A DNA stretch of 64,000 nt from Geminocystis sp. NIES-3708 (lineage in GTDB: Bacteria; Cyanobacteriota; Cyanobacteriia; Cyanobacteriales; Cyanobacteriaceae). This document shows positions 1 to 64,000 of this stretch, piece by piece. The stretch covers positions 3,533,656-3,597,655 of the forward strand of contig NZ_AP014815.1 in NCBI RefSeq assembly GCF_001548095.1, read 5' to 3'. The position numbers were made by a program, and so were the translations under genes. Numbering within the stretch: the first letter of the stretch is position 1; each line of letters starts with the position of its first letter. The notes under the pieces were generated by a model that worked only from the letters and a program-made list of their open reading frames with translations, was not told the DNA's origin and ran no database searches.

Positions 1-1809
1 GCCTTTTAGGCGAATTATAGAGTTCATAACTTCTTTGACGATGGGTGCTGCTACCGTCGAACCGAAGGTATTTCCTCCTTTTGGTTCATCAACTACTGCA
101 AGAATTACGTATTGGGGATCATCTGTGGGTAATATGGAAATAAAACTGGTAATTTTGGCATTAGCTTGGTATCTACCTCTACCATCGTGTTTTTGGGCAG
201 TGCCTGTTTTTCCACCAATGTGATAACCATCAATTTGAGCGGCTTTTCCTGTGCCATTATCTACTACTGACTGCATCATTCTTACTACACTATTAGCGGA
301 ACTTTCTTTAAACAGTTGTTTTATTTCCCGTTTTGGTATAGATTCTAATTCTCCATTTTGATTTATTAAACCTTCTACTACATGAGGTGTTACTAATTTT
401 CCGCCGTTGGCTAGGGCTGCGTGTAATTGTACTAATTTAAGAGGGGTTAAAGATAATCCTTGTCCAAAAGCTGTCACGGCTGGTTCTATTTTTGTAGAAG
501 TAAAGACTTCTTTCGGTTTTACATATCCTGTTGCTTCAAAAGGTAAATCTAAACCCATTAGTCTATCCATACCAAATTCTTGTAATCTTTCGTAATATCT
601 TGAGCCACTAATTTTTTGGATTATATGAATCATGCCAGTATTGCTAGATACTTCTAGGATTTTAGTAACACTTACCCAACCTTGTCCACTTTTCGAAGCA
701 TTAGCAATGGGCCAACCATCAATGACAACACTAGGTGAATCTAATACACTCGAATTAGAATTAATGACCCCTTCATCTAAGCCAATAGCGACATTCAGAG
801 GTTTAAAAGTCGAGCCTGGCTCGTAGCTATCGGTAACAGTCCAATTTTTATATAAAGCAAAATCGTACAAAGAATATTGATTAGGATTATAAGTAGGTTC
901 AGAAGCTAAGGCAACGATCGCCCCTGTATGAACATCCATAACGATTACAGCTCCTCTTTTAGCGTTAAATTTCTTAACTTGATTTTTCAACGCATCTCTA
1001 GCGGCTCGTTGTAATCTTAAATCTAAGGTTAATTTCAACTGAAGATCGTCTAATTCAATAATCCCATCAGGTAAAGATGCGGGGATAATTGCTCCTTGTC
1101 CATCTCTTTTAACCGTTAACATGGATTTCATTGCTACGCTGGAGACATCTCTTTCAATGAGTTTTTGTTGACTATATTCGATTCCTGCTTGTCCTAAATG
1201 TTCTGTATCGACATAACCAATAATATCAGCAAATAATTCTCCTTGAGGATAAAAACGAGCATAACGACGATGAAGATCGATTCCTTCTAATCCTAATTCT
1301 TTGATTTTATTACCTTGATCTTCACTTACGGTTTTATCTAATAAAACTCCTGATTTTTTGCTGTTTAATAGTTTTAAAATTTCATTTTTATCTCGATCAA
1401 CTAAAATATTGGCTAATTTCTCCGCTACAATGCTATTTTCTTCTGATAACATAATGGGATGAACATAGACTGTATAGACAACCTTATCCAGTGCAACGAT
1501 GTTTCCTCTACCATCAACTACAGAGCGGCGAGGAATATAAGGACGAAAATTATAGGTTTGTTGTTGTTTCGCTTTTTCACTTAACTCATCCCCTTGTTTT
1601 ATTTGTAATTGGTAAAGTCTAAATGCTAACCCTGTTGAACCTAAAACTAATACAAACCAAATAATCCCCAATCGAATCACAGAATCAAGATTAATAGATT
1701 TAATAGTTGATTTGTGATTTTTTTGGGAATTTTTGGGCACATTAAACCAACTTTTTACAGAAGTCGATTTTTTGATTAATTTATGTGAGTTAGGCTTAAA
1801 GACGTTCAT
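1..1809 (-). CDS. ftsI: Peptidoglycan transpeptidase FtsI/PBP2-type (class B PBP), 3' end cut by window edge
   Basis: Septal cell-wall DD-transpeptidase (class B penicillin-binding protein), anchored in the inner membrane and acting in the periplasm. I read 603 codons from the ATG at 1809 to the window edge without a stop. A short basic cytoplasmic N-terminus is followed by one membrane segment (about residues 42-62), a dimerisation domain, and the transpeptidase domain. All three active-site motifs are visible: S333-T-F-K336, S388-S-N390 and K534-T-G536. Class B enzymes of this kind are about 600-620 residues, so only a few C-terminal residues are likely missing. It starts 6 bp after the FtsL-like gene, so the two are probably co-transcribed as part of division control. 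The family call is firm; the choice of FtsI over an elongation PBP2 rests on the FtsL-like neighbour. Confidence 0.93.
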   Translation of the reverse strand, partial: MNVFKPNSHKLIKKSTSVKSWFNVPKNSQKNHKSTIKSINLDSVIRLGIIWFVLVLGSTGLAFRLYQLQIKQGDELSEKAKQQQTYNFRPYIPRRSVVDGRGNIVALDKVVYTVYVHPIMLSEENSIVAEKLANILVDRDKNEILKLLNSKKSGVLLDKTVSEDQGNKIKELGLEGIDLHRRYARFYPQGELFADIIGYVDTEHLGQAGIEYSQQKLIERDVSSVAMKSMLTVKRDGQGAIIPASLPDGIIELDDLQLKLTLDLRLQRAARDALKNQVKKFNAKRGAVIVMDVHTGAIVALASEPTYNPNQYSLYDFALYKNWTVTDSYEPGSTFKPLNVAIGLDEGVINSNSSVLDSPSVVIDGWPIANASKSGQGWVSVTKILEVSSNTGMIHIIQKISGSRYYERLQEFGMDRLMGLDLPFEATGYVKPKEVFTSTKIEPAVTAFGQGLSLTPLKLVQLHAALANGGKLVTPHVVEGLINQNGELESIPKREIKQLFKESSANSVVRMMQSVVDNGTGKAAQIDGYHIGGKTGTAQKHDGRGRYQANAKITSFISILPTDDPQYVILAVVDEPKGGNTFGSTVAAPIVKEVMNSIIRLKG

Positions 1810-1815
1810 CTTTGA

Positions 1816-2352
1816 TTAATATGCTATGGGGGAAATTTTTTCAATCTGTTTGGGTATCGGAGAATTAGATGGTTCTAATTCTATCGGTTTTGGGGTACTA
1901 TCAGGTAAGAAAATTGGTGGTTGAGTTGGATCTGGATTTACTAAACCCGAACCAGATTTCTTAGCGGATTCAGCTAACTGATTTTTGATAATTTCATCAG
2001 TGAAACTAAATTGCCTTTCTTGTTTTTGTAAACTTTGTAATTCTTGGTATTTCTGAGTCCATAATTTTGGTGCATAAACTGTCATACCATAAATAATAAA
2101 AGCAATTCCTACCGAGCCATAGCATACCAGAGAAGATCCATGACCAAACAAAATTAAACTTTTAAGCCATAAAGGTCTATTTTTATGACTAACTTGAGAA
2201 ATTGTATTGTTAGGTGAACCAATTCTTCCCCCAGAAGGATGATTATTTCTGAGATTTTTTCTAGTGCTAGTAACATCTTTTTGAGTTAAAGATTTCGTTT
2301 TTGTTACTTGAGAATTATTTTGTCGGCGAGATAAGGTATCTTGGACTAACAT
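1816..2352 (-). CDS. FtsL-like single-pass division protein (hypothetical)
   Basis: A 178-residue protein directly upstream of ftsI. It has a basic, Ser/Thr-rich cytoplasmic N-terminus (residues 1-65), one membrane segment (about 73-94), a short helical Gln/Glu-rich stretch that could form a coiled coil, and a Pro-rich periplasmic tail. This topology and the position before ftsI match FtsL-type proteins, which recruit FtsI to the septum, but FtsL sequences diverge too much for identity to be claimed by eye. The cyanobacterial versions are usually annotated as hypothetical. The start is ATG, and the stop lies 6 bp before the ftsI ATG. Confidence 0.7.
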   Translation of the reverse strand: MLVQDTLSRRQNNSQVTKTKSLTQKDVTSTRKNLRNNHPSGGRIGSPNNTISQVSHKNRPLWLKSLILFGHGSSLVCYGSVGIAFIIYGMTVYAPKLWTQKYQELQSLQKQERQFSFTDEIIKNQLAESAKKSGSGLVNPDPTQPPIFLPDSTPKPIELEPSNSPIPKQIEKISPIAY

Positions 2353-2558
2353 ACATATTATTTAAAATTAGAATTAAGACTAACTAATATTAGCAAATAT
2401 AACAAAAAGAGGTATTTTTTTCTGATCAAGAATAAGATAACAATTGTGCGAGATTGATTTAATTTTTGTAAACATGTAAATCCTTAGATAGGAAATAGAA
2501 AGAAAAATTGATTTTAACTATATTCGTGTTGATTTTTTTTACTTTGTTTATGACGTTT

Positions 2559-2586
2559 TTGTGTTCAGGTGAGATCTGACTATAAT
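2559..2586 (+). promoter_or_regulatory. Candidate sigma70-type promoter for the bacterioferritin pair
   Basis: A perfect TATAAT at 2581-2586 lies 26 bp before the ATG of the first bacterioferritin gene. A weak -35 (TTGTGT, 2559-2564) sits 16 bp upstream of it. I saw no clear iron-regulator operator. Confidence 0.4.
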
Positions 2587-2612
2587 AGAATAACCAATTC
2601 AATAAAACTATT

Positions 2613-3077
2613 ATGGAAGGAAATCAACAAGTCAAGCTCCAATTAAATCAAGTTTTGGAGTTAAAATTAACGGCTATTAACCAATTTTTTCTCCACGCTA
2701 GAATGTGTAAAAGTTGGGGTTTAAATAAATTAAACGACTATGAGTATCGCTACTCGATTAAGTTAATGAAACAAGCTGACAAAATTATTGAAAGAGTTTT
2801 TTTTCTGGAGGGTTTACCCAACCTACAAAGTTTAGGTAAATTACTCATTGGTGAAAATGTACCTGAAATAATTGCTAATGATTTAACTATTGCGATGGGA
2901 ATTGCTGATAGCTTACGCACTTCTATTAATCTCTGTGAATCTTTACAAGACTACGTCAGTCGAGATTTATTAACGGAATTATTAGAAGAAACTGAAGAAG
3001 AAATTGATTGGTTAGAATCTCAACAATGGTTAATCAGTAATTCTGGTGTCGAAAATTATTTACAGTCTATGATCTAA
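2613..3077 (+). CDS. bfr: Bacterioferritin subunit, heme-binding type without ferroxidase site
   Basis: A 154-residue ferritin-fold subunit of the iron-storage shell. It aligns without gaps to E. coli Bfr over almost its whole length. The heme-ligand Met is kept (M52), but all six di-iron ferroxidase ligands are replaced: Lys18 for Glu, Leu51 for Glu, Gln54 for His, Ala94 for Glu, Thr127 for Glu and Glu130 for His. This subunit can therefore bind inter-subunit heme but should not oxidise iron. The partner 23 bp downstream shows the reverse pattern, so the two probably co-assemble. Cyanobacteria are known to carry such BfrA/BfrB pairs; I do not assign the A or B letter. Confidence 0.93.
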
Positions 3078-3100
3078 ATTATATATTTGGGAGTATTTTA

Positions 3101-3568
3101 ATGAAAGGTAATAAAAAAGTTATTAAGCAGTTGCAAAAACTACTACGTAGTGAGTTATCGGCTAGAGATCAATATTTTACTCATTCTCGTATGTATGATG
3201 ATTGGGGTTTAACGAAACTCTATGATCGCATTAACCATGAAATGCAAGATGAAACTCATCATGCAGATATGTTGATTAAGCGTTTATTATTTTTAGAAAC
3301 AACCCCTGATTTATCTGATCAAGAAGCCTTAAAAATCGGTTCTAATGTACTAGAAATGCTCCAAAACGATCTTGATTTAGAATATAAAGTTATTGCTGAT
3401 TTAAAAGAGGCGATCGCCATTTCTGAACAAGAACAAGATTACCAAACTAGAGAATTATTGAGAGTAATGTTAGGAGACACAGAAGAGGATCATGCTTACT
3501 GGTTAGAAAAACAGTTAGGATTGATTGACAAAATTGGTTTACCTAATTATTTACAATCACAAATGTAA
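3101..3568 (+). CDS. bfr: Bacterioferritin subunit, ferroxidase type lacking the heme Met
   Basis: A 155-residue bacterioferritin. The di-iron ferroxidase ligands are intact: E18, E51, H54, E94, and E128 with H131 (shifted by a one-residue insertion near position 127). The heme-ligand Met52 is Thr. It can therefore oxidise Fe(II) for storage but should not bind heme unless paired with the upstream subunit. The gene follows the heme-type paralog after 23 bp and has a clear ribosome site (GGGAG) before its ATG, so they form a two-gene operon. The shell normally has 24 subunits and lies in the cytoplasm; a mixed shell here is inferred. Confidence 0.94.
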
Positions 3569-3840
3569 AAAAAATTATGAAGATTAAGGAAAAAGTACCA
3601 TGAAAAAAATTGATAATCAATAAATTTTTTAGTAATACTATTACTGATTCTCAGTTTCACAATTTCACTATTACTATTATCCTTAGATCTTGCATCAACA
3701 CAAAAATAATAATCGATAAAGTAAAACAAATCAATTGAAAATAAGTTTAAATAAATCATTGCGACTATTTTCTTTATGCTGTCTTCTTCTTTTATTAGGG
3801 TATTTTATTGTTAGTGCAAGATCTAAATTATCTATCATTA

Positions 3841-4026
3841 TTATTTCTTTTTAGGATCAACTATTTCTAATTCTGATAATTTAAAAGTAATAAGTTTATC
3901 CCAATTGCCACCTTCAAATAAAACTGCCGCTTTACCATCAGTGACTCTTTGTACTAAACCTTCAAAACGGTAATAAATGTCATTAACATTGGTAACGGTA
4001 ACAATAGTGCCGGGTAAAATTATCAT
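3841..4026 (-). CDS. ndhS: NDH-1 subunit NdhS (ferredoxin-binding, SH3-like)
   Basis: A small peripheral subunit of the thylakoid NDH-1 complex that helps ferredoxin dock during cyclic electron flow. The 61-residue product has an SH3-like beta barrel with the conserved run [20 protein letters not shown]. An open frame extends 15 codons further upstream (to 4071), but that part is hydrophobic and not typical. The family begins at M-I-x-x-PG, so I chose the ATG at 4026. It ends in a Lys-rich tail. It stands alone between the bacterioferritin pair and the bilin lyase, divergent from the latter. Confidence 0.88.
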
Positions 4027-4163
4027 AATTATCTTATAGATGAATACATAAAATTTTGTTCTTTTGATCAATTTTAATCCATAGAAGTATCTTGAGAAAG
4101 AAACTGATACTTTATAATTGATTATGCTGTGACAAATAATTAATATTTTAAATTTACCATTTA

Positions 4164-4682
4164 ATGAATATCAACACTTTTTTAGATAAAACGGCGGGTG
4201 AATGGTTTTCTCAACGCACTACTTATAATATTTCTCAGGATGAAGTTGACAACAGCAAAGCCAATGTAACTATTAATCTTTTATCCTCTGGGGAGTCACA
4301 AGTTACTCAATTATGTAATCAGTACAATTTTAATTTAGATTTGAGTCTAGGGGGGATATTTTCTAGTTGGGATAATTCCCCTGATTGGGGGAAACCCAAA
4401 CAACAGGGCGAAAATTTAATGTTAGTTTTTAGAGATGAAAATGATGATAACACAGGAACAATTTTCAGATTTTTAAAAGATAATCAAGGTTTAATCGGTA
4501 AATATGTTTTAGCGGAAGATGAATCTTTAACTCTAATTCTTGAGAAAAATAATCAATATATTGCAGAAAGAATTTGGTTTGCTAATGATAATTTACGTTT
4601 GCGTAACACTGTTATTAAAGATAATGAACAAGTCATTCAAACTTCTTTTTATTCAGAAATTAGAAAAATAGTTAGCAAATAG
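4164..4682 (+). CDS. Phycobiliprotein chromophore lyase, CpcS/CpeS family
   Basis: A 172-residue lipocalin-like protein of the CpcS/CpeS/CpcU group, which attaches phycobilins to cysteines of phycobiliprotein subunits in the cytoplasm. Recognisable parts are the N-terminal [10 protein letters not shown] segment, the central Trp-rich loop ([10 protein letters not shown]), and the C-terminal [13 protein letters not shown] strand typical of the family. Length fits the usual 170-200. It is a single-gene unit. I cannot tell from sequence alone whether it is the CpcS, CpcU or CpeS subtype, so no symbol is given. Confidence 0.88.
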
Positions 4683-4768
4683 TAATTACATAATTAACAA
4701 TTAACAAATTAGTTGAATTATTATTTATAATTGACACTTAATTTAAAAATTAAATAGCATTAAATATA

Positions 4769-6304
4769 ATGTTAAAAAAAATATTGTCTTGGTGTTTTAT
4801 CAGTATTTTGATTTGGAGTATTTTTCCTAATTTAGCATTAGCGAAACAATCAATAGGTAATCAATCACAATCAATTCGACCTTATTTAGAACAAGTTAAA
4901 GCAAATATTACTGAATTTACTTTAGATAATAATATTAATTTTATTGTTTTAGAAAATAAAAAAGCTCCAGTTATTTCTTTTGTTACTTATGTTGATGTGG
5001 GAGGAGTAAATGAGCCTGTAAATAAAACAGGAGTTGCCCATTTTTTAGAACATTTAGCCTTTAAAGGCACTAAAGAAATTGGCACGACCAATTATCAAGA
5101 AGAAAAGATTATTTTAGATCGATTAGATCAAATTTTTGAAGAAATAAAGCAAGTTAAAAAAGAAGGTAATAATGAAAGGTTATCTAAATTACAAGCACAG
5201 TTTCAAGAATTAAATGCACAAGCTAGTAAATTTGTTAATCAAAATGAATTTGGACAAATTATTGAATTAGAAGGAGGTGTTGGCTTAAATGCTGCTACTT
5301 CTGCCGATGCAACTGTTTACTTTTATAATTTTCCAGCCAATAAATTAGAATTATGGATGTATTTAGAATCTGATCGATTTTTAAATCCTGTATTTAGAGA
5401 ATTTTACACAGAAAAACAAGTCATTTTAGAGGAAAGAAAACTCCGCACCGATAACTCTCCTATTGGTAAAATGGTAGAGGCATTTTTAGATAGTGCTTTT
5501 ACTCAACATCCCTATAAACGTCCTGTGATTGGTTATGAGACAGACATAAGTAATCTTACCCGTAACGATGTCCAAAATTTCTTTGATACTTATTATGGTG
5601 GAAGTAATATTACTATTGCTATTGTTGGTGATGTTAATCCTCAAGAAGTAAAAGCCATGGCACAGAAATATTTTGGTGCTTTTCCTACCATCACAAAACC
5701 AGCTAATCTTACTATAATTGAACCGAAGCAAAGCAAAACTAAAGAAGTAACAGTTGAATACCCTTCTCAGCCTATTTACCTTGAAGGTTATCATATTCCC
5801 GATTCAAATCACCCAGATTATATAGTTTATGATATGATAGGTTCAATTTTAAGTGATGGACGTACTTCTCGTCTCTATCAATCTTTGGTAGAAAATCAGC
5901 AAATTGCTTTAATGGCACAGGGTTTTACAGGCTTTCCGGGAGACAAATACCCTAATTTGATGTTATTTTATGCTATGTCTGCCCCTAATCGCAACCTTGA
6001 AGAGCTAGAAGTGGCTTTACATTCAGAAATTGAAAAACTAAAAACTCAACCTGTAAGTGAAGATGAATTAGAAAGAGTCAAAACTCAAGCTAAAGCAGGT
6101 TTATTAAGAGAAGTAAATTCCAATGCAGGAATGGCAAGATTATTAGCTGAATATCAAGGAAAAACCGGAGATTGGCGTAATTTATTTACTCGTTTGGATG
6201 CTATTTCGGCTGTCACTGCTGATGATATTCAACGAGTAGCAAAAGCAACTTTCACTTCTGAAAATAAAACTATTGCTAGACTTAAAACAATTAACAATAA
6301 TTAA
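4769..6304 (+). CDS. Exported M16-family zinc protease
   Basis: A 511-residue insulinase/pitrilysin-family (M16) metallopeptidase. A signal peptide (residues 1 to about 25, ending ALA-K) predicts export to the periplasm. The inverted zinc motif HxxEH is at 91-95 (H-F-L-E-H), and the third ligand is probably E222 in the VILEERK segment. About 126 residues separate the motif from E222, more than the roughly 76 usual in M16, because of a charged helical insert (about 108-160). The second M16 half, with its substrate-binding pattern, runs from about residue 300 to the end. M16 proteases of this size often work as pairs; no partner gene lies in this window. Confidence 0.88.
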   Translation: MLKKILSWCFISILIWSIFPNLALAKQSIGNQSQSIRPYLEQVKANITEFTLDNNINFIVLENKKAPVISFVTYVDVGGVNEPVNKTGVAHFLEHLAFKGTKEIGTTNYQEEKIILDRLDQIFEEIKQVKKEGNNERLSKLQAQFQELNAQASKFVNQNEFGQIIELEGGVGLNAATSADATVYFYNFPANKLELWMYLESDRFLNPVFREFYTEKQVILEERKLRTDNSPIGKMVEAFLDSAFTQHPYKRPVIGYETDISNLTRNDVQNFFDTYYGGSNITIAIVGDVNPQEVKAMAQKYFGAFPTITKPANLTIIEPKQSKTKEVTVEYPSQPIYLEGYHIPDSNHPDYIVYDMIGSILSDGRTSRLYQSLVENQQIALMAQGFTGFPGDKYPNLMLFYAMSAPNRNLEELEVALHSEIEKLKTQPVSEDELERVKTQAKAGLLREVNSNAGMARLLAEYQGKTGDWRNLFTRLDAISAVTADDIQRVAKATFTSENKTIARLKTINNN

Positions 6305-6315
6305 GAATTAAATAG

Positions 6316-6333
6316 GGGTGAATGATATTTACG
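6316..6333. repeat. Degenerate copy of the GGGTGAATG palindrome
   Basis: The left arm GGGTGAATG is intact, while the right arm is decayed (ATTTAC instead of ATTCAC). It lies 12 bp after the M16 protease stop. Better copies are at 20059-20077 and 58784-58802. Confidence 0.45.
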
Positions 6334-6468
6334 CAATTGATTAAGAATTAAAAAAGGGATTAATTGAGATTGTTATCGAGATTTTAACTATTACCTATTG
6401 TCAAAGATAATTTTCAATAAAAATGATTAAATAATAGTTGTTATTTTTTTGTTAACAAGTGCTAAACA

Positions 6469-6975
6469 ATGAAACATTCTTCAACTATTTTGAATAATAA
6501 AAATAAAGTTTTTTTCTCAATTTTTATTTCATCATCTTTATTTTTTCCGATGACAGTGTTAAAAGCTCAAGCTCAAGCTCAACATAATCATAACCATGAG
6601 CAAAATAATTATCAAGAAAAATCAGAAAATGTTCACCATCATCAAACTTTAGATATTTCTAATAAACCTTATATTCCCACTATCAAAATAAATGTTGTAC
6701 CTGATAAAATGAAAGGGTGGAATTTAGAAATTAAAACAACTAATTTTACATTTAATCCTGAAACGTTAAATGAAGATAGTAACCCCAATAAAGGACACGC
6801 TCATCTTTATATTAATGAGGAAAAAGTTACTAGAATTTATAGTAACTGGTATCATATTTCTGAATTACCTAAAGGGGAAAATAAGATAAAAGTTACTCTT
6901 AATACTAACCTTCATGAAGACTTAATTTACCATGGAAATGTTATTGGAGATCAAGTAATTATAATGAATAATTAA
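6469..6975 (+). CDS. His-rich exported protein of unknown function
   Basis: A 168-residue protein with an N-terminal signal sequence (hydrophobic about residues 14-32, likely cut after the Ala-Gln repeats). The mature protein starts with a His-rich stretch (HNHNHEQ, later HHHQ), followed by a beta-rich domain. Within that domain a GHAHLYINEEKVTRIY segment and a WYHISELPKGENKIKVTLN segment recall a small domain of exported, probably metal-binding proteins. The His clusters suggest periplasmic copper, zinc or nickel binding, but this is inference. It sits alone between the protease and csaB, and I do not recognise a named family. Confidence 0.7.
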   Translation: MKHSSTILNNKNKVFFSIFISSSLFFPMTVLKAQAQAQHNHNHEQNNYQEKSENVHHHQTLDISNKPYIPTIKINVVPDKMKGWNLEIKTTNFTFNPETLNEDSNPNKGHAHLYINEEKVTRIYSNWYHISELPKGENKIKVTLNTNLHEDLIYHGNVIGDQVIIMNN

Positions 6976-7018
6976 ACAAGTAATAAGTAATAAGTAACTT
7001 AAATCTATAAGACATAAT

Positions 7019-8056
7019 ATGAAAAAAGCGGTAATTTGTGGTTATTATGGACAAGGAAATGCGGGAGATGAGGCTTTATTAGTATGTGTTTTAGAAACAT
7101 TACCTAATAATTTTAAGCCTATAGTTTTATCGGGAAATCCAAATAAAACCAGTGAAAATTATAATGTTATTAGTTATTCTCGGTTAAATATTATTAAAGA
7201 AATTTTAAAATTAGGAAAAAAAGACTTATTTATTTGGGGTGGTGGAAGTTTAATTCAAGATGTTACCAGTAAAAAAAGTGCTATTTTTTATTTAACTTTA
7301 ATGATTTTAGCACAGTTCAAAGGTTTAAAAACGGTTGCTTATGCTCAAGGAATTGGACCGATAAAAACTCCATTTATTCGTTGGTTAACTAAACAAGTCT
7401 TAAGAAAATGCGATGGGGTTAGTGTAAGAGATAAAGCATCTGCTAAATTATTAAAAATTTGGGGAATTAAATACTTTTTAGCGGCAGATCCTGTGTGGGC
7501 ATTATCTAGTAAAATTAAGCAAAATTTAGAGTTATTACCTAATCCAAGAATTGCCGTTAATTTAAGATCTCATAGTAGCTTAACCGAGGAAAAAATAGAC
7601 ATAATCAGTAAAGCCTTAATCCAGTTTAAAAAAGAAATAAAAGCAAATATTATATTAATACCATTTCAAAAATCAAAAGACTTAGAAATTTGTAAAAAAG
7701 TAGCCAAAAATTTAGATAATCATTGTCAAATTATTATGATAGAAAATCCTCAAGAATTAAAAGGATTATTTAAAGAAGTTGATATGATGATTGGAATGCG
7801 TTTACACAGTTTAATCATGGCAAAAAGTGAACAATGTAAATGTTTTGCATTATCTTATGATCCAAAAGTGGCGAGTTTAATGAAAGAAACTGATATAGAA
7901 GGTTATGAATTGACAGAATTACCGAGTGAAATTAATATACTTACAGAAAAATGGTTAACAATTTATAAAAAGGTAACAAATTTAGCAGATAATAAATTAA
8001 TGTTTTTAGCTGAAAGTGCTTTACAACATCAGCATTTATTTGATTCAGTAATTTAG
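7019..8056 (+). CDS. csaB: Polysaccharide pyruvyl transferase CsaB
   Basis: A 345-residue pyruvyltransferase that moves pyruvate from PEP onto a cell-surface polysaccharide as a ketal. In bacteria with S-layers, CsaB pyruvylates the secondary cell-wall polymer that anchors SLH domains. The N-terminal glycosyltransferase-like fold starts with GYYGQGNAGDEA. The central WGGGSLIQD and YAQGIGPI segments and the C-terminal IGMRLHSLI segment are family hallmarks. Length is typical. The next gene, a TagA-type glycosyltransferase, starts 34 bp later on the same strand, a pairing seen in other cyanobacteria. Confidence 0.93.
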   Translation: MKKAVICGYYGQGNAGDEALLVCVLETLPNNFKPIVLSGNPNKTSENYNVISYSRLNIIKEILKLGKKDLFIWGGGSLIQDVTSKKSAIFYLTLMILAQFKGLKTVAYAQGIGPIKTPFIRWLTKQVLRKCDGVSVRDKASAKLLKIWGIKYFLAADPVWALSSKIKQNLELLPNPRIAVNLRSHSSLTEEKIDIISKALIQFKKEIKANIILIPFQKSKDLEICKKVAKNLDNHCQIIMIENPQELKGLFKEVDMMIGMRLHSLIMAKSEQCKCFALSYDPKVASLMKETDIEGYELTELPSEINILTEKWLTIYKKVTNLADNKLMFLAESALQHQHLFDSVI

Positions 8057-8090
8057 ATTAAATATAATTCCCATATTAATTGATAATAAT

Positions 8091-8807
8091 ATGAAAACTT
8101 TTCCTGTACTTAATTTACCTGTTCATTTAAGTGATAATTACGAGGATTTACTAATCAATCGTATTGATAAGGCGGAATCTACTCATGTTGTCACAATGAA
8201 TTCAGAAATGGCAATGATGGCACAAAAAAATCATGATTTAGGCAATGCTATCAGAAAAGCGGATTTAGTTGTACCTGATGGTTCTGGTATTATCTTTTAT
8301 TTATGGCGTAGAGGACAAAAACAACAAAGAATCGCAGGAATAGAATTAGCATATTCTCTAGTAGAAAATTTAGGTAACAGAGGTGAAAAATATCCCATTT
8401 GTTTTTATGGTGGTGCACCGGGTGTTACCAAAAAAGCGGCTCAAATGTGGCAGGAAAAAATTCCTAATATAAATATTATCTATAATCACGGTTATCTTTC
8501 AGAAGTACAGTTAGAAACTTGGTGTGCAACGATTCAAGAAATTCAACCTAGATTAATTTTAGTCGGTTTAGGAGTGCCAAGACAAGAACTATGGATTATG
8601 AATCATCGTTATTTAGCTCCCAATGCAGTGTGGATTGGTGTTGGTGGTAGTTTTGATATTTGGGGAAATGTAAAAGAAAGAGCCCCAGAATTTTTCTGTA
8701 ATAATCATTTAGAATGGCTATATCGATTATATCAAGAGCCTTTTCGCTGGAAAAGAATGTTAGCTTTACCGCAGTTTTTTTTCAAAGCAATATTTTATCC
8801 TTACTGA
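8091..8807 (+). CDS. WecG/TagA/CpsF-family glycosyltransferase (GT26)
   Basis: A 238-residue cytoplasmic or membrane-associated glycosyltransferase that adds a sugar, often N-acetylmannosamine(uronate), to a lipid-linked intermediate. Family signatures are the VTMNSEMAMMA segment, the VVPDGSGI segment with the likely catalytic Asp, and GLGVPRQELWI. The C-terminal WLYRLYQEPFRWKRM motif is the membrane-targeting tail of the TagA family. Length is standard. It is in an operon with csaB, pointing to synthesis of a pyruvylated wall-linked polymer. It ends 25 bp from the convergent kinase gene. Confidence 0.92.
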   Translation: MKTFPVLNLPVHLSDNYEDLLINRIDKAESTHVVTMNSEMAMMAQKNHDLGNAIRKADLVVPDGSGIIFYLWRRGQKQQRIAGIELAYSLVENLGNRGEKYPICFYGGAPGVTKKAAQMWQEKIPNINIIYNHGYLSEVQLETWCATIQEIQPRLILVGLGVPRQELWIMNHRYLAPNAVWIGVGGSFDIWGNVKERAPEFFCNNHLEWLYRLYQEPFRWKRMLALPQFFFKAIFYPY

Positions 8808-8832
8808 AAAATAAGATCTAAGTTGAACTAAT

Positions 8833-10434
8833 TTAACTAATATTACAATCCATAGTTCTAGATATGAGAGTATAAATTCCTCTTTCTAATAATCCTGACA
8901 TGGCGACGGAAGGTAAATGTCCTTGAGGTGCTTTTATGTTATAAATTAGTATATCTTGAAATAACCATGTTCCATTTATTCTCCATCCTAAACGATCGCC
9001 AACAACTTCCCAAACTTTTTTATCATATTCTCGTTTCCCACCTAAACTGAGATAGATGCGTTTTTGTACCGAAAAACCAAATTTACCATTGCTATATTTT
9101 GTCCATAATTGATCTATGGTTTGTAAGTCTCGACAAGGAAAAGTACGCATTAAATCCTTATTTATCCAACCAGAATCTTGTCTTTGTAATGCTTTTAACA
9201 TCAATTGATGAGTTTCTTCGTCAGCTTTTTGCCATTGTTGATTTTTTAATAACTCCTCTAAATGATCATAATTGACTCCGACTTCTGAAAGACAAATAAT
9301 TGAATCCGATTCAGAAATGGTTTCAGGAGAAGAGACTTGTGTCGGTACATTAGAATTAGTTAAATTCGGCTCAATAATTGAGATTTTTTGAGGAATAACC
9401 GTTGACTTTTGATCTTCAAATCGATGGGGAGAAAGAGGATCATAACGATAATCATTATCTGATATTACCTTCGGTATTTTTGTAACTTTTCTTACTTTTC
9501 TCGTCACAGGCACAGGAGGCACAGGCATTATTGGTAAGTTATTAACGGGAGTTTTTGGGGGAGAATTGACAGGAGGATTTTCTTCTTTTTTTTCTGAGAC
9601 AGAAAGATTAATTTGACTATTTTCCGTTAACATATTTAACCATTGAGCTACGGATTGAGGACGGTTTTCTGATTCTAATTCCATACCCTTAAGAATAGCT
9701 AAATTAGTGCGATCGCTTATTTTAGAATTATGTTGCTGAGGAGGAATTAAACTAATGCCTTGACTACGAAATTGAGCGGGAAAAGGAATTTGTAAAGTTA
9801 AAATATAATATAAAGTAGCCGCAAGAGCATAAACATCAGTATAAGCTCCTCTTTTAGCATTTCTTAAATATTGTTCTAACGGTGCAAAACCTTCTGTACG
9901 AGAATTGGTATGAATTTGGGTTTTATCTTCAATAAAATCTCGTGCTAAACCAAAATCAATTAAAACTGCATCATTAGTCTGACGACGACGCATAATGTTA
10001 GCTGGTTTAACATCACGATGTAAAATTCCTTGCTTATGAATATAACTTAATGCACTACCTACTTGATAAATATAACGTATAGCTTCTACTTCTTCTAAAC
10101 CACCTTTTTTTTTGACTAAAGATTCTAAATTACCACCATCAATATATTCCATTACCATGCACCACAATTCTTTCTCTTGGCAGACATCATCAACTTGAAT
10201 TACATGAGGATGATTACATTTAGCTAAACGAAAAGCCTCTTGAATAAACCTTTCTTGGTGTTTAGAAAAATCTGGTTGTGCCTGAATAGTGGCATTTAAA
10301 GTTTTAATCGCCACAAGATTACCTGTTTGAACATCTTTAGCACCATAAGTAATACCTGCACCTCCAGCACCTAAAACTTTCTCAATCACATACTTTCCCT
10401 TCTGGATAATCCGTCCTGTTTTCCAATAACTCAT
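8833..10434 (-). CDS. Serine/threonine protein kinase fused to a GUN4 domain
   Basis: A 533-residue cytoplasmic protein. Residues 15-275 form a Hanks-type kinase with a Gly loop at 22-30, the ATP Lys K44, the catalytic H139-R-D141 motif, and DFG at 160-162; all key residues are present. A Pro/Val/Lys-rich linker (about 280-380) follows. The C-terminal part (about 385-530) is a GUN4 domain, marked by LLKNQQWQKADEET, SGWINKD and the GKFGFSVQKRIY segment. GUN4 binds porphyrins and stimulates Mg-chelatase, so the fusion may link tetrapyrrole status to phosphorylation. Such fusions are known in cyanobacteria, though their substrates are mostly unknown. There is no membrane segment. Confidence 0.92.
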   Translation of the reverse strand: MSYWKTGRIIQKGKYVIEKVLGAGGAGITYGAKDVQTGNLVAIKTLNATIQAQPDFSKHQERFIQEAFRLAKCNHPHVIQVDDVCQEKELWCMVMEYIDGGNLESLVKKKGGLEEVEAIRYIYQVGSALSYIHKQGILHRDVKPANIMRRRQTNDAVLIDFGLARDFIEDKTQIHTNSRTEGFAPLEQYLRNAKRGAYTDVYALAATLYYILTLQIPFPAQFRSQGISLIPPQQHNSKISDRTNLAILKGMELESENRPQSVAQWLNMLTENSQINLSVSEKKEENPPVNSPPKTPVNNLPIMPVPPVPVTRKVRKVTKIPKVISDNDYRYDPLSPHRFEDQKSTVIPQKISIIEPNLTNSNVPTQVSSPETISESDSIICLSEVGVNYDHLEELLKNQQWQKADEETHQLMLKALQRQDSGWINKDLMRTFPCRDLQTIDQLWTKYSNGKFGFSVQKRIYLSLGGKREYDKKVWEVVGDRLGWRINGTWLFQDILIYNIKAPQGHLPSVAMSGLLERGIYTLISRTMDCNIS

Positions 10435-10692
10435 AGTGACTACGAAATATTCCCATGATCCTCAGTAATTGTCTATCATTTTACTGGATTTCAGGGAATA
10501 ACGGCTGTAAAGTTCTTCAAAAGCAGAACATTTTCATTTTCTTCTTATCGCTATGCTAAAAGCACATCAAAGCCGCACATTAACTCAGATTGTGCGATCG
10601 CTTTAATCAGATTGTAAAACATTTTTAGAAAGATGATAAAAAATTAAGTTGTCGAACAACTCAAATATAGGTTATCATTGATAAGGTAATCA

Positions 10693-10766
10693 CGGGATGT
10701 AGCGCAGCTTGGTAGCGCGCCTGCTTTGGGAGCAGGATGTCGCAGGTTCAAATCCTGTCATCCCGA
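10693..10766 (+). tRNA. tRNA-Pro (anticodon UGG)
   Basis: A complete 74-nt cloverleaf. The acceptor arms CGGGATG (10693-10699) and CATCCCG (10759-10765) pair fully. The anticodon stem CCTGC/GCAGG carries the loop TTTGGGA, giving anticodon TGG. The T loop is GTTCAAATC, and the discriminator base is A. The 3' CCA is not encoded. It stands alone in a 632-bp gap. Confidence 0.97.
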
Positions 10767-11066
10767 TGAAGTTGTAAAGTGCTAAATAAGTCAGTAGAAA
10801 AGTCATAAAAATAGGAGTTTGATAGATACCCACATAATCAAAGAAAATACCAAATTTTGGCTGTTTTCATTTATTGAAAAACTCAAGGTTTTTGATAAAA
10901 TTTTTCAAATCAAGTTTTTTTATTTTTGGTGAGAATACAAAAAACATCTTCATTGATAACTGTTTCTCTTAACCTCCGCAGGAATAATTAATGAATTACC
11001 CCCACCAATTCCTAATCTCAGGAAAAGAATTTTTTTTAATGCAACGCCCAGTGATGTATCACTGAA
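10767..11066. other. Intergenic gap after tRNA-Pro
   Basis: 300 bp of A+T-rich DNA between the tRNA and the convergent pentapeptide gene. I see no RNA gene or strong terminator. A 24-codon open frame (10991-11065, +) has an AGGA seven bases before its ATG; this is too little to call a gene. Confidence 0.5.
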
Positions 11067-12017
11067 TTAGGCGGCAAGAGGCAAATGTATTTGATAAGGT
11101 GATGATGACAAATCGTCTTGAATTAATTCCCTAAAATTATTGATAATAAAAGAACAACGATTAAAATATTCTTTTACCCATTGACGATACCATTTTAGTT
11201 GAAAATCATCAATATAATTGAATTTTGAACCTAGGTATATAACGTTACCATAATTATCGACTTGAAATTTATTTAACCAGTCGTTTTCTAGCTTAGAGGA
11301 ATGTAGATATTTTACTACTAGATTTACCCCTAAATATTTTTGACTACATTTGCTAAGGTAGTTAATCGCTTTTAAGACATCTTCGATGGTGAAGTTATTC
11401 AATTCAACAGAAATCATACCCATTAATTGAGGGTTAAATTTGGTATCAAAAATCGTCTTATGATTATATTTTGCTTCTCTAAAGTAAGTTTTATAAATAA
11501 TAGCAGAAGTTAAGCAAGTACCTAACATACTTGATTCTGATAGATATGCTTCTGTTAAATTAACTCCCGTAAGGAAAGCGTTTTGAAATTCTGTTCTCTT
11601 TAAATTACTGTAAGATAAATCAGAATTATTTAGTGAACTCTGGGTAAAATTTGCACCACTTAAATAAGCCTTTTGTAGATTAACATTATTAAGATATGCC
11701 TGACGAAAATTCGCTTTTCTACCATGAATACCTGAAAGGTTAGCTTTATTCAATTTACTGTAACTTAAATCACTATCATCAATAATCGCATTTGTTAAAT
11801 TTGCACCTGTAAGATTTGCACCCTTTAAATTGCATTTACTGAGATTAGCATCGGTTAAATTGGCATTTTCTAAATTCGCAAAACTTAAGTCACTATTTTT
11901 TAAATTTGCTTGTGCCAAATTAATACCTTTTAAATTTGCTTTGGAGAAATTGTGCTGATGAAAATTTCTTTCTCCTAAGAGGTAACGTTGATTTATTTCT
12001 GTAAAAAAGTCACTCAT
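11067..12017 (-). CDS. Pentapeptide-repeat protein with unique C-terminal domain
   Basis: A 316-residue protein. Roughly residues 20-165 are tandem pentapeptides of the A(D/N)Lxx type (ANLKG, ANLSG, SDLSY and others), which fold into a right-handed beta helix. The last 130 residues do not repeat; they are Tyr/Asn/Lys-rich and unknown to me. There is no signal or membrane segment, so the product is probably cytoplasmic. An in-frame TTG at 12032 would add five residues. I prefer the ATG at 12017 because GAGG lies nine bases upstream of it. Function cannot be given; pentapeptide proteins are numerous in cyanobacteria and mostly uncharacterised. Confidence 0.87.
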   Translation of the reverse strand: MSDFFTEINQRYLLGERNFHQHNFSKANLKGINLAQANLKNSDLSFANLENANLTDANLSKCNLKGANLTGANLTNAIIDDSDLSYSKLNKANLSGIHGRKANFRQAYLNNVNLQKAYLSGANFTQSSLNNSDLSYSNLKRTEFQNAFLTGVNLTEAYLSESSMLGTCLTSAIIYKTYFREAKYNHKTIFDTKFNPQLMGMISVELNNFTIEDVLKAINYLSKCSQKYLGVNLVVKYLHSSKLENDWLNKFQVDNYGNVIYLGSKFNYIDDFQLKWYRQWVKEYFNRCSFIINNFRELIQDDLSSSPYQIHLPLAA

Positions 12018-12212
12018 AGACTTATACCTCAACCATTGAATGGTTATCGTTATTTTTAAGTATGAATATAAAGTAAGAATGTGGAGATTTTGTGGAGACT
12101 ATTTTAATAGGTAATAATTCTTTATATTTTCTATGTCATAAGACTAATTTATTTTTGTTAATTGTTATTTAGATAACATTTTAAATATTTATGAATAAAT
12201 GAGTAATTATAC

Positions 12213-13337
12213 TTAATTTATTGGAATAGTAAAAAAAAAAGTTGAACCGTTGTTCAAAGATGATTCTACCCAAATTTTACCGCCATTATGATCTATTATT
12301 TTTTTACAGGTGGCTAAACCAATACCAATACCATCATATTTTTTGTCTGTTTCAATTCTCTCTAACATTTTAAATATTTTCTGATGATTTTCTGGCTTGA
12401 TACCGATACCATTATCTTTGACACTAAATAGTAATTCTGTTTTTGATTTTTTGATTGAGATGGTTATTTCTGGCTGACAATTATCAGGAATATATTTGAT
12501 TCCATTACTGATTAAATTTTGAAATATTTGTGTTAATTGAATAGGATTATAAGTAACATTTATAGGACTTCGACTTTCTTCAATATTTAATTTAATAATT
12601 GCTTCTGATTCTTCTATTTGTTGTGTTAATAAATCTAAAACATTATCAATTATTTCTATACAGTTAATGACTTCTTTTTCTTCTTTATTTTTTTCAATTT
12701 GTGCATAAGATAGTAAAGTATTGATTAATTGATTCATTGCATAACTAGAATTTAAAATCAAATTTAAGAGATATAATGATTGTTCTTTTAAATTTTCTTT
12801 TTCTAAATGTAAAACTAATTGGCTACTCCCTAAAATAGTTTGTAATGGTTGTTTTAAATCATGGGAAACAATATGTGCATAATTTTCTAATTCTCGATTA
12901 GATGCTGATAATTTTTGATTGAGAATTTTGATTTCTTTTAACTTTTGTTTTCTTTCAATAGCATATCGTATGGCTCTTTGTAAATTATCTAAATTAATCT
13001 CTCCTTTAATCAAATAATCTTGCGCACCTTCTCTTACAGATGAGATTGCCATATCTTCATCATCTAAACCTGTTAAAATTAGTATAGGAATATCATTACT
13101 ATAAAAGTGAATAGTTTTTACTGTATCTAAATTATGACTATCAGGCAAAGATAAATCCAATAAAATAACATCAAAGAAATTACTTTTAAGGTGAAAAATG
13201 GCATCTCTACAGGTTAAAACATGAGTTAAATCTATTTTGAGAGAATGTAATTTTTGAAATTGTTTTTTGATAATAATAACATCAGCTAAATTATCTTCTA
13301 CAAGGAGAATATGAAGGTGAGTTAAAGAAGAAACCAT
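12213..13337 (-). CDS. Receiver-histidine kinase hybrid
   Basis: A 374-residue soluble signalling protein. The N-terminal receiver (8-125) has acidic D15, phospho-acceptor D61 and K111. A short coiled coil (about 125-150) leads to a HisKA domain with phospho-His H159 in IVSHDLKQP. The HATPase domain shows the N box, G1 (DNGIGI) and G2 (GIGIGLA) motifs. The receiver before the kinase suggests that phosphorylation from a partner sets kinase activity. It is the last of three co-directional genes, 22 bp after the Rcp1-like receiver, which itself follows the ETR1-type kinase. An upstream in-frame TTG (13355) is possible; I used the first ATG. Confidence 0.9.
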   Translation of the reverse strand: MVSSLTHLHILLVEDNLADVIIIKKQFQKLHSLKIDLTHVLTCRDAIFHLKSNFFDVILLDLSLPDSHNLDTVKTIHFYSNDIPILILTGLDDEDMAISSVREGAQDYLIKGEINLDNLQRAIRYAIERKQKLKEIKILNQKLSASNRELENYAHIVSHDLKQPLQTILGSSQLVLHLEKENLKEQSLYLLNLILNSSYAMNQLINTLLSYAQIEKNKEEKEVINCIEIIDNVLDLLTQQIEESEAIIKLNIEESRSPINVTYNPIQLTQIFQNLISNGIKYIPDNCQPEITISIKKSKTELLFSVKDNGIGIKPENHQKIFKMLERIETDKKYDGIGIGLATCKKIIDHNGGKIWVESSLNNGSTFFFTIPIN

Positions 13338-13359
13338 ATGGTATAAACAACTCAAAGTA

Positions 13360-13794
13360 TTAGTTTAAGGGATAACGGACAAATTTAAACCAAAAATTAT
13401 CGATAGCTTCCATACATTGATAAAACTCTTTTAAATCTATCGGTTTAGTTAAATAAGAGTTCGCATAATAGTTATAACATTCTACAATATCTTTATTATT
13501 TTCCGAAGTACTTAAAATAATTACGGGAATAGCTTTAAATTTAAGATCTGATTTAATTTCTTTTAAAACTTCTAAACCATTTTTTTGAGGTAAATTCAAG
13601 TCTAATAATATCAAATCAGGACGAGGTTTTTGTTCATATTCTCCTTCTTGATGTAGAAAATTCATCGCTTCAATGCCATTGTTAACTACATAAAGATTTT
13701 TAGGAGTTGTAGTTTGCTTAAGAATTTTTTTCATTAAAACTACATCAGCTAAAGAATCTTCTGCCAATAAAATTTCTACTGGTTTTGAAAACAT
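13360..13794 (-). CDS. Single-domain response regulator, Rcp1-like
   Basis: A 144-residue lone receiver with E12/D13, phospho-acceptor D65 and K117. The long beta4-alpha4 stretch (STSENNKDIVECYNYYAN) and the SYLTKPIDLKEF end match the Rcp1 subgroup, which are partners of cyanobacterial phytochromes and related kinases. It has no output domain, so it probably shuttles phosphate or acts by binding. It lies 8 bp after the ETR1-type kinase and 22 bp before the receiver-kinase hybrid. Both flanking kinases are candidate partners, giving a possible phosphorelay. Confidence 0.93.
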   Translation of the reverse strand: MFSKPVEILLAEDSLADVVLMKKILKQTTTPKNLYVVNNGIEAMNFLHQEGEYEQKPRPDLILLDLNLPQKNGLEVLKEIKSDLKFKAIPVIILSTSENNKDIVECYNYYANSYLTKPIDLKEFYQCMEAIDNFWFKFVRYPLN

Positions 13795-13802
13795 TTATTG
13801 TA

Positions 13803-15530
13803 TTAATGAATTTCAGTATATTTTGGGATTGTAAAAAAAAATTTTGAGCCTTTTTCTATCTCTGATTGTACCCAAATTTTACCGCCATGACGAGTAACAA
13901 TTTTTTGACATAATGCTAAACCAATACCTGTACCTTCATATTGATCACTGGAATATAATCGTTGAAACACTATAAAAATTTTTTCCTGAAATTTTACAGG
14001 GATACCAATTCCATTATCTTCAACACAAAATAGCCATTCATTTTGTAATGATTCTACTGTTATATTAATTATAATAGGTTTATTACTATGAAATTTTAGG
14101 GCATTACTAATTAAATTTTGCCATAATTGAGTTATTTGAAACTTATCTCCCATAATATGTGGTAATTTTTGATAAATAATTTTTGCTTTTTTTTCTTCCA
14201 TAGAAATCTGAAAAATATCTAATACCTCTTCAATAATTTGGTTACAATTTAACAAAATAAATTCTTTTCCTTTTGTTTGTATTCTTGATAAAGCTAATAA
14301 ATCTTTAATTAGCTGTTTCATTCGATGAGAAGCTGAGATAATAAACTGTAAATATTGCTTTCCTTCTTCGTTAATTTTATGTCCATATTCCTCTATAAAT
14401 AACTCAGAAAAACTGGTGATAATTCTTAGTGGTTCTTGAAGATCATGAGACGCTACATAAGCAAACTGTTCTAATTCTTGATTAGATCTTTGTAATTCAA
14501 TATTCCATGTTTTTAAATCTTTTTGCATATCATAAGTTTCTATCGCTTTAATAAATATTTCAGCTATTAATTTGACAAAAATTAGGTCAACTTGTTGCCA
14601 TTGTTTGATATTTTGAAAAGAAGTTAACATTAAAAATCCGTGACAATTATTTTCATAAATTAAAGGCACTGCTAAAATAGATTTAATCTGATTATTGTTA
14701 ATATATGATTCTTTTGATAAACAATATTCATCTTCATTAATTAGATCATTAATTTTTAAAAATTCCAACTTATTCATTATTTTTACAATCACACAAAGAT
14801 CACATTTTAAATCAATCATGTTAATATTATTGCCATAAAAAAATTGAGTTTTAGTTATTTGATGACTATTATCAGTTATAAATAAAAAACAATGATCGAT
14901 AGATAAAGTATCATAAATAGCTTTTAAAGAAAGATTAAACTTTTCATTTATATCTCCATAATCAACTTTAATAAATAAATTAGAAATATAAGTAACTAAT
15001 TTTTCTAATTTAATTTTATAATTTAATCTATTGTTAATAATTTCTATTTCTGAAGTTCTTTGTTTAACCCTTACTTCTAGTTCTTGATTTAATTTTTTTA
15101 ATTGTAATTCTGTTTCTTTTTTTTCTTTAATTTTTATCTCTAAATTTTGATTAAGAATAGCTAATTTTTCAGGAGTTGGTAAAACTAAAGCTAGAGGAAT
15201 AATTGTTAATAATTCAAAAGCAGTTAAAACAGAAATTATTGCAGTTAAAATCTTAATAAAACCTGATAACCAATAAATAGGATACCATAGAGTAATAATT
15301 GCTATAAGATGAGTTAAACCACAAAAAAGAATAAAAGCACTAAATAATATAAAAATTTTGTTAAAAGGAATATCTTTCTTTTCATGAACAAAATAAATTA
15401 ACATTAAAGGAATAGAAAAATAAGCCAAAAAAATAAATAAATCTGAGAATAAATGTACCCAGATTAAAGACGGTTGCCACAAATAACAATGGCCATGGGG
15501 AATATAATAATTAGATAACAAAATATTCAT
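13803..15530 (-). CDS. ETR1-type ethylene-receptor histidine kinase with GAF domain
   Basis: A 575-residue membrane sensor kinase. Residues 20-115 hold three membrane helices of the ethylene-binding domain. All the key ETR1 residues I compared are kept with a constant shift of five: D30, Y37, I40, P41, I67, and the copper ligands C70 and H74. A coiled coil (about 122-175), a GAF domain (about 180-335), HisKA (H362 in VASHDLQEP) and HATPase (DNGIGIP, GTGIGLA) follow. The Synechocystis homologue Slr1212 binds ethylene and is also the light sensor UirS. Here there is no PAS domain, and the GAF has a Cys (C270) near the bilin position but no following His. It is the first gene of a three-gene operon and divergent from a DNA-binding regulator. 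Confidence 0.93.
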   Translation of the reverse strand: MNILLSNYYIPHGHCYLWQPSLIWVHLFSDLFIFLAYFSIPLMLIYFVHEKKDIPFNKIFILFSAFILFCGLTHLIAIITLWYPIYWLSGFIKILTAIISVLTAFELLTIIPLALVLPTPEKLAILNQNLEIKIKEKKETELQLKKLNQELEVRVKQRTSEIEIINNRLNYKIKLEKLVTYISNLFIKVDYGDINEKFNLSLKAIYDTLSIDHCFLFITDNSHQITKTQFFYGNNINMIDLKCDLCVIVKIMNKLEFLKINDLINEDEYCLSKESYINNNQIKSILAVPLIYENNCHGFLMLTSFQNIKQWQQVDLIFVKLIAEIFIKAIETYDMQKDLKTWNIELQRSNQELEQFAYVASHDLQEPLRIITSFSELFIEEYGHKINEEGKQYLQFIISASHRMKQLIKDLLALSRIQTKGKEFILLNCNQIIEEVLDIFQISMEEKKAKIIYQKLPHIMGDKFQITQLWQNLISNALKFHSNKPIIINITVESLQNEWLFCVEDNGIGIPVKFQEKIFIVFQRLYSSDQYEGTGIGLALCQKIVTRHGGKIWVQSEIEKGSKFFFTIPKYTEIH

Positions 15531-15654
15531 TAATATTCATTAATAAAAATAAGATTGTAAAGATAAGTTAAGTATTCATTTTTTTTTCATTAACAGATAA
15601 TAGGATAAGAATTGTATCCCTAAGTACATAAAAATTAATCTACTTTAATGGAAA

Positions 15655-17550
15655 ATGAAGATTATACTAGTGGAAGATGATCAAAGATTTGGAAAACTAA
15701 TTAAAGATTATCTCATTACAGAATCAGAAAAAATTGATTTAGTCAATACAGGAATTAATATTAGAGATAAATTAGATCAAGGAAGTTATGACATTCTTAT
15801 TTTAGATGTAATGTTACCCGAAAAAAACGGTATTGATATTTGTCGAGAATTAAGAGCCACAAATATTAATCTCCCAATATTATTTATTACTGCTTTAAAT
15901 AATCAAATTGATAAAATTAAAGCTTTTGAATCTGGTGCTGATGATTATTTAATCAAGCCTTTTGACTTTCAAGAATTATTAGCTAGAATAAAAGCCCTTG
16001 TAAGACGAGAAAAAAAAATAAAATCAACAACAAATTTAACATGGCAAAACTTAGTCATGATTCTTGAAGAAAAACAAGTTAAATATGGAGATAATTATTT
16101 ACATTTAACTCCCACAGAATATAAAATTTTAGAGATTTTTTTAACAACACCTCAAAAAGTTTTTAATACAGATAATATTATTGATCAATTGTGGGATATT
16201 GATACTATACCTACTAATAATACACTAAGAACTCATATAAAATCTCTCAGGAAAAAATTAACTGACGTAGGATTAGATAAGGATTTCATTGAAACACTTT
16301 ATGGTATGGGTTATAGACTTAAACCCTTGAATAATAAGTCAGATAAAAATATCATAAAAAAATCATCTTCATTAATTAATTATTTTCAAAATAACCAACT
16401 AACTAAAAATCAATCAGATATTAATAAACAAGAAAAATTACAATTGTTAATTGAACAAATGTGGTTAGAAAATCAAGAAAACGTTAGCCAAGATTGTCAA
16501 AAGTTACTTGATTATATACACAGTAAAAATAATTTAAAAATTGATGATGCTATTCGTACAGTTCATAATTTTGTTGGTTTTCTAGGCAGTATTGGTTATA
16601 TAAATGCTAGTAATATTTCTAAGAAAATTGAAGTTTTATTAAAAAATAATTATCCTCACGTTAAAGATCAAAAAAATATTATAAAAATAACAAATTTAAT
16701 TCATGAGTTAGAAAAAGAATTATTCCCAGAAGGAAGACAAAATTATGACAAAAAAGATCAAGAATTATTTAATCAACAAAAAGTTGAAATATTAGTTATT
16801 GATGAAGATCAAAAATTAGCTAATCAATTAATTATGTTTATCGAAAATCCTCAAGTTTCTCTGAGTTTTTGTCATAGTATTTTATCTGCTCAAAACTATT
16901 TAAATGAGAAAACTTATGATGTAGTTATTTTAGAGACTCAATGGAAAAACAATTCTGATAGAGAAAACTCTATTTTAAATTTATTAGGGGAGAAAAAAAA
17001 AGAAACTAAAATTATTATTTATAGTAAAGATGATAGCTTAGAAAACAGATTATATTGTTCAAAATATCCTATTAATGCTTTTTTAAGTAAAAATAACTCT
17101 CTTGAAATATTATGGGAAAACATCAAAAGTGCCTTAATTCAAAATCACTCTAATTCTATAGTTAATTCCCTCTATAATATTTTGATTATCGATGATGATG
17201 TAAGATTTACTTCAATTTTAAAACAAAAATTAATTATTAATCAATTACCTCTTAATATTAATATAATTTCCGAAAGCGAAACTTTTTTAGATGAAATAAA
17301 AAAAATAAAACCACAATTAATAATTCTCGATTTAGAAATGCCAAAACTAAATGGTTTAGATATATGTAAAATTATCAAAAAAGATCCTTTATTACAATCT
17401 ATTCCTGTTATTTTTTTAACCAGTAATTTAGCTTCAAATATTATTAATCAATTCCTCGAAGCTGGAGCAGATGACTTTATCAGTAAATCCAAAATTGATT
17501 TAGAATTATATCCCAGAATTTTAACTCATCTCCAAGGATATAAATTATAA
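15655..17550 (+). CDS. Multi-domain OmpR-type regulator: REC-wHTH-HPt-REC-REC
   Basis: A 631-residue protein. Order: receiver (1-118; D8, D9, phospho-acceptor D51, K101); OmpR-type winged helix (about 125-225, ending LYGMGYRL); HPt-like helical domain (about 258-356, likely phospho-His H304 in TVHNFVG); a degenerate receiver (about 376-495) with Glu427 in place of the phospho-Asp; and an intact receiver (about 506-630; D559, K611). It can thus bind DNA and also relay phosphate within itself. Similar proteins in cyanobacteria are labelled multi-component transcriptional regulators. It is divergent, by 124 bp, from the ETR1-type kinase operon, so it is a plausible output for that pathway; no direct evidence is visible. 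Confidence 0.9.
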   Translation: MKIILVEDDQRFGKLIKDYLITESEKIDLVNTGINIRDKLDQGSYDILILDVMLPEKNGIDICRELRATNINLPILFITALNNQIDKIKAFESGADDYLIKPFDFQELLARIKALVRREKKIKSTTNLTWQNLVMILEEKQVKYGDNYLHLTPTEYKILEIFLTTPQKVFNTDNIIDQLWDIDTIPTNNTLRTHIKSLRKKLTDVGLDKDFIETLYGMGYRLKPLNNKSDKNIIKKSSSLINYFQNNQLTKNQSDINKQEKLQLLIEQMWLENQENVSQDCQKLLDYIHSKNNLKIDDAIRTVHNFVGFLGSIGYINASNISKKIEVLLKNNYPHVKDQKNIIKITNLIHELEKELFPEGRQNYDKKDQELFNQQKVEILVIDEDQKLANQLIMFIENPQVSLSFCHSILSAQNYLNEKTYDVVILETQWKNNSDRENSILNLLGEKKKETKIIIYSKDDSLENRLYCSKYPINAFLSKNNSLEILWENIKSALIQNHSNSIVNSLYNILIIDDDVRFTSILKQKLIINQLPLNINIISESETFLDEIKKIKPQLIILDLEMPKLNGLDICKIIKKDPLLQSIPVIFLTSNLASNIINQFLEAGADDFISKSKIDLELYPRILTHLQGYKL

Positions 17551-17876
17551 ATATACCTTTAAACATCTTCAAAATATAGTTTATTTAAGATAGAAAATTA
17601 TAAATTTAAATAACTATTACTTATTGGCTATTTCCCGAATTTTCCTAAAATTATAATAGGGTTTAATTAGATAATTACAGATTTTTAACAAAAAATAATA
17701 TACAGAAATCCGATGATAATTGCGAAATTTTTAAATGTGTTAGGTATTAGGCATTAGCTTTTAAAGATTATTAAGATTTATATCTTGATTTTCTAATCTT
17801 TAATTATTTACACATGATTTAAAATTGCTATATAGATTCAAAATAACCAAAAATCATTTTATGATCAAAAGAAAAT
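17551..17876. other. Intergenic gap, no feature seen
   Basis: 326 bp, strongly A+T-rich, between the multi-domain regulator and the lone receiver. I see no open frame of interest, hairpin with a T run, or known RNA. Confidence 0.5.
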
Positions 17877-18266
17877 ATGAAAAATATAAAATTAATTAAT
17901 ATTAGTAAAGTTTTAGTTATTGATGATAATAAAGAAATTCAAAAATTAATAAAAATATCTTTAGAAATGATGAGAAAATGGGAAGTTTTCACCGCTAATT
18001 CAGGATTAGAAGGACTAAAAATAGCTAAACAATTACAAAATTTAGATTTAATACTTTTAGACTATCTAATGCCTGAAATTAATGGAGGAGAAATTATTAT
18101 CAAGTTGCGAAAAGATAAAAAAGTTTGTCATATTCCAGTCATATTTTTAACTGCTCAATCGGACACACAATTTGACTGGCAAGGATTAGGTGCATTAGGA
18201 GTTATTTATAAACCATTTAATCCTATTACTATCGTAGATTTAATTGAAAAAATCTTAATCAATTAG
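17877..18266 (+). CDS. Single-domain response regulator
   Basis: A 129-residue receiver with the D16-D17 acidic pair, phospho-acceptor D62 (LILLDYLMPE), the T92 switch residue and K112. There is no output domain. The alpha4-beta5 region (DTQFDWQGLGALGVIYKPF) resembles cyanobacterial CheY-like receivers attached to large kinases. It has its own unit, 326 bp after the multi-domain regulator on the same strand. The partner kinase is unknown, and the nearby ETR1-type and hybrid kinases are candidates only by position. Confidence 0.9.
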   Translation: MKNIKLINISKVLVIDDNKEIQKLIKISLEMMRKWEVFTANSGLEGLKIAKQLQNLDLILLDYLMPEINGGEIIIKLRKDKKVCHIPVIFLTAQSDTQFDWQGLGALGVIYKPFNPITIVDLIEKILIN

Positions 18267-18346
18267 TAAATAATAATTATTAATATTATGATGGAGAAAG
18301 AATCATCTAGTTAAGAAAGTAAATGAATTGAGGAGAGATGTAGAGT

Positions 18347-20041
18347 ATGTTAGCAAAACTATATCCTAATATTATAGAGAATGTCAGTGAATGGAATCCC
18401 CAATTATTCCGAGAAGTCAAAGGTAGATTAACACCAAAAACCATTACGATTGTTTCTTTAGCTTCCATTGTCGGACAATTTTTACTATACCTATACTTTC
18501 AAGGAATATTACCTAAAACAGAAGGGAATTATAGTCGTTATTGTACCGCCATAGCCGAACCAGAATTATCCTATTCATCAAATTTTCGCATTTGTAATCA
18601 AGATTTATTAGGCAATTTACAAATCATTAAAGAATTATGGTGGTTAGATTTATTTACGACGATGAGTATCATGGGGGTTTTCATCCTTCTGGTGGTTGGT
18701 AGTTATATGCTAATGGCGGATGTCTCCAAAGAAAATAGCAAAAATACCCTTAATTTTATTCGCCTAACTCCTCAATCAGCCTTTACCATCTTTGGAGGAA
18801 AAATATTAGGAGTGCCTATTTTAGTTTATTTATTCGGTGTATTAGCAATGCCCTTACACTTAATGGCTGGAATAAAAGCTAATGTCTCTTTTCCTTTAAT
18901 TATTGGTTTTTATCTTGCATTAGCCGTAAGTTGTTTCTTTTTTTATAGTGCTTGTTTACTATTTAGTTTAGTTTCTAGTGGCTTAGGAAATTTTCAAGCA
19001 TGGTTAGGAAGCATGGCAATTTTCTTCTTTTTATGTACCATGACAGGAGCAATCATGGAAGCTAACAAATTTAGTAGCACTTCTATCGATTGGATTATTC
19101 TTTTCAACCCTATCATCTTCTTACCCTACTTAGTAAAATCAACATTTCTCTCTCCTGATACCATCGGTTACTTATCCATAGAAACCCTAAATAATCTTAA
19201 TTGGTATGGTAATTTTTGGTGGCAAAATAGCATTGTTAGTTTATTCTTAATAATCTCCAATTACGCAATTTGGACATTTTGGTTATGGCAAGGAATCAAA
19301 CGCCGTTTTCATAATCCTTCTGATACCATTCTTACAAAATATCATAGCTATTTAATTTCTGCTTGTTTTATTGTTTTCAATGTTGGATTTAGCTTACAAG
19401 AAATAAACTCTTATTCTTCCCCCAATGAAAAACTGATTGGCTTACAAGTATTTAACTTTTTTTTCTTCTCACTACTAATTATTGCTTTAACTCCTCATCG
19501 TCAAAGTTTACAAGATTGGTCACGTTTTCGTCACGAAAATTCTTCTCATAATCGTCTAATTCATGAATTACTTTTAGGAGAAAAAAGTCCTTCACCATTA
19601 GCCATTGCCGTCAATGTAGGCATCGTCACTTTATATACCATTCCCACCGTTTTAATTTTTCCTTTTAAAGATAATAAAACATCCATTTTAATGGGATTAT
19701 TATTAAGTGCTACCATAACAATAATCTATGCAACAGTATTTCAATTACTATTGATGCTGAAAAGTCAAAAAAGAACTTTAATCGCCAGTGGTGTTGTTAG
19801 TAGCTTGATTTTTAGCCCATTTTTAGCCTTAATTATATCCCCTGAAAATCATCATAATTACCCTTTTATTTGGCTATTTTCAGCTTTTCCTTTAGTCGCC
19901 ACCACTGAAATAAGTATTTTTTCAACGATGGGAATTTTATTAGCTCACATCACCGCAATCGTCAGTATTAACTATCAATTTAACAAAGTTTTAAACAAAG
20001 CAGGAATTTCCGAAACAAAAATTTTGTTAGAAACTAATTAG
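18347..20041 (+). CDS. Multi-pass membrane protein, ABC-2 permease-like
   Basis: A 564-residue integral membrane protein with about 12 hydrophobic segments in two halves and a short cytoplasmic N-terminus (WNPQLFREVKGRLTPK). The loop after the second segment (ENSKNTLNFIRLTPQSAFTIFGGKILGVP) resembles the coupling region of ABC-2-type permeases of cyanobacteria. No ATPase gene is adjacent, so the transported substrate and partner are unknown. Translation starts at an ATG nine bases after a strong AGGAGAG. It ends just before a palindromic repeat that may act as a terminator. Confidence 0.72.
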   Translation: MLAKLYPNIIENVSEWNPQLFREVKGRLTPKTITIVSLASIVGQFLLYLYFQGILPKTEGNYSRYCTAIAEPELSYSSNFRICNQDLLGNLQIIKELWWLDLFTTMSIMGVFILLVVGSYMLMADVSKENSKNTLNFIRLTPQSAFTIFGGKILGVPILVYLFGVLAMPLHLMAGIKANVSFPLIIGFYLALAVSCFFFYSACLLFSLVSSGLGNFQAWLGSMAIFFFLCTMTGAIMEANKFSSTSIDWIILFNPIIFLPYLVKSTFLSPDTIGYLSIETLNNLNWYGNFWWQNSIVSLFLIISNYAIWTFWLWQGIKRRFHNPSDTILTKYHSYLISACFIVFNVGFSLQEINSYSSPNEKLIGLQVFNFFFFSLLIIALTPHRQSLQDWSRFRHENSSHNRLIHELLLGEKSPSPLAIAVNVGIVTLYTIPTVLIFPFKDNKTSILMGLLLSATITIIYATVFQLLLMLKSQKRTLIASGVVSSLIFSPFLALIISPENHHNYPFIWLFSAFPLVATTEISIFSTMGILLAHITAIVSINYQFNKVLNKAGISETKILLETN

Positions 20042-20058
20042 CAAATTTCCTGATTCTT

Positions 20059-20077
20059 GGGTGAATGTCATTCACCC
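20059..20077. repeat. Perfect palindrome GGGTGAATG/CATTCACCC
   Basis: Nine-base arms around a single T, 18 bp after the membrane-protein stop. Transcribed, it would fold into a GC-rich stem with a T-rich stretch further on, so it may also help end transcription. The same palindrome occurs at 58784-58802 and, decayed, at 6316-6333. Confidence 0.75.
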
Positions 20078-20220
20078 CTATCCATTTTTTATTTGCCCAA
20101 AATTATATGAAATACTCATAGCAAATCAAAAATTTATCAAAAAACTGAAAAAAATGTTACGAAATGTCAAGAATTGCTACTAAAATGATAAACAGAAATA
20201 GTAGAATAGTAAAAAAATAG

Positions 20221-21630
<1,410 letters not shown>

Positions 21631-21658
21631 AGTGGGTATTGCCAACAATACTTAGTAT

Positions 21659-21792
21659 AGGGTAGGCATTCCTTAGAAGTATTTGAAAATATTTCTGCCC
21701 CTGACAAATAATTCTACAAAGAATCATTTATGACTCTCAGATTATCAAGCATAAACTATAAAATTATAGGTAAAGGTAGCAATGCCTACCCT
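21659..21792. repeat. Inverted repeat (MITE-like) between crtP and crtB
   Basis: Perfect 12-bp arms: AGGGTAGGCATT at 21659-21670 and its complement at 21781-21792, with 110 bp between. A related GTGGGTATTGCC stands just left, at 21633-21644. This looks like a small non-autonomous element or a pair of palindromic repeats of the GGGTAGGCATTGCC kind common in cyanobacteria. No protein is encoded inside. Confidence 0.6.
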
Positions 21793-21916
21793 ACTTTTAT
21801 CTTATTTTGTCTTTAATTAGTGATAAAAATGGATCATAAAGTGAGACAATACTGTAGAATCGTCATTATTCTTATTTTTAAACTTATATTTAGCTAACTA
21901 TATTCAGCAGGGATGA

Positions 21917-22846
21917 ATGCTGCAACTGCATAAAAAATTACAACCTAAACAACCCTTAGCCACCCCAGAAGAATCTTATGAATACTGTCGTCAAGTGACA
22001 GCAAAGTATTCTAAAACTTTCTATTTAGGCACTTTATTAATGCCGAAAGAAAAAAGATGTGCTATCTGGGCAATATATGTCTGGTGTCGCCGTACAGATG
22101 AATTAGTTGATGGTCCTCAAGCAAAATTGACTACTCCTGAAACCCTTGATTTGTGGGAACAACAGTTAGAATCAGTATTTGCAGGGCAACCTATCGATGA
22201 TCCTGATGTAGCATTAGTAGATACTCTCAAACGTTTTCCTATGGATATTCAGCCCTTTAGAGATATGATAGCGGGGCAAAGAATGGATTTATATCGTAAC
22301 CGTTATGAAACTTTTGAGGATTTAAAACTTTACTGTTACCGAGTTGCTGGGACAGTAGGCTTGATGTCATCTTCTGTACTGGGAATTGATGAAAGTTATT
22401 TAAACGCCCCTTGGTATAATAATTCAGTCTATATTCCTGAAAAAGAAGCCATTGCACTGGGTATTGCTAATCAATTAACCAATATTCTTCGAGATGTAGG
22501 AGAAGACACGGGCAGAAATCGCATCTATTTACCTTTAGAAGACTTAGCAAGGTTTAACTATACCGAAGAAGACTTATTTAATGGGGTAGTTGATGATCGT
22601 TGGTGTAACTTAATGCAATTCCAAATCAATCGTGCTAAGGAATATTACGAATCAGCTGAAAGTGGAATAAAAGCACTAAATCCTGATGGACGTTGGCCTG
22701 TGTGGTCGGCTTTAATGCTATATCAGGGTATTCTTGATGTTATTGTGAAAAATAACTATGACGTATTTAATCGACGTGCATTTGTACCAACTTCCCACAA
22801 AATGCTTTATTTACCCGTAGCATGGTTAAGAGCTCAAGTTTTATAA
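21917..22846 (+). CDS. crtB: Phytoene synthase
   Basis: Condenses two geranylgeranyl diphosphates to 15-cis-phytoene, the first committed step of carotenoid synthesis. The 309-residue protein has both Asp-rich Mg-diphosphate motifs: DELVD within WCRRTDELVDGP, and D-VGED in NILRDVGEDTGRNRIYLP. The conserved start of the fold, YSKTFYLGTLLMP, is also present. It follows crtP, which uses its product. The ATG at 21917 has the weak purine stretch CAGGG upstream. It is convergent with nadA. Confidence 0.97.
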   Translation: MLQLHKKLQPKQPLATPEESYEYCRQVTAKYSKTFYLGTLLMPKEKRCAIWAIYVWCRRTDELVDGPQAKLTTPETLDLWEQQLESVFAGQPIDDPDVALVDTLKRFPMDIQPFRDMIAGQRMDLYRNRYETFEDLKLYCYRVAGTVGLMSSSVLGIDESYLNAPWYNNSVYIPEKEAIALGIANQLTNILRDVGEDTGRNRIYLPLEDLARFNYTEEDLFNGVVDDRWCNLMQFQINRAKEYYESAESGIKALNPDGRWPVWSALMLYQGILDVIVKNNYDVFNRRAFVPTSHKMLYLPVAWLRAQVL

Positions 22847-22921
22847 GTAATGATAGGAAAAGAGGAGAAGAGGAGGGGAAATTTATTAATAATTAATAAT
22901 TAATTCCTAATTCCTCATTAT

Positions 22922-23890
22922 TTAAGACATTTCGAGCATTTTTTGAATTGGCTTTAAGGCTTTAACTCTTATAGATTCGGATAAATTAATTTCTGGAGTT
23001 CGGTTTTTTAAAGCTAAATAAACCTTTTCGAGAGTATTTAATCTCATATATGGGCATTCATTACAAGCACAATTATTTTCGGGGGGTGCTGGAATAAATA
23101 GTTTTTTAGGTGCATCTTTTGCCATCTGATGAATAATACCTGGCTCAGTTGCAATAATAAATTCAGAAGATTTACTATCTAAAGCATATTTTAATAAAGC
23201 AGTAGTTGAACCAATATAGTCAGCATGACGTAAGATATGAGTTTCACATTCAGGATGTGCTAAAATTTCTGCTTGAGGATGTTGTACTTTTAATTGAACA
23301 ATTTTCTTCTCAGAGAAAGTTTCGTGAACGATACAACTACCATCCCATAATACCATGTCTCGCCCCGTTTGTTCCATAACATAACGTCCTAAATTTTTAT
23401 CTGGTGCGAAGATAATAGGTTGATTTTTGGGGATTTGTTTGACAATTTTAACGGCATTAGAGCTAGTGCAAATAATATCACTGAGAGCTTTAATTTCCGC
23501 CGTACAATTAATATAAGAAATAACGATATGATCAGGATATTGTGCTTTAAATTTAGAAAATTGGTCCGCCGAACAACTGTCAGCTAAAGAACATCCCGCT
23601 TCCAAATCTGGTAATAAAACCAACTTATGAGGATTAAGAATTTTTGCTGTTTCTGCCATGAAATGCACCCCCGCAAATAAGATTACATCTGCTTGAGTGG
23701 ATGCCGCTTGTTGAGATAGTCCTAAAGAATCACCAATATAATCTGCAATATCTTGAATGTCTCCTTCTTGATAATAATGAGCTAAAATCACCGCATTTAA
23801 TTCTTTTTTAAGATCAGTGATCGCACTAAATAAATCTTGGGGACTATTACTTAACGAGGATTGATTAGGGGAAATAGTGGCAGTAAACAC
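22922..23890 (-). CDS. nadA: Quinolinate synthase
   Basis: A [4Fe-4S] enzyme that makes quinolinate from iminoaspartate and dihydroxyacetone phosphate in NAD synthesis. The 322-residue length is standard. Recognisable parts are [20 protein letters not shown] at the N-terminus, the cysteines of [16 protein letters not shown], and CACNECPYM at the C-terminus; three of these cysteines ligate the cluster in the family. The only sensible start is GTG (23890), since the next Met is far inside the first domain. It is a single-gene unit, convergent with crtB. Confidence 0.96.
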
Positions 23891-24061
23891 AATTAACAGT
23901 TATCCTAAAAGAGTAAGTTATATTTCTTATTCTAACCTATTTATAGTATTTTTTACCATAAATAATAAAAATAATAAATTTCCCTTCAATGTCAAAAATA
24001 AAATGAATATGGAAGCAGAAATTATCAATTTTTCTTATTATTAACCATTGTCTGATTTTTG

Positions 24062-24439
24062 CTAGTCTTCATCAGGAAAACGAATAATATCATCATCTCC
24101 TAAATACTCTCCGTTTTGAATTTCGATCATCACTAAAGGTATCACACCGGGATTTTCTACTCGGTGTCTAGTATTCATGGGAACATAAGTTGATTGTTTC
24201 GGTAATAATAACTTTTCTTGCCCATTAAAAATTACTTTAGCTGTACCTGCTACCACAACCCAGTGTTCACTACGATGATAGTGCATTTGTGTACTAATAT
24301 GATGGCCGGGTTTAACGGTTATTCTATTGATACGGTAATTATTTCCATTTTCTAACAATGTAACAGTACCCCAAGGAGGAGTTCTTGTGTACTCACCTTC
24401 TATTGATTCTTGATGCCCTAAATTAATATTCTCCGTCAT
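24062..24439 (-). CDS. Cupin protein, mannose-6-phosphate isomerase type II C-terminal-like
   Basis: A 125-residue single-domain cupin. The metal-binding motif HISTQMHYHRSEHWVVVAG and the second motif NTRHRVENPG match the C-terminal isomerase domain of bifunctional mannose-6-phosphate isomerase/GDP-mannose pyrophosphorylase. The start of the domain (RTPPWGTVTLLENG) also fits that group. Stand-alone copies are common in cyanobacteria; activity as an isomerase is plausible but unproven. It has its own unit upstream of ycf20 on the same strand, 60 bp apart in the opposite reading order. Confidence 0.85.
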   Translation of the reverse strand: MTENINLGHQESIEGEYTRTPPWGTVTLLENGNNYRINRITVKPGHHISTQMHYHRSEHWVVVAGTAKVIFNGQEKLLLPKQSTYVPMNTRHRVENPGVIPLVMIEIQNGEYLGDDDIIRFPDED

Positions 24440-24499
24440 AAGTCACCTTGAAAATAAATTAAGCTATTCTATTTATACCTAAAATCGATCTTTTTTGTA

Positions 24500-24835
24500 T
24501 CATGATCCTAGTTTTAATGCTTCTAAATAAAGTCCATAAATAAAACCAATTTTAAAAGAATTTAACATTTCCAACCAAGCAGATTTACTGGTGGAATTAT
24601 TGGTGCGGCGATAGATTAAAAAATTAGACAATTCTGTGAATATAAGAAAAATCAGGGCAATGGTTACATCCCAACGGGCAGATTGTCCTGAAGATGTAGT
24701 TAGTACATTAGCCATAAAAAATCCTAGTAATAAGCATATAATTATTACAGATAATTTTCGCCACGGATTACTTAAAAAAGTACTAAATTGACTAAAAAAA
24801 TTTCCTATTAAAGAATTTAAACGGGTTTCCTGCAT
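24500..24835 (-). CDS. ycf20: Ycf20-like membrane protein (DUF565)
   Basis: A 111-residue protein of the Ycf20/DUF565 family, conserved in cyanobacteria and plastids. The typical start (T-R-L-N-S-L-I) leads to the NPWRKLSVIIICLLLGFF membrane segment, a second hydrophobic segment (about 56-74), and a C-terminal FKIGFIYGLYLEALKLGS. In plants, Ycf20-type proteins affect thermal energy dissipation; a molecular role is not established. It lies 32 bp after purN on the same strand, so the two may be co-transcribed. Confidence 0.85.
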   Translation of the reverse strand: MQETRLNSLIGNFFSQFSTFLSNPWRKLSVIIICLLLGFFMANVLTTSSGQSARWDVTIALIFLIFTELSNFLIYRRTNNSTSKSAWLEMLNSFKIGFIYGLYLEALKLGS

Positions 24836-24867
24836 ATTTTCTCAATCGAATTATACATTGTCCATTA

Positions 24868-25515
24868 TCAATTATTTTTTTCTCTTTGGACGGCTAAAGC
24901 AATACCTTGAGTAATGATATGATGTTCTTGAATTTGAATACGATGATGTAGAGTTTCTGATGTATCATCAGGTAAAATTGGGACGGCAGATTGGATTAAG
25001 ATAGGACCACTATCTACTTCTAAATCGACTAAATGCACTGTACAACCCGTCATTTTCACTTTAGCTTTTAAGGCTTTTTCTATGGCATTAATACCTTTAA
25101 AACTGGGTAATAAACTAGGGTGTATATTAATCACTTTTTCGGGAAATGCCTTCAATAATACATTAGTAATAATACGCATCCAACCTGCCATTACTACCCA
25201 TTCTACTTGGTGAGCTTTAAATACCTCCACAATTGCTTCATCTAATGCTTCTCGATGGGGATAATTTCTATGATTTAACAAAACTGATGGAATATTAAAT
25301 TTATCAGCTCTTTCTTTTGCTTTAGCTTGGGGATTATTATAAATTAATACCTCAACTTTACCATTCAATTTTCCCTCATTTATGGCTTGGGCGATCGCTT
25401 CAAAATTACTACCACTACCAGAAGCCATAACTCCTAATTTAATAGTTTTATTTAACTGTAGTTGATCCCAAGTTACATAAGGAGATACCAGAGCAGAAGA
25501 AAAAGAATGATCCAT
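24868..25515 (-). CDS. purN: Phosphoribosylglycinamide formyltransferase (GART)
   Basis: Transfers a formyl group from 10-formyl-tetrahydrofolate to GAR in purine synthesis. The 215-residue protein has the GAR-binding MASGSGSNFEAIAQAI loop. The catalytic region NIHPSLLPSFKGINAIEKAL contains the conserved His, and the folate-site Asp is in VDSGPILIQ. An N-terminal extension of about 27 residues precedes the first beta strand. The ATG at 25515 directly follows an in-frame GTG (25518), and I used the ATG. It is followed by ycf20 on the same strand. Confidence 0.94.
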   Translation of the reverse strand: MDHSFSSALVSPYVTWDQLQLNKTIKLGVMASGSGSNFEAIAQAINEGKLNGKVEVLIYNNPQAKAKERADKFNIPSVLLNHRNYPHREALDEAIVEVFKAHQVEWVVMAGWMRIITNVLLKAFPEKVINIHPSLLPSFKGINAIEKALKAKVKMTGCTVHLVDLEVDSGPILIQSAVPILPDDTSETLHHRIQIQEHHIITQGIALAVQREKNN

Positions 25516-25590
25516 CACGGGCTAATTAATTGAATATAGAGATAAGAAATTATATCACAAGAAGATTCCAGTTTTAAGGGATTGGTTAGG

Positions 25591-26814
25591 TTACGACAAT
25601 TTTTTAGGAATGATAAGACTAAATTTTGAACCCTTACCGACTTCTGACTTAACCCAAATTTTACCACCATTTTTTTTGACAAATTCCTCACATAATAATA
25701 ATCCTAAACCTGTACCTGTTTCTCCTCTTGTTCCTTCTTTGCTACAACAGTGTTCAATTTTAAATAAGTTTTGAATTTGTTGTAATGTCATTCCTACTCC
25801 TGTATCAATAATATCTAGTTGAATGAAATTTTCTTGTTCGTGTATTTCAATGTCCACTTTTTCCCCTTCAGGGGTAAACTTAAGGGCGTTAGAAATTAAA
25901 TTTTGGATAGTAGAAGATAACATATTATGATCGCCTAAAACTAAAGAATGGGAAAAATTATGTAGTTTCAAATCAATATGTTTTTCTTTAGCCGTAGGAA
26001 ACATAACCATCATGATTTCTTGACATAGAGCATTAAGATCAAAATACTGTGGATTATATTTCATCTTCCCAGTTTCAATCATAGACCATTCCAAAAGATT
26101 TTTGAGTAATTTAAAGTTAGTTTGAGCAGAATCATAAATTTCTGATGACAAATCTATAATTTGCTCATTTTTCATCATTTTTACGTTATCTTTAAGAATT
26201 TCTGCAAAACCTAATAAAGTATTAAAAGGAGATTTTAGATCATGGGCAATAATGGAGAAAAATTTATCTTTACTAGCATTTAACTCTCGCAATTCTTCAG
26301 AAGATTGTTGTAATTTTTTAAAGGCGATTCTCAACTCTAATTGATTAATAACCTGTTTTGCGAGTATTCTCAAAGCATTTATTTGTTGAGAAGTTAAAGT
26401 TTTTGGCTGAGAATCTATAACACAAAGAGTACCTAAAGCAAATCCATCAGGGGTAACTAAAGGTGCACCAGCATAAAATCGAACATGAGGAGGATCTTCT
26501 ATTACAAAAGGATTATCAGCAAAACGTTCATCTCGAGAAGCATCTTCCACCACCAAAACTTCTTCTTGAAGAATAGCATGACTGCAAAATGCTAAATTTC
26601 GTGGAGTTTCTTCCGCACATAAGCCAACTTTTGACTTGAACCATTGGCGATTATTATCAATTAAACTAATTAAGGCGATAGGAGTATTACAGATAGATGC
26701 GGCTAATTGAGTTATTTCATCATAAGCTATTTCAAAATCAGTATCTAAAATGTCATACCTCATTAAAGCTTGGAGTCGCTCTTTTTCATTGTCAGGTAAT
26801 GGGGCAATTTTCAT
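25591..26814 (-). CDS. GAF-domain sensor histidine kinase
   Basis: A 407-residue soluble histidine kinase. A GAF domain spans about 25-165 ([20 protein letters not shown]; later [18 protein letters not shown]). It is followed by a HisKA domain with H191 in IIAHDLKSP and a HATPase domain (N box, DTGVGM, GTGLGL). The GAF is of the type found in diguanylate cyclases and simple kinases, without a bilin Cys; its ligand is unknown. There is no membrane segment and no adjacent response regulator, so it is an orphan kinase. It is on the same strand as the polymerase-like gene that ends 69 bp upstream of its start. Confidence 0.92.
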
Positions 26815-26883
26815 GAATAATTATCACTCTTTTTCAGTAAATAGAAAAATATTAATCATATTTTAGCAAAGAGCTTTTATAAT

Positions 26884-28281
26884 TCATTTCATCTTATCCA
26901 ATCTAACGGAAGGTTGTCTGTTAGCTAATTTAAGCAAATTGTATCTTGGTTGAGACATTTTTTTTCTTTTCAAAAATAATCCCAATAAAGCACCACTAAT
27001 TAGTGGAAATATAGGATTAAACATAGCATTAACTAAAGAATCTACCACAAATAGAGTTAGAATCACGGCTAAAACGGCAGAAGATGCTATTTGAGGATAA
27101 AACCATGTTTTTACAGGATAGCAAAACCAGACAAAACACCATATTGGTAACAGTAATAAAAGTATTAAATTAATAAGACCAAATAAACCATTAGTACCGA
27201 AAATAATAATCCAAAAACTATCCGTAGTGGAAACATCAACGATTTCTCCAGTCCAATTTTCCTGATAGACTCGACTTCTACCCCAACCACCCCAGCCAAA
27301 TATGATTCTTTCTCTGGCACGATCGCCTAAGATTAATTCATTATCAAATCTAAATTGTAAAGATCCAGCTCTTTCTTCTCCTGCTATATTTTGAATAAAG
27401 GGAATAATATTATCTCCTTGAAAATTTCCAGAAGTTGCAAAAATTAAATATAAACAAATACTAAAAGTTAATAATATTAAAGGAAAAGAATTTTTTGTCC
27501 ATTTAGCGATGAACATAATCACTAATCCTATAACCATATATCCATAAGTCCCTATCGATTTAGAAAGTATAAAAGTTATTCCTAAAATCAGAATGACTAC
27601 TTCAATGGGTAAATTCCAAATTTTCTTTACTACTTTTCCTTGCCATAACCAAATAGCAATTAATGTCGTACTCATCAGAAACATGGATAACATTAAGCCG
27701 TGTTGCATAAATACTTGAGGACGCCACCCCCCTAAACGCATAGTTTGGCCAAAGGAATGAGGAAAATAACCATAAACAATATTATGTAATTGAGGACTCA
27801 TTCTAATTTCGTACAATGTCAAGGGTACATAAATTAATCCTGCTTTAATAATATCAATGGCTAATTCTTTTAATGTTAATAAATTACTAAAATAAAGTCG
27901 CCCTAAGAAATAAGGCATTGCCCATCGTGTTGCTTGATTGAGACTGGCATTTATACCGTCATATAATCCTAATTCATTACTAATAGAAGAAAAAATGGGA
28001 CTGATACTAAATAAAATAATTGGTAAATCAATCCAATGTAGTCTAAATTTACGAAAGATTTGACTATCAAAAAGAATAATACCTAGAAAAATACCATAAC
28101 AAGTTGCCACCATACCTTCATAGTCAGGAATTAAAGGTAATTCAAATCCTGCTTTTCTTGGTAAAAATAGTAAGCCACCTAAAAAACTAATGGAAACAGC
28201 TTTTGTCGGTGGAAATTTGTGGAAGAAATATAAGACTATCGGTAGCCAGAGAATCATAACCAGTTGGGCTTGTGGACTCAT
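26884..28281 (-). CDS. Polysaccharide polymerase/O-antigen ligase-like membrane protein
   Basis: A 465-residue protein with about 11 membrane segments and a large loop between the late segments (about 280-345). That loop contains REriIFGWGGWGRSR-type Arg/Gly residues. The fold and loop match Wzy-type polymerases and O-antigen ligases, which join lipid-linked repeat units outside the inner membrane. It begins 28 bp after the flippase-like gene on the same strand, a wzx-wzy arrangement. The Lys/Arg-rich C-terminus is cytoplasmic. Specific linkage and repeat unit are unknown. Confidence 0.8.
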   Translation of the reverse strand: MSPQAQLVMILWLPIVLYFFHKFPPTKAVSISFLGGLLFLPRKAGFELPLIPDYEGMVATCYGIFLGIILFDSQIFRKFRLHWIDLPIILFSISPIFSSISNELGLYDGINASLNQATRWAMPYFLGRLYFSNLLTLKELAIDIIKAGLIYVPLTLYEIRMSPQLHNIVYGYFPHSFGQTMRLGGWRPQVFMQHGLMLSMFLMSTTLIAIWLWQGKVVKKIWNLPIEVVILILGITFILSKSIGTYGYMVIGLVIMFIAKWTKNSFPLILLTFSICLYLIFATSGNFQGDNIIPFIQNIAGEERAGSLQFRFDNELILGDRARERIIFGWGGWGRSRVYQENWTGEIVDVSTTDSFWIIIFGTNGLFGLINLILLLLLPIWCFVWFCYPVKTWFYPQIASSAVLAVILTLFVVDSLVNAMFNPIFPLISGALLGLFLKRKKMSQPRYNLLKLANRQPSVRLDKMK

Positions 28282-28309
28282 TTTTTACCCTGAATGAATA
28301 GCTAAATGT

Positions 28310-29653
28310 TTATGAAAGTATTTGATCTATCGGTAATCCCCAGCCGAGAGAATATCTGATGGTTAAGACTATTGTAATTAAAGCTATTAATAATAAAGTT
28401 ATCTGAAAGTCTTGTTTCAGAGTTATTAATCCTTCTCGCCATGAACCATACTGCACTACAATATAAAATGGAATGTCATTTAAGGCAATGACAATAATTG
28501 CTCCCACAACTCCCATGATATAAGTAGCTAAAGGTAAAAATAAAATCATGTAAAGAAATTTTAATAAATATCCATAAGCACCATACATCGGTTTTCCTAT
28601 ACCCATCTGTACACTTCTCATGGTAATGCTAAGTAAATTAGGCCAAATACCAATACTTAAAATGGGTAAAATCCATGCTCCTTGTGCATATCTTTTATCA
28701 TACATAAAGGTAATTAGAAAATCCCCAAAAGTGGTTAGTGATACGACTAAAAGTATTGAGATAACAAAAATCCATTGACGCTTATTTATAATTGTTTGTC
28801 TTAAGGTTTTTCTGGGTAAATCTCCTAATTTTGATACCACAGGAAAAACCACTGAGCTGTTAATCTTATCAATGATTTGTACGGGAATGTCTGCAAAGGT
28901 GAAAGCAATAGTATAGATACCTAAAAATTCGATAGAAAATAGTTTTCCTAGTAATAATCGATCAACTTGCATCGCCAAAAAAGTAATTGTTGTAGAGATA
29001 AATATCCATTTACCAAAAGAAAAAAGTTCTTTTATTGCTGTTGAATCCCAAAAGAAATAATTTTTGACTTCTGGTAAAAGTCGATGACTAATAATAGTAC
29101 TAATAACTTTTGAAATTAAAGTACCCATTATTAATGACCAAATAGTAGGACTATAAAATGTCCAGCCCACTGTAATTACTAAAAATAAAATCTGTGTTCC
29201 CAATTCAAATAATACTTTCTCAGATTGTTTGATTTGACGATTAAGAAGAGGTAAAGAAGTAGAACGAAATCCATTAAGAATTGATCCAAAACCAATTATG
29301 GGTAGTAACCACTGTAATTGTGGTTCATCATAAAAAATAGATACGGGATAAGCCATTAAGACAAAAGCAATCCATAAACAAAAGCTACGAATTACTTGTA
29401 AAGTCCACGCAGTGTTATAAAAATTAGGATCTTCTCCTCTTTTACTTTGAATCAGACTTGGAGCAATACCAATATCAGAAAATAAAGTTAATCCTGTAAT
29501 TAAAGTATTCATCAAAGCCATTAAGCCAAAAACTTCAGGCACTAATAAACGAGTGAGAATCAGATTACTACCTAATCGTAAAATTTGACTTGTACCGTAG
29601 CCTAAAAGAGTCCAAATTGTTCCACGAATTGCTAATTTTTTCAAGGATGACAT
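28310..29653 (-). CDS. Polysaccharide flippase, Wzx/PST-like
   Basis: A 447-residue MVF/PST-superfamily membrane protein with about 12 segments. The start KLAIRGTIWTLLGYGTSQIL and the next segment RLLVPEVFGLMALMNTLITG are typical of lipopolysaccharide and capsule flippases (WzxC-like). These move undecaprenyl-linked repeat units across the inner membrane. It is the first gene of a two-gene unit with the polymerase-like gene and is divergent, across 624 bp, from the GH-like gene at the head of the right-hand half of the locus. Confidence 0.9.
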   Translation of the reverse strand: MSSLKKLAIRGTIWTLLGYGTSQILRLGSNLILTRLLVPEVFGLMALMNTLITGLTLFSDIGIAPSLIQSKRGEDPNFYNTAWTLQVIRSFCLWIAFVLMAYPVSIFYDEPQLQWLLPIIGFGSILNGFRSTSLPLLNRQIKQSEKVLFELGTQILFLVITVGWTFYSPTIWSLIMGTLISKVISTIISHRLLPEVKNYFFWDSTAIKELFSFGKWIFISTTITFLAMQVDRLLLGKLFSIEFLGIYTIAFTFADIPVQIIDKINSSVVFPVVSKLGDLPRKTLRQTIINKRQWIFVISILLVVSLTTFGDFLITFMYDKRYAQGAWILPILSIGIWPNLLSITMRSVQMGIGKPMYGAYGYLLKFLYMILFLPLATYIMGVVGAIIVIALNDIPFYIVVQYGSWREGLITLKQDFQITLLLIALITIVLTIRYSLGWGLPIDQILS

Positions 29654-30277
29654 TATCGGTTTATGTATCTAATTTACTATCAAGCTAATTTTAACTATCT
29701 TGGGAAGATTGATTTTTAATCAATATCCGTTTATATCCTTAATCAATGAAGATTCTTAACTCAATTAAAGTAAAAAAATGATTAGAACCAGTATTTTTAC
29801 TGATTTATTTTATTTTTAAAAGATTATAGATCAATATATAGTTTTTTAAAATTTTGACCAAATAGCTGACAACCTTTACTAAAAGCTAGTTTATCTTTTT
29901 TAAACAATTTAAAAATATTTTCCAAGGATTTTTGTATCTTGGTTTTTTTTGTAATTAATATTCTGAAACCTTTTTATCGTAACTATTTAAGGTTTTTGCT
30001 GTAATTTTACTTAAATGTAATTCAGCATTTTTTAAAATTATGTTCATTAAATTTTAGTTAATTTATCGGATGTTTTCTAAAGGAAAATAATTAACAATAT
30101 AAATATAAAGAAAAAAGTAATTGGTGATTTAAAAAATCAAATTTGTAATTGTTTAAATTCTTAATTTTGTTTTTATAATCTCTTATAAATCATTTTATAT
30201 AAGACTTATTTCTTTTTTTCCAAAAATTATATATTATGGTTTCGCCTTTAATATTTATTATTATTTACTAAGAGTTA
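29654..30277. other. Long A+T-rich divergent promoter region
   Basis: 624 bp between the divergent flippase and GH-like genes, the longest gene-free stretch here. Runs of A and T dominate. A 30-codon minus-strand frame (30045 down to about 29953) has no ribosome site, so I do not call it. I see no known RNA and no clear operator. The length suggests regulation of both halves of the polysaccharide locus. Confidence 0.5.
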
Positions 30278-32929
30278 ATGATTATGATTACTCAAAATAT
30301 AGTTACGGATTCTTTATTTAATTTACCTCAACAATTTAACAATAATTTAGGCACAACTGATTGGACTAATGCGAATCAAGGATGGTTTGTACCTTTAAAT
30401 ACGAAATGGAATAAAAGTCAAGAATCCGCTTATGCTGATAATAGTGGGGCTGGTGGTTTAACTCAAGTAATTACGAATAATCAACTTAACAAAGGATTAC
30501 AAACTATTAGTTTTGACGCTCTTAATAAAGGAATTAGTAACACTTTAAGAATACAGATTTATGGTATTAATGGTAAATTTAAACTCAATAACTGGAAAGC
30601 TGACAATCCTATTAGTGCAACAACTGATCCTATTCAATTTACTACTTTAATGGATACGGGAAATGTTGCAACTCAATCATTCGACTGGAAAAATTTTACT
30701 CAAGATGTCGATTTTGGTAGTGGTTATGAATATATTGCTATTCGTGCTTTTACTGACGGAGTAGAGTCTTCAGAGTCTATGGCTATTGATAATATTTCCA
30801 TTGCACAAAAAAAAGTGTTAGAAATAGTTAGCATAATAGACTCGGATTTTAATGAATTAAATATGAAGTTTAATACCAATACGGGAATAACTTACTTTAA
30901 TAATGCAGATAAGGGGTGGTTTGTACCTATAAACTCTAAATGGATTAGAGACAGTGTCAATGGCTATACTTATGCTGATAATACTGGTGCAGGAGGTTTA
31001 ACTCAAGTCATTAAAAATAATCAAATAACTCAAGGTTTACAATATTTGAATTTTGATGCCATTAATAAAGGAACTAGTAATACTCTTAGAATACAAATTT
31101 ATGGTGTTAATGGAGAATTTAAAATCAGTAATTGGGAAACAAAAGATCCTCTTGCCAATACCTTAAAGCCAATTAATTTTAGTACTTTATTAGATACAGG
31201 AAACATTGCAAGTAAATCATTTGATTGGAGTACTTTTTCTCAACAAATTAATTTTAACAATGGTTATGAATATATTGCTATTCGGGTTATAACCGATGGT
31301 GTTGAAGGTTCAGAGTTTATGGCTATTGATAATGTTTCCATCGCTAACGATATTCTCAAAGAAACTGTTGAACAAACGGAACCACCTAACAATCCCGTTG
31401 TTAACAATTCTATTTCTATTGGCACAAATCTAGGTGGAATTGCTTATTGGTCTCCCCAAAAACCTTTTATTAACTTATTCAAATCTTCATCTTCTTGGAT
31501 AACTCAAGGTAATGGAATATGGGATACTCAAGAAAATGCTCTACTTGATTTAGATCAAAATGGGTGGGTTCGTTCTTTTCCAAAACCTGAGAATGGTGCT
31601 AAATTCACTTCCGTGGGAACTTTATTATCCCGTTCTGATGGTAATTATCTTGGTGGAGAATATGTAGTTTTATATGAAGGAGAAGGTACAATTAAGTATG
31701 GTTTTGATGCCAAACTAATATCTTCTACCCCTGGAAGAGATGTAATTCAAGTTAATCCCACTAAAGCTGGTATTCTTTTATCTATTACTCAAACAGATCC
31801 AAATCAGACAGGAAATTATATCCGAGACATAAATGTTGTTCCTGTTGCATCAGAAAATACTTACGAAACAGAAATTTTTAATCCTGATTTTATTAATCAT
31901 ATCGACTCTTTCAACAGCATTCGTTTTATGAACTGGATGGGAACAAATGATTCTACCCAAAAAGAATGGAGTAATAGACCTACTTTAGATAGTCAAACTT
32001 GGTTTGGAAATGGTGTTTCTGTTGAAGTCATGGTTGACTTAGCCAATAAAGAAGATGTTAATCCATGGTTTACTCTTCCTCATCTAGCAACGGATGAATA
32101 CATAACCAATTTTGCCACTTATGTTAGAGATCATCTCGATCCCGAATTAAAAATCTATGTAGAATATTCTAATGAAGTTTGGAATGGTCAATTCAAACAA
32201 AGTAGATGGGTAGCTCAACAAGCTCAGACAGAAAATATGAGCAGTCCTTATGATTGGTATAGTCGTCGCACCACTCAAATTACCCAAATATGGGATCAGG
32301 TTTTTGGCTCAGATCAAGATAGAGTTGTGGGTGTTATGGGGGCTCAAGCTGGTAATATCGGAACTGCAAATCGTGCTTTAAATTATAATTGGACAAATAA
32401 TCCTCTTTCTCATGAGCAATATGGTATTGATGCTATTACCATTGCACCTTATTTTGGTCATTATATTGGTGATAAAGCCAACAAAGATACACTATTATCT
32501 TGGACGAAAGAAGCTGATGGTGGATTAAATAAATTATTTGATGAAATTACTAAAGGAGGATTACTTCCTAATAGTCCGAAAGGTGGTGCATTACAGTTAG
32601 CTTATGATAGAATCGGTCAATATGTTGAACTCGCAAAACAAGAAAATCTTCAATTAATTGCTTATGAAGGTGGTCAACATTTAGTCGATAAGAGCGAAGA
32701 TCCCGCCATTGTCGATTTGTTTGCTAAAGCTAATCGTGATTCTCGTATGGGAGACATTTATAAAGAATATTTCCAACAATGGTTCAATATGGGCGGTGGT
32801 GAATTTCTCAACTTTACTGATGTTGGTAGTTATAATAAGTTTGGGTCTTGGGGATTAACCGAAAGTTTAAATCAAAACTCACCTAAGTATGATGCAGTTA
32901 TAGATTTAATCAATAGTACTTTACCGTAA
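30278..32929 (+). CDS. Large GH-like protein with duplicated N-terminal domain
   Basis: 883 residues. Two tandem copies of a beta-rich domain of about 180 residues (about 5-175 and 183-355) share WFVP(L/I)N(T/S)KW, YADN(S/T)GAGGLTQVI and a closing MAIDN(I/V)SIA. A Pro/Asn linker leads to a C-terminal module of about 510 residues. It contains YSNEVWN (E633) and AYEGGQH (E797), resembling the acid/base and nucleophile Glu of clan GH-A hydrolases. No signal peptide is visible, so the export route is unclear. The C-terminal module is paralogous to the lipoprotein at 35462. The first two in-frame ATGs are at 30278 and 30284; ribosome-site spacing (AAGAG) slightly favours the second. Substrate is unknown. 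Confidence 0.8.
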   Translation: MIMITQNIVTDSLFNLPQQFNNNLGTTDWTNANQGWFVPLNTKWNKSQESAYADNSGAGGLTQVITNNQLNKGLQTISFDALNKGISNTLRIQIYGINGKFKLNNWKADNPISATTDPIQFTTLMDTGNVATQSFDWKNFTQDVDFGSGYEYIAIRAFTDGVESSESMAIDNISIAQKKVLEIVSIIDSDFNELNMKFNTNTGITYFNNADKGWFVPINSKWIRDSVNGYTYADNTGAGGLTQVIKNNQITQGLQYLNFDAINKGTSNTLRIQIYGVNGEFKISNWETKDPLANTLKPINFSTLLDTGNIASKSFDWSTFSQQINFNNGYEYIAIRVITDGVEGSEFMAIDNVSIANDILKETVEQTEPPNNPVVNNSISIGTNLGGIAYWSPQKPFINLFKSSSSWITQGNGIWDTQENALLDLDQNGWVRSFPKPENGAKFTSVGTLLSRSDGNYLGGEYVVLYEGEGTIKYGFDAKLISSTPGRDVIQVNPTKAGILLSITQTDPNQTGNYIRDINVVPVASENTYETEIFNPDFINHIDSFNSIRFMNWMGTNDSTQKEWSNRPTLDSQTWFGNGVSVEVMVDLANKEDVNPWFTLPHLATDEYITNFATYVRDHLDPELKIYVEYSNEVWNGQFKQSRWVAQQAQTENMSSPYDWYSRRTTQITQIWDQVFGSDQDRVVGVMGAQAGNIGTANRALNYNWTNNPLSHEQYGIDAITIAPYFGHYIGDKANKDTLLSWTKEADGGLNKLFDEITKGGLLPNSPKGGALQLAYDRIGQYVELAKQENLQLIAYEGGQHLVDKSEDPAIVDLFAKANRDSRMGDIYKEYFQQWFNMGGGEFLNFTDVGSYNKFGSWGLTESLNQNSPKYDAVIDLINSTLP
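30296..31345 (+). repeat. Tandem domain duplication inside the large GH-like gene
   Basis: Copy 1 (about 30296-30805) and copy 2 (about 30836-31345) match in DNA as well as protein over most of their length, at a spacing of 540 bp (534 bp left of a two-codon indel). For example, tatgctgataat occurs at 30431 and 30971, and atggctattgataat at 30779 and 31319. Retained nucleotide similarity suggests a fairly recent internal duplication. Confidence 0.8.
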
Positions 32930-32960
32930 ATTTACTTACATAATTATTATTAGTTTGTTA

Positions 32961-32996
32961 AGATGAATCAGTGATATTTGATTCGTCTTTTTTTTT
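32961..32996 (+). terminator. Rho-independent terminator after the GH-like gene
   Basis: A 10-bp stem with one G-T pair (AGATGAATCA at 32961-32970 with TGATTCGTCT at 32979-32988), an eight-base loop, and a run of nine T immediately after. It lies 31 bp past the GH-like stop and separates that gene from the glycosyltransferase operon. Confidence 0.88.
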
Positions 32997-33018
32997 GGGG
33001 ACTATTGTAGATAAATGT

Positions 33019-34209
33019 ATGTTAATTGTTATTCTATTTTTGATTAATTTAACGTCATTGGTAATTTTATTTATCAGTTTGATTTTTTTCATTGAATGTT
33101 TTGCTTCTTTATTTCCTTTAACGATCAAGATTAATGATAGTAATCAATGGTATAAAACTTCTGTCAGTATTTTAATTCCAGCCCATAATGAAGAAATTGT
33201 TATTGAACAAACTTTACATACTATTATTCCTCAATTAAAATCTACAGATGAATTAATTGTTATTGCTGATAATTGTAGCGATCGCACAGTGGAAATCGTT
33301 ACAAGAATGGGAATCAAAGTGATTCAACGTCAAAATCAAGAATTAAAAGGAAAAGGTTATGCGTTAGATTTCGGATTGAATTATCTGAGGCAAAATCCCC
33401 CTGATATTGTTATTTTTATTGATGCTGATTCCATTGTTCAACCTAACACCATTAAAATTTTAACGGAAACGGCGATCGCCAAAAATAAACCTATTCAGGG
33501 ATTATATCTAATGGAAAATTCTCCCGAAGCAACTCCCAAGGATAAAATTTCCGCTTTTGCGTTTAAGGTAAAGAATTTAGTGCGCCCTCTAGGATTACAT
33601 AATTTGAAACAACCATGTTTATTAACAGGCACTGGTATGACTTTTCCTTGGCACGTAATTCAAAAAATTGACCTTGGAAGTAATAATATTGTGGAAGATA
33701 TGGCTTTAGGATTAGATTTAGCCATAGCTGGTTATTCTCCCTATTTTTGTCTAAATACTGTAATTTTGAGTATTTTGCCACAAAAAAAGGAAGTTGCGAC
33801 TATTCAAAGAAGAAGATGGGAACACGGGCATTTACAAACAGCATTACAGTATATTCCTCGGCTAATCAAAGAAAGTATTAAACAAAAAAGATTAGATTTA
33901 CTGATTATTGCTTCCGATTTATTTATTCCGCCATTATCTTTGTTGGTATCTATTTGGTTGGGATTAAGTTTAATTTCTGTATTGATGATAATTTTGAATC
34001 TTAATTATATTCCTTTCATTGCATTGATGATAGCAGGAGTAATGATTTTTACTGGAATTTTGATAGCATGGGTGAAATTTGGACAAGAAGAATTGCCTTT
34101 AATAAACTTATTAAGAATACCTTTATATATTCTCTGGAAAATACCTCTTTATTTTAAATTTTTGTGGAAACGAGAAAATCAATGGATTCGCACGGAAAGA
34201 GATATTTAA
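33019..34209 (+). CDS. Membrane glycosyltransferase family 2 (processive, CESA/NodC-like)
   Basis: 396 residues. An N-terminal membrane helix (about 3-33) precedes a GT2 domain: ILIPAHNEE, the nucleotide-sugar Asp (IADNCSDRT), the DAD motif (FIDADSIV), the EDMALGLDL acceptor motif, and QRRRW of the Q-x-x-RW type. Three C-terminal membrane segments follow. This is the layout of synthases or transferases working at the inner membrane. The frame is open back to a GTG at 32971, but that GTG lies in the loop of the terminator, so I chose the first ATG (33019). It is the first gene of a six-gene operon reaching 40091. Confidence 0.88.
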   Translation: MLIVILFLINLTSLVILFISLIFFIECFASLFPLTIKINDSNQWYKTSVSILIPAHNEEIVIEQTLHTIIPQLKSTDELIVIADNCSDRTVEIVTRMGIKVIQRQNQELKGKGYALDFGLNYLRQNPPDIVIFIDADSIVQPNTIKILTETAIAKNKPIQGLYLMENSPEATPKDKISAFAFKVKNLVRPLGLHNLKQPCLLTGTGMTFPWHVIQKIDLGSNNIVEDMALGLDLAIAGYSPYFCLNTVILSILPQKKEVATIQRRRWEHGHLQTALQYIPRLIKESIKQKRLDLLIIASDLFIPPLSLLVSIWLGLSLISVLMIILNLNYIPFIALMIAGVMIFTGILIAWVKFGQEELPLINLLRIPLYILWKIPLYFKFLWKRENQWIRTERDI

Positions 34210-34220
34210 AAGGGAAAATT

Positions 34221-35438
34221 ATGAAAATAGCCTATTTAATTAATCAATATCCTAAAATCAGTCATAGTTTTATTCGTCGTGAAATACAAGCATTAGAAAA
34301 AAAAGGTTTAGAAATCAAAAGGTATTCTATTCGTTACAGTGAAGATAAATTAGTTGATATAGAAGATAAAGAAGAATTAAAGGAAACTAAATTTATTCTT
34401 AATGTCGGCATGATTGGATTATTAATCAATATTTTAAAAACTATAATTTTTTATCCTTTTAATTTTATTAAAACTATAATTTTTACTCTCAAAATTGGCT
34501 ATAAATCAGATCGAGGAATTGTCCGAAATTTAGCTTATTTAGGCGAGGCCTGTGTTTTATCATTTTGGTTAAAACAAGAGAACATAACCCATATCCATGC
34601 TCATTTTGGCACAAATTCCGCCACGGTTGCGATGCTATCTAATATCTTATTTGATTTTACCTACAGTTTTACAATTCATGGTCCGGAAGAATTTGATAAA
34701 CCGGAAACTATATCTCTTCCTGAAAAGATAAAAAAAGCTACTTTTGTTGTAGTAATTAGTAGTTATGGAAAAAGTCAAGTTTATCGATGGTGTGACTATC
34801 CAGAATGGGGAAAAATTCATATCATTCATTGTGGCTTAAATGAGAAATTTATTGATGCAAAAATTACTCCTATTACTTTAGAAAATAATTTAGTTTGTGT
34901 TGGAAGATTATGCCCTCAAAAAGGACAAATTCTATTATTAAAAGCCATCGCTAGATTAAAAGAGAAAAGAATAATCTGTAATTTAACTTTAGTAGGAGAC
35001 GGTGAATTAAGACGAGAAATTGAGAATTTAGCAGAAAAATTAGAGGTAAAAAACCAAATTATAATTACTGGTTGGGCGAGTAGTGAGGAAGTTAAACAAC
35101 AAATTACTAAGGCTAAATTAATGGTAATACCTAGTTTTGCCGAGGGTTTACCTGTGGTGATTATGGAATCTTTAGCTTTAGGAATACCCGTTATTAGTAC
35201 TTATATAGCTGGAATACCAGAGTTAATTGTAAATGGTGAATCTGGTTGGTTAATTCCCGCAGGAGATATAGATGCTTTAACCATAGCCATAGAATCGGCT
35301 TTAAATTTACCCATTGAAAAATTAGAAGAAATGGGGCAAAAAGGCAAAATAGCAGTTAATAAAAATCATAATATTTATCAAGAAACTGAAAATTTAATAA
35401 AATTATTTCAATCTTATCTTAGTTTGAAAAATAGTTAA
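34221..35438 (+). CDS. Glycosyltransferase family 4
   Basis: A 405-residue GT-B enzyme. The N-terminus MKIAYLINQYPKISHSFIRR is typical of colanic-acid/EPS type GT4 enzymes. The region HIHAHFGTNSA and the C-terminal donor-binding signature SFAEGLPVVIMESLALGIPVI, with its E-x7-E spacing, mark a retaining transferase using an NDP-sugar. The ATG at 34221 has AAAGGGA eight bases upstream and follows the preceding stop by 11 bp. An upstream in-frame ATG (34164) lies inside the neighbour and is rejected. Confidence 0.93.
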   Translation: MKIAYLINQYPKISHSFIRREIQALEKKGLEIKRYSIRYSEDKLVDIEDKEELKETKFILNVGMIGLLINILKTIIFYPFNFIKTIIFTLKIGYKSDRGIVRNLAYLGEACVLSFWLKQENITHIHAHFGTNSATVAMLSNILFDFTYSFTIHGPEEFDKPETISLPEKIKKATFVVVISSYGKSQVYRWCDYPEWGKIHIIHCGLNEKFIDAKITPITLENNLVCVGRLCPQKGQILLLKAIARLKEKRIICNLTLVGDGELRREIENLAEKLEVKNQIIITGWASSEEVKQQITKAKLMVIPSFAEGLPVVIMESLALGIPVISTYIAGIPELIVNGESGWLIPAGDIDALTIAIESALNLPIEKLEEMGQKGKIAVNKNHNIYQETENLIKLFQSYLSLKNS

Positions 35439-35461
35439 TTTTATCAAAAAAGGAGGGCTAA

Positions 35462-37201
35462 ATGTTTAAAATTAATAATCATTTTTTATCTCGATATATA
35501 ATCTTTTTTTTATCTTCCTTAATAGTTAGTTGTCAATATTTAACTCAAAATAGTGTGATATCTAACAAAAATAGTACTTTAGCTAAAGAAAAACAAAATA
35601 TTCTTGTTCAAACATCAACATCTTTAGGCGTAGGGTTACATGGTATCAGTGATTGGTCAACTCAACACCCTTTTATTGATCATTTTAAAACTTCAAGATC
35701 ATGGATTACTCAGTGTGTAAAATCAGACGAGAATTGTTTAAGCAAATGGAGTACAAAAGAAGAAAACTTACTAAATTTAGATCAAAATGGTTGGGTAAAA
35801 TCTCTGCCTAAAAAAAATGATAACCTTCAATATTCTCGTGTAAGTACTCTTTTATTTGTTGGCATACCAAATCTTTTTCCTAAAGGTAAATATATTGTTT
35901 TATATGAAGGTGAAGGTACATTACAATATCAATTTGCAGGAAAAAAAATTATATCAGAGTCAAAATTAGGACGAGATGTTATTGAAGTTAATTCTAGTGA
36001 TAAAAGAGGAATTCTAATTACTATAACTGCTACTGATCCTAAAAATACAGGTAACTATATTCGCAATATTCGAGTTATAGAAGCAAAAAATGAACAATTA
36101 TTTAAGCAAGGAGAAATTTTTAATCCCTTATTTTTAGAGAAAATCAAGCCTTTTAGTACTTTACGTTTTATGGATTGGATGAAAACAAATAATTCTCCAC
36201 AAAAGCAATGGCAAGATAGACCAATTCCTGACATTGTAACCTATAGTCAAAAAGGTGTTGCTTTAGAAACCATGATCGCTTTAGCAAATAAATTACAAAA
36301 AGATGTTTGGTTTAATATTCCTCATCAAGCAACCGATGAATATATCGCTAATTTTACTCAATTGGTGAAAAATACATTAGATCCCAATTTAAAAATATAT
36401 TTAGAATTTTCTAATGAAGTATGGAATTGGCAATTTAAACAAGCACATTATGCTTTAGCACAAGGTAAAAAACACTGGAATCAAGAAGGTAATGCTTATA
36501 TGCAATGGTATGGAATGCGTACTGCTCAAATGTGTGATATTGCTCAAAAAACCTTTGGAGATCAAAAAAATCGTTTAAACTGTGTGATGTCCACTCAAAC
36601 TTCATGGCAAGGATTAGAAAAAGCTGTTTTAGATTGTCCTTTATGGGTTGCACAGGGTAATAATCCATGTTATAAACATGGTATTTCTGCTTATGCTATT
36701 ACGGGATATTTTGGTAGTAGTTTAGGAATACCTGAGAATCAATCTGTCGTACAGTCATGGTTAAAAGAATCTGATGGAGGCTTTAATAAAGCTATAGAAC
36801 ATTTAAAAACAGGAAAATTACTCCACAGTAAAAGAAAAGATAGTTTACCAGATATTAATCAAAAATTTCTTTATCATAGCCAAGTAGCGCAAGCAAGAGG
36901 TTTACAATTAGTAGCTTATGAAGGGGGACAACATATAACAGGAGTAAAACAAGTTAAAAATAATCAAAAACTAACTGATTTTTTCATCGCCTTAAATCGT
37001 CGTCCAGAAATGTATGATCTCTATACTGAATTATTGAATAATTGGGAAAAAGCTGGAGGAGGTTTATTTATGCACTTTGTTGACATAGGCAAACCTAGTA
37101 AACATGGCAGTTGGGGAGCTTTAGAGTATTTAGATCAATTAGAATCTCCTAAATATAAAGCTTTAATCGGTTTTATTAATAATCAAAAATCAGATCATTA
37201 A
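35462..37201 (+). CDS. GH-like lipoprotein, paralog of the C-terminal module at 30278
   Basis: 579 residues. An N-terminal signal ends in the lipobox LIVSC with C24, so the mature protein should be lipid-anchored at the cell envelope. After a short linker, the module (about 55-575) aligns end to end with the C-terminal part of the 883-residue protein. Shared parts are the SRSWITQ / SSSWITQ start, FSNEVWN with E319, and AYEGGQH with E487. The Glu-Glu spacing (168 here, 164 there) fits a retaining clan GH-A-like hydrolase by inference. A strong AGGAGGG precedes the ATG. Its place between glycosyltransferases suggests trimming or remodelling of the secreted polymer. Confidence 0.82.
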   Translation: MFKINNHFLSRYIIFFLSSLIVSCQYLTQNSVISNKNSTLAKEKQNILVQTSTSLGVGLHGISDWSTQHPFIDHFKTSRSWITQCVKSDENCLSKWSTKEENLLNLDQNGWVKSLPKKNDNLQYSRVSTLLFVGIPNLFPKGKYIVLYEGEGTLQYQFAGKKIISESKLGRDVIEVNSSDKRGILITITATDPKNTGNYIRNIRVIEAKNEQLFKQGEIFNPLFLEKIKPFSTLRFMDWMKTNNSPQKQWQDRPIPDIVTYSQKGVALETMIALANKLQKDVWFNIPHQATDEYIANFTQLVKNTLDPNLKIYLEFSNEVWNWQFKQAHYALAQGKKHWNQEGNAYMQWYGMRTAQMCDIAQKTFGDQKNRLNCVMSTQTSWQGLEKAVLDCPLWVAQGNNPCYKHGISAYAITGYFGSSLGIPENQSVVQSWLKESDGGFNKAIEHLKTGKLLHSKRKDSLPDINQKFLYHSQVAQARGLQLVAYEGGQHITGVKQVKNNQKLTDFFIALNRRPEMYDLYTELLNNWEKAGGGLFMHFVDIGKPSKHGSWGALEYLDQLESPKYKALIGFINNQKSDH

Positions 37202-37244
37202 CTATCATTTATCATTGAAATTAAATAAGATCAAAATTAATAAA

Positions 37245-38183
37245 ATGATTAATAAACCTTGTTTTTTAGTAGGTGCAGAAAGGTCTGGTACTACTCTTTT
37301 ACGTTTAATGTTAGATCACCATCCTTCCATTGGTTGGGTTCAAGAATTTGAATATTCCATTGATTTAGTTACCGATAATGGTCAATTTCCTTCACTCCAT
37401 CAATATTATGAATGGTTAGAAACTAACCGTATTTTTCAATCTATGGGTTTTATGATTGATCAAAATCTTGATTATCCTTTATTAATAAATAGTTTTTTAG
37501 AACAGAAATTTAACTCTTGTAAAAAACCGATTATTGGTGCAACAGTGCATCGTCATTTCGATCGATTACTATATATTTGGCATGATGCTTGTTTCATTCA
37601 TTTAATTCGAGATCCAAGAGATGTAGCACGTTCTTGTATCGCCATGGGGTGGGCAGGTAATGTTTGGTATGGTGTTGATCGTTGGTTGGAAGCAGAGTCT
37701 TTATGGGATAATTTCAAAAAAACTATTACTTCAGATCGATACATTGAAGTTAAATACGAAAATTTAATTACAGATCCCATAACGGTTTTAAGTTCTATTT
37801 CTCAATTTTTAGGAGTAAATTATGATTCGCTGATGTTGGCTTATGATCAAGACACTACTTATAGTTCACCAGATCCTAAATTAATACAACAATGGCGAAA
37901 AAAAATGTCAGATTTTGAAATTGGATTAGTAGAATCAAAAATAGGTAATTTATTAACTAACAGAGATTATGAATTAAGTGGAGTAAAATCAGTCAATCCT
38001 AACTTCTTGGTGAAAAAAAAATTAAAAATACAAAATTGGTGGGCAAAAGTCAAGTTTAGAATTAATCGTTTAGGAATATCTTTATTTTTAGCAGATTTTA
38101 TTTCCCGTAAATTAGGTTTAAAATCATGGCAAAAACAAGTAACTTTATCCATTAATGAAATCACTAAAAAAAATTTAAAATGA
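37245..38183 (+). CDS. Sulfotransferase (PAPS-dependent)
   Basis: A 312-residue sulfotransferase. The 5'-phosphosulfate loop GAERSGTTLLR (residues 10-20) and the 3'-phosphate-binding segment LIRDPRDVARSCIAMGW are clear, so it should transfer sulfate from PAPS to a sugar hydroxyl. The C-terminal 60 residues are basic and not conserved. An in-frame TTG at 37215 would add ten residues; the ATG at 37245 lies eight residues before the core strand and is preferred. Its position among glycosyltransferases indicates a polysaccharide acceptor. Confidence 0.9.
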   Translation: MINKPCFLVGAERSGTTLLRLMLDHHPSIGWVQEFEYSIDLVTDNGQFPSLHQYYEWLETNRIFQSMGFMIDQNLDYPLLINSFLEQKFNSCKKPIIGATVHRHFDRLLYIWHDACFIHLIRDPRDVARSCIAMGWAGNVWYGVDRWLEAESLWDNFKKTITSDRYIEVKYENLITDPITVLSSISQFLGVNYDSLMLAYDQDTTYSSPDPKLIQQWRKKMSDFEIGLVESKIGNLLTNRDYELSGVKSVNPNFLVKKKLKIQNWWAKVKFRINRLGISLFLADFISRKLGLKSWQKQVTLSINEITKKNLK

Positions 38184-38212
38184 TTATGTAATAAATAGAG
38201 ATAATAATTTTT

Positions 38213-39217
38213 ATGGCTATTGATGTTGAAAAAGAAATATATCAATTATGTATTGTTATAATTAATTATCGTACTCCTCAATTAACTATTGATTGTTTAT
38301 ACTCTCTACTACCTCAAGTTAAAAATTTAAGTTCATCTTATGTTGTGATTGTAGATAATAATTCCCTTGATAATTCTGTAAATCTTATGGAAGAAGCGAT
38401 CTCTTTAAATAATTGGCAACCATGGATATCAATAATTAGATCAAAGATTAATGGTGGTTTTTCCTATGGTAATAATTTAGGAATTAAAGCTATTAAAGCT
38501 AATAATTATTTACTTTTAAATAGTGATACCATCCTTCGTGATAATGCCATCGAAATTTTGTTAAAAGCCTTAGAAAAATATCCTCAAGGGGGAATTTTCA
38601 GTCCTCGTTTAGAGTGGTTAGATGAAACACCGCAAATTAGTTGTTTTCGAGATCGATCACCCATTAATGAATTGATAAATGCCGCTCAAACAAGTATTGT
38701 TACCAAAATACTAAGTAAATATGATATTCCTTTGCCTGTTAGTGAAGATGTTATCGAAGTTCAATGGACAAGTTTTGCCTGTGTGTTAATTAGAGCAGAA
38801 GTAATCGAAAAAATAGGGTTGATGGATGAAGATTATTTCATGTATTTTGATGATATTGATTATTGTCGTCGTACTAGAGAAGCAGGATGGAAAATAATTC
38901 ATTATCCTTTCGCTAGAGTTGTTCATCTGAGAGGAGGTAGTGGTTCAATGAAAAAAGATCTTGCTACCAGAAAACGTCCTCCTGCTTATCTTTATGCTTC
39001 CCGTTCTCGATATTTTGCTAAGTTTTATGGTATTTTTGGCTTATGGTTAGCTAATTTATTGTGGTTAATAGGACGTAGTATTTCTTTAACTAGAGAAATA
39101 ATCGAAAAAAAATCTCCTCAAACTTGTGACTCAGAAGCAAAAGATATTTGGTTAAACTGCTACAATCCTTTAAAATCTTATAATTTGAAAGAAAATTATC
39201 ATGAAAAAAAAGCCTGA
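38213..39217 (+). CDS. Glycosyltransferase family 2, rhamnosyltransferase-like
   Basis: A 334-residue inverting GT2 enzyme. Motifs are IVIINYRTPQLTIDCL, IVDNNSLDNS (nucleotide Asp), LLLNSDTIL (the D-x-D equivalent), and FDDIDYCRRTREAGW with the catalytic-base Asp. The pattern resembles WbbL-type rhamnosyltransferases, but donor specificity cannot be read from sequence. A weak hydrophobic stretch (about 265-285) may attach it to the membrane. The stop overlaps the next gene by 17 bp. Confidence 0.9.
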   Translation: MAIDVEKEIYQLCIVIINYRTPQLTIDCLYSLLPQVKNLSSSYVVIVDNNSLDNSVNLMEEAISLNNWQPWISIIRSKINGGFSYGNNLGIKAIKANNYLLLNSDTILRDNAIEILLKALEKYPQGGIFSPRLEWLDETPQISCFRDRSPINELINAAQTSIVTKILSKYDIPLPVSEDVIEVQWTSFACVLIRAEVIEKIGLMDEDYFMYFDDIDYCRRTREAGWKIIHYPFARVVHLRGGSGSMKKDLATRKRPPAYLYASRSRYFAKFYGIFGLWLANLLWLIGRSISLTREIIEKKSPQTCDSEAKDIWLNCYNPLKSYNLKENYHEKKA

Positions 39218-40091
39218 TTTTTTAATCATCGGAGCAATGAAATGTGCCACAAGTACTCTCCATGAACAATTAGCCTTACAGCCTGATATTTTCATGACAG
39301 AATTAAAAGAACCAAATTTTTTTAGTAACGATGAGCAATATCAAAAAGGAATAGAATGGTATTTATCTCATTTTGAATCGGCTTCTGATAATTATTTATG
39401 TGGAGAATCTAGCACTCACTATACTAAATTACCAACTTATCCTCAAACAGTTTCCCGTATTCAAACCTATTTACCAAATGCTAAATTTATTTATGTAATG
39501 CGTCATCCTCTCGATCGCCTTATTTCTCAATATGTTCATGAATGGTCTCAAAGAGTAATAGATATAAATATAAATGAAGCTATTTATCAATATCCAGAAC
39601 TAATTAATTATAGCAAATATACGATGCAACTCTTGCCATATTTTGAGGCTTTTGGACAACATCGAGTTCTACCAATATTCTTTGAAAGATTATTAAAATA
39701 TCCTCAAATAGAACTAGAAAAAATTTGTAAATTTATTGATTATCCTCATCAACCACAATGGCAAACAATAGATGCACTGAATGTTTCCACAGAAAGAATG
39801 CGTCGAAGTGAATGGCGTGATATTCTGGTAGAAGCTCCTATTCTAAAACAAATTAGACGAAATTTTATCCCCCAAAATTTTCGCAATAGAATCAAAAGTT
39901 TGTGGACGATGAAAGAAAAACCTCAACTAAAATCCGAAAATATCAAATATTTAAAATCAATATTTAATGAAGATTTAGAGTTATTAGGATATTGGTTAGG
40001 TATAGAACTTAATTGTGATGAATTTCAAAAAAAAATAGTTAATGAAAAAAAAGTTGATTGGCAAAATCAAAATTACCAAGATTCCCAATAA
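39201..40091 (+). CDS. Sulfotransferase, second type
   Basis: A 296-residue enzyme of the heparan-sulfate sulfotransferase-like group. The 5'-phosphosulfate loop is GAMKCATSTLHE (11-22, with K14), followed by ELKEPNFFSND. The 3'-phosphate site is VMRHPLDRLISQYVHEW. It is clearly a different subfamily from the sulfotransferase at 37245, so the polymer may be sulfated at two positions. It starts inside the preceding gene (17-bp overlap). It ends inside the 3' end of the convergent glycosyltransferase gene. Confidence 0.9.
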   Translation: MKKKPDFLIIGAMKCATSTLHEQLALQPDIFMTELKEPNFFSNDEQYQKGIEWYLSHFESASDNYLCGESSTHYTKLPTYPQTVSRIQTYLPNAKFIYVMRHPLDRLISQYVHEWSQRVIDININEAIYQYPELINYSKYTMQLLPYFEAFGQHRVLPIFFERLLKYPQIELEKICKFIDYPHQPQWQTIDALNVSTERMRRSEWRDILVEAPILKQIRRNFIPQNFRNRIKSLWTMKEKPQLKSENIKYLKSIFNEDLELLGYWLGIELNCDEFQKKIVNEKKVDWQNQNYQDSQ

Positions 40092-41155
40092 TTTTTTCTT
40101 TTCATATCTTGATTTGTACTAATATAAACAAGTAAATCAAAAATAAAAGCTATCATCTTCATCGGTAAAAATAAACATTGACGGAAAAAGGAATCAGAAG
40201 AAAAACTTTTAAATCGACGAAAAATTCTTGATGAAGAAATCAACCACCATCCTTCTTGTTCAATTCTTTGTGTAATTAATTCTCTTAGCCAAAGTGGATT
40301 TTGTTCATTATTTTGCTTAATTAATAATCCAATATTTTCTCCAGCTTGGGATTTTTCCCATAAATAATCAAAAATAAAAGAATTAATAATACTACCCCAA
40401 ATTAAACGTTTTTCATGGCGTATTAGTGAAGAAATAGTTGTATAAGCCTCAAAAATGTGAGAAGCATTTTCAGCCACTATAATTCTTTCAGGTATAAAAT
40501 TATTTTGAGTGAAAAGATCTGTAACTATCATTCTATGTAAAAAGCCATCTTCAACCAACAATTCTGGGGGCATCCAAATTTGTCGTAAAATAGAACTTCT
40601 TCCACCATAAAGTTGTCCACAAAGAGGTTCATTTTTCCGTTGGTTTTTAACCATATCTTTCCCCGAAACAATGGTAGATATAGATTCAACAAAATTTCTA
40701 TTTTCTTTCACACTAATATCTTTGACTGGTTTATCTACGACAATATTAGTCTGAGGCTTATTTTCCAGAGTATTAATCATATTTGCTAAAGTATCTTTAT
40801 TCAAAAACTCAATATCTGCATCGGCTAAAAAGAGATATTTCGCATTTTTATCAGAAAAATTATGAATATATAAATTCCAACTATTACTTTTTCCCGCTAT
40901 TGTAACTTCTTGAATTTGGTAAGATATTCTTACATTATGAGAACTTAATAATTTATCTTGCCATGATTTGAGAACATGGTCCGCAACGCTCCCTGTATTG
41001 TCAGTACAGCCATTAGGCACTACTATGATTTCAATATTTTTATCAAAAGAATGATTCTGAAAAATACTTTGAGCAAAAAGAGATTTTAACATTTTTGTGA
41101 TTACACAAGATTCATTATAAGCAAGAATACCAATGCTAATAAAAGGAGTATTCAT
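40073..41155 (-). CDS. Glycosyltransferase family 2
   Basis: A 360-residue GT2 enzyme. ISIGILAYNES opens the domain; IIVVPNGCTDNT and FLADADIEF supply the donor-binding Asp and D-x-D. A long C-terminal part contains LCGQLYGGRSSILRQIW and HRMIVTDLF and ends with a membrane-like segment (about 325-350). It is encoded opposite to the main operon and overlaps the second sulfotransferase tail to tail by 19 bp. It may form a unit with the pyruvyltransferase-family gene 78 bp upstream. Confidence 0.87.
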   Translation of the reverse strand: MNTPFISIGILAYNESCVITKMLKSLFAQSIFQNHSFDKNIEIIVVPNGCTDNTGSVADHVLKSWQDKLLSSHNVRISYQIQEVTIAGKSNSWNLYIHNFSDKNAKYLFLADADIEFLNKDTLANMINTLENKPQTNIVVDKPVKDISVKENRNFVESISTIVSGKDMVKNQRKNEPLCGQLYGGRSSILRQIWMPPELLVEDGFLHRMIVTDLFTQNNFIPERIIVAENASHIFEAYTTISSLIRHEKRLIWGSIINSFIFDYLWEKSQAGENIGLLIKQNNEQNPLWLRELITQRIEQEGWWLISSSRIFRRFKSFSSDSFFRQCLFLPMKMIAFIFDLLVYISTNQDMKRKNYWESW

Positions 41156-41233
41156 AAAAATGAAATTAAATAGTAATAATAACTAATAAAAACTTAATCA
41201 TAATATTTATTACAATCTTAAAATTTATTTTCC

Positions 41234-42133
41234 TTACCTAAAAGGACAAACTTCCATTAGTCTATCCAGATCAATATTTACACTTCTATTTTGGCAAAGA
41301 TTATATAATTGAGATATTGTTGTATCTGATTGAATAGTATAAACTTGTTGTTCTGATAGTCCCAAAGAACTAAAATAATCTTGAAACTTAAAGTTTTTGC
41401 CCGGTATTTTATCCGATAAACGAATCCAACCAGAAGGAATGCCATAAGCATCTGATGCGATTAATCCATGTAAAGAACTCGATACAATTTTTTCACAACT
41501 ACAGATATTTCGCACTACTTTTTTTAAGGAATCTTTAATATTAATTAATAAAACATCTGGCTGATTATAAAATTTTTTTAATTTTGGATCATGCCAATCT
41601 AAAAAATGAGGTATTATTCCTAATTTATACTTACTTGTTACTTTCGGTTGATAAAATCGGGGTAATAATAAAGCTGGATCTCCATAAACATCAGGACAAT
41701 TAACTCCTAGTTTTCTGACGAGCTTAGCACTCAGAAGACCTCTTACTGCACAAATCTCTTTTGGTTTTTCAACAAAAATATTTCCCTGACTCGTGAAACC
41801 ACTACCCCAAACAATAGTATTAGAATCAGCATGATGTAGAGTGCTACCAATAACAAGATAAAGAGATTTACCTTTCAAGTTTGGTTTCCAATCTGATTCT
41901 TGTTTAAGATTAATATCAATGCCCCTAGCTTTAACTCCTGAAATTAGCTCTATCATCATGGGATTAAGTGCATCACCCCAATTTTTAGTCTCAAACCATA
42001 AAAAATTAATATGAGATGCCCAAATGGAATTCCATAGAGGATTTTCAAAAGAGTATTTACTTTTGAGTAATTCTATTCGCAACTTATTTTTTAAATATGG
42101 AAAAAAGGCTTGTGTATTTAGTTGCTCAACCAT
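41234..42133 (-). CDS. Polysaccharide pyruvyl transferase family protein
   Basis: A 299-residue member of the PS_pyruv_trans family. Marks are WFETKNWGDALNPMMIEL at the N-terminus, the central WGSGFTSQG and EICAVRGLLSAKLVRKLG segments, DPALLLPRFY, and the C-terminal ISSSLHGLIASDAYGIPSGWI-like segment (here VSSSLHGL). It likely adds pyruvate ketals to the locus polymer, though some family members have other roles in exopolysaccharide assembly. It is distinct from csaB at 7019. It is the first gene of the short minus-strand unit. Confidence 0.9.
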   Translation of the reverse strand: MVEQLNTQAFFPYLKNKLRIELLKSKYSFENPLWNSIWASHINFLWFETKNWGDALNPMMIELISGVKARGIDINLKQESDWKPNLKGKSLYLVIGSTLHHADSNTIVWGSGFTSQGNIFVEKPKEICAVRGLLSAKLVRKLGVNCPDVYGDPALLLPRFYQPKVTSKYKLGIIPHFLDWHDPKLKKFYNQPDVLLINIKDSLKKVVRNICSCEKIVSSSLHGLIASDAYGIPSGWIRLSDKIPGKNFKFQDYFSSLGLSEQQVYTIQSDTTISQLYNLCQNRSVNIDLDRLMEVCPFR

Positions 42134-42449
42134 AATTCATTCAATAACTTATATTTATTCTTTTATGATAAATCAATTAAAAACTAAAATAATTTCTTGT
42201 ATTTCATATCAATTAGATTTAAGTTCAAAAAAAAGCATTTCTAAATAATTTGTATCAAAATAAATCTCAAAAATTTAGATGCAAGAGATTTAAACCCTTG
42301 GTTATATAATCATTATATAAATTATTGTTACTTTTAAATGTTTGACAACTGATTTAGAATTGCTATAATTATTAAAAATATAATGTTCAACTATATTATT
42401 TCTGAACAAAGTATATTTTTAAATGATAAATCACGAATAAATATTTTAC
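42134..42449. other. Intergenic gap, right edge of polysaccharide locus
   Basis: 316 bp, A+T-rich, upstream of the pyruvyltransferase-family gene and downstream of ribBA. I see no gene, known RNA or strong hairpin. Confidence 0.5.
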
Positions 42450-44114
42450 CTATTGTTTGTGATAGACATAAATAGTTTGAGTTTCTAACTTATTACTTAA
42501 TTTATCTACAGAGAAATCAGTATCAATATTTTCCCTATCCAAAGTTACTTTCAAGCCTAACATGGGATCTTCAGCATCAGCCATTAAAAATTGTAAAGTA
42601 GATAAACTTTCCCATGAAGTAATTTGAGTTAGTATTTCTAAAATAGCACTTAAATAAGGATGATTTTTATTTTTATACCAACTTAATTCCACCATATTTG
42701 GTTTATCAAAACCCAAGTGAAAAATCATAGATGGTTGACTAAATAGAGCAATAGAAACAGGACGAGTTTCTTCTTGTACAATTAAATTATTACTCCGAGC
42801 TAAATTACGTAAATTTTCTAATTTTTGATAACGTTTTGTAGCTGATTTTAAAGGATTTTCCCATGTAATTGCCACGGTGCAGAGATAGGATTGTAATAAT
42901 AAATGTCCTAATTTTTCAGCTTTAGTAGCCAAATAATTAGAATTATAATCATTTGCTTCAATAAATAATGGTAAACGATCAACTATTTCAATACCATAAC
43001 CTTTTAAACCAGCAATTTTTCTAGGATTATTAGTAATTAAACGGATTTGATTAATGCCTAAATCATTTAACATTTGCGCACCCATGCCATAATCTCGTAA
43101 ATCCGCAGGAAAACCTAATTTTTCGTTAGCCTCTACAGTATCAAAACCCCTGTCTTGTAAAGTGTAAGCCTTAAGTTTATTAACTAAGCCGATACCTCGC
43201 CCTTCTTGACGTAAATAAACAACAACTCCCAAACCTGCATTTTCAATCATTTTTAATGCTGCTTGTAACTGCATTCGACAATCACAACGTAATGAGCCTA
43301 AAGCATCACCTGTTAAGCATTCAGAGTGCATTCTTACCATGACGGGTTGTTGTCCAAATTGATGAATATCCCCCTTCACAATGGCAATGTGTTCAGTACC
43401 ATCTAATGTATTTCTATAAGCATAGATCTGAAAGTTTCCAAATTGACTGGGGAAATTACAAATTGTTTCTCGATAAACAAAACGATCATATTTCAAGCGA
43501 TAACTAATTAAATCGGCAATACTGATCAGTTTTAAATTATGTTGCTGGGCGTATTGATAAAGTTCTGGAAGACGTGCCATACTACCATCAGGATTTTGAA
43601 TTTCACAAATTACTCCTGCTGGATATAAACCAGCCAAACGAGATAAATCTACGGCGGCTTCGGTATGCCCTGCCCGTTTTAAAACACCTCCTTTTTTAGC
43701 TCGTAACGGGAAAATATGCCCCGGTCTTGCTAAATCATCAGGCTGTGTGTTAGGATTAATGGCAATCTGAATTGTTTTTGCTCGATCTTCTGCAGAAATA
43801 CCAGTACTAACTCCTAAATGTTTTGTGGCATCAATACTTACTGTAAAAGCGGTTTGATTACTATCCGTGTTTTTTGTCACCATTAAAGGCAAATCTAGTT
43901 CATCTAATCTTTCTCCCGTCATGGCAAGACAAATTAAACCTCTTGCTTCTACTGCCATAAAGTTAATCATATCAGGGGTAGCAAACTGTGCTGCACAAAT
44001 CACATCCCCTTCGTTTTCTCTATTTTCATCATCTACAACTACAACGGAGCGACCTGATTTTATATCTGCTAAGGCTTCTTCAATGGTGTTAAATGGTATG
44101 TTTTCTATGGACAC
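42450..44114 (-). CDS. ribBA: Bifunctional RibBA (DHBP synthase / GTP cyclohydrolase II)
   Basis: Makes both riboflavin precursors. The N-terminal half (to about 205) is 3,4-dihydroxy-2-butanone-4-phosphate synthase, with [10 protein letters not shown] and [10 protein letters not shown]. The second (about 210-405) is GTP cyclohydrolase II, with the zinc cysteines of [19 protein letters not shown] and [11 protein letters not shown]-terminal extension of about 140 residues is usual in cyanobacteria. No ATG precedes the core. I chose GTG 44114; an in-frame TTG at 44123 is the alternative, and neither has a clear ribosome site. I saw no FMN riboswitch upstream. Confidence 0.95.
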
Positions 44115-44684
44115 AATTAACAATTTATCTATATTATGAGGTAATTATTATTCTTCAATTTTAACCTAGTTTCGATATTGATCGGGATTTGACTTAAAAA
44201 AATATTAAATCTTTCATAACAAATTCTGAAGAAAAGTAAATAGAATTAGTTAAGTTTTATTACTAGAAAAAAGATCAAGAATTGTAGATAAAATAAAACA
44301 AAAAATAATTTAAAAAGCTATTTAATTTGTTAGGATAAAGGCAGTAAAATATTTATCTAAAAATATTTATCTATTAAATTTATTTTGCTATTTAGATTCA
44401 TCAATAAATTACTAGGTGTTCTCCCAATTTAGATTGATCAAGTCTGGTAACCTAGACTCTTTTAGGATTATTAATTATCATCATCACTTATTTATAACTG
44501 AGCATACAAAAAAATAATCAATACTGATTATTCATGATTTCGTCTATCCATGCATTTTTATTAGACTTCTCTAAAAAAAGATTTTATTTTCTCTTAGTAA
44601 GAGCTTAAGTTCTTCTAAATGACAATTAATTATGAGAGATGTCTATTAATGGGTTTTTTAAAATATTTTTAAGGAGTTAAACCA
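44115..44684. other. Divergent promoter region of ribBA and pckA
   Basis: 570 bp. An imperfect inverted repeat (TTAGTAAGA ... TTCTTCTAA, about 44596-44620) lies about 65 bp before pckA and could be an operator. A short hairpin occurs at about 44443-44458 (GTCT/AGAC stem). I saw no NtcA-type GTA-N8-TAC site and no known RNA. Confidence 0.45.
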
Positions 44685-46400
44685 ATGGCGATAACCTCTT
44701 TACCTTTTCCCGAAATGGCTGAACAAAAATCTTATATATCGCATCTTATTGAGAAACGTTTGAATACTCAAGAAACATCTTTGCCCTATGATGATGAAAG
44801 TATTTATCCTCCTCATTTCTCTGTTTATGGGTTAGATAAGTTAGGCATTAAAAATCCTACCCATGTTTATCGTAATCTATCTGTTCCTAAATTAATAGAA
44901 CACTCTTTAGCGAAAGGAGAAGGAATTTTAGCTGATAATGGTGCTTTATGCGTGAAAACTGGTAAATATACAGGGCGATCGCCTAAAGATAAATTTATTG
45001 TAGATGAACCAACTTCAAGAGAAGAAATTCACTGGAATGAACTAAATGTAGCTATTTCTGAGCATAATTTTGACTTATTGTACCGTAGAGTTATTTCTTA
45101 CTGTCAAAGACGAGATCTTTACATTTTTGACGGTTATGTAGGAGCTGACCCCCATTATCGCATGAGTGTGCGTATTATCAATGAATTAGCATGGCAAAAT
45201 TTATTTGCCCATCAAATGTTTATTCGCCCAACTCTACAAGAATTAAATAATCACCAAGCAGATTTTACCGTTATTTGTGTTCCTGGATTACATGGAGATC
45301 CTGATTTTGATGATGGAATCAACTCGGAAGCATTTATTGTCGCCAACTTTGCCAAAAAATTAATCATCATCGGTGGCTCAAAATATGCTGGAGAAGCAAA
45401 AAAAGCCGTTTTTTCTTTGATGAACTATTTTATGACCATAAAAGATGTTTTACCAATGCACTGTTCCGCTAATATGGACGAAAATGGTAATACAGCACTG
45501 TTTTTTGGCTTATCAGGTACGGGTAAAACCACCCTGAGTGCAGATTCTCAAAGACGCTTAATCGGCGATGATGAACATGGTTGGTCTCAAGATGGTATTT
45601 TTAATTTTGAAGGAGGATGCTATGCTAAAACCATTAATCTCTCCTTTGAAAATGAGCCTCAAATTTGGTCTGCTATTCGTTTTGGTGCAATCACAGAAAA
45701 TATAGTTTTAAATCCTTTTAATCGCAATCTTGACTATAATGATAGACGTTGGACAGAAAACACAAGAGTAGCTTATCCTATTGATTACATACCTAATTGT
45801 GTGATTCCGAGTATAGGAAGTCATCCAAAAATAGTTATATTTCTCACCGCCGATGCTTTTGGGGTATTGCCACCTATTTCTCTTTTAACCAAAGAACAAG
45901 CTATGTATCACTTTATGTCAGGTTACACAAGTAAAATAGCTGGGACAGAAAGAGGTATAACTGAACCACAAGGAACTTTTTCCGCTTGTTTTGGAAAACC
46001 TTTTTTGCCACTTTCGGCAGTAGTTTATGCCAAAATGTTAGGAGAAAGATTAGACAAACATAATTCTAAAGTATATCTTATTAATACAGGATGGACTGGC
46101 GGAAGTTATGGGGTAGGTAATCGAATCTCTATCAAAGAAACTCGGGCTATGGTTTCAGCCGCTTTAAATGGTGATTTAGACAATGTCAAATTTTTTCCTC
46201 ATCCTATTTTTAAAGTTTTAATACCTGAAACTGTGCCAAATGTTTCCCCTCATATTTTAAACCCTGAAGATACATGGAGCGATCGTCATGCCTATTATAA
46301 TCAAGCAAATAAATTAGCACAACTATTCCAAGAAAATTTCAGTCGATTTGAAATAAAAGATAAAAACATTTTACAAGCACAACCACAACCAATTAGCTAA
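44685..46400 (+). CDS. pckA: Phosphoenolpyruvate carboxykinase (ATP)
   Basis: Reversibly converts oxaloacetate and ATP to PEP, CO2 and ADP in the cytoplasm. The 571-residue protein has the P-loop GLSGTGKTTLSAD, the metal/substrate motif LIGDDEHGW, and FNFEGGCYAKTINL, all typical of the ATP-type enzyme. The N-terminal R-binding region GRSPKDKFIVDE is intact. It is about 30 residues longer than the E. coli enzyme at the N-terminus, as in plants and some cyanobacteria. AAGGAG lies nine bases before the ATG. Malate dehydrogenase is encoded nearby on the same strand, so the two share oxaloacetate. Not all cyanobacteria carry pckA. Confidence 0.95.
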   Translation: MAITSLPFPEMAEQKSYISHLIEKRLNTQETSLPYDDESIYPPHFSVYGLDKLGIKNPTHVYRNLSVPKLIEHSLAKGEGILADNGALCVKTGKYTGRSPKDKFIVDEPTSREEIHWNELNVAISEHNFDLLYRRVISYCQRRDLYIFDGYVGADPHYRMSVRIINELAWQNLFAHQMFIRPTLQELNNHQADFTVICVPGLHGDPDFDDGINSEAFIVANFAKKLIIIGGSKYAGEAKKAVFSLMNYFMTIKDVLPMHCSANMDENGNTALFFGLSGTGKTTLSADSQRRLIGDDEHGWSQDGIFNFEGGCYAKTINLSFENEPQIWSAIRFGAITENIVLNPFNRNLDYNDRRWTENTRVAYPIDYIPNCVIPSIGSHPKIVIFLTADAFGVLPPISLLTKEQAMYHFMSGYTSKIAGTERGITEPQGTFSACFGKPFLPLSAVVYAKMLGERLDKHNSKVYLINTGWTGGSYGVGNRISIKETRAMVSAALNGDLDNVKFFPHPIFKVLIPETVPNVSPHILNPEDTWSDRHAYYNQANKLAQLFQENFSRFEIKDKNILQAQPQPIS

Positions 46401-46682
46401 AACCCTTTTAACTTAAGGATTGTTTATAATCACCTGTAAAATTTAGATGTGTCTTCGCCCATAGCCTGAATTCCCTATCTATATAGTGCTTTCATAGTTT
46501 TTTATATCGAGCGCAGATAAAAGCAGGGAATTTTGATTCTCAATTTTTAATTGATTTTTGTATCAAATTTAGCTCAAGGTTTTGATTCCTAAAACTTATT
46601 CATTCACTTTTGATGATAAATTATGACAAAATTAGAAGATAATTACTAATTACTATAAATAAAAAGTTTTCCAATTCAGATT

Positions 46683-46901
46683 ATGGCAAATACGATCAAA
46701 AAAGGTGCATTTGTAAAAGCTATCCCTGAAAAATTAGCTAACACTTTAGAAGCAAAAGCTAGTGATAATAGATTTCCAGCTTACATTTTTGAAAGCAAAG
46801 GAGAAATTTTAGATTTGAAGGATGAATATGCTTTAGTTAAATTTTATACTCCTACTCCTAGTGTATGGTTAAAAATTGATCACCTTGAATTAGTAGAGTA
46901 A
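46683..46901 (+). CDS. ndhO: NDH-1 subunit NdhO
   Basis: A 72-residue peripheral subunit of cyanobacterial and plastid NDH-1. The signature LEAKASDNRFPAYIFESKGE and the end TPSVWLKIDHLE are diagnostic. It sits on the complex near the ferredoxin-side module and has been linked to control of complex stability. It is three bases before the mdh ATG, so the two are translated from one message. The 282-bp gap upstream contains a GAATTCCCT/AGGGAATT inverted pair, of unknown role. Confidence 0.93.
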   Translation: MANTIKKGAFVKAIPEKLANTLEAKASDNRFPAYIFESKGEILDLKDEYALVKFYTPTPSVWLKIDHLELVE

Positions 46902-46904
46902 ATC

Positions 46905-47879
46905 ATGAATAAATCTCTCACTCTCCCTGTTTGTAGTAAAATTCCTAAAGTTTCAATTATTGGTGCTGGTAATGTGGGTAAAACTTTAGCACAAAGAGTC
47001 ATTGAGCATAATCTTGCTGATGTTTGTTTATTAGATATTGTCGAAGGTTTACCTCAAGGAATTGCCCTTGATTTGATGGAAGCTAGAGGTATAGAATTAC
47101 ATAATCGTAATATTATTGGTACGAATGAGTATCAAAATACGATTGATTCTGATGTCATCGTGATCACCGCAGGAATTGCCAGAAAACCGGGTATGACAAG
47201 GGAAGATTTACTAAAAATTAATGCCAAAATTGTCACCGAAGCTGCTCAAAAATGTTTTATTTATTCTCCTGATGCACTTTATTTGGTAATTACAAATCCC
47301 CTTGACGTGATGACTTATTTAGTCTGGAAAACTACTGATTTACCGTCTCATAAAGTAGTGGGAATGGCGGGAGTGTTGGATTCTTCTCGTTTACAGACTT
47401 TTATTGCTATGGAATTGGGAGTGTCTGTTAATGATGTTCAAGGTATGGTATTAGGTGGTCATGGTGATTTAATGTTACCATTGCCTCGTTATTGTACAGT
47501 AAGTGGCATTCCTATCACTGAATTAATGGACACCGTAACCATTGAAAGATTAGTGCAACGCACAAGAGATGGCGGTGCAGAGATTGTTAAACTACTGAAA
47601 ACTGGTAGTGCTTATTACGCACCTGCTTCTTCAGCTTTTCAGATGATTGAGTCAGTATTATTAAATCAATCTCAACTGTTATCTGCCGCCGTTTATCTTC
47701 AAGGGGAATATGGCTTAAATGATATTTATTTAGGTGTGCCTTGTCGCTTAGGATGTTATGGGGTTGAACAAATTATTGAAATTAATCTTACAGATGAAGA
47801 AAAAAGGACTCTCTATGATTCCGCACGATCTGTTCGTGATAATATCAATTTAGCCCTAGAACAATTAGAGAGTGAGTAA
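46905..47879 (+). CDS. mdh: Malate dehydrogenase
   Basis: NAD-dependent malate dehydrogenase of the LDH-like type (324 residues). The Rossmann motif IIGAGNVGKTLAQRV is near the N-terminus. ITAGIARKPGMTREDLL carries the substrate Arg residues, VITNPLDVMTYLVWK follows, and LGGHGDLMLPLP holds the catalytic His. The Arg in the ARKPGMTR loop supports malate over lactate. It starts three bases after ndhO and precedes the deaminase gene by 13 bp, forming a probable four-gene unit up to 49186. Confidence 0.95.
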   Translation: MNKSLTLPVCSKIPKVSIIGAGNVGKTLAQRVIEHNLADVCLLDIVEGLPQGIALDLMEARGIELHNRNIIGTNEYQNTIDSDVIVITAGIARKPGMTREDLLKINAKIVTEAAQKCFIYSPDALYLVITNPLDVMTYLVWKTTDLPSHKVVGMAGVLDSSRLQTFIAMELGVSVNDVQGMVLGGHGDLMLPLPRYCTVSGIPITELMDTVTIERLVQRTRDGGAEIVKLLKTGSAYYAPASSAFQMIESVLLNQSQLLSAAVYLQGEYGLNDIYLGVPCRLGCYGVEQIIEINLTDEEKRTLYDSARSVRDNINLALEQLESE

Positions 47880-47892
47880 TTAAAAATTATTA

Positions 47893-48426
47893 ATGGAAGA
47901 TAGAGAAAAAGATCGACCAACATGGGATGAATATTTTATGTTAATGGCTAAATTAGCGGCTACTCGCTCTACTTGTTTAGCTTTTCCTGTAGGTGCAGTT
48001 ATTGTCAAAAATAGCCAAGTATTAGCGACGGGTTACAATGGCTCTCCATCAGGCTCAATTCATTGCACCGCTCAAGGTTTTTGTTATGAGGGTTTAAGTA
48101 GCTGTGATGCTAGTAAAATATTACCATCAAGAGCTGTTCACGCAGAAGCCAATGCCATTGCCCAAGCGGCTAGACACGGTATTGCTACTAACGGAGCAAC
48201 TATTTATGTTACTCTTGAGCCTTGTATTTCTTGTTTAAAGTTAGTTATTTCCGCAGGAATTAAAGAGGTTTTTTATGAAACTAATTTTAACTCGGGGGAA
48301 AAATTAATTGTCAGAGATGCTTTTGTGGCTGATAATTTAGTTAAGTTATATCCCATGAAAGTTCGTGAGAATGTGGCGAAAAAAGCCAGTTTATTTTTGA
48401 TTGAGCCTGTTTCTATTACTAAATAA
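47893..48426 (+). CDS. dCMP deaminase-family zinc deaminase (ComEB-like)
   Basis: A 177-residue cytidine/deoxycytidylate deaminase fold. The zinc motif HAEANAIAQAARHG and TLEPCISCLKLV supply the His, catalytic Glu and two Cys. The N-terminal RPTWDEYFMLMAKLAATRSTC and GYNGSPSG segments are typical of dCMP deaminases, which give dUMP for dTMP synthesis. An extra Cys/His pair (IHCTAQGFCYEGLSSC) probably holds a second zinc as in known dCMP deaminases. It is in the mdh unit, with a 13-bp gap. Confidence 0.9.
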   Translation: MEDREKDRPTWDEYFMLMAKLAATRSTCLAFPVGAVIVKNSQVLATGYNGSPSGSIHCTAQGFCYEGLSSCDASKILPSRAVHAEANAIAQAARHGIATNGATIYVTLEPCISCLKLVISAGIKEVFYETNFNSGEKLIVRDAFVADNLVKLYPMKVRENVAKKASLFLIEPVSITK

Positions 48427-48454
48427 TTCATCATTAATAGCCCAATTCTGACTT

Positions 48455-49186
48455 ATGAATATTATTACTTCTGATGTTATTATCCCGAATCAAGACTTAC
48501 AAATTCAAGGTTTTTTAGCACAACCAGATACCACCGAAATTTTACCGGCTGTGATTGTTATCCAAGAAATTTTCGGTGTAAATGATCATATTAAAGATGT
48601 TACCTGTCGGATTGCAAAAGAATGTTATATTGCGATCGCTCCAGCTATTTATCAACGTCAAGCACCTAATTTTACTTCTGGTTATACCCCAAAAGGTATC
48701 GAAATAGGGAGAAAATATAAAGACAATACCAAAGCCGAGGAATTATTAAGTGATATTCAAGCTACGATTAATTATTTATATCAATTACCTAACGTCAAAA
48801 AAACAGGAGTAGGCACAATTGGTTTTTGCTTTGGCGGTCATGTAGTATATCTAGGAGCAACTTTACCTGACGTTAAAGCTACAGCATCATTCTATGGGGC
48901 AGGAATCGCTAATTGGTGTCCTAATGAAAATTTTGCTACTATTGAGAGAACGAAAGATATAAAAGGCAAAATAAACTGTTTTTTTGGCTTAAAAGATGCT
49001 AGTATTCCTGAAGATCAAGTTAAGTATATTGAACGTGAATTACAAATAGCTAATATTCCTCATCAAATATTTCTTTATCCTGATGCAGATCATGGCTTTT
49101 TTTGCGATGCAAGGGCAAGTTATCATCAAGAATCGGCACAAGACGCATGGCAAAAAGTATTAGAATTGTTTAAAGAAATGATTTAG
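48455..49186 (+). CDS. Dienelactone hydrolase-family protein
   Basis: A 243-residue alpha/beta hydrolase. IVIQEIFGVNDHIKDVTCRI, the nucleophile elbow GFCFGGH (Cys as nucleophile), the acid in FFGLKDASIP, and the His in DADHGFF give a complete Cys-Asp-His triad. The family hydrolyses dienelactones, but most cyanobacterial copies have unknown substrates. It is soluble and cytoplasmic, with no signal. It follows the deaminase by 28 bp. Confidence 0.9.
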   Translation: MNIITSDVIIPNQDLQIQGFLAQPDTTEILPAVIVIQEIFGVNDHIKDVTCRIAKECYIAIAPAIYQRQAPNFTSGYTPKGIEIGRKYKDNTKAEELLSDIQATINYLYQLPNVKKTGVGTIGFCFGGHVVYLGATLPDVKATASFYGAGIANWCPNENFATIERTKDIKGKINCFFGLKDASIPEDQVKYIERELQIANIPHQIFLYPDADHGFFCDARASYHQESAQDAWQKVLELFKEMI

Positions 49187-49336
49187 GTTTTGGACTAAAA
49201 ATAGAAAAAAAGTTAATACTCAAGTGTCATGATTATTAATTTTCAAAATTAAGGCAAAATTTTTCTCAACAGTGCATAAAATAGAAAAATGAAACTGATA
49301 TATAAATAGAAGAAAACTTTGTTGTAAAAAAGATTA

Positions 49337-49912
49337 ATGGCAATATCATTACAAAAAGGGCAAAGAGTCTCCCTAGACAAAATTGCCCCCGGCTTAAATG
49401 CCGCTTTTATCGGATTAGGTTGGGATACGAATGTAACTGATACAGGATATGACTTTGATTTAGACGCTTCTGTATTTTTGTTAAATGCGAAAGAAAAACT
49501 AATATCCGATGAGCATTTTATTTTCTATAATAATCTTACCAGTCCAGATCCTGAAAAATCGGTAAAACATATGGGAGATAACCTGACAGGAGAAGGAGAT
49601 GGAGATGACGAAGTTGTTATTGTCGATTTGCGTAAAGTACCTTCAGATATAAATCGTATTGTCGTAACTGTGACAATTCATGAGGCAGAGAAGAGAGGAC
49701 AAAATTTTGGGCAGGTAAGAAACGCCTTTGTCAGATTAGTAGATGTGGAAACCAAAGATGAGGTTTTACGCTATGACTTAGAGGAAAACTTTTCCATTGA
49801 AACAGCTTTAATCATGACGGAAATTTATCGTAAAGATGGAGAATGGCGTATGAATGCCGTTGGTGCTGGTTATCAAGGAGGTTTACAGGCTTTACTTAAT
49901 CGTTATCAATAA
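49337..49912 (+). CDS. TerD-family stress protein, copy 1
   Basis: A 191-residue TerD/TerE-type calcium-binding beta-sandwich protein. It has the usual start (ISLQKGQRVSLDK), DFDLDASVFLL, and the acidic Ca site in GDNLTGEGDGDDE. The family is linked to tellurite, phage and general stress responses. It is nearly identical to the next gene (about 25 differences in 191 residues), so a recent duplication is likely. No terC or other ter gene lies in the window. Confidence 0.93.
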   Translation: MAISLQKGQRVSLDKIAPGLNAAFIGLGWDTNVTDTGYDFDLDASVFLLNAKEKLISDEHFIFYNNLTSPDPEKSVKHMGDNLTGEGDGDDEVVIVDLRKVPSDINRIVVTVTIHEAEKRGQNFGQVRNAFVRLVDVETKDEVLRYDLEENFSIETALIMTEIYRKDGEWRMNAVGAGYQGGLQALLNRYQ

Positions 49913-49967
49913 TCAAAAATCAGGAATTAGGAATTAAATATCAAATATTAATTATTAATTATTAATT

Positions 49968-50543
49968 ATGACAATATCATTACAAAAAGGACAAAGAGTT
50001 TCATTAGATAAAGTTGCACCCGGATTGACAGCGGCATTTATTGGTTTAGGTTGGGATACAAACGTGACGGATACAGGAGGAGATTTTGATCTTGATGCTT
50101 CTGTATTTTTATTAAACTCCAATGAGAAACTAATTTCTGATAATCATTTTATCTTTTATAACAATCTTACCAGCCCAGATCCTCAAAAATCCGTCAAACA
50201 CATGGGAGATAACTTGACAGGGGAAGGAGAAGGAGATGACGAAGGAATTATTGCTGACTTACGAAAAGTTCCCGCAGATGTTCAGAAGATAGTTATAACT
50301 GTAACTATTCATGAATCAGAAAAAAGAGGACACAATTTTGGACAAGTAAGAAATGCTTTTGTCAGATTAGTAAACGTAGAAACCAAAGAGGAAATTTTAC
50401 GCTATGACTTAGAGGAAAACTTTTCCATTGAAACGGCTTTAATTATGGCAGAAATTTATCGTAAAGATGGAGAATGGCGGATGAATGCTGTTGGTGCTGG
50501 TTATCAAGGGGGTTTACAATCACTACTTAATCGTTATCAATAG
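49968..50543 (+). CDS. TerD-family stress protein, copy 2
   Basis: A 191-residue near-copy of the gene 55 bp upstream, with the same Ca-binding motifs (DFDLDAS, GDNLTGEGEGDDE). Differences are mostly conservative. The DNA is also very similar, especially in the last 150 bp, consistent with duplication or gene conversion. The spacer contains simple TTAATTA repeats. TerD proteins often occur as several copies that may form mixed assemblies. Confidence 0.93.
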   Translation: MTISLQKGQRVSLDKVAPGLTAAFIGLGWDTNVTDTGGDFDLDASVFLLNSNEKLISDNHFIFYNNLTSPDPQKSVKHMGDNLTGEGEGDDEGIIADLRKVPADVQKIVITVTIHESEKRGHNFGQVRNAFVRLVNVETKEEILRYDLEENFSIETALIMAEIYRKDGEWRMNAVGAGYQGGLQSLLNRYQ

Positions 50544-50695
50544 ACTTTTTTTAGAAGTCAGACAACAGGCAATCAGAAGAATAATTTATGATTTATAAGC
50601 AAAAATTGACTTTAAATCTCTTTTTCAGAAATATTTAATAATTAATTAATGAGTAATAAGTAAGACTCAATAATATAAACTATCAACTAATTATT

Positions 50696-51289
50696 ATGGC
50701 TATTAATTTACAAAAAGGTCAAAAAATTTCTCTCAAAAAAGAAGCTCCAAAATTACAACAATTAATGTGTGGTTTAGGTTGGGATGTGGCAAAAAAAAGT
50801 GGTTTATTAGGAGGTTTATTTCAATCTGATTTTGATTTAGATGCTTCAGTTTTATGCTTAGATTCGAGAGGTAAACTTAAGTCGAATAGTGATATAGTTT
50901 ATTTTGGTAACTTACGTCATAATTCTTCAGCTATTAATCATTTAGGAGATAATTTAACAGGTTCTGGTGACGGTGATGATGAAGAAATTAATGTCAATTT
51001 ACCTTTAATTCCTAGTAATATTAGTAAGCTCGTTTTTGTGGTGAATATTTATGAAGCCACTACCAGAAAGCAAGATTTTGGACAAGTTGAAAATGCTTTT
51101 GTTCGTTTAGTAAATATTGCTAATAATCAAGAAATCGTCCGTTATACTCTTTCTAAAAATGGTTATCAAGGAAAAACAGGAATGATTATGGCAGAGTTAA
51201 CCCGTGTTGATGATGACTGGGAAATGACAGCTAAAGGTGATGGTATTATTGCTAAAAGTTTGGGGGATATTGCTAAACTTTATAGTTAG
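50696..51289 (+). CDS. TerD-family stress protein, diverged copy 3
   Basis: A 197-residue TerD-domain protein, clearly more distant from the two upstream copies. It has the start INLQKGQKISLKK, a short insert (SGLLGGLFQS) before DFDLDAS, and the Ca motif GDNLTGSGDGDDE. The insert and C-terminus (MTAKGDGIIAKSLGDIAKLY) resemble TerX/TerZ-like members. It is 152 bp after copy 2 on the same strand. A stem (TTTTAAGT/ACTTAAAA, 51291-51323) just after the stop lacks a T run. Confidence 0.9.
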   Translation: MAINLQKGQKISLKKEAPKLQQLMCGLGWDVAKKSGLLGGLFQSDFDLDASVLCLDSRGKLKSNSDIVYFGNLRHNSSAINHLGDNLTGSGDGDDEEINVNLPLIPSNISKLVFVVNIYEATTRKQDFGQVENAFVRLVNIANNQEIVRYTLSKNGYQGKTGMIMAELTRVDDDWEMTAKGDGIIAKSLGDIAKLYS

Positions 51290-51379
51290 TTTTTAAGTTA
51301 CTGAAAAGGTGGTTCACTTAAAATATTATAATGAAAAAATTGATCATAATATTAATTGTTAATTGTTAATTTTTAATTT

Positions 51380-52129
51380 TTAACTTTCAAATAAACTGGC
51401 TTTTTCAGCAACAGCTTTTTGTAAGAATTTTTGATAAATTAATTCTCTAAAAGTTTGTAAATCCTGACTCCAAGTACCAATTATTTGTGTTATTTTATTT
51501 AAGCGATTTTCTCCTACTAAATTGCTTAGATTATAATTAAAATTACCAGCAAATAAAACGGCAGAAATACTTATATCATTAGATTGTTGTAACTTTGCAG
51601 GATTAATATTTAATGCTAATTGACGATCATTTAATTCGTAAAAAAGATTTAAAGATGCTTGAGGAGTAACATTCTCAAAATCACGCCATAATCCTTTATT
51701 TAATAAGGTATCATTAATAAAATTTTTACCGCCTTCTTCATCTTGAGAAAATGGGACAATAATTTTAGGGCTAATACTTACACCTTGATATTCAGCATTA
51801 GACATCTTATCAACATATTTTTTAGCGATATTAGCAAATTGAAGATCTTTAACTTCTTTTGCACCTAATCCTTCAATAAAACTAACGCTATTAGGTTGGG
51901 CAATAATATTCACACCATTTTTAAAACTAACTTGTGATCCTCTTTGATTAGTAATCGGTTGTTTAGCTAATTCCCAATCACTAGGCACGATACCACTCAT
52001 ATTCAGAAAATCATAACTTAAAAGCGTTGGATTTAAGTTTTTGATAACAAAAGAAATAGTTAATTCTTCTATATCTGTTAAAGGAGGATTTTGTTGAGAT
52101 TGATCAGAAAATTGTGATGCGGAAGTCAT
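51380..52129 (-). CDS. Conserved cyanobacterial protein of unknown function
   Basis: 249 residues, soluble, no signal or membrane segment. A Ser/Gln-rich N-terminus (1-18) leads to a domain with ELTISFVIKNLNPTLLSYDF, SGIVPSDWELAK and FKNGVNIIAQPNSVSFIEGL. The C-terminal part has IIGTWSQDLQTFRELIYQKF. I recognise no motif of known function. The gene is convergent with the TerD cluster and is not in an obvious operon. Confidence 0.78.
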   Translation of the reverse strand: MTSASQFSDQSQQNPPLTDIEELTISFVIKNLNPTLLSYDFLNMSGIVPSDWELAKQPITNQRGSQVSFKNGVNIIAQPNSVSFIEGLGAKEVKDLQFANIAKKYVDKMSNAEYQGVSISPKIIVPFSQDEEGGKNFINDTLLNKGLWRDFENVTPQASLNLFYELNDRQLALNINPAKLQQSNDISISAVLFAGNFNYNLSNLVGENRLNKITQIIGTWSQDLQTFRELIYQKFLQKAVAEKASLFES

Positions 52130-52481
52130 TACTGATTTTACACTATTTGATGGTTAATAATACAATTAGATTAGCTTAATTTTTTACTATAAGCAACTGT
52201 TTGAATAATTAGAGCAAGAATAGAAGTTATCCAGAATAATTATTTTGATCACGTTTAAACACTATCAATGGTGTAGGTATAGCATGAAGGTTGTCATTGT
52301 TTCCCTTTCATTACAGTCATAATGTTATGAAGTTGAAGAGGTGAGGGTTAAACAAATTCACCCCGAATTTTAAAAGCATCTCAGTGGCAAAAAGGTTAGA
52401 AGATGAAGGGAGAGTATTTCTACAATTGATTTCGACTAGCTATTAATTAGCTAAAACCAATTTAACTTGCATTTTTGAAAA
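52130..52481. other. Intergenic region with unexplained, less A+T-rich stretch
   Basis: 352 bp. The part about 52255-52440 is less A+T-rich than other gaps here. It has a small stem (GGTGA at 52340-52344 with TCACC at 52358-52362, next to a TTCACCCC like the GGGTGAATG repeat) and a CATTA/TAATG palindrome near 52310. No open frame fits. It may hold a decayed repeat or an RNA; I cannot name one. Confidence 0.4.
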
Positions 52482-52574
52482 TTAGTAATAATCAAAGAAA
52501 CTCTTACTCATTAACCATCTCTCACCTTCATCAGTAAACCCAGATACATCTGAACTTACTCCCCCCACAAACAT
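52482..52574 (-). CDS. Possible 30-residue protein overlapping the CSP41-like stop
   Basis: The ATG (52574-52572) overlaps the TAA of the CSP41-like gene by one base (TAATG), an arrangement typical of translational coupling. The 30 residues (start MFVGGVSSDVSG, end SKSFFDYY) have balanced composition, unlike random frames here. I know no homologue, and a chance frame is possible. Confidence 0.3.
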   Translation of the reverse strand: MFVGGVSSDVSGFTDEGERWLMSKSFFDYY

Positions 52575-53509
52575 TAAATCTGATTTAAGATTTCTTGATC
52601 TAAACTAAAATCTATTTCGATTTTATCTCTTCCCGATGGTAAATAATCATTTTCAAAAGACTCTTTTAAACCTGATACTAAGTCATATTTAGGTTGCCAA
52701 TTTAATTCTTTTTGAGCTTTAGAAATATCAGTAAAAAAATGTTGCATTCTAATAGGAAATGCTTTTCTTTTTCCTAAATTAAACTGATTAGGATCATAAT
52801 ATTTTATCTCTATTTCTTCTTGTTGTTTGCCTATGGCTTGGGCACAAGCTAAAGCTAATCCTTTAAAGGTAACATAGCGATCTCCCGAAATATTATAAAT
52901 TTGTCCAATGGCATTAGAATTACCTAAAACTTTACTCATGGCAATAGCTAAATCTTCCACATGACCAAATTGAGTAAAATGTAAACCATTAGAAGGTATT
53001 AAAATCGGTAAATCTCGCACTAATCGATCAAAAAACCATGCTTCTAAATCATTATAATTGCCCGAACCATAAATATAAACAGGGCGAATAGAAGTAAATG
53101 GAATACCTTGATTTTTCAAAAATTGTTCTGTTTCATATTTACCTTTATGGCGACTTTGTAAATCAACAGCATCATCCTCTCTATGGGGCATTTGTTCTGA
53201 TGGCAAATAAACTCCTGCTGAACTAACATAAATAAACTGAGAAATTTTATCTTGGAATAGTTCCACTAAAGGTTTCGTATCACTTAATTCTCGTCCGTTG
53301 TTATCGAAAATTGCATCAAATTTTTGTCCTTTTAATTTTTCCTGTAATTGGGTTATATCTTTGCGATCGCAATGTATCTGACTAACACCATTTACGGGAC
53401 AAGGCTTATTGCCACGATTAAACAAAACTACTTCGTGACCTTGATCTACTAAAATTTTAGTTAGAGAAACACCGATAAAACGAGTTCCTCCCATGATAAG
53501 AATACGCAT
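52574..53509 (-). CDS. NAD-dependent epimerase/dehydratase-like protein, CSP41 type
   Basis: A 311-residue short-chain dehydrogenase-type (extended SDR) protein. The Rossmann motif is MGGTRFIGVSLTKIL, VLFNRGN follows, and YVSSAGVYLPS is the region of the catalytic Ser. The substrate part has RPVYIYGSGNYNDLEAWFFDR, where the YxxxK pair is not kept in the normal form. This matches the cyanobacterial relatives of plastid CSP41, RNA-binding proteins derived from epimerases. Enzyme activity is therefore doubtful. It ends in an overlap with a tiny open frame. Confidence 0.87.
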   Translation of the reverse strand: MRILIMGGTRFIGVSLTKILVDQGHEVVLFNRGNKPCPVNGVSQIHCDRKDITQLQEKLKGQKFDAIFDNNGRELSDTKPLVELFQDKISQFIYVSSAGVYLPSEQMPHREDDAVDLQSRHKGKYETEQFLKNQGIPFTSIRPVYIYGSGNYNDLEAWFFDRLVRDLPILIPSNGLHFTQFGHVEDLAIAMSKVLGNSNAIGQIYNISGDRYVTFKGLALACAQAIGKQQEEIEIKYYDPNQFNLGKRKAFPIRMQHFFTDISKAQKELNWQPKYDLVSGLKESFENDYLPSGRDKIEIDFSLDQEILNQI

Positions 53510-53544
53510 AAATTGATTATTAAATAAAATCTTTTCTTAATTAA

Positions 53545-53573
53545 CTATCAATTATCTATTGTCAACTGTCAAC
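53545..53573. repeat. GTTGACA-type simple repeat
   Basis: A cluster of TATCAATTATC / TATTGTCAACTGTCAAC units between the CSP41-like gene and the mlaE stop. Its complement matches the GTTGACAATTGACA cluster at 62528-62574. Confidence 0.6.
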
Positions 53574-53580
53574 TTACTCA

Positions 53581-54345
53581 TTACTCTATCACTGCACTTC
53601 CTGTACCTTGAAACATTAACCAAGAAAGAAAAAAATTAGTTATGAAAATAGAAATTAGAGAAATAACCACCGCTTCAGTAGTCGATCGCCCTACACCCTT
53701 AGCACCACCGCTGGTAGTTAAACCCCAATTACAGCCGATAATAGCAATCAAAGCACCAAAAATCAATGATTTTATCAAACAAACCACAATATCCCATGTT
53801 TTGAGAAAATTTCGCACAGAATCGAGAAAAATTGAGCTAGAAATATCATAAAGAAGATCAGAAATAATTAATCCTGCTGTCATACCCACCAATAAAGAAA
53901 GAATACTCAAAACTGGTAACATTAAAGAACAAGCAATGACTCTCGGAGTCACTAAATAATCAATCGGATCAGTTTTTAAAATATATAAAGCATCAATTTG
54001 TTCTGTTACTTTCATGGTACCAATTTCTGCCGCAAAAGCACTTCCAACCCTTCCAGCTAAAACTACCGCGGTCAAAACTGGTGCTAATTCACGAGTTAAA
54101 GCCAGTGCTAATACACCACCAACGGCACTGGTTGCCCCAAAATAGATAAATTCTCTAGCCACTTGAATAGTAAATACCATACCCACTGATGCCGCAGTAA
54201 TTAAAGCAATAGGTACGGACGCAGGACCGATAAAAGCCATTTGATCTAAAGTATTACTACGATAGATTTTTGTTTGTAATATATGAACCAAAATTTGTCC
54301 TGTCAAAAATATTCCTGATAATAAGCGTTCAAATACTTTATTCAC
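53581..54345 (-). CDS. mlaE: MlaE-family ABC transporter permease
   Basis: The 254-residue permease of a phospholipid/MCE-type ABC importer in the inner membrane. The family runs FLTGQILVHIL, NTLDQMAFIGPASVPIALI, VGMVFTIQVAREF and, at the end, GLTTSGGAKGVGRSTTEAVV are clear, with about five membrane segments. The frame opens at a TTG (54375). I chose GTG 54345 because GGAAG lies nine bases upstream and the family starts there. It follows pilJ by 141 bp on the same strand. From memory, Synechocystis has the same order (slr1044-slr1045). The ATPase and MCE subunits are elsewhere. Confidence 0.92.
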   Translation of the reverse strand: MNKVFERLLSGIFLTGQILVHILQTKIYRSNTLDQMAFIGPASVPIALITAASVGMVFTIQVAREFIYFGATSAVGGVLALALTRELAPVLTAVVLAGRVGSAFAAEIGTMKVTEQIDALYILKTDPIDYLVTPRVIACSLMLPVLSILSLLVGMTAGLIISDLLYDISSSIFLDSVRNFLKTWDIVVCLIKSLIFGALIAIIGCNWGLTTSGGAKGVGRSTTEAVVISLISIFITNFFLSWLMFQGTGSAVIE

Positions 54346-54486
54346 ATCATTAGACTTCCAGCAGAAGTGAGGCAATGAGCAAGGATATACAAATTATAAG
54401 AGTTGATCATTTTTGATTTTATAATTATTTTATTTTTTATTTTGTAATGGGTCATTAATTCCAATTTCCTCATTTCTCATTACTAA

Positions 54487-57246
54487 TTATTTTCCTTCTA
54501 CTTTAAAACGTTCCACAGAAGAAATTAAATCCTTCGCAATACCCACAAGATTTTGGAGCGACCCAGCAACACGCTGTGATTCTTGAGAAGTTGCCTGAGC
54601 AGTTAATTCTACCGCTTGCATTACTTTTGCCACTCCCCTTGAATTTTCTCGTTGTTCATCGGTGTCAGCAGTAATTGATCTTACTAGAGCATCAATACGG
54701 TTAGATACTTGAATAATATCTTCTAAAGCTCGTTTTGCCTGTTCAGAACGATCAGTTACATCTCTTACCTGTTGGATACCTTCTTCCATCGCCGTCATTA
54801 CCGAACCTGTTTCCGTTTGAATTTGTAATACGATTTGTTCAATTTCTTGCAAAGATTTAGCAGAACGATCAGCTAACTGCCGCACTTCTTCCGCAACAAT
54901 AGCAAATCCTCTACCAGCTTCTCCCGCCCGTGCCGCCTGAATCGAAGCATTTAATGCTAGAAGGTTAGTACGAGAAGAAATTTGAGAAATAACAGCGACA
55001 ATGGTCGAAATTTGTTGAGATGCTTCCGCTAATCTTTTAACTTTTCTGGTGGTTTCTGATACTGTTTCCCTAATTTGTAAAATACCTGCCACAGTTCTTT
55101 CTACCGCATCACCACCTTTAAGAGCTGTAACACTAGAAGATCTAGCAACTTCTTCCGCTTCTCTAGCGTTTTCTGCTACCCTTTGGATTGAGTCCGTCAT
55201 CATTTGGACGGAATTGAGAGTTACGGCTAGTTCTTCAGCCATTCTTAAAGCGTCACTGGATTGATTTCGGGCGAATACCTCACTATCTGTACTAGCTTTA
55301 TTTACTTGTACGGCAGCCTGTTTTACCTGCTTAACAATTTTTCTTAAGTTAGTAATGGTTAGGTTAAAAGCATCCGCTACCGCACCTAATACGTCTGCGG
55401 TGACTTCTGCTTGTACCGTTAAATCTCCTCTAGCAGCTCCCTCCACGTCATCAAGAAGGCGGATAACTTGGCGTTGTAAATCTTCTCTTGCTCTTTCTGT
55501 TTCTTCCGCACGTTTTCGAGCTTCGGTGGTAGTGGTATTGATCATTTTCGCCATTTGGTTAAACCCTGCGGCTAGAGTACCAAATTCATCTTGAGAGTAA
55601 ACTGTGGCTTTTACTTCATAATTACCTTGATAAACCGACTCAAATTGATTTTGAAGGTCATTAGTATAACGTTTGATATGATTGCTCATCAAATAACCCA
55701 TTGCCACCGTTGAACCTCCACTGGCAATTCCTGCCAATAAACTTAAGAAAAATCTACTGCCAAAAGGATAGCTAACAGATTGTTTTGATGTGGGTTTTGC
55801 CGTTTCTTTTTTCGGCTGTGTGGTTGACGATGGTTTCTGATTTTCTTTCTTTTGTGCACTCGTGACTGTATTTTTAATTTCTGCAGTTTGAGGCGTAATG
55901 GTTGCAGGTAACATACTTACGAAAAACACTACCAAAAAAGTTACTAAACCCGTCACGCCACCGTGAACTAATTGTTTAGAAAATAAAGGTACATCAAAAT
56001 ATTGGGCAAGATTTCCTTGGGGAATTTCTACTTCTGGGGTAACATTTACAGACAAAGGAGTACTGGATATATCTGTCAAAGAAGAAGAAACACTTATTTC
56101 GTCATCTTCTATATCAAGATTTATGCGATCAGTATCAAAGCTAAAACTACCCGTGATTTCATTTTCAAAATCATCATCAAAAACACTATCATTATTATCA
56201 ATAATATTATTAAAACTTTTATCAGCCCGTTGCTCTTTAGTAAAAATACTAGAAACAGGTAACTCATCAGCACCAATATCAGGAATATCGTCCAATTCAT
56301 CAGGAGCAAAAAAGAAATTATCTTCTCCGTCTGGCACTAAAGGATCATCTTCATCAATTTCAGTATTAAAAGAAGTAGATTTTTTCGCAGAAGTTAAAGG
56401 CTCTAATTCAGAACTATAATCGCCGAAATCTTCATCAAAATTACCTAATAATTCTGAACCTCCAGTTAACATTTTTTCTAAATCACTTAACTCAGGTTCA
56501 TCAGAAGAAACTACAAAAGTAGGAGTACCAGTTTCTTGTAAATCATTGGCATCAAAATCATTTTCATCATTCCCAAAACCATCAAAATCAGACTCGTCAA
56601 TATCCATCTCCAATAAATTATCCGCCAAAGGCTCAAATTCTGAATTTTGATTGTCATTCTTGGAAAAATCAATAACTACATTCGCCGCCGTATCATCATC
56701 ATCATCGTCATCAAAGGGATTAAAACTATCATTGTCTGAAGGAGAAGAAGATTTTGCTTTCGGAGGAGGAGAGGAAAAATCTCTATTTAAAGGTGCATTT
56801 TGTTGTAAGGTTGGATCTTCAATTTCTTCTTCTTCTAAATCTTCAACATCCCAGTCAATACTATCAAATTGAATGCTACTAGTCCAATTATCATTCGGCT
56901 CGTCATCATCAATTTCCTCAATATCATCTTCAAAATCAGGAGTTTCTACTTCGTCAGGATAAAAATTATCTAATTCTTCTTCTTGTATTTGCGTTAATCC
57001 TTGATGAGCTAGGCTAACTAAATCTTGATGATCTGTTAAACTCAATACTTCTTCATAAGTTGCTTTTGCAATTTCATATTTTTGTTGACGTAAATGAATA
57101 TGACCCTTAAGTAATAAAACACTAGGATCATGAGGATAATCTTCGATAATTGAGTCTGTAATATTATTAGCAGTCTCTAAATCACCTTCCAGATAAGCTG
57201 TTTGAGCTTGTCCATATCTTTGTTGATAATCAGTTTCCGATACCAT
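54487..57246 (-). CDS. pilJ: Methyl-accepting chemotaxis protein PilJ-like
   Basis: 919 residues. The N-terminus (about 8-80) has two TPR-like repeats ([27 protein letters not shown]). A very acidic, low-complexity stretch (about 95-410) with Asp runs follows. Two membrane segments are at about 428-448 and 497-519, with only about 50 residues between them. Two HAMP-like regions (about 520-640) lead to the MCP signalling domain, whose hairpin [18 protein letters not shown] is perfect. It signals to a CheA-type kinase (absent here) to control type IV pilus motility. It is the last gene of pilH-pilI-pilJ and 72 bp after pilI. Confidence 0.92.
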
Positions 57247-57317
57247 TGTGCCTTCTCCGTCAATTGCTAAGTTCGTTATTTAATCTTGGTGACTGATATA
57301 ATAAATATGCTTTCTGT

Positions 57318-57857
57318 TTATGCTACCCAACGAGCAGAGCGAAGAATAGCTATTTGATCTAAAAGTCGAACATAGTTATTTCGCTCATCTAACCATTCTC
57401 CTTGAATATAAGGTGAGATATGATCCGGAACATTTTGAGTGATTTGCAAAGTATCCACGTCTAACCACTGCATTGCACCTAATCTATCTACTGCTAACCC
57501 TAAAATGGTTTCTTGTTCTTCAATAGCAATAACGGGAATTTCGCTCCTGTCTGTATTTAACATATTAGGATAACCCAAAAACTGTCCTAAGTCAGCTACC
57601 CAAATAATTTCTCCCCGAAGATTAATCGTACCTAATAGTAATGGTGAAGCATTGGGAATAGGAGTAATTCTTTCTGGCTCTTGTTGAATTACCTCTCGAA
57701 TACCAGCCGCCGGAAGTGCAAATTTATCTCCTGATGGCAAAGTAAAACGAAGATGTAGTTCACCATCGGGAATTTGTACTCCTTCTACATCTTGTTCTAT
57801 ACCAAGAGACACTTGAGAATTATTAATTAATTCTGGATAGTTTTGATTATCAGCCAT
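57318..57857 (-). CDS. pilI: CheW-like adaptor PilI
   Basis: A 179-residue CheW-domain protein (about 30-170). GDKFALPAAGIREVIQ, PLLLGTINLRGEIIWVADLG and GLAVDRLGAMQWLDVD follow the usual CheW strands. It couples the PilJ receptor to the CheA-type kinase PilL in the pilus motility pathway. A 30-residue N-terminal extension has no known role. It lies between pilH and pilJ; the three-gene order matches the Synechocystis pil cluster. Confidence 0.92.
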   Translation of the reverse strand: MADNQNYPELINNSQVSLGIEQDVEGVQIPDGELHLRFTLPSGDKFALPAAGIREVIQQEPERITPIPNASPLLLGTINLRGEIIWVADLGQFLGYPNMLNTDRSEIPVIAIEEQETILGLAVDRLGAMQWLDVDTLQITQNVPDHISPYIQGEWLDERNNYVRLLDQIAILRSARWVA

Positions 57858-58176
57858 TTTTTTACTAAGTATTAAATTTTTCTCAATATCATTACAATAT
57901 GTTATTTAGCATTGGAGTGAATCTTTCAGATCCTAGACACAGAATAGATAATTGGGCATTTGGGAAAAAAATAATTTGATTCAAGGTTTAAAGGATTATA
58001 GATAATGAAAATTATTTGCCTATAATTATCAAATTTAGATAGTTAAGTGAATAAATTACATATTTTTAGTCTATATTTTATTTTACTGTTTGAATTAATT
58101 AATTATTTGTTCAATTATTTTGAGCTCCTACTCTTGATTGATCTTGAAACTTGAGGTAAACACTAAATTAACACTA
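57858..58176. other. Gap between pilH and pilI
   Basis: 319 bp, A+T-rich. A 26-codon plus-strand frame starts near 57899 without a good ribosome site, and I do not call it. No hairpin with a T run and no known RNA seen. Its length leaves room for a separate pilI promoter. Confidence 0.45.
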
Positions 58177-58542
58177 CTATCCTTTGAGTAATTGTCTAAT
58201 AGTGGCAATAAGTTCTTTTGGTTGAAATGGTTTTGCTATATAAGCATCTGCTCCTTGTTTCATACCCCAATAGCGATCAAAATCTTCTCCTTTAGACGAG
58301 CAAATCAAAACAGGTACATTCTTCGTATTAGGATTTGATTTAATATTTCGACAAACTTCATAACCATTCATTTTTGGCATGACTATATCTAACACCACAA
58401 GATCAGGACTAATCGTTGGTAATATTTCTAAGGCTTCTACTCCATCAACTGCTATTTCAACCTTTAACCCTTGTTTTATCAATAATTCACTAATCATTTT
58501 TCTTGTCGATAAACTATCTTCGACAAGCAACACTGTACTCAT
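58177..58542 (-). CDS. pilH: CheY-like response regulator PilH
   Basis: A 121-residue lone receiver with the acidic pair E8-D9, phospho-acceptor D52 (LVVLDIVMPK), the T/S switch residue, and K104 (IAKPFQPKELI). There is no output domain. By order (receiver, CheW, MCP) it corresponds to PilH of the type IV pilus system. A PilG/PatA-type partner, often upstream, is not found in this window. Confidence 0.9.
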   Translation of the reverse strand: MSTVLLVEDSLSTRKMISELLIKQGLKVEIAVDGVEALEILPTISPDLVVLDIVMPKMNGYEVCRNIKSNPNTKNVPVLICSSKGEDFDRYWGMKQGADAYIAKPFQPKELIATIRQLLKG

Positions 58543-58845
58543 AATTATTACTACGTTTCTGCTATTATCATAATTGTATATCTTGATCGACCATTAAGAA
58601 TGAACAGTGAACAAGGAAAAGGTTTTTTATCTTTTTTCCCCACAAAGCGAGAGGAGCTTTTTTTAATAATTAATTTATTATACAAATAGACTAAACTTGC
58701 TTGAAAATCTAGTTTTTAGCGATCGCATAGTGCTATTTCATAAAGGCGATGAAAAGAGAATGAAAAAATTATAAAATTTTGAGGGGTGAATGCTATTCAC
58801 CCAAGTAATGAGAAATCAATTACTATTTCCTAATCTAATTAAAAA
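58543..58845. other. Gap upstream of pilH and downstream of murA
   Basis: 303 bp with a HIP1 site (58719-58726) and a palindromic repeat (58784-58802). No gene or known RNA is visible. Confidence 0.5.
58784..58802. repeat. Palindrome GGGTGAAT-GCT-ATTCACCC
   Basis: Eight-base arms around three bases, about 45 bp past the murA stop. Same family as 20059-20077. Its place after a stop suggests it could fold at the 3' end of the murA message. Confidence 0.72.
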
Positions 58846-60177
58846 TTAAGATTGATAATCACTCAAACGTTGAATTTTTGCACCTAAACCTTGCAACTTT
58901 TGCTCTAAGTTTTCATAGCCTCGATCAAGATGCTGTAAACCCTGTACAATAGTTTTACCATTAGCGGCTAAACCAGCTAAAACAAGTGCCGCAGAAGCTC
59001 TTAAGTCTGTTGCCATAACAGGAGCACCTGATAACATTGACACACCAACTACGTGAGCAGAATTACCTTTGACTTTGATATTTGCTCCCATGCGTTTAAG
59101 TTCAGCTACATGACGTAAGCGATTTTCAAAGACTGTTTCAGTAACTAAACTATTACCTTCACTAATGGTTAAAAGTGCCATAAATTGTGCTTGCATATCA
59201 GTAGGAAAACCCGGATGAGGTAAAGTTTCAATGTCACTAGCTTTTAATTCACCTGGAAGAGTGCGTAAAGTATTTTCATCTTCTTGGATGACTTTACAAC
59301 CTATTTCTGATAATTTGGCGATGACAGGAATTAAATGATCATGATTGACGGAAGTAACAAAAATTTCTGAGTGAGTAATTGCTCCAGCTACCAAAAAAGT
59401 TCCAGCTTCGATGCGATCGGGTATAATCTGATAGTCAGTACTATGTAAACGTTCAACCCCTTTAATAACAATAGAATCTGTACCAGCACCACTAATTTTT
59501 GCACCCATACTATTACAGAAGTTAGCTAAATCGACAATTTCAGGCTCTTTAGCGGCATTTTCGATGACAGTTTCACCGTCAGCTAAAGTTGCCGCCATCA
59601 TGATGGTTTCTGTCGCCCCAACACTGGGATAATCCAAAAAAATATTTGCACCTTTTAAACGTCCACTACTACCTTTTACAGAGGCATTAACGACACCATG
59701 TTCAATAGTTACATTCGCACCCATAGCCTGTAATCCTCTAACATGAAGCTCTACAGGACGAGAACCGATGGCACAACCGCCTGGTAGAGGAACTTGTGCT
59801 ACACCTAAACGAGTTAAAATAGGACCAATGACGAAAAAACTAGCCCGTAACTGAGAAACTAATTCATAAGGGGCTTTAATGGCTTTTAAATCACGAGGAT
59901 TGAATTCCCAATTTGAACCTATTTTTTTTATTTTAACCCCAAGAGAAGCTAAAACTTGCCCCATTGTATTAATATCTGCAAGGCTAGGCATATTAGATAA
60001 ACGACAATCATCTGCACAAAGTAATGTACCAGCCATAATAGCTAAAGCAGAGTTTTTTGCACCACTAATTTTTACTGTGCCTTGAAGAGGATTTCTACCA
60101 ATAATTTCTAATGCTGGTTGAGGATTAGAATTAGAGATAATATTATTGGAGACGAGGTTTTCTGTAGAATTATTTAT
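58846..60177 (-). CDS. murA: UDP-N-acetylglucosamine 1-carboxyvinyltransferase with non-canonical start
   Basis: First step of peptidoglycan synthesis: transfers enolpyruvyl from PEP to UDP-GlcNAc. In the full frame (443 residues), the conserved N-terminus [17 protein letters not shown] holds the substrate Lys-Asn (K41, N42). The PEP-site Cys is C135 ([13 protein letters not shown]), and [11 protein letters not shown] is also present. The first ATG (60036) would remove the Lys-Asn and the first strand. No in-frame ATG, GTG or TTG lies between it and the upstream stop near 60220. A perfect GGAGGA (60190-60185) is seven bases before an ATA codon (60177-60175), which I take as the start; a sequence error or recent ATG loss is the alternative. 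Confidence 0.85.
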
Positions 60178-60184
60178 AGTTTTG

Positions 60185-60190
60185 TCCTCC
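60185..60190 (-). promoter_or_regulatory. Ribosome-binding site pointing to the ATA start of murA
   Basis: GGAGGA on the minus strand, seven bases before ATA 60177-60175. It is the strongest Shine-Dalgarno near this gene and is too far (about 150 bases) from the first ATG to serve it. Confidence 0.7.
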
Positions 60191-60361
60191 GAATTTAATT
60201 CTTTTAATATAAAGTTTTGTCACAATTTCGTCTTGATTCTACCTGATAAATTCCCTTTTGTTACATTTTTCTCATAAAGTTTCTCAAAAACTAAATTTAT
60301 TGGTAGGCAAAAGATAATGGTGTAATAGGATAAATTTTCAGCTTTTCATAATTATTAATTG

Positions 60362-60778
60362 TTAATTGTTATCTAGCCATTGCTGTAAGATAATGGCAGC
60401 AGCACGTTTATCAATTAAGCCTTTATTATAGTGAGAAAATTTTTTAGCTTCACGCAGTTGTTCTTCTGCTTCAATAGAAGTTAATCTTTCATCGACAAAT
60501 TCTAAAGGCAATTCTAAGGCGTTACTTAATCTTTTGGCATATTTCATTACTTGTTTAGCTTGAAATCCAACTTCACCATTCATTGTATAAGGGATGCCAA
60601 CAATTAAGCGATTTGCTTCTCTTTGGGCAACTATTTTGCGAAATGCTTCCACATCATCTTTAAAAGAAGCACGAATAACGGTAGTTAATTCTGTTGCTAA
60701 CATTCCTAAGCCATCACAACCAGCGACTCCGATTCTTCTCAAGCCTATATCTAATCCCAATACTGAAATTCTTTCCAT
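60362..60778 (-). CDS. ruvX: Holliday junction resolvase-like RuvX/YqgF
   Basis: A 138-residue RNase H-fold protein. LGLDIGLRRIGVA has the first catalytic Asp, LIVGIPYTMNGEVGFQA is the central motif, and FVDERLTSIEAEEQL has the second acidic residue; the final DKRAAAIILQQWLD gives the last Asp. In E. coli, YqgF takes part in 16S rRNA 5' end maturation, and a resolvase role has been shown for some members. It is a single gene or in a unit with the Ap4A phosphorylase-like gene 61 bp upstream. Confidence 0.94.
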   Translation of the reverse strand: MERISVLGLDIGLRRIGVAGCDGLGMLATELTTVIRASFKDDVEAFRKIVAQREANRLIVGIPYTMNGEVGFQAKQVMKYAKRLSNALELPLEFVDERLTSIEAEEQLREAKKFSHYNKGLIDKRAAAIILQQWLDNN

Positions 60779-60839
60779 TAATTTTTTCTCTAAAATAACT
60801 CTTAATAAGGTTAAACATCACTTTTTATAGTATTGATCA

Positions 60840-61733
60840 TTAATTATTAAATGCTGTTTTCGTCAAAATCTCTAAAGGTTTATATTTAAGTAAAAACTCT
60901 AATTCTATATTATTTTTTACTAATAAAGCTCCTGCAAAACCTAAAGAATTAATTGATATTGATTCTATTTTTTCTTGTTTTCTCGGTATTACCATCATCC
61001 AATCTTTTGTTATTAATAAGTTATAATTAATTGAAGGTTTATTATCTTTTATTTTTATATTTAATTTAGCTAATATTTGATAGTAATAATCAAAAGTTAT
61101 TTTACCTAATTCTTGTGGGGACTTGTGAGTTATATCCTCAAAAAAACTAACAGCTTGTGAGTATGGTAGTGATTTTAAAGTGATAATATTATCTTCATTT
61201 TTATTACTTAAAATTAAATTATTAATAGGTAAAGTATCAATTTCTGGCACTAAAGGATAAGGTACTATTTGTAAATGTTTATGGGGTTGAGATGCACCAG
61301 CAATTTTGCCACCATTATAAAAACCTAAGCCATTTATTTGCTTAAATACTATCCATAAAGCGGTAAAATCCTCAAGAGTTAAAATAGTATCTTGAGATTC
61401 AAATTCACGGGTAATAACTAATAAATGATGATTAACTACATTATATTTATTTAAAATTAGTACATAATTTTCATTAATATCAGTAATAAATAAATCTTTT
61501 TCATAGGGTAGAAAAGGATTAAATTTGTAGTTAGATTCTTTTTGTTTTTCCTTTTGTTGTTTCTTCGCTTTCTCTTTTTTATCTAAATTATCTAAAATTC
61601 TAACAATAAATTTGATGCCATTTTCTTCTACAATTTGATAGTGAGTAGGAATAGGATGTAAGACTTTTTTGACTAAGGCTTCTTGCGTCACTAATTCTAT
61701 TTTTTCCCACAAACTTAGATTATTTTCGATCAT
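60840..61733 (-). CDS. ATP adenylyltransferase / Ap4A phosphorylase
   Basis: A 297-residue HIT-superfamily protein. FNPFLPYEKDLFITDI and YVLILNKYNVVNHHLLVIT are typical of Ap4A phosphorylases. GKIAGASQPHKHLQIVPYPL holds the HxHxQ catalytic motif (H-K-H-L-Q), with His as the nucleotidyl carrier. It would split Ap4A with phosphate to ATP and ADP. A Lys-rich insert (about 51-68) is low complexity. It is followed by ruvX on the same strand and preceded by the DUF1997-like gene. Confidence 0.9.
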   Translation of the reverse strand: MIENNLSLWEKIELVTQEALVKKVLHPIPTHYQIVEENGIKFIVRILDNLDKKEKAKKQQKEKQKESNYKFNPFLPYEKDLFITDINENYVLILNKYNVVNHHLLVITREFESQDTILTLEDFTALWIVFKQINGLGFYNGGKIAGASQPHKHLQIVPYPLVPEIDTLPINNLILSNKNEDNIITLKSLPYSQAVSFFEDITHKSPQELGKITFDYYYQILAKLNIKIKDNKPSINYNLLITKDWMMVIPRKQEKIESISINSLGFAGALLVKNNIELEFLLKYKPLEILTKTAFNN

Positions 61734-61782
61734 ATTTTAAATTTAATTGACAGGTGACATTATCACATAAAAACTTTAGTTA

Positions 61783-62520
61783 TTACTGATTTTTTTTAAT
61801 CATAGATGAGTTGACGGCATTACAAGTGCGGGCAGTTTTCGGCGGAATTGGTAAATCAAAACGAGAATGAAAATCTTTTTGTACTTTATAACTTAAACGA
61901 GGTGATACTTGTTTGACTATTTGAGTTAAAAGGCGATCTCCTGTACTTCTAATGGCTGACATAGGTAATTTATAAATAAATTTAGGAAATTTAACTTTTA
62001 CTTCTAAATCTAACTGCCAATTAATTTTCGTGATGATTTCAGGCAAAGAAATTTTCCCGTGTTGGCAATAAACCTTTTCGATGCCTGTGGATGCTTGAGA
62101 TACGGGGATTGATTCTATTTCCATGTTAGAAATATAATTTACCTCATAACCTTGATGATTAAACTCAGGATTATTCACCGAATACATAGAATAATGGTTA
62201 GATTGTGGAGGTTCTAGTATTACACTCATTTGTGGTTCGACGTTGTAGCCAAAAGCGCCATAATGACCAATAATTAAAGTATAGCCGTTTTCCCCGAAAG
62301 GCTCTGCTTTCATGGGAGAGGCACATCTAACAAACCAGCCTTGATGATCATTGAGATAATTTGCCACAGTGTCTTCATCGCTATACATTTCCAAGATACC
62401 GCAAAAACATGATTGAAAAGTTACAGGCTCTTGTTCAAAAATTTCTAATTCCTCATCGCTAAAAGAATTTTCTATTAAATTGTTTTGTTTATTTTCTGGA
62501 GAAATATTTGACTCTAACAT
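61783..62520 (-). CDS. DUF1997-like protein
   Basis: 245 residues, soluble. An acidic N-terminus (1-35) leads to a domain with VRCASPMKAEPFGENGYTLI, GHYGAFGYNVEPQMSVILEP, INWQLDLEVKVKFPKFI and MSAIRSTGDRLLTQIVKQVS. This matches cyanobacterial and plant DUF1997 proteins as I recall them; their role is unknown. The fold may be START-like because the LDLEV...FPKFI strand pattern resembles lipid-binding proteins, which is inference. It is 49 bp before the Ap4A phosphorylase-like gene on the same strand. Confidence 0.75.
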   Translation of the reverse strand: MLESNISPENKQNNLIENSFSDEELEIFEQEPVTFQSCFCGILEMYSDEDTVANYLNDHQGWFVRCASPMKAEPFGENGYTLIIGHYGAFGYNVEPQMSVILEPPQSNHYSMYSVNNPEFNHQGYEVNYISNMEIESIPVSQASTGIEKVYCQHGKISLPEIITKINWQLDLEVKVKFPKFIYKLPMSAIRSTGDRLLTQIVKQVSPRLSYKVQKDFHSRFDLPIPPKTARTCNAVNSSMIKKNQ

Positions 62521-62527
62521 AGTTTAG

Positions 62528-62574
62528 CAATTGACGTTTAGTAGTTGACAATTGACAATGGACAGTTGACAATT
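62528..62574. repeat. GTTGACAATTGACA-type simple repeat
   Basis: Five GTTGACA/ATTGACA-like units of about 7-11 bases in tandem, just upstream of the DUF1997-like gene. Repeats of this sort are frequent between cyanobacterial genes. A related cluster lies at 53545-53573 in the other orientation. Confidence 0.65.
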
Positions 62575-62739
62575 AATTTTTTAACGATATTAAGTATCGA
62601 ATATTATATAGATCAATTATTGATTCATTAGTAACAAATTAGCATTTTTTGTCAAATTTTTTTTGTTTATATTTCTAATTCTTAATCCTTAATTAATCCC
62701 TAATTCTCAATTTTTAATCAATCTATCCTTAAACTATTC

Positions 62740-64000
62740 ATGAATTTTTCTTTACGCCAACGGTTAAATATCTCTCGCCTCGCTATTCAACATCCTTGGT
62801 TAACGATTAATTTTTGGATAGCGATAAGTGTCGCAGGATTATTGGCTTTTTCTTCTCTTCAATATGCTTTATTTCCTGACGTGACTTTTCCTGTGGTGAT
62901 TATTCGCGCTTCGGGAAATTTGGAAACTGTTATTGAGACGGAAAAAAAACTAACGAATCCTTTACAAAAACCTTTACTAAGTCTTGAGTCAATAGAAAAT
63001 ATTGTTTCTTATACTTATCCCAATGAAACAGTCATTACTTCTCTTTTTTTTGCAGGGGATACTCTCGATTCAGCAACCAAAATTATTGAAAATACCATTA
63101 TAAATGTTAATTTACCAAAGGATGCAAAAATTGAAATTATCCCTTACAATCTCAACGAATCTTCCGTTATTAGTTATGTTTTAACTAGCGATAAAAAAAG
63201 TTTAGAAGAAATAACACAAGTAGCGAATAATCAAATTCTTCCGGCTTTAGGAAATATTGACGGTATTTTGAAGGTGAAGGTTTTAGGGTTAGATGTGACT
63301 GAAGATGACAATATTACTCCTAGTTTTGTCAGTTTTAATGGTAAAGAAGGTTTAGGAATTCAAGTTATTAAACGGGGAGATGGAAATACTTTAGAAGTGG
63401 TAAAATCCGTTGAATCTGTTATTAAAAAATTAGAATCTTCCTTAACAGATATAACGATAAATGTGGCACAAACAGAAGCAGATTATATCAAAGAAGCAAC
63501 TCAAGCAACTATTGATACTCTTTTCTTGGCGATTATATTAGCAGTCTTGATAATTTTTCCTTTTCTTGGCGATTTTACCGCTACTTTTATCACTGCTTTA
63601 GCCATTCCGATTTCTTTACTAGGCACTTTTATTGTCATGGCGATAGGTAATTTTAATTTAGAAACCATTACTTTATTAGCTTTAGCCTTAGTCATTGGGA
63701 TTGTTGTCGATGATGCCATTGTAGATGTCGAAAATATTATGCGTCATATTGACAATGGTGACTCACCTAAAGAAGCTGCCATCAAAGGTAGTGATGAAAT
63801 TGGTTTAACAGTATCAGCTTCGACTTTAACAATTGTGGCGGTTTTTTTACCAGTGGCATTAACTAGCGGAAATGTTGGGCAATTTTTTAAACCTTTTGGT
63901 TTAACTGTTTCGGCGGCGGTGATAATTTCTCTTTTAGTCGCACGCACTTTATCCCCTGTTTTAGCTATGTTTTGGTTAAAAGGGAAAAAGCATCAGGAAA
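62740..64000 (+). CDS. RND efflux transporter (AcrB/HAE-like), 5' part only
   Basis: The first 420 codons of a resistance-nodulation-division pump in the inner membrane. The N-terminal membrane helix (about 21-40) is followed by a periplasmic porter region (FPDVTFPVVIIRASG; later YTYPNETVITSLFFAGD). A run of helices from about 265 includes the GD-x-x-A-T region (FLGDFTATFITALAIPISLL) and ALALVIGIVVDDAIVDVENI, which holds the proton-relay Asp pair. The VDDAI-VEN signature is that of the HAE family, as in multidrug pumps. The start is an ATG, and the gene runs off the window. Substrate unknown. Confidence 0.92.
   Translation, partial: MNFSLRQRLNISRLAIQHPWLTINFWIAISVAGLLAFSSLQYALFPDVTFPVVIIRASGNLETVIETEKKLTNPLQKPLLSLESIENIVSYTYPNETVITSLFFAGDTLDSATKIIENTIINVNLPKDAKIEIIPYNLNESSVISYVLTSDKKSLEEITQVANNQILPALGNIDGILKVKVLGLDVTEDDNITPSFVSFNGKEGLGIQVIKRGDGNTLEVVKSVESVIKKLESSLTDITINVAQTEADYIKEATQATIDTLFLAIILAVLIIFPFLGDFTATFITALAIPISLLGTFIVMAIGNFNLETITLLALALVIGIVVDDAIVDVENIMRHIDNGDSPKEAAIKGSDEIGLTVSASTLTIVAVFLPVALTSGNVGQFFKPFGLTVSAAVIISLLVARTLSPVLAMFWLKGKKHQE

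Follow-up and report, generated by a model that had tools for sequence, protein, structure and literature searches.

The downstream signalling of bacterial ethylene receptors is understood in few species, and the locus described here raises the question of where such a receptor would send its signal. The stretch of DNA that we analysed (64 kb, hereafter the window) holds an ethylene-receptor-type histidine kinase, further two-component genes on the same strand and a divergently transcribed regulator. All six open reading frames called in the first-pass annotation exist where it had placed them, and the features that matter for our reading are as follows.

11067..12032, (-): pentapeptide-repeat protein (Pfam), 180 nt downstream of the REC-kinase
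12213..13355, (-): REC-HisKA-HATPase kinase (REC-kinase), 380 aa from a TTG start, D67 and H165 (Pfam over cut-off)
13360..13794, (-): Rcp1-type single-domain receiver, 144 aa, D65 (Pfam receiver; Rcp1 structure match)
13803..15530, (-): ethylene-receptor-type histidine kinase, 575 aa (Pfam over cut-off, H362, N/G boxes, seven residues)
15186..15467, (-): ETR1_N three-helix domain with D30, Y37, I40, P41, I67, C70 and H74 (Pfam, 127 bits)
15531..15654: intergenic stretch separating the divergent receptor and regulator genes (no conserved operator found)
15655..17550, (+): RcaC-like regulator, 631 aa (Pfam: three receivers, OmpR-type wHTH)
16459..16713, (+): HPt segment of the regulator, aa 269-353, H304 (family support; window alone E 0.055)
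17877..18266, (+): single-domain receiver, 129 aa, D62 (Pfam), 326 nt after the regulator
18347..20041, (+): membrane protein, 564 aa, putatively ABC-2-permease-like (homologue in G151, weak, below cut-off)

The kinase at 13803-15530(-) has an ETR1_N domain (aa 22-115) that scores 127 bits against a curated Pfam cut-off of 27 (E 3.5e-37) and is the single occurrence of this domain in the whole genome. It is followed by a GAF domain (195-326), a HisKA domain with H362 and a HATPase_c domain extending to residue 570, all three also over the Pfam cut-off and with the N and G boxes of the kinase present by sequence; hydrophobic helices lie within aa 22-126. As the first-pass annotation had noted, the seven ETR1 ethylene/copper residues are present at an offset of five, as D30, Y37, I40, P41, I67, C70 and H74, where we take the ETR1 counterparts to be D25, Y32, I35, P36, I62, C65 and H69. 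Seven residues are described as required for ethylene binding (PMC6682694), and the copper site of ETR1 is described as Asp25/Cys65/His69 (PMC12643061). The full set of seven is also kept in G145, G392, G386, G387, G388 and G056, and in 95 of the 106 ETR1_N proteins examined, which come from 100 neighbourhoods hand-picked among the matches listed, plus the window and L164. The score together with the 7/7 residues rules out a chance resemblance to ETR1 and supports the prediction of an intact ETR1-type ethylene receptor kinase, in whose three-helix membrane domain Cu(I), held by D30, C70 and H74, would, judging by these residues, very probably bind ethylene. A single-sequence model of the membrane domain (pLDDT 73.5, pTM 0.39) placed helices at 20-49, 56-116 and 120-134 and is too weak for site geometry.

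This kinase shares an operon with an Rcp1-like receiver and a receiver-kinase hybrid, as had been claimed, the gaps being 8 nt between receptor and Rcp1 and 4 nt between Rcp1 and REC-kinase. The receiver at 13360-13794(-) matched the PDB structure of Rcp1 (1jlk) with E 3.3e-39 over aa 4-142, and the acceptor D65 is kept. Among the phosphorylation sites originally listed, H362, D65, H304 and D559 stand, whereas the aspartate of the REC-kinase is D67 when counted from the TTG start and becomes D61 only from the next Met. In G392 the pentapeptide gene adjoins the REC-kinase; in G151 and G390 its neighbour is the regulator.

Across 15 genomes of the family, receptor and Rcp1 are co-inherited. A close Rcp1 was present in 8/8 genomes with the receptor domain and in 1/7 without it, at presence cut-offs (54% identity for Rcp1, 50% for the REC-kinase) that were chosen post hoc with the lists already seen; the corresponding table of 8/0/1/6 gives p 0.0014, a value that ignores relatedness. 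At the search cut-off of E 1e-20, G393, whose matches are weaker (Rcp1 42%, REC-kinase 33%), also has an Rcp1 match, which raises the second count to 2/7. G390 was scored as having no receptor by the Pfam search, and its kinase has a degenerate N-terminus. Beyond the family, an Rcp1-like gene is adjacent to each of the four nearest ETR1_N kinases (L108, L086, L080 and L043; 44-50% identity), and when Rcp1 matches are ranked, these four neighbours come first, in the order of their kinases. Among the 106 ETR1_N proteins, some of whose neighbourhoods end at contig edges and all of whose neighbours were typed with home-made profiles, a single receiver is the next gene in only nine and an RcaC-like regulator lies within three genes in only five, which speaks against the reading developed below.

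The regulator at 15655-17550(+) is transcribed divergently from the receptor, 124 nt away, and is the five-domain DNA-binding protein originally described: REC1 (D51), wHTH, HPt (H304), a degenerate REC2 (E427) and REC3 (D559). In the window protein the HPt falls below the Pfam cut-off (14.2 bits, E 0.055); all 15 aligned relatives match the domain at E<=1 (best 5.8e-11), and H304 and D559 are invariant in 15/15. We describe the protein as having the RcaC-type order REC-wHTH-HPt-REC(-REC), with the HPt predicted by family support. RcaC itself has an HPt and phosphorylation sites at D51/H316/D576; the likeness is one of description rather than of comparison with a named RcaC sequence. In a tree that likewise holds no named RcaC, a long branch leads to a separate clade (100/100) made up of the regulators of this family. 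Of 80 loci listed by a genome scan with generic receiver patterns, most are unrelated receivers, and all were left out of the comparison. A single-sequence model of the HPt segment (pLDDT 43) was unusable. The REC2 acceptor position is E in G145, G187 and G151 as in the window, and D in 9/11 more distant relatives.

Searches for DNA sites at the locus gave little. No conserved operator was found between receptor and regulator on comparison with G145, G187, G391 and G392, and a ATTCATTAAT direct repeat in the window, considered as an operator of the regulator, was dropped as it is absent from these four. L boxes showed no excess across the 64-kb window (13 sites with <=2 mismatches against 9.54 +/- 3.08 expected), and none lies in 15531-15654. 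A promoter scan was uninformative (63 sites against 61.2 +/- 8.2 in shuffles), and the same scan returned 0 terminators.

Our main reading, to which we give a probability of about 0.5, is an Rcp1-coupled ethylene-receptor two-component module that became linked with an RcaC-like regulator in this lineage. Ethylene would alter, and by analogy with Synechocystis probably lower, the activity of the kinase, which would autophosphorylate on H362 and then phosphorylate the Rcp1-type receiver on D65; co-inheritance makes this transfer probable. From D65 the phosphoryl would most likely reach H304 of the HPt and then D51/D559, setting DNA binding at the presumptive target genes in the style of RcaE-RcaF-RcaC, with the REC-kinase as a side input or bridge. 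The first-pass annotation had instead proposed a linear order from receptor to Rcp1 to hybrid kinase to regulator. An Asp-phosphate on a single receiver is not normally passed to another receiver Asp, and this order, which needs Rcp1 to phosphorylate the hybrid's receiver Asp, is weakened for that reason; either Rcp1 to HPt H304, or a branch from the receptor to D67 of the REC-kinase, is more likely.

That receptor and regulator work in one circuit we rate at slightly less than an even chance; the join is plausible but unproven, and weaker than the link between receptor and Rcp1. The idea of one fixed receptor-to-regulator unit is weakened: the presence of receptor and that of regulator vary independently (5/3/4/3, p = 1.0 in the 15 family genomes, relatedness ignored), and the Rcp1/REC-kinase pair of G145 sits elsewhere in the genome. 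G187, G391 and G393 have the regulator but no receptor (the G393 genome is 67% complete, and its regulator is interrupted by a stop); G056, G386 and G388 have receptor plus Rcp1 but no regulator. The congeners G187 and G391 keep the regulator and have neither receptor, Rcp1 nor REC-kinase; in G187 a decayed receptor N-terminus lies 69 nt from the regulator.

These patterns speak for the foremost alternative, two independent modules that happen to be neighbours, in which receptor and Rcp1 (with or without the REC-kinase) would have their output elsewhere and the regulator would be addressed by a different kinase and act on its own surrounding genes, namely the receiver, the ABC-2-like membrane protein and, in relatives, cytochrome b561. 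Rcp1-type receivers often act by protein contact. The two modules lie apart in G151 and G390, and the remaining surroundings of the regulator show partial conservation: the 129-aa receiver adjoins it also in G145, G187, G151 and G390 (it was not found after the regulator in the sequence stretch examined in G391 and G392), and the 564-aa membrane protein gene comes after it in G151, G390 and G391. However, the divergent adjacency is kept in the window, G145 and G392, separate adjacencies occur in G360, G191 and G024, whose RcaC-like regulators lie <=three genes from ETR1_N kinases and fall outside the window's regulator clade, and the REC-kinase is present only where both modules occur. We consider separate modules a credible minority view, less probable than a single circuit.

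The distribution of the REC-kinase is as expected if it bridges Rcp1 and regulator: of the six genomes that have both, five contain a close copy, against 0/9 of the others (p 0.002 in the 15 family genomes, relatedness ignored). Under such a bridge, which comes near the order first proposed, the receptor would phosphorylate D67, gating transfer from H165 to the regulator, and Rcp1 would be a sink or modulator; the REC-kinase follows Rcp1 in the window and shares the operon in G392, G151 and G390. The pattern was nevertheless read post hoc, in 15 genomes that are related to one another; in G387, Rcp1 and a distant regulator occur with no close REC-kinase; and direct transfer from the Rcp1 Asp to the REC Asp is unexpected. 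We regard this variant as less likely than not.

A role chiefly as a light sensor is highly improbable. The lone Cys (in EYCLSKES) near what we take to be the usual place of the GAF chromophore site is replaced by N in G145 and by S in G392, and neither a Cys-His pair, in an alignment including these two, nor the conserved chromophore cysteines of UirS-like cyanobacteriochromes were found in the receptor GAF. UV-A or bilin sensing, and with it the suggested UV-A link, is rejected on this absence, although UirS (Slr1212) has a like N-terminus and is described as sensing light through its GAF (PMC3546692, PMC7700396), a domain reported to carry two conserved cysteines (PMC3546692).

Returning to the preferred module, its strongest form, held tentatively and a shade below the separate-module view, is an ethylene receptor plugged into a chromatic-acclimation-type four-step relay (receptor H362 to Rcp1 D65 to HPt H304 to D51/D559 of the RcaC-like regulator), with RcaC-like/ETR1_N adjacency having arisen repeatedly in cyanobacteria and a sister genus running the same kinase/Rcp1/REC-kinase set with an ethylene-blind sensor. 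In that genus (G151 and G390) kinase, Rcp1 and REC-kinase are kept while copper ligands are replaced (C70S, H74Y, D30N), which makes these kinases, by prediction, natural ethylene-blind controls. With the decayed receptor of G187 and with G391, which has no such module, comparison of close relatives offers a test of ethylene dependence, partner choice and output.

Among known systems, SynEtr1/UirS of Synechocystis shares with the window an ETR1_N membrane domain, GAF, histidine kinase and nearby response regulators (PMC6508509, PMC3546692). It is a photoreceptor too, and is reported to signal to the AraC-type and PatA-type regulators Slr1213/Slr1214 (PMC3546692), whereas the receptor in the window lacks the GAF cysteine site and has Rcp1, REC-kinase and RcaC-like regulator as neighbours, a difference correctly anticipated at first pass. 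AzoEtr1/AzoRR-etr1 of Azospirillum has, like the window, a single-domain receiver gene directly downstream of the ethylene receptor kinase (135 aa, overlapping the receptor gene); there PAS replaces GAF, and the excerpted account mentions neither a REC-kinase nor an RcaC-like regulator (PMC11819568). GeiEtr1 of Geitlerinema resembles the window receptor in its ethylene-binding domain, GAF, kinase without receiver and seven residues, but the gene grouped with it encodes a lycopene cyclase (PMC6682694). RcaE-RcaF-RcaC of type III chromatic acclimation is described with a comparable set of sensor kinase, small CheY-like receiver and three-receiver winged-helix regulator (PMC4390838, PMC8256508); its sensor is a bilin photoreceptor where the window has an ETR1_N sensor, and L boxes beyond expectation were not found in the window. 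Cph1-Rcp1 likewise pairs a phytochrome-type kinase with an Rcp1-type receiver, to which RfpA-RfpC-RfpB is said to add a receiver-wHTH-receiver regulator (PMC4390838); unlike the window, both are light sensors without ETR1_N. Should receptor and RcaC-like regulator prove to be linked, one relay design would be common to ethylene and light-colour signalling. The wiring had been proposed as new; given the RcaE/RcaF/RcaC layout (PMC4390838, PMC8256508) and the receptor/receiver pair described in Azospirillum (PMC11819568), the layout of the window is a variant on published receptor/receiver and Rca-type designs.

The window (contig 1, 3533656-3597655, of a 4.04 Mb genome that the kinship groups searched and its gene content place among cyanobacteria) carries the following genes at the locus:

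11067-12032, minus strand: pentapeptide gene
12213-13355, minus strand: receiver-kinase (REC-kinase), acceptor D67
13360-13794, minus strand: Rcp1-like receiver (Rcp1), acceptor D65
13803-15530, minus strand: ETR1_N-GAF-HisKA-HATPase kinase (the receptor), H362
15655-17550, plus strand: RcaC-like regulator, with D51, H304 (HPt), E427 and D559
17877-18266, plus strand: small receiver
18347-20041, plus strand: membrane protein

All six ORFs of the first-pass annotation exist where it had placed them, and a domain search bore out the domains it assigned. The receptor scores 127 bits for ETR1_N against a cut-off of 27, its H362 and N and G boxes are intact, and, as the annotation had claimed, it matches all seven ETR1 residues at an offset of five (D30, Y37, I40, P41, I67, C70 and H74). 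Asp25, Cys65 and His69 of ETR1 are confirmed in PMC12643061 (in excerpt). Receptor and Rcp1 are separated by 8 nt, Rcp1 and REC-kinase by 4 nt, and the regulator starts 124 nt from the receptor, divergently. This is very probably a real ethylene receptor, and the receptor locus had been rightly observed. At the level of sequence, the anatomy, the operon spacing and the co-inheritance of receptor and Rcp1 form the established part of the account. Elsewhere in the window, a GUN4 domain is fused to a Ser/Thr protein kinase (8833-10434), and the locus is followed, on the same strand, by genes for a phytoene-desaturase-like protein and phytoene synthase (20221-22846); GeiEtr1 is reported adjacent to a lycopene cyclase gene, a parallel that is possibly coincidence.

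Profile searches placed ETR1_N in at least 90 of 386 cyanobacterial genomes, a lower bound with a maximum of 12 candidates scored per genome; at the same cut-off, 14 control genomes yielded none. Since all seven residues are also retained in 95 of 106 ETR1_N proteins from 102 loci, the receptor itself is ordinary for the phylum. Among these 106, the next gene on the strand contains a receiver in 48 cases, is a REC-kinase in 21 and is a single receiver of at most 180 aa in nine; the receptor/receiver/REC-kinase series occurs four times, and an RcaC-like regulator lies within three genes five times.

That receptor and Rcp1 belong together is well supported by genome comparison. Over almost its full length, the receiver (144 aa) aligns with the solved Rcp1 structure (E = 3.3e-39). 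Across the 15 related genomes of the family, ETR1_N was found in eight and a close Rcp1 (at least 54% identity, a threshold chosen post hoc) in nine, namely all eight with the receptor domain plus G390, a sister-genus genome whose kinase N-terminus is degenerate (Fisher p = 0.0014, uncorrected for kinship); at the original cut-off of the search, G393 adds a match of 42% identity. Genome searches of the congeners G187 and G391 found no receptor, Rcp1 or REC-kinase. G187 has a broken receptor N-terminal piece 69 nt from its regulator (L162:10839-12071), whose frame continues into an unrelated protein that we take to resemble thiamine-phosphate synthase. Outside the family, the best ETR1_N kinase matches among the loci compared (L108, L086, L080 and L043) each adjoin an Rcp1-like gene, and these neighbours head the ranking of Rcp1 matches in the order of their kinases. 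In the first three a REC-kinase then follows, its receiver 44-46% identical to that of the window over 122 residues.

The most useful by-product of the analysis was a pair of copper-less natural variants in the sister genus. The seven ethylene positions read N-Y-I-T-V-S-Y in G151 (L184) and N-Y-I-S-V-S-Y in G390 (L234), so that the three copper ligands are replaced (D30N, C70S, H74Y), and kinase, Rcp1 and REC-kinase are still together. As AtETR1 no longer binds ethylene once C65 or D25 is changed (PMC11819568, in excerpt), these relatives should, as predicted from their residues, be unable to bind ethylene, which suggests that the module can run on another input, or none.

The regulator is a 631-aa REC-wHTH-HPt-REC-REC protein in which H304 and D559 are invariant across 15 aligned relatives. 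The HPt match is weak in the window protein alone (E = 0.055); all 15 relatives match the profile at E ≤ 1 (best 5.8e-11). Judged by its acceptor position, the middle receiver is degenerate or fixed-state, with E427 in the window, G145, G187 and G151; among 11 more distant relatives the residue is D in nine, and N and S in the other two. Other regulators of this architecture often have a small receiver and a kinase with a GAF domain nearby, as at L167, L168, L172 and L173; this is the RcaC layout. In a tree of 28 regulators, to be read with caution as amino-acid composition differs among its clades, those of the family form a single clade (100/100), and other receptor-linked regulators (G360; G191 with G024) fall outside it. 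Receptor linkage requires four changes on this tree, at least three of them forced by well-supported branches, and a single change suffices in 0% of 200 bootstrap trees. A TAG stop codon breaks the reading frame of the G393 homologue (L217).

We consider it slightly short of an even bet that receptor and regulator form one circuit. The divergent pair is retained in G145, although there the Rcp1 and REC-kinase genes are found as a pair over 1 megabase from the receptor. In G392, the receptor N-terminus faces the regulator on one contig, and a second contig carries the receptor C-terminus, Rcp1, REC-kinase and pentapeptide gene, ordered as in the window; we infer that these pieces are contiguous, the contig break falling within the receptor gene. 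A close REC-kinase (at least 50% identity) accompanies Rcp1 and regulator in five of six genomes and occurs in none of the nine others (p = 0.002, a pattern noticed post hoc), yet the presence of receptor and that of regulator are independent over the 15 family genomes (5/3/4/3, p = 1.0): G187, G391 and G393 (its copy stop-interrupted) have the regulator without the receptor, and G056, G386 and G388 have receptor and Rcp1 without the regulator. In G151 and G390, moreover, the regulator is found with the pentapeptide, receiver and membrane-protein genes, separate from the kinase/Rcp1/REC-kinase set. The small receiver lies 3' of the regulator in the window, G145, G187, G151 and G390, and was not seen after it in the stretches examined of G391 and G392. 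Neither an L-box scan of the window nor comparison of the window's direct repeat with G145, G187, G391 and G392 gave a recognisable operator for the regulator. Cytochrome b561-type genes lie near it in G145 (L032:12977-13690) and G151 (L163:3260-3973), and an ABC-2-like membrane protein gene lies 3' of it in G151, G390, G391 and the window; both are possible targets.

In the proposed mechanism, the receptor would bind ethylene via Cu(I), ethylene would alter its kinase activity, and phosphoryl groups would pass from H362 to Rcp1 D65, then to regulator H304 and on to D51/D559. The annotation had instead suggested that the signal may run from receptor to Rcp1-like receiver to hybrid kinase to HPt/REC regulator. 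Asp-to-Asp phosphotransfer is not usual chemistry, and its step from Rcp1 to the hybrid-kinase receiver is of this kind; a branch from the receptor to REC-kinase D67 is likelier. In Synechocystis, the ethylene effect is opposite to that of light (PMC6508509, in excerpt) and ethylene is a negative regulator of the receptor (PMC7700396, in excerpt).

In the literature covered, which lay mostly outside subscription journals and included PMC4417701 and PMC8739951, no ethylene receptor was tied to an RcaC-like regulator or to Rcp1, a silence that is weak evidence of absence. The wiring had been thought possibly new. Precedents are nonetheless available in SynEtr1/UirS, in AzoEtr1, whose receiver gene overlaps, and in GeiEtr1, which has the domain order of the window receptor (PMC6682694, in excerpt). 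The Rca relay is a further precedent: RcaC combines a winged helix with three CheY-like receivers, RcaF is a small CheY-like protein (PMC4390838, in excerpt), and RcaC is phosphorylated by RcaE via RcaF (PMC8256508, in excerpt). Set beside these systems, the wiring is a variation on known kinds.
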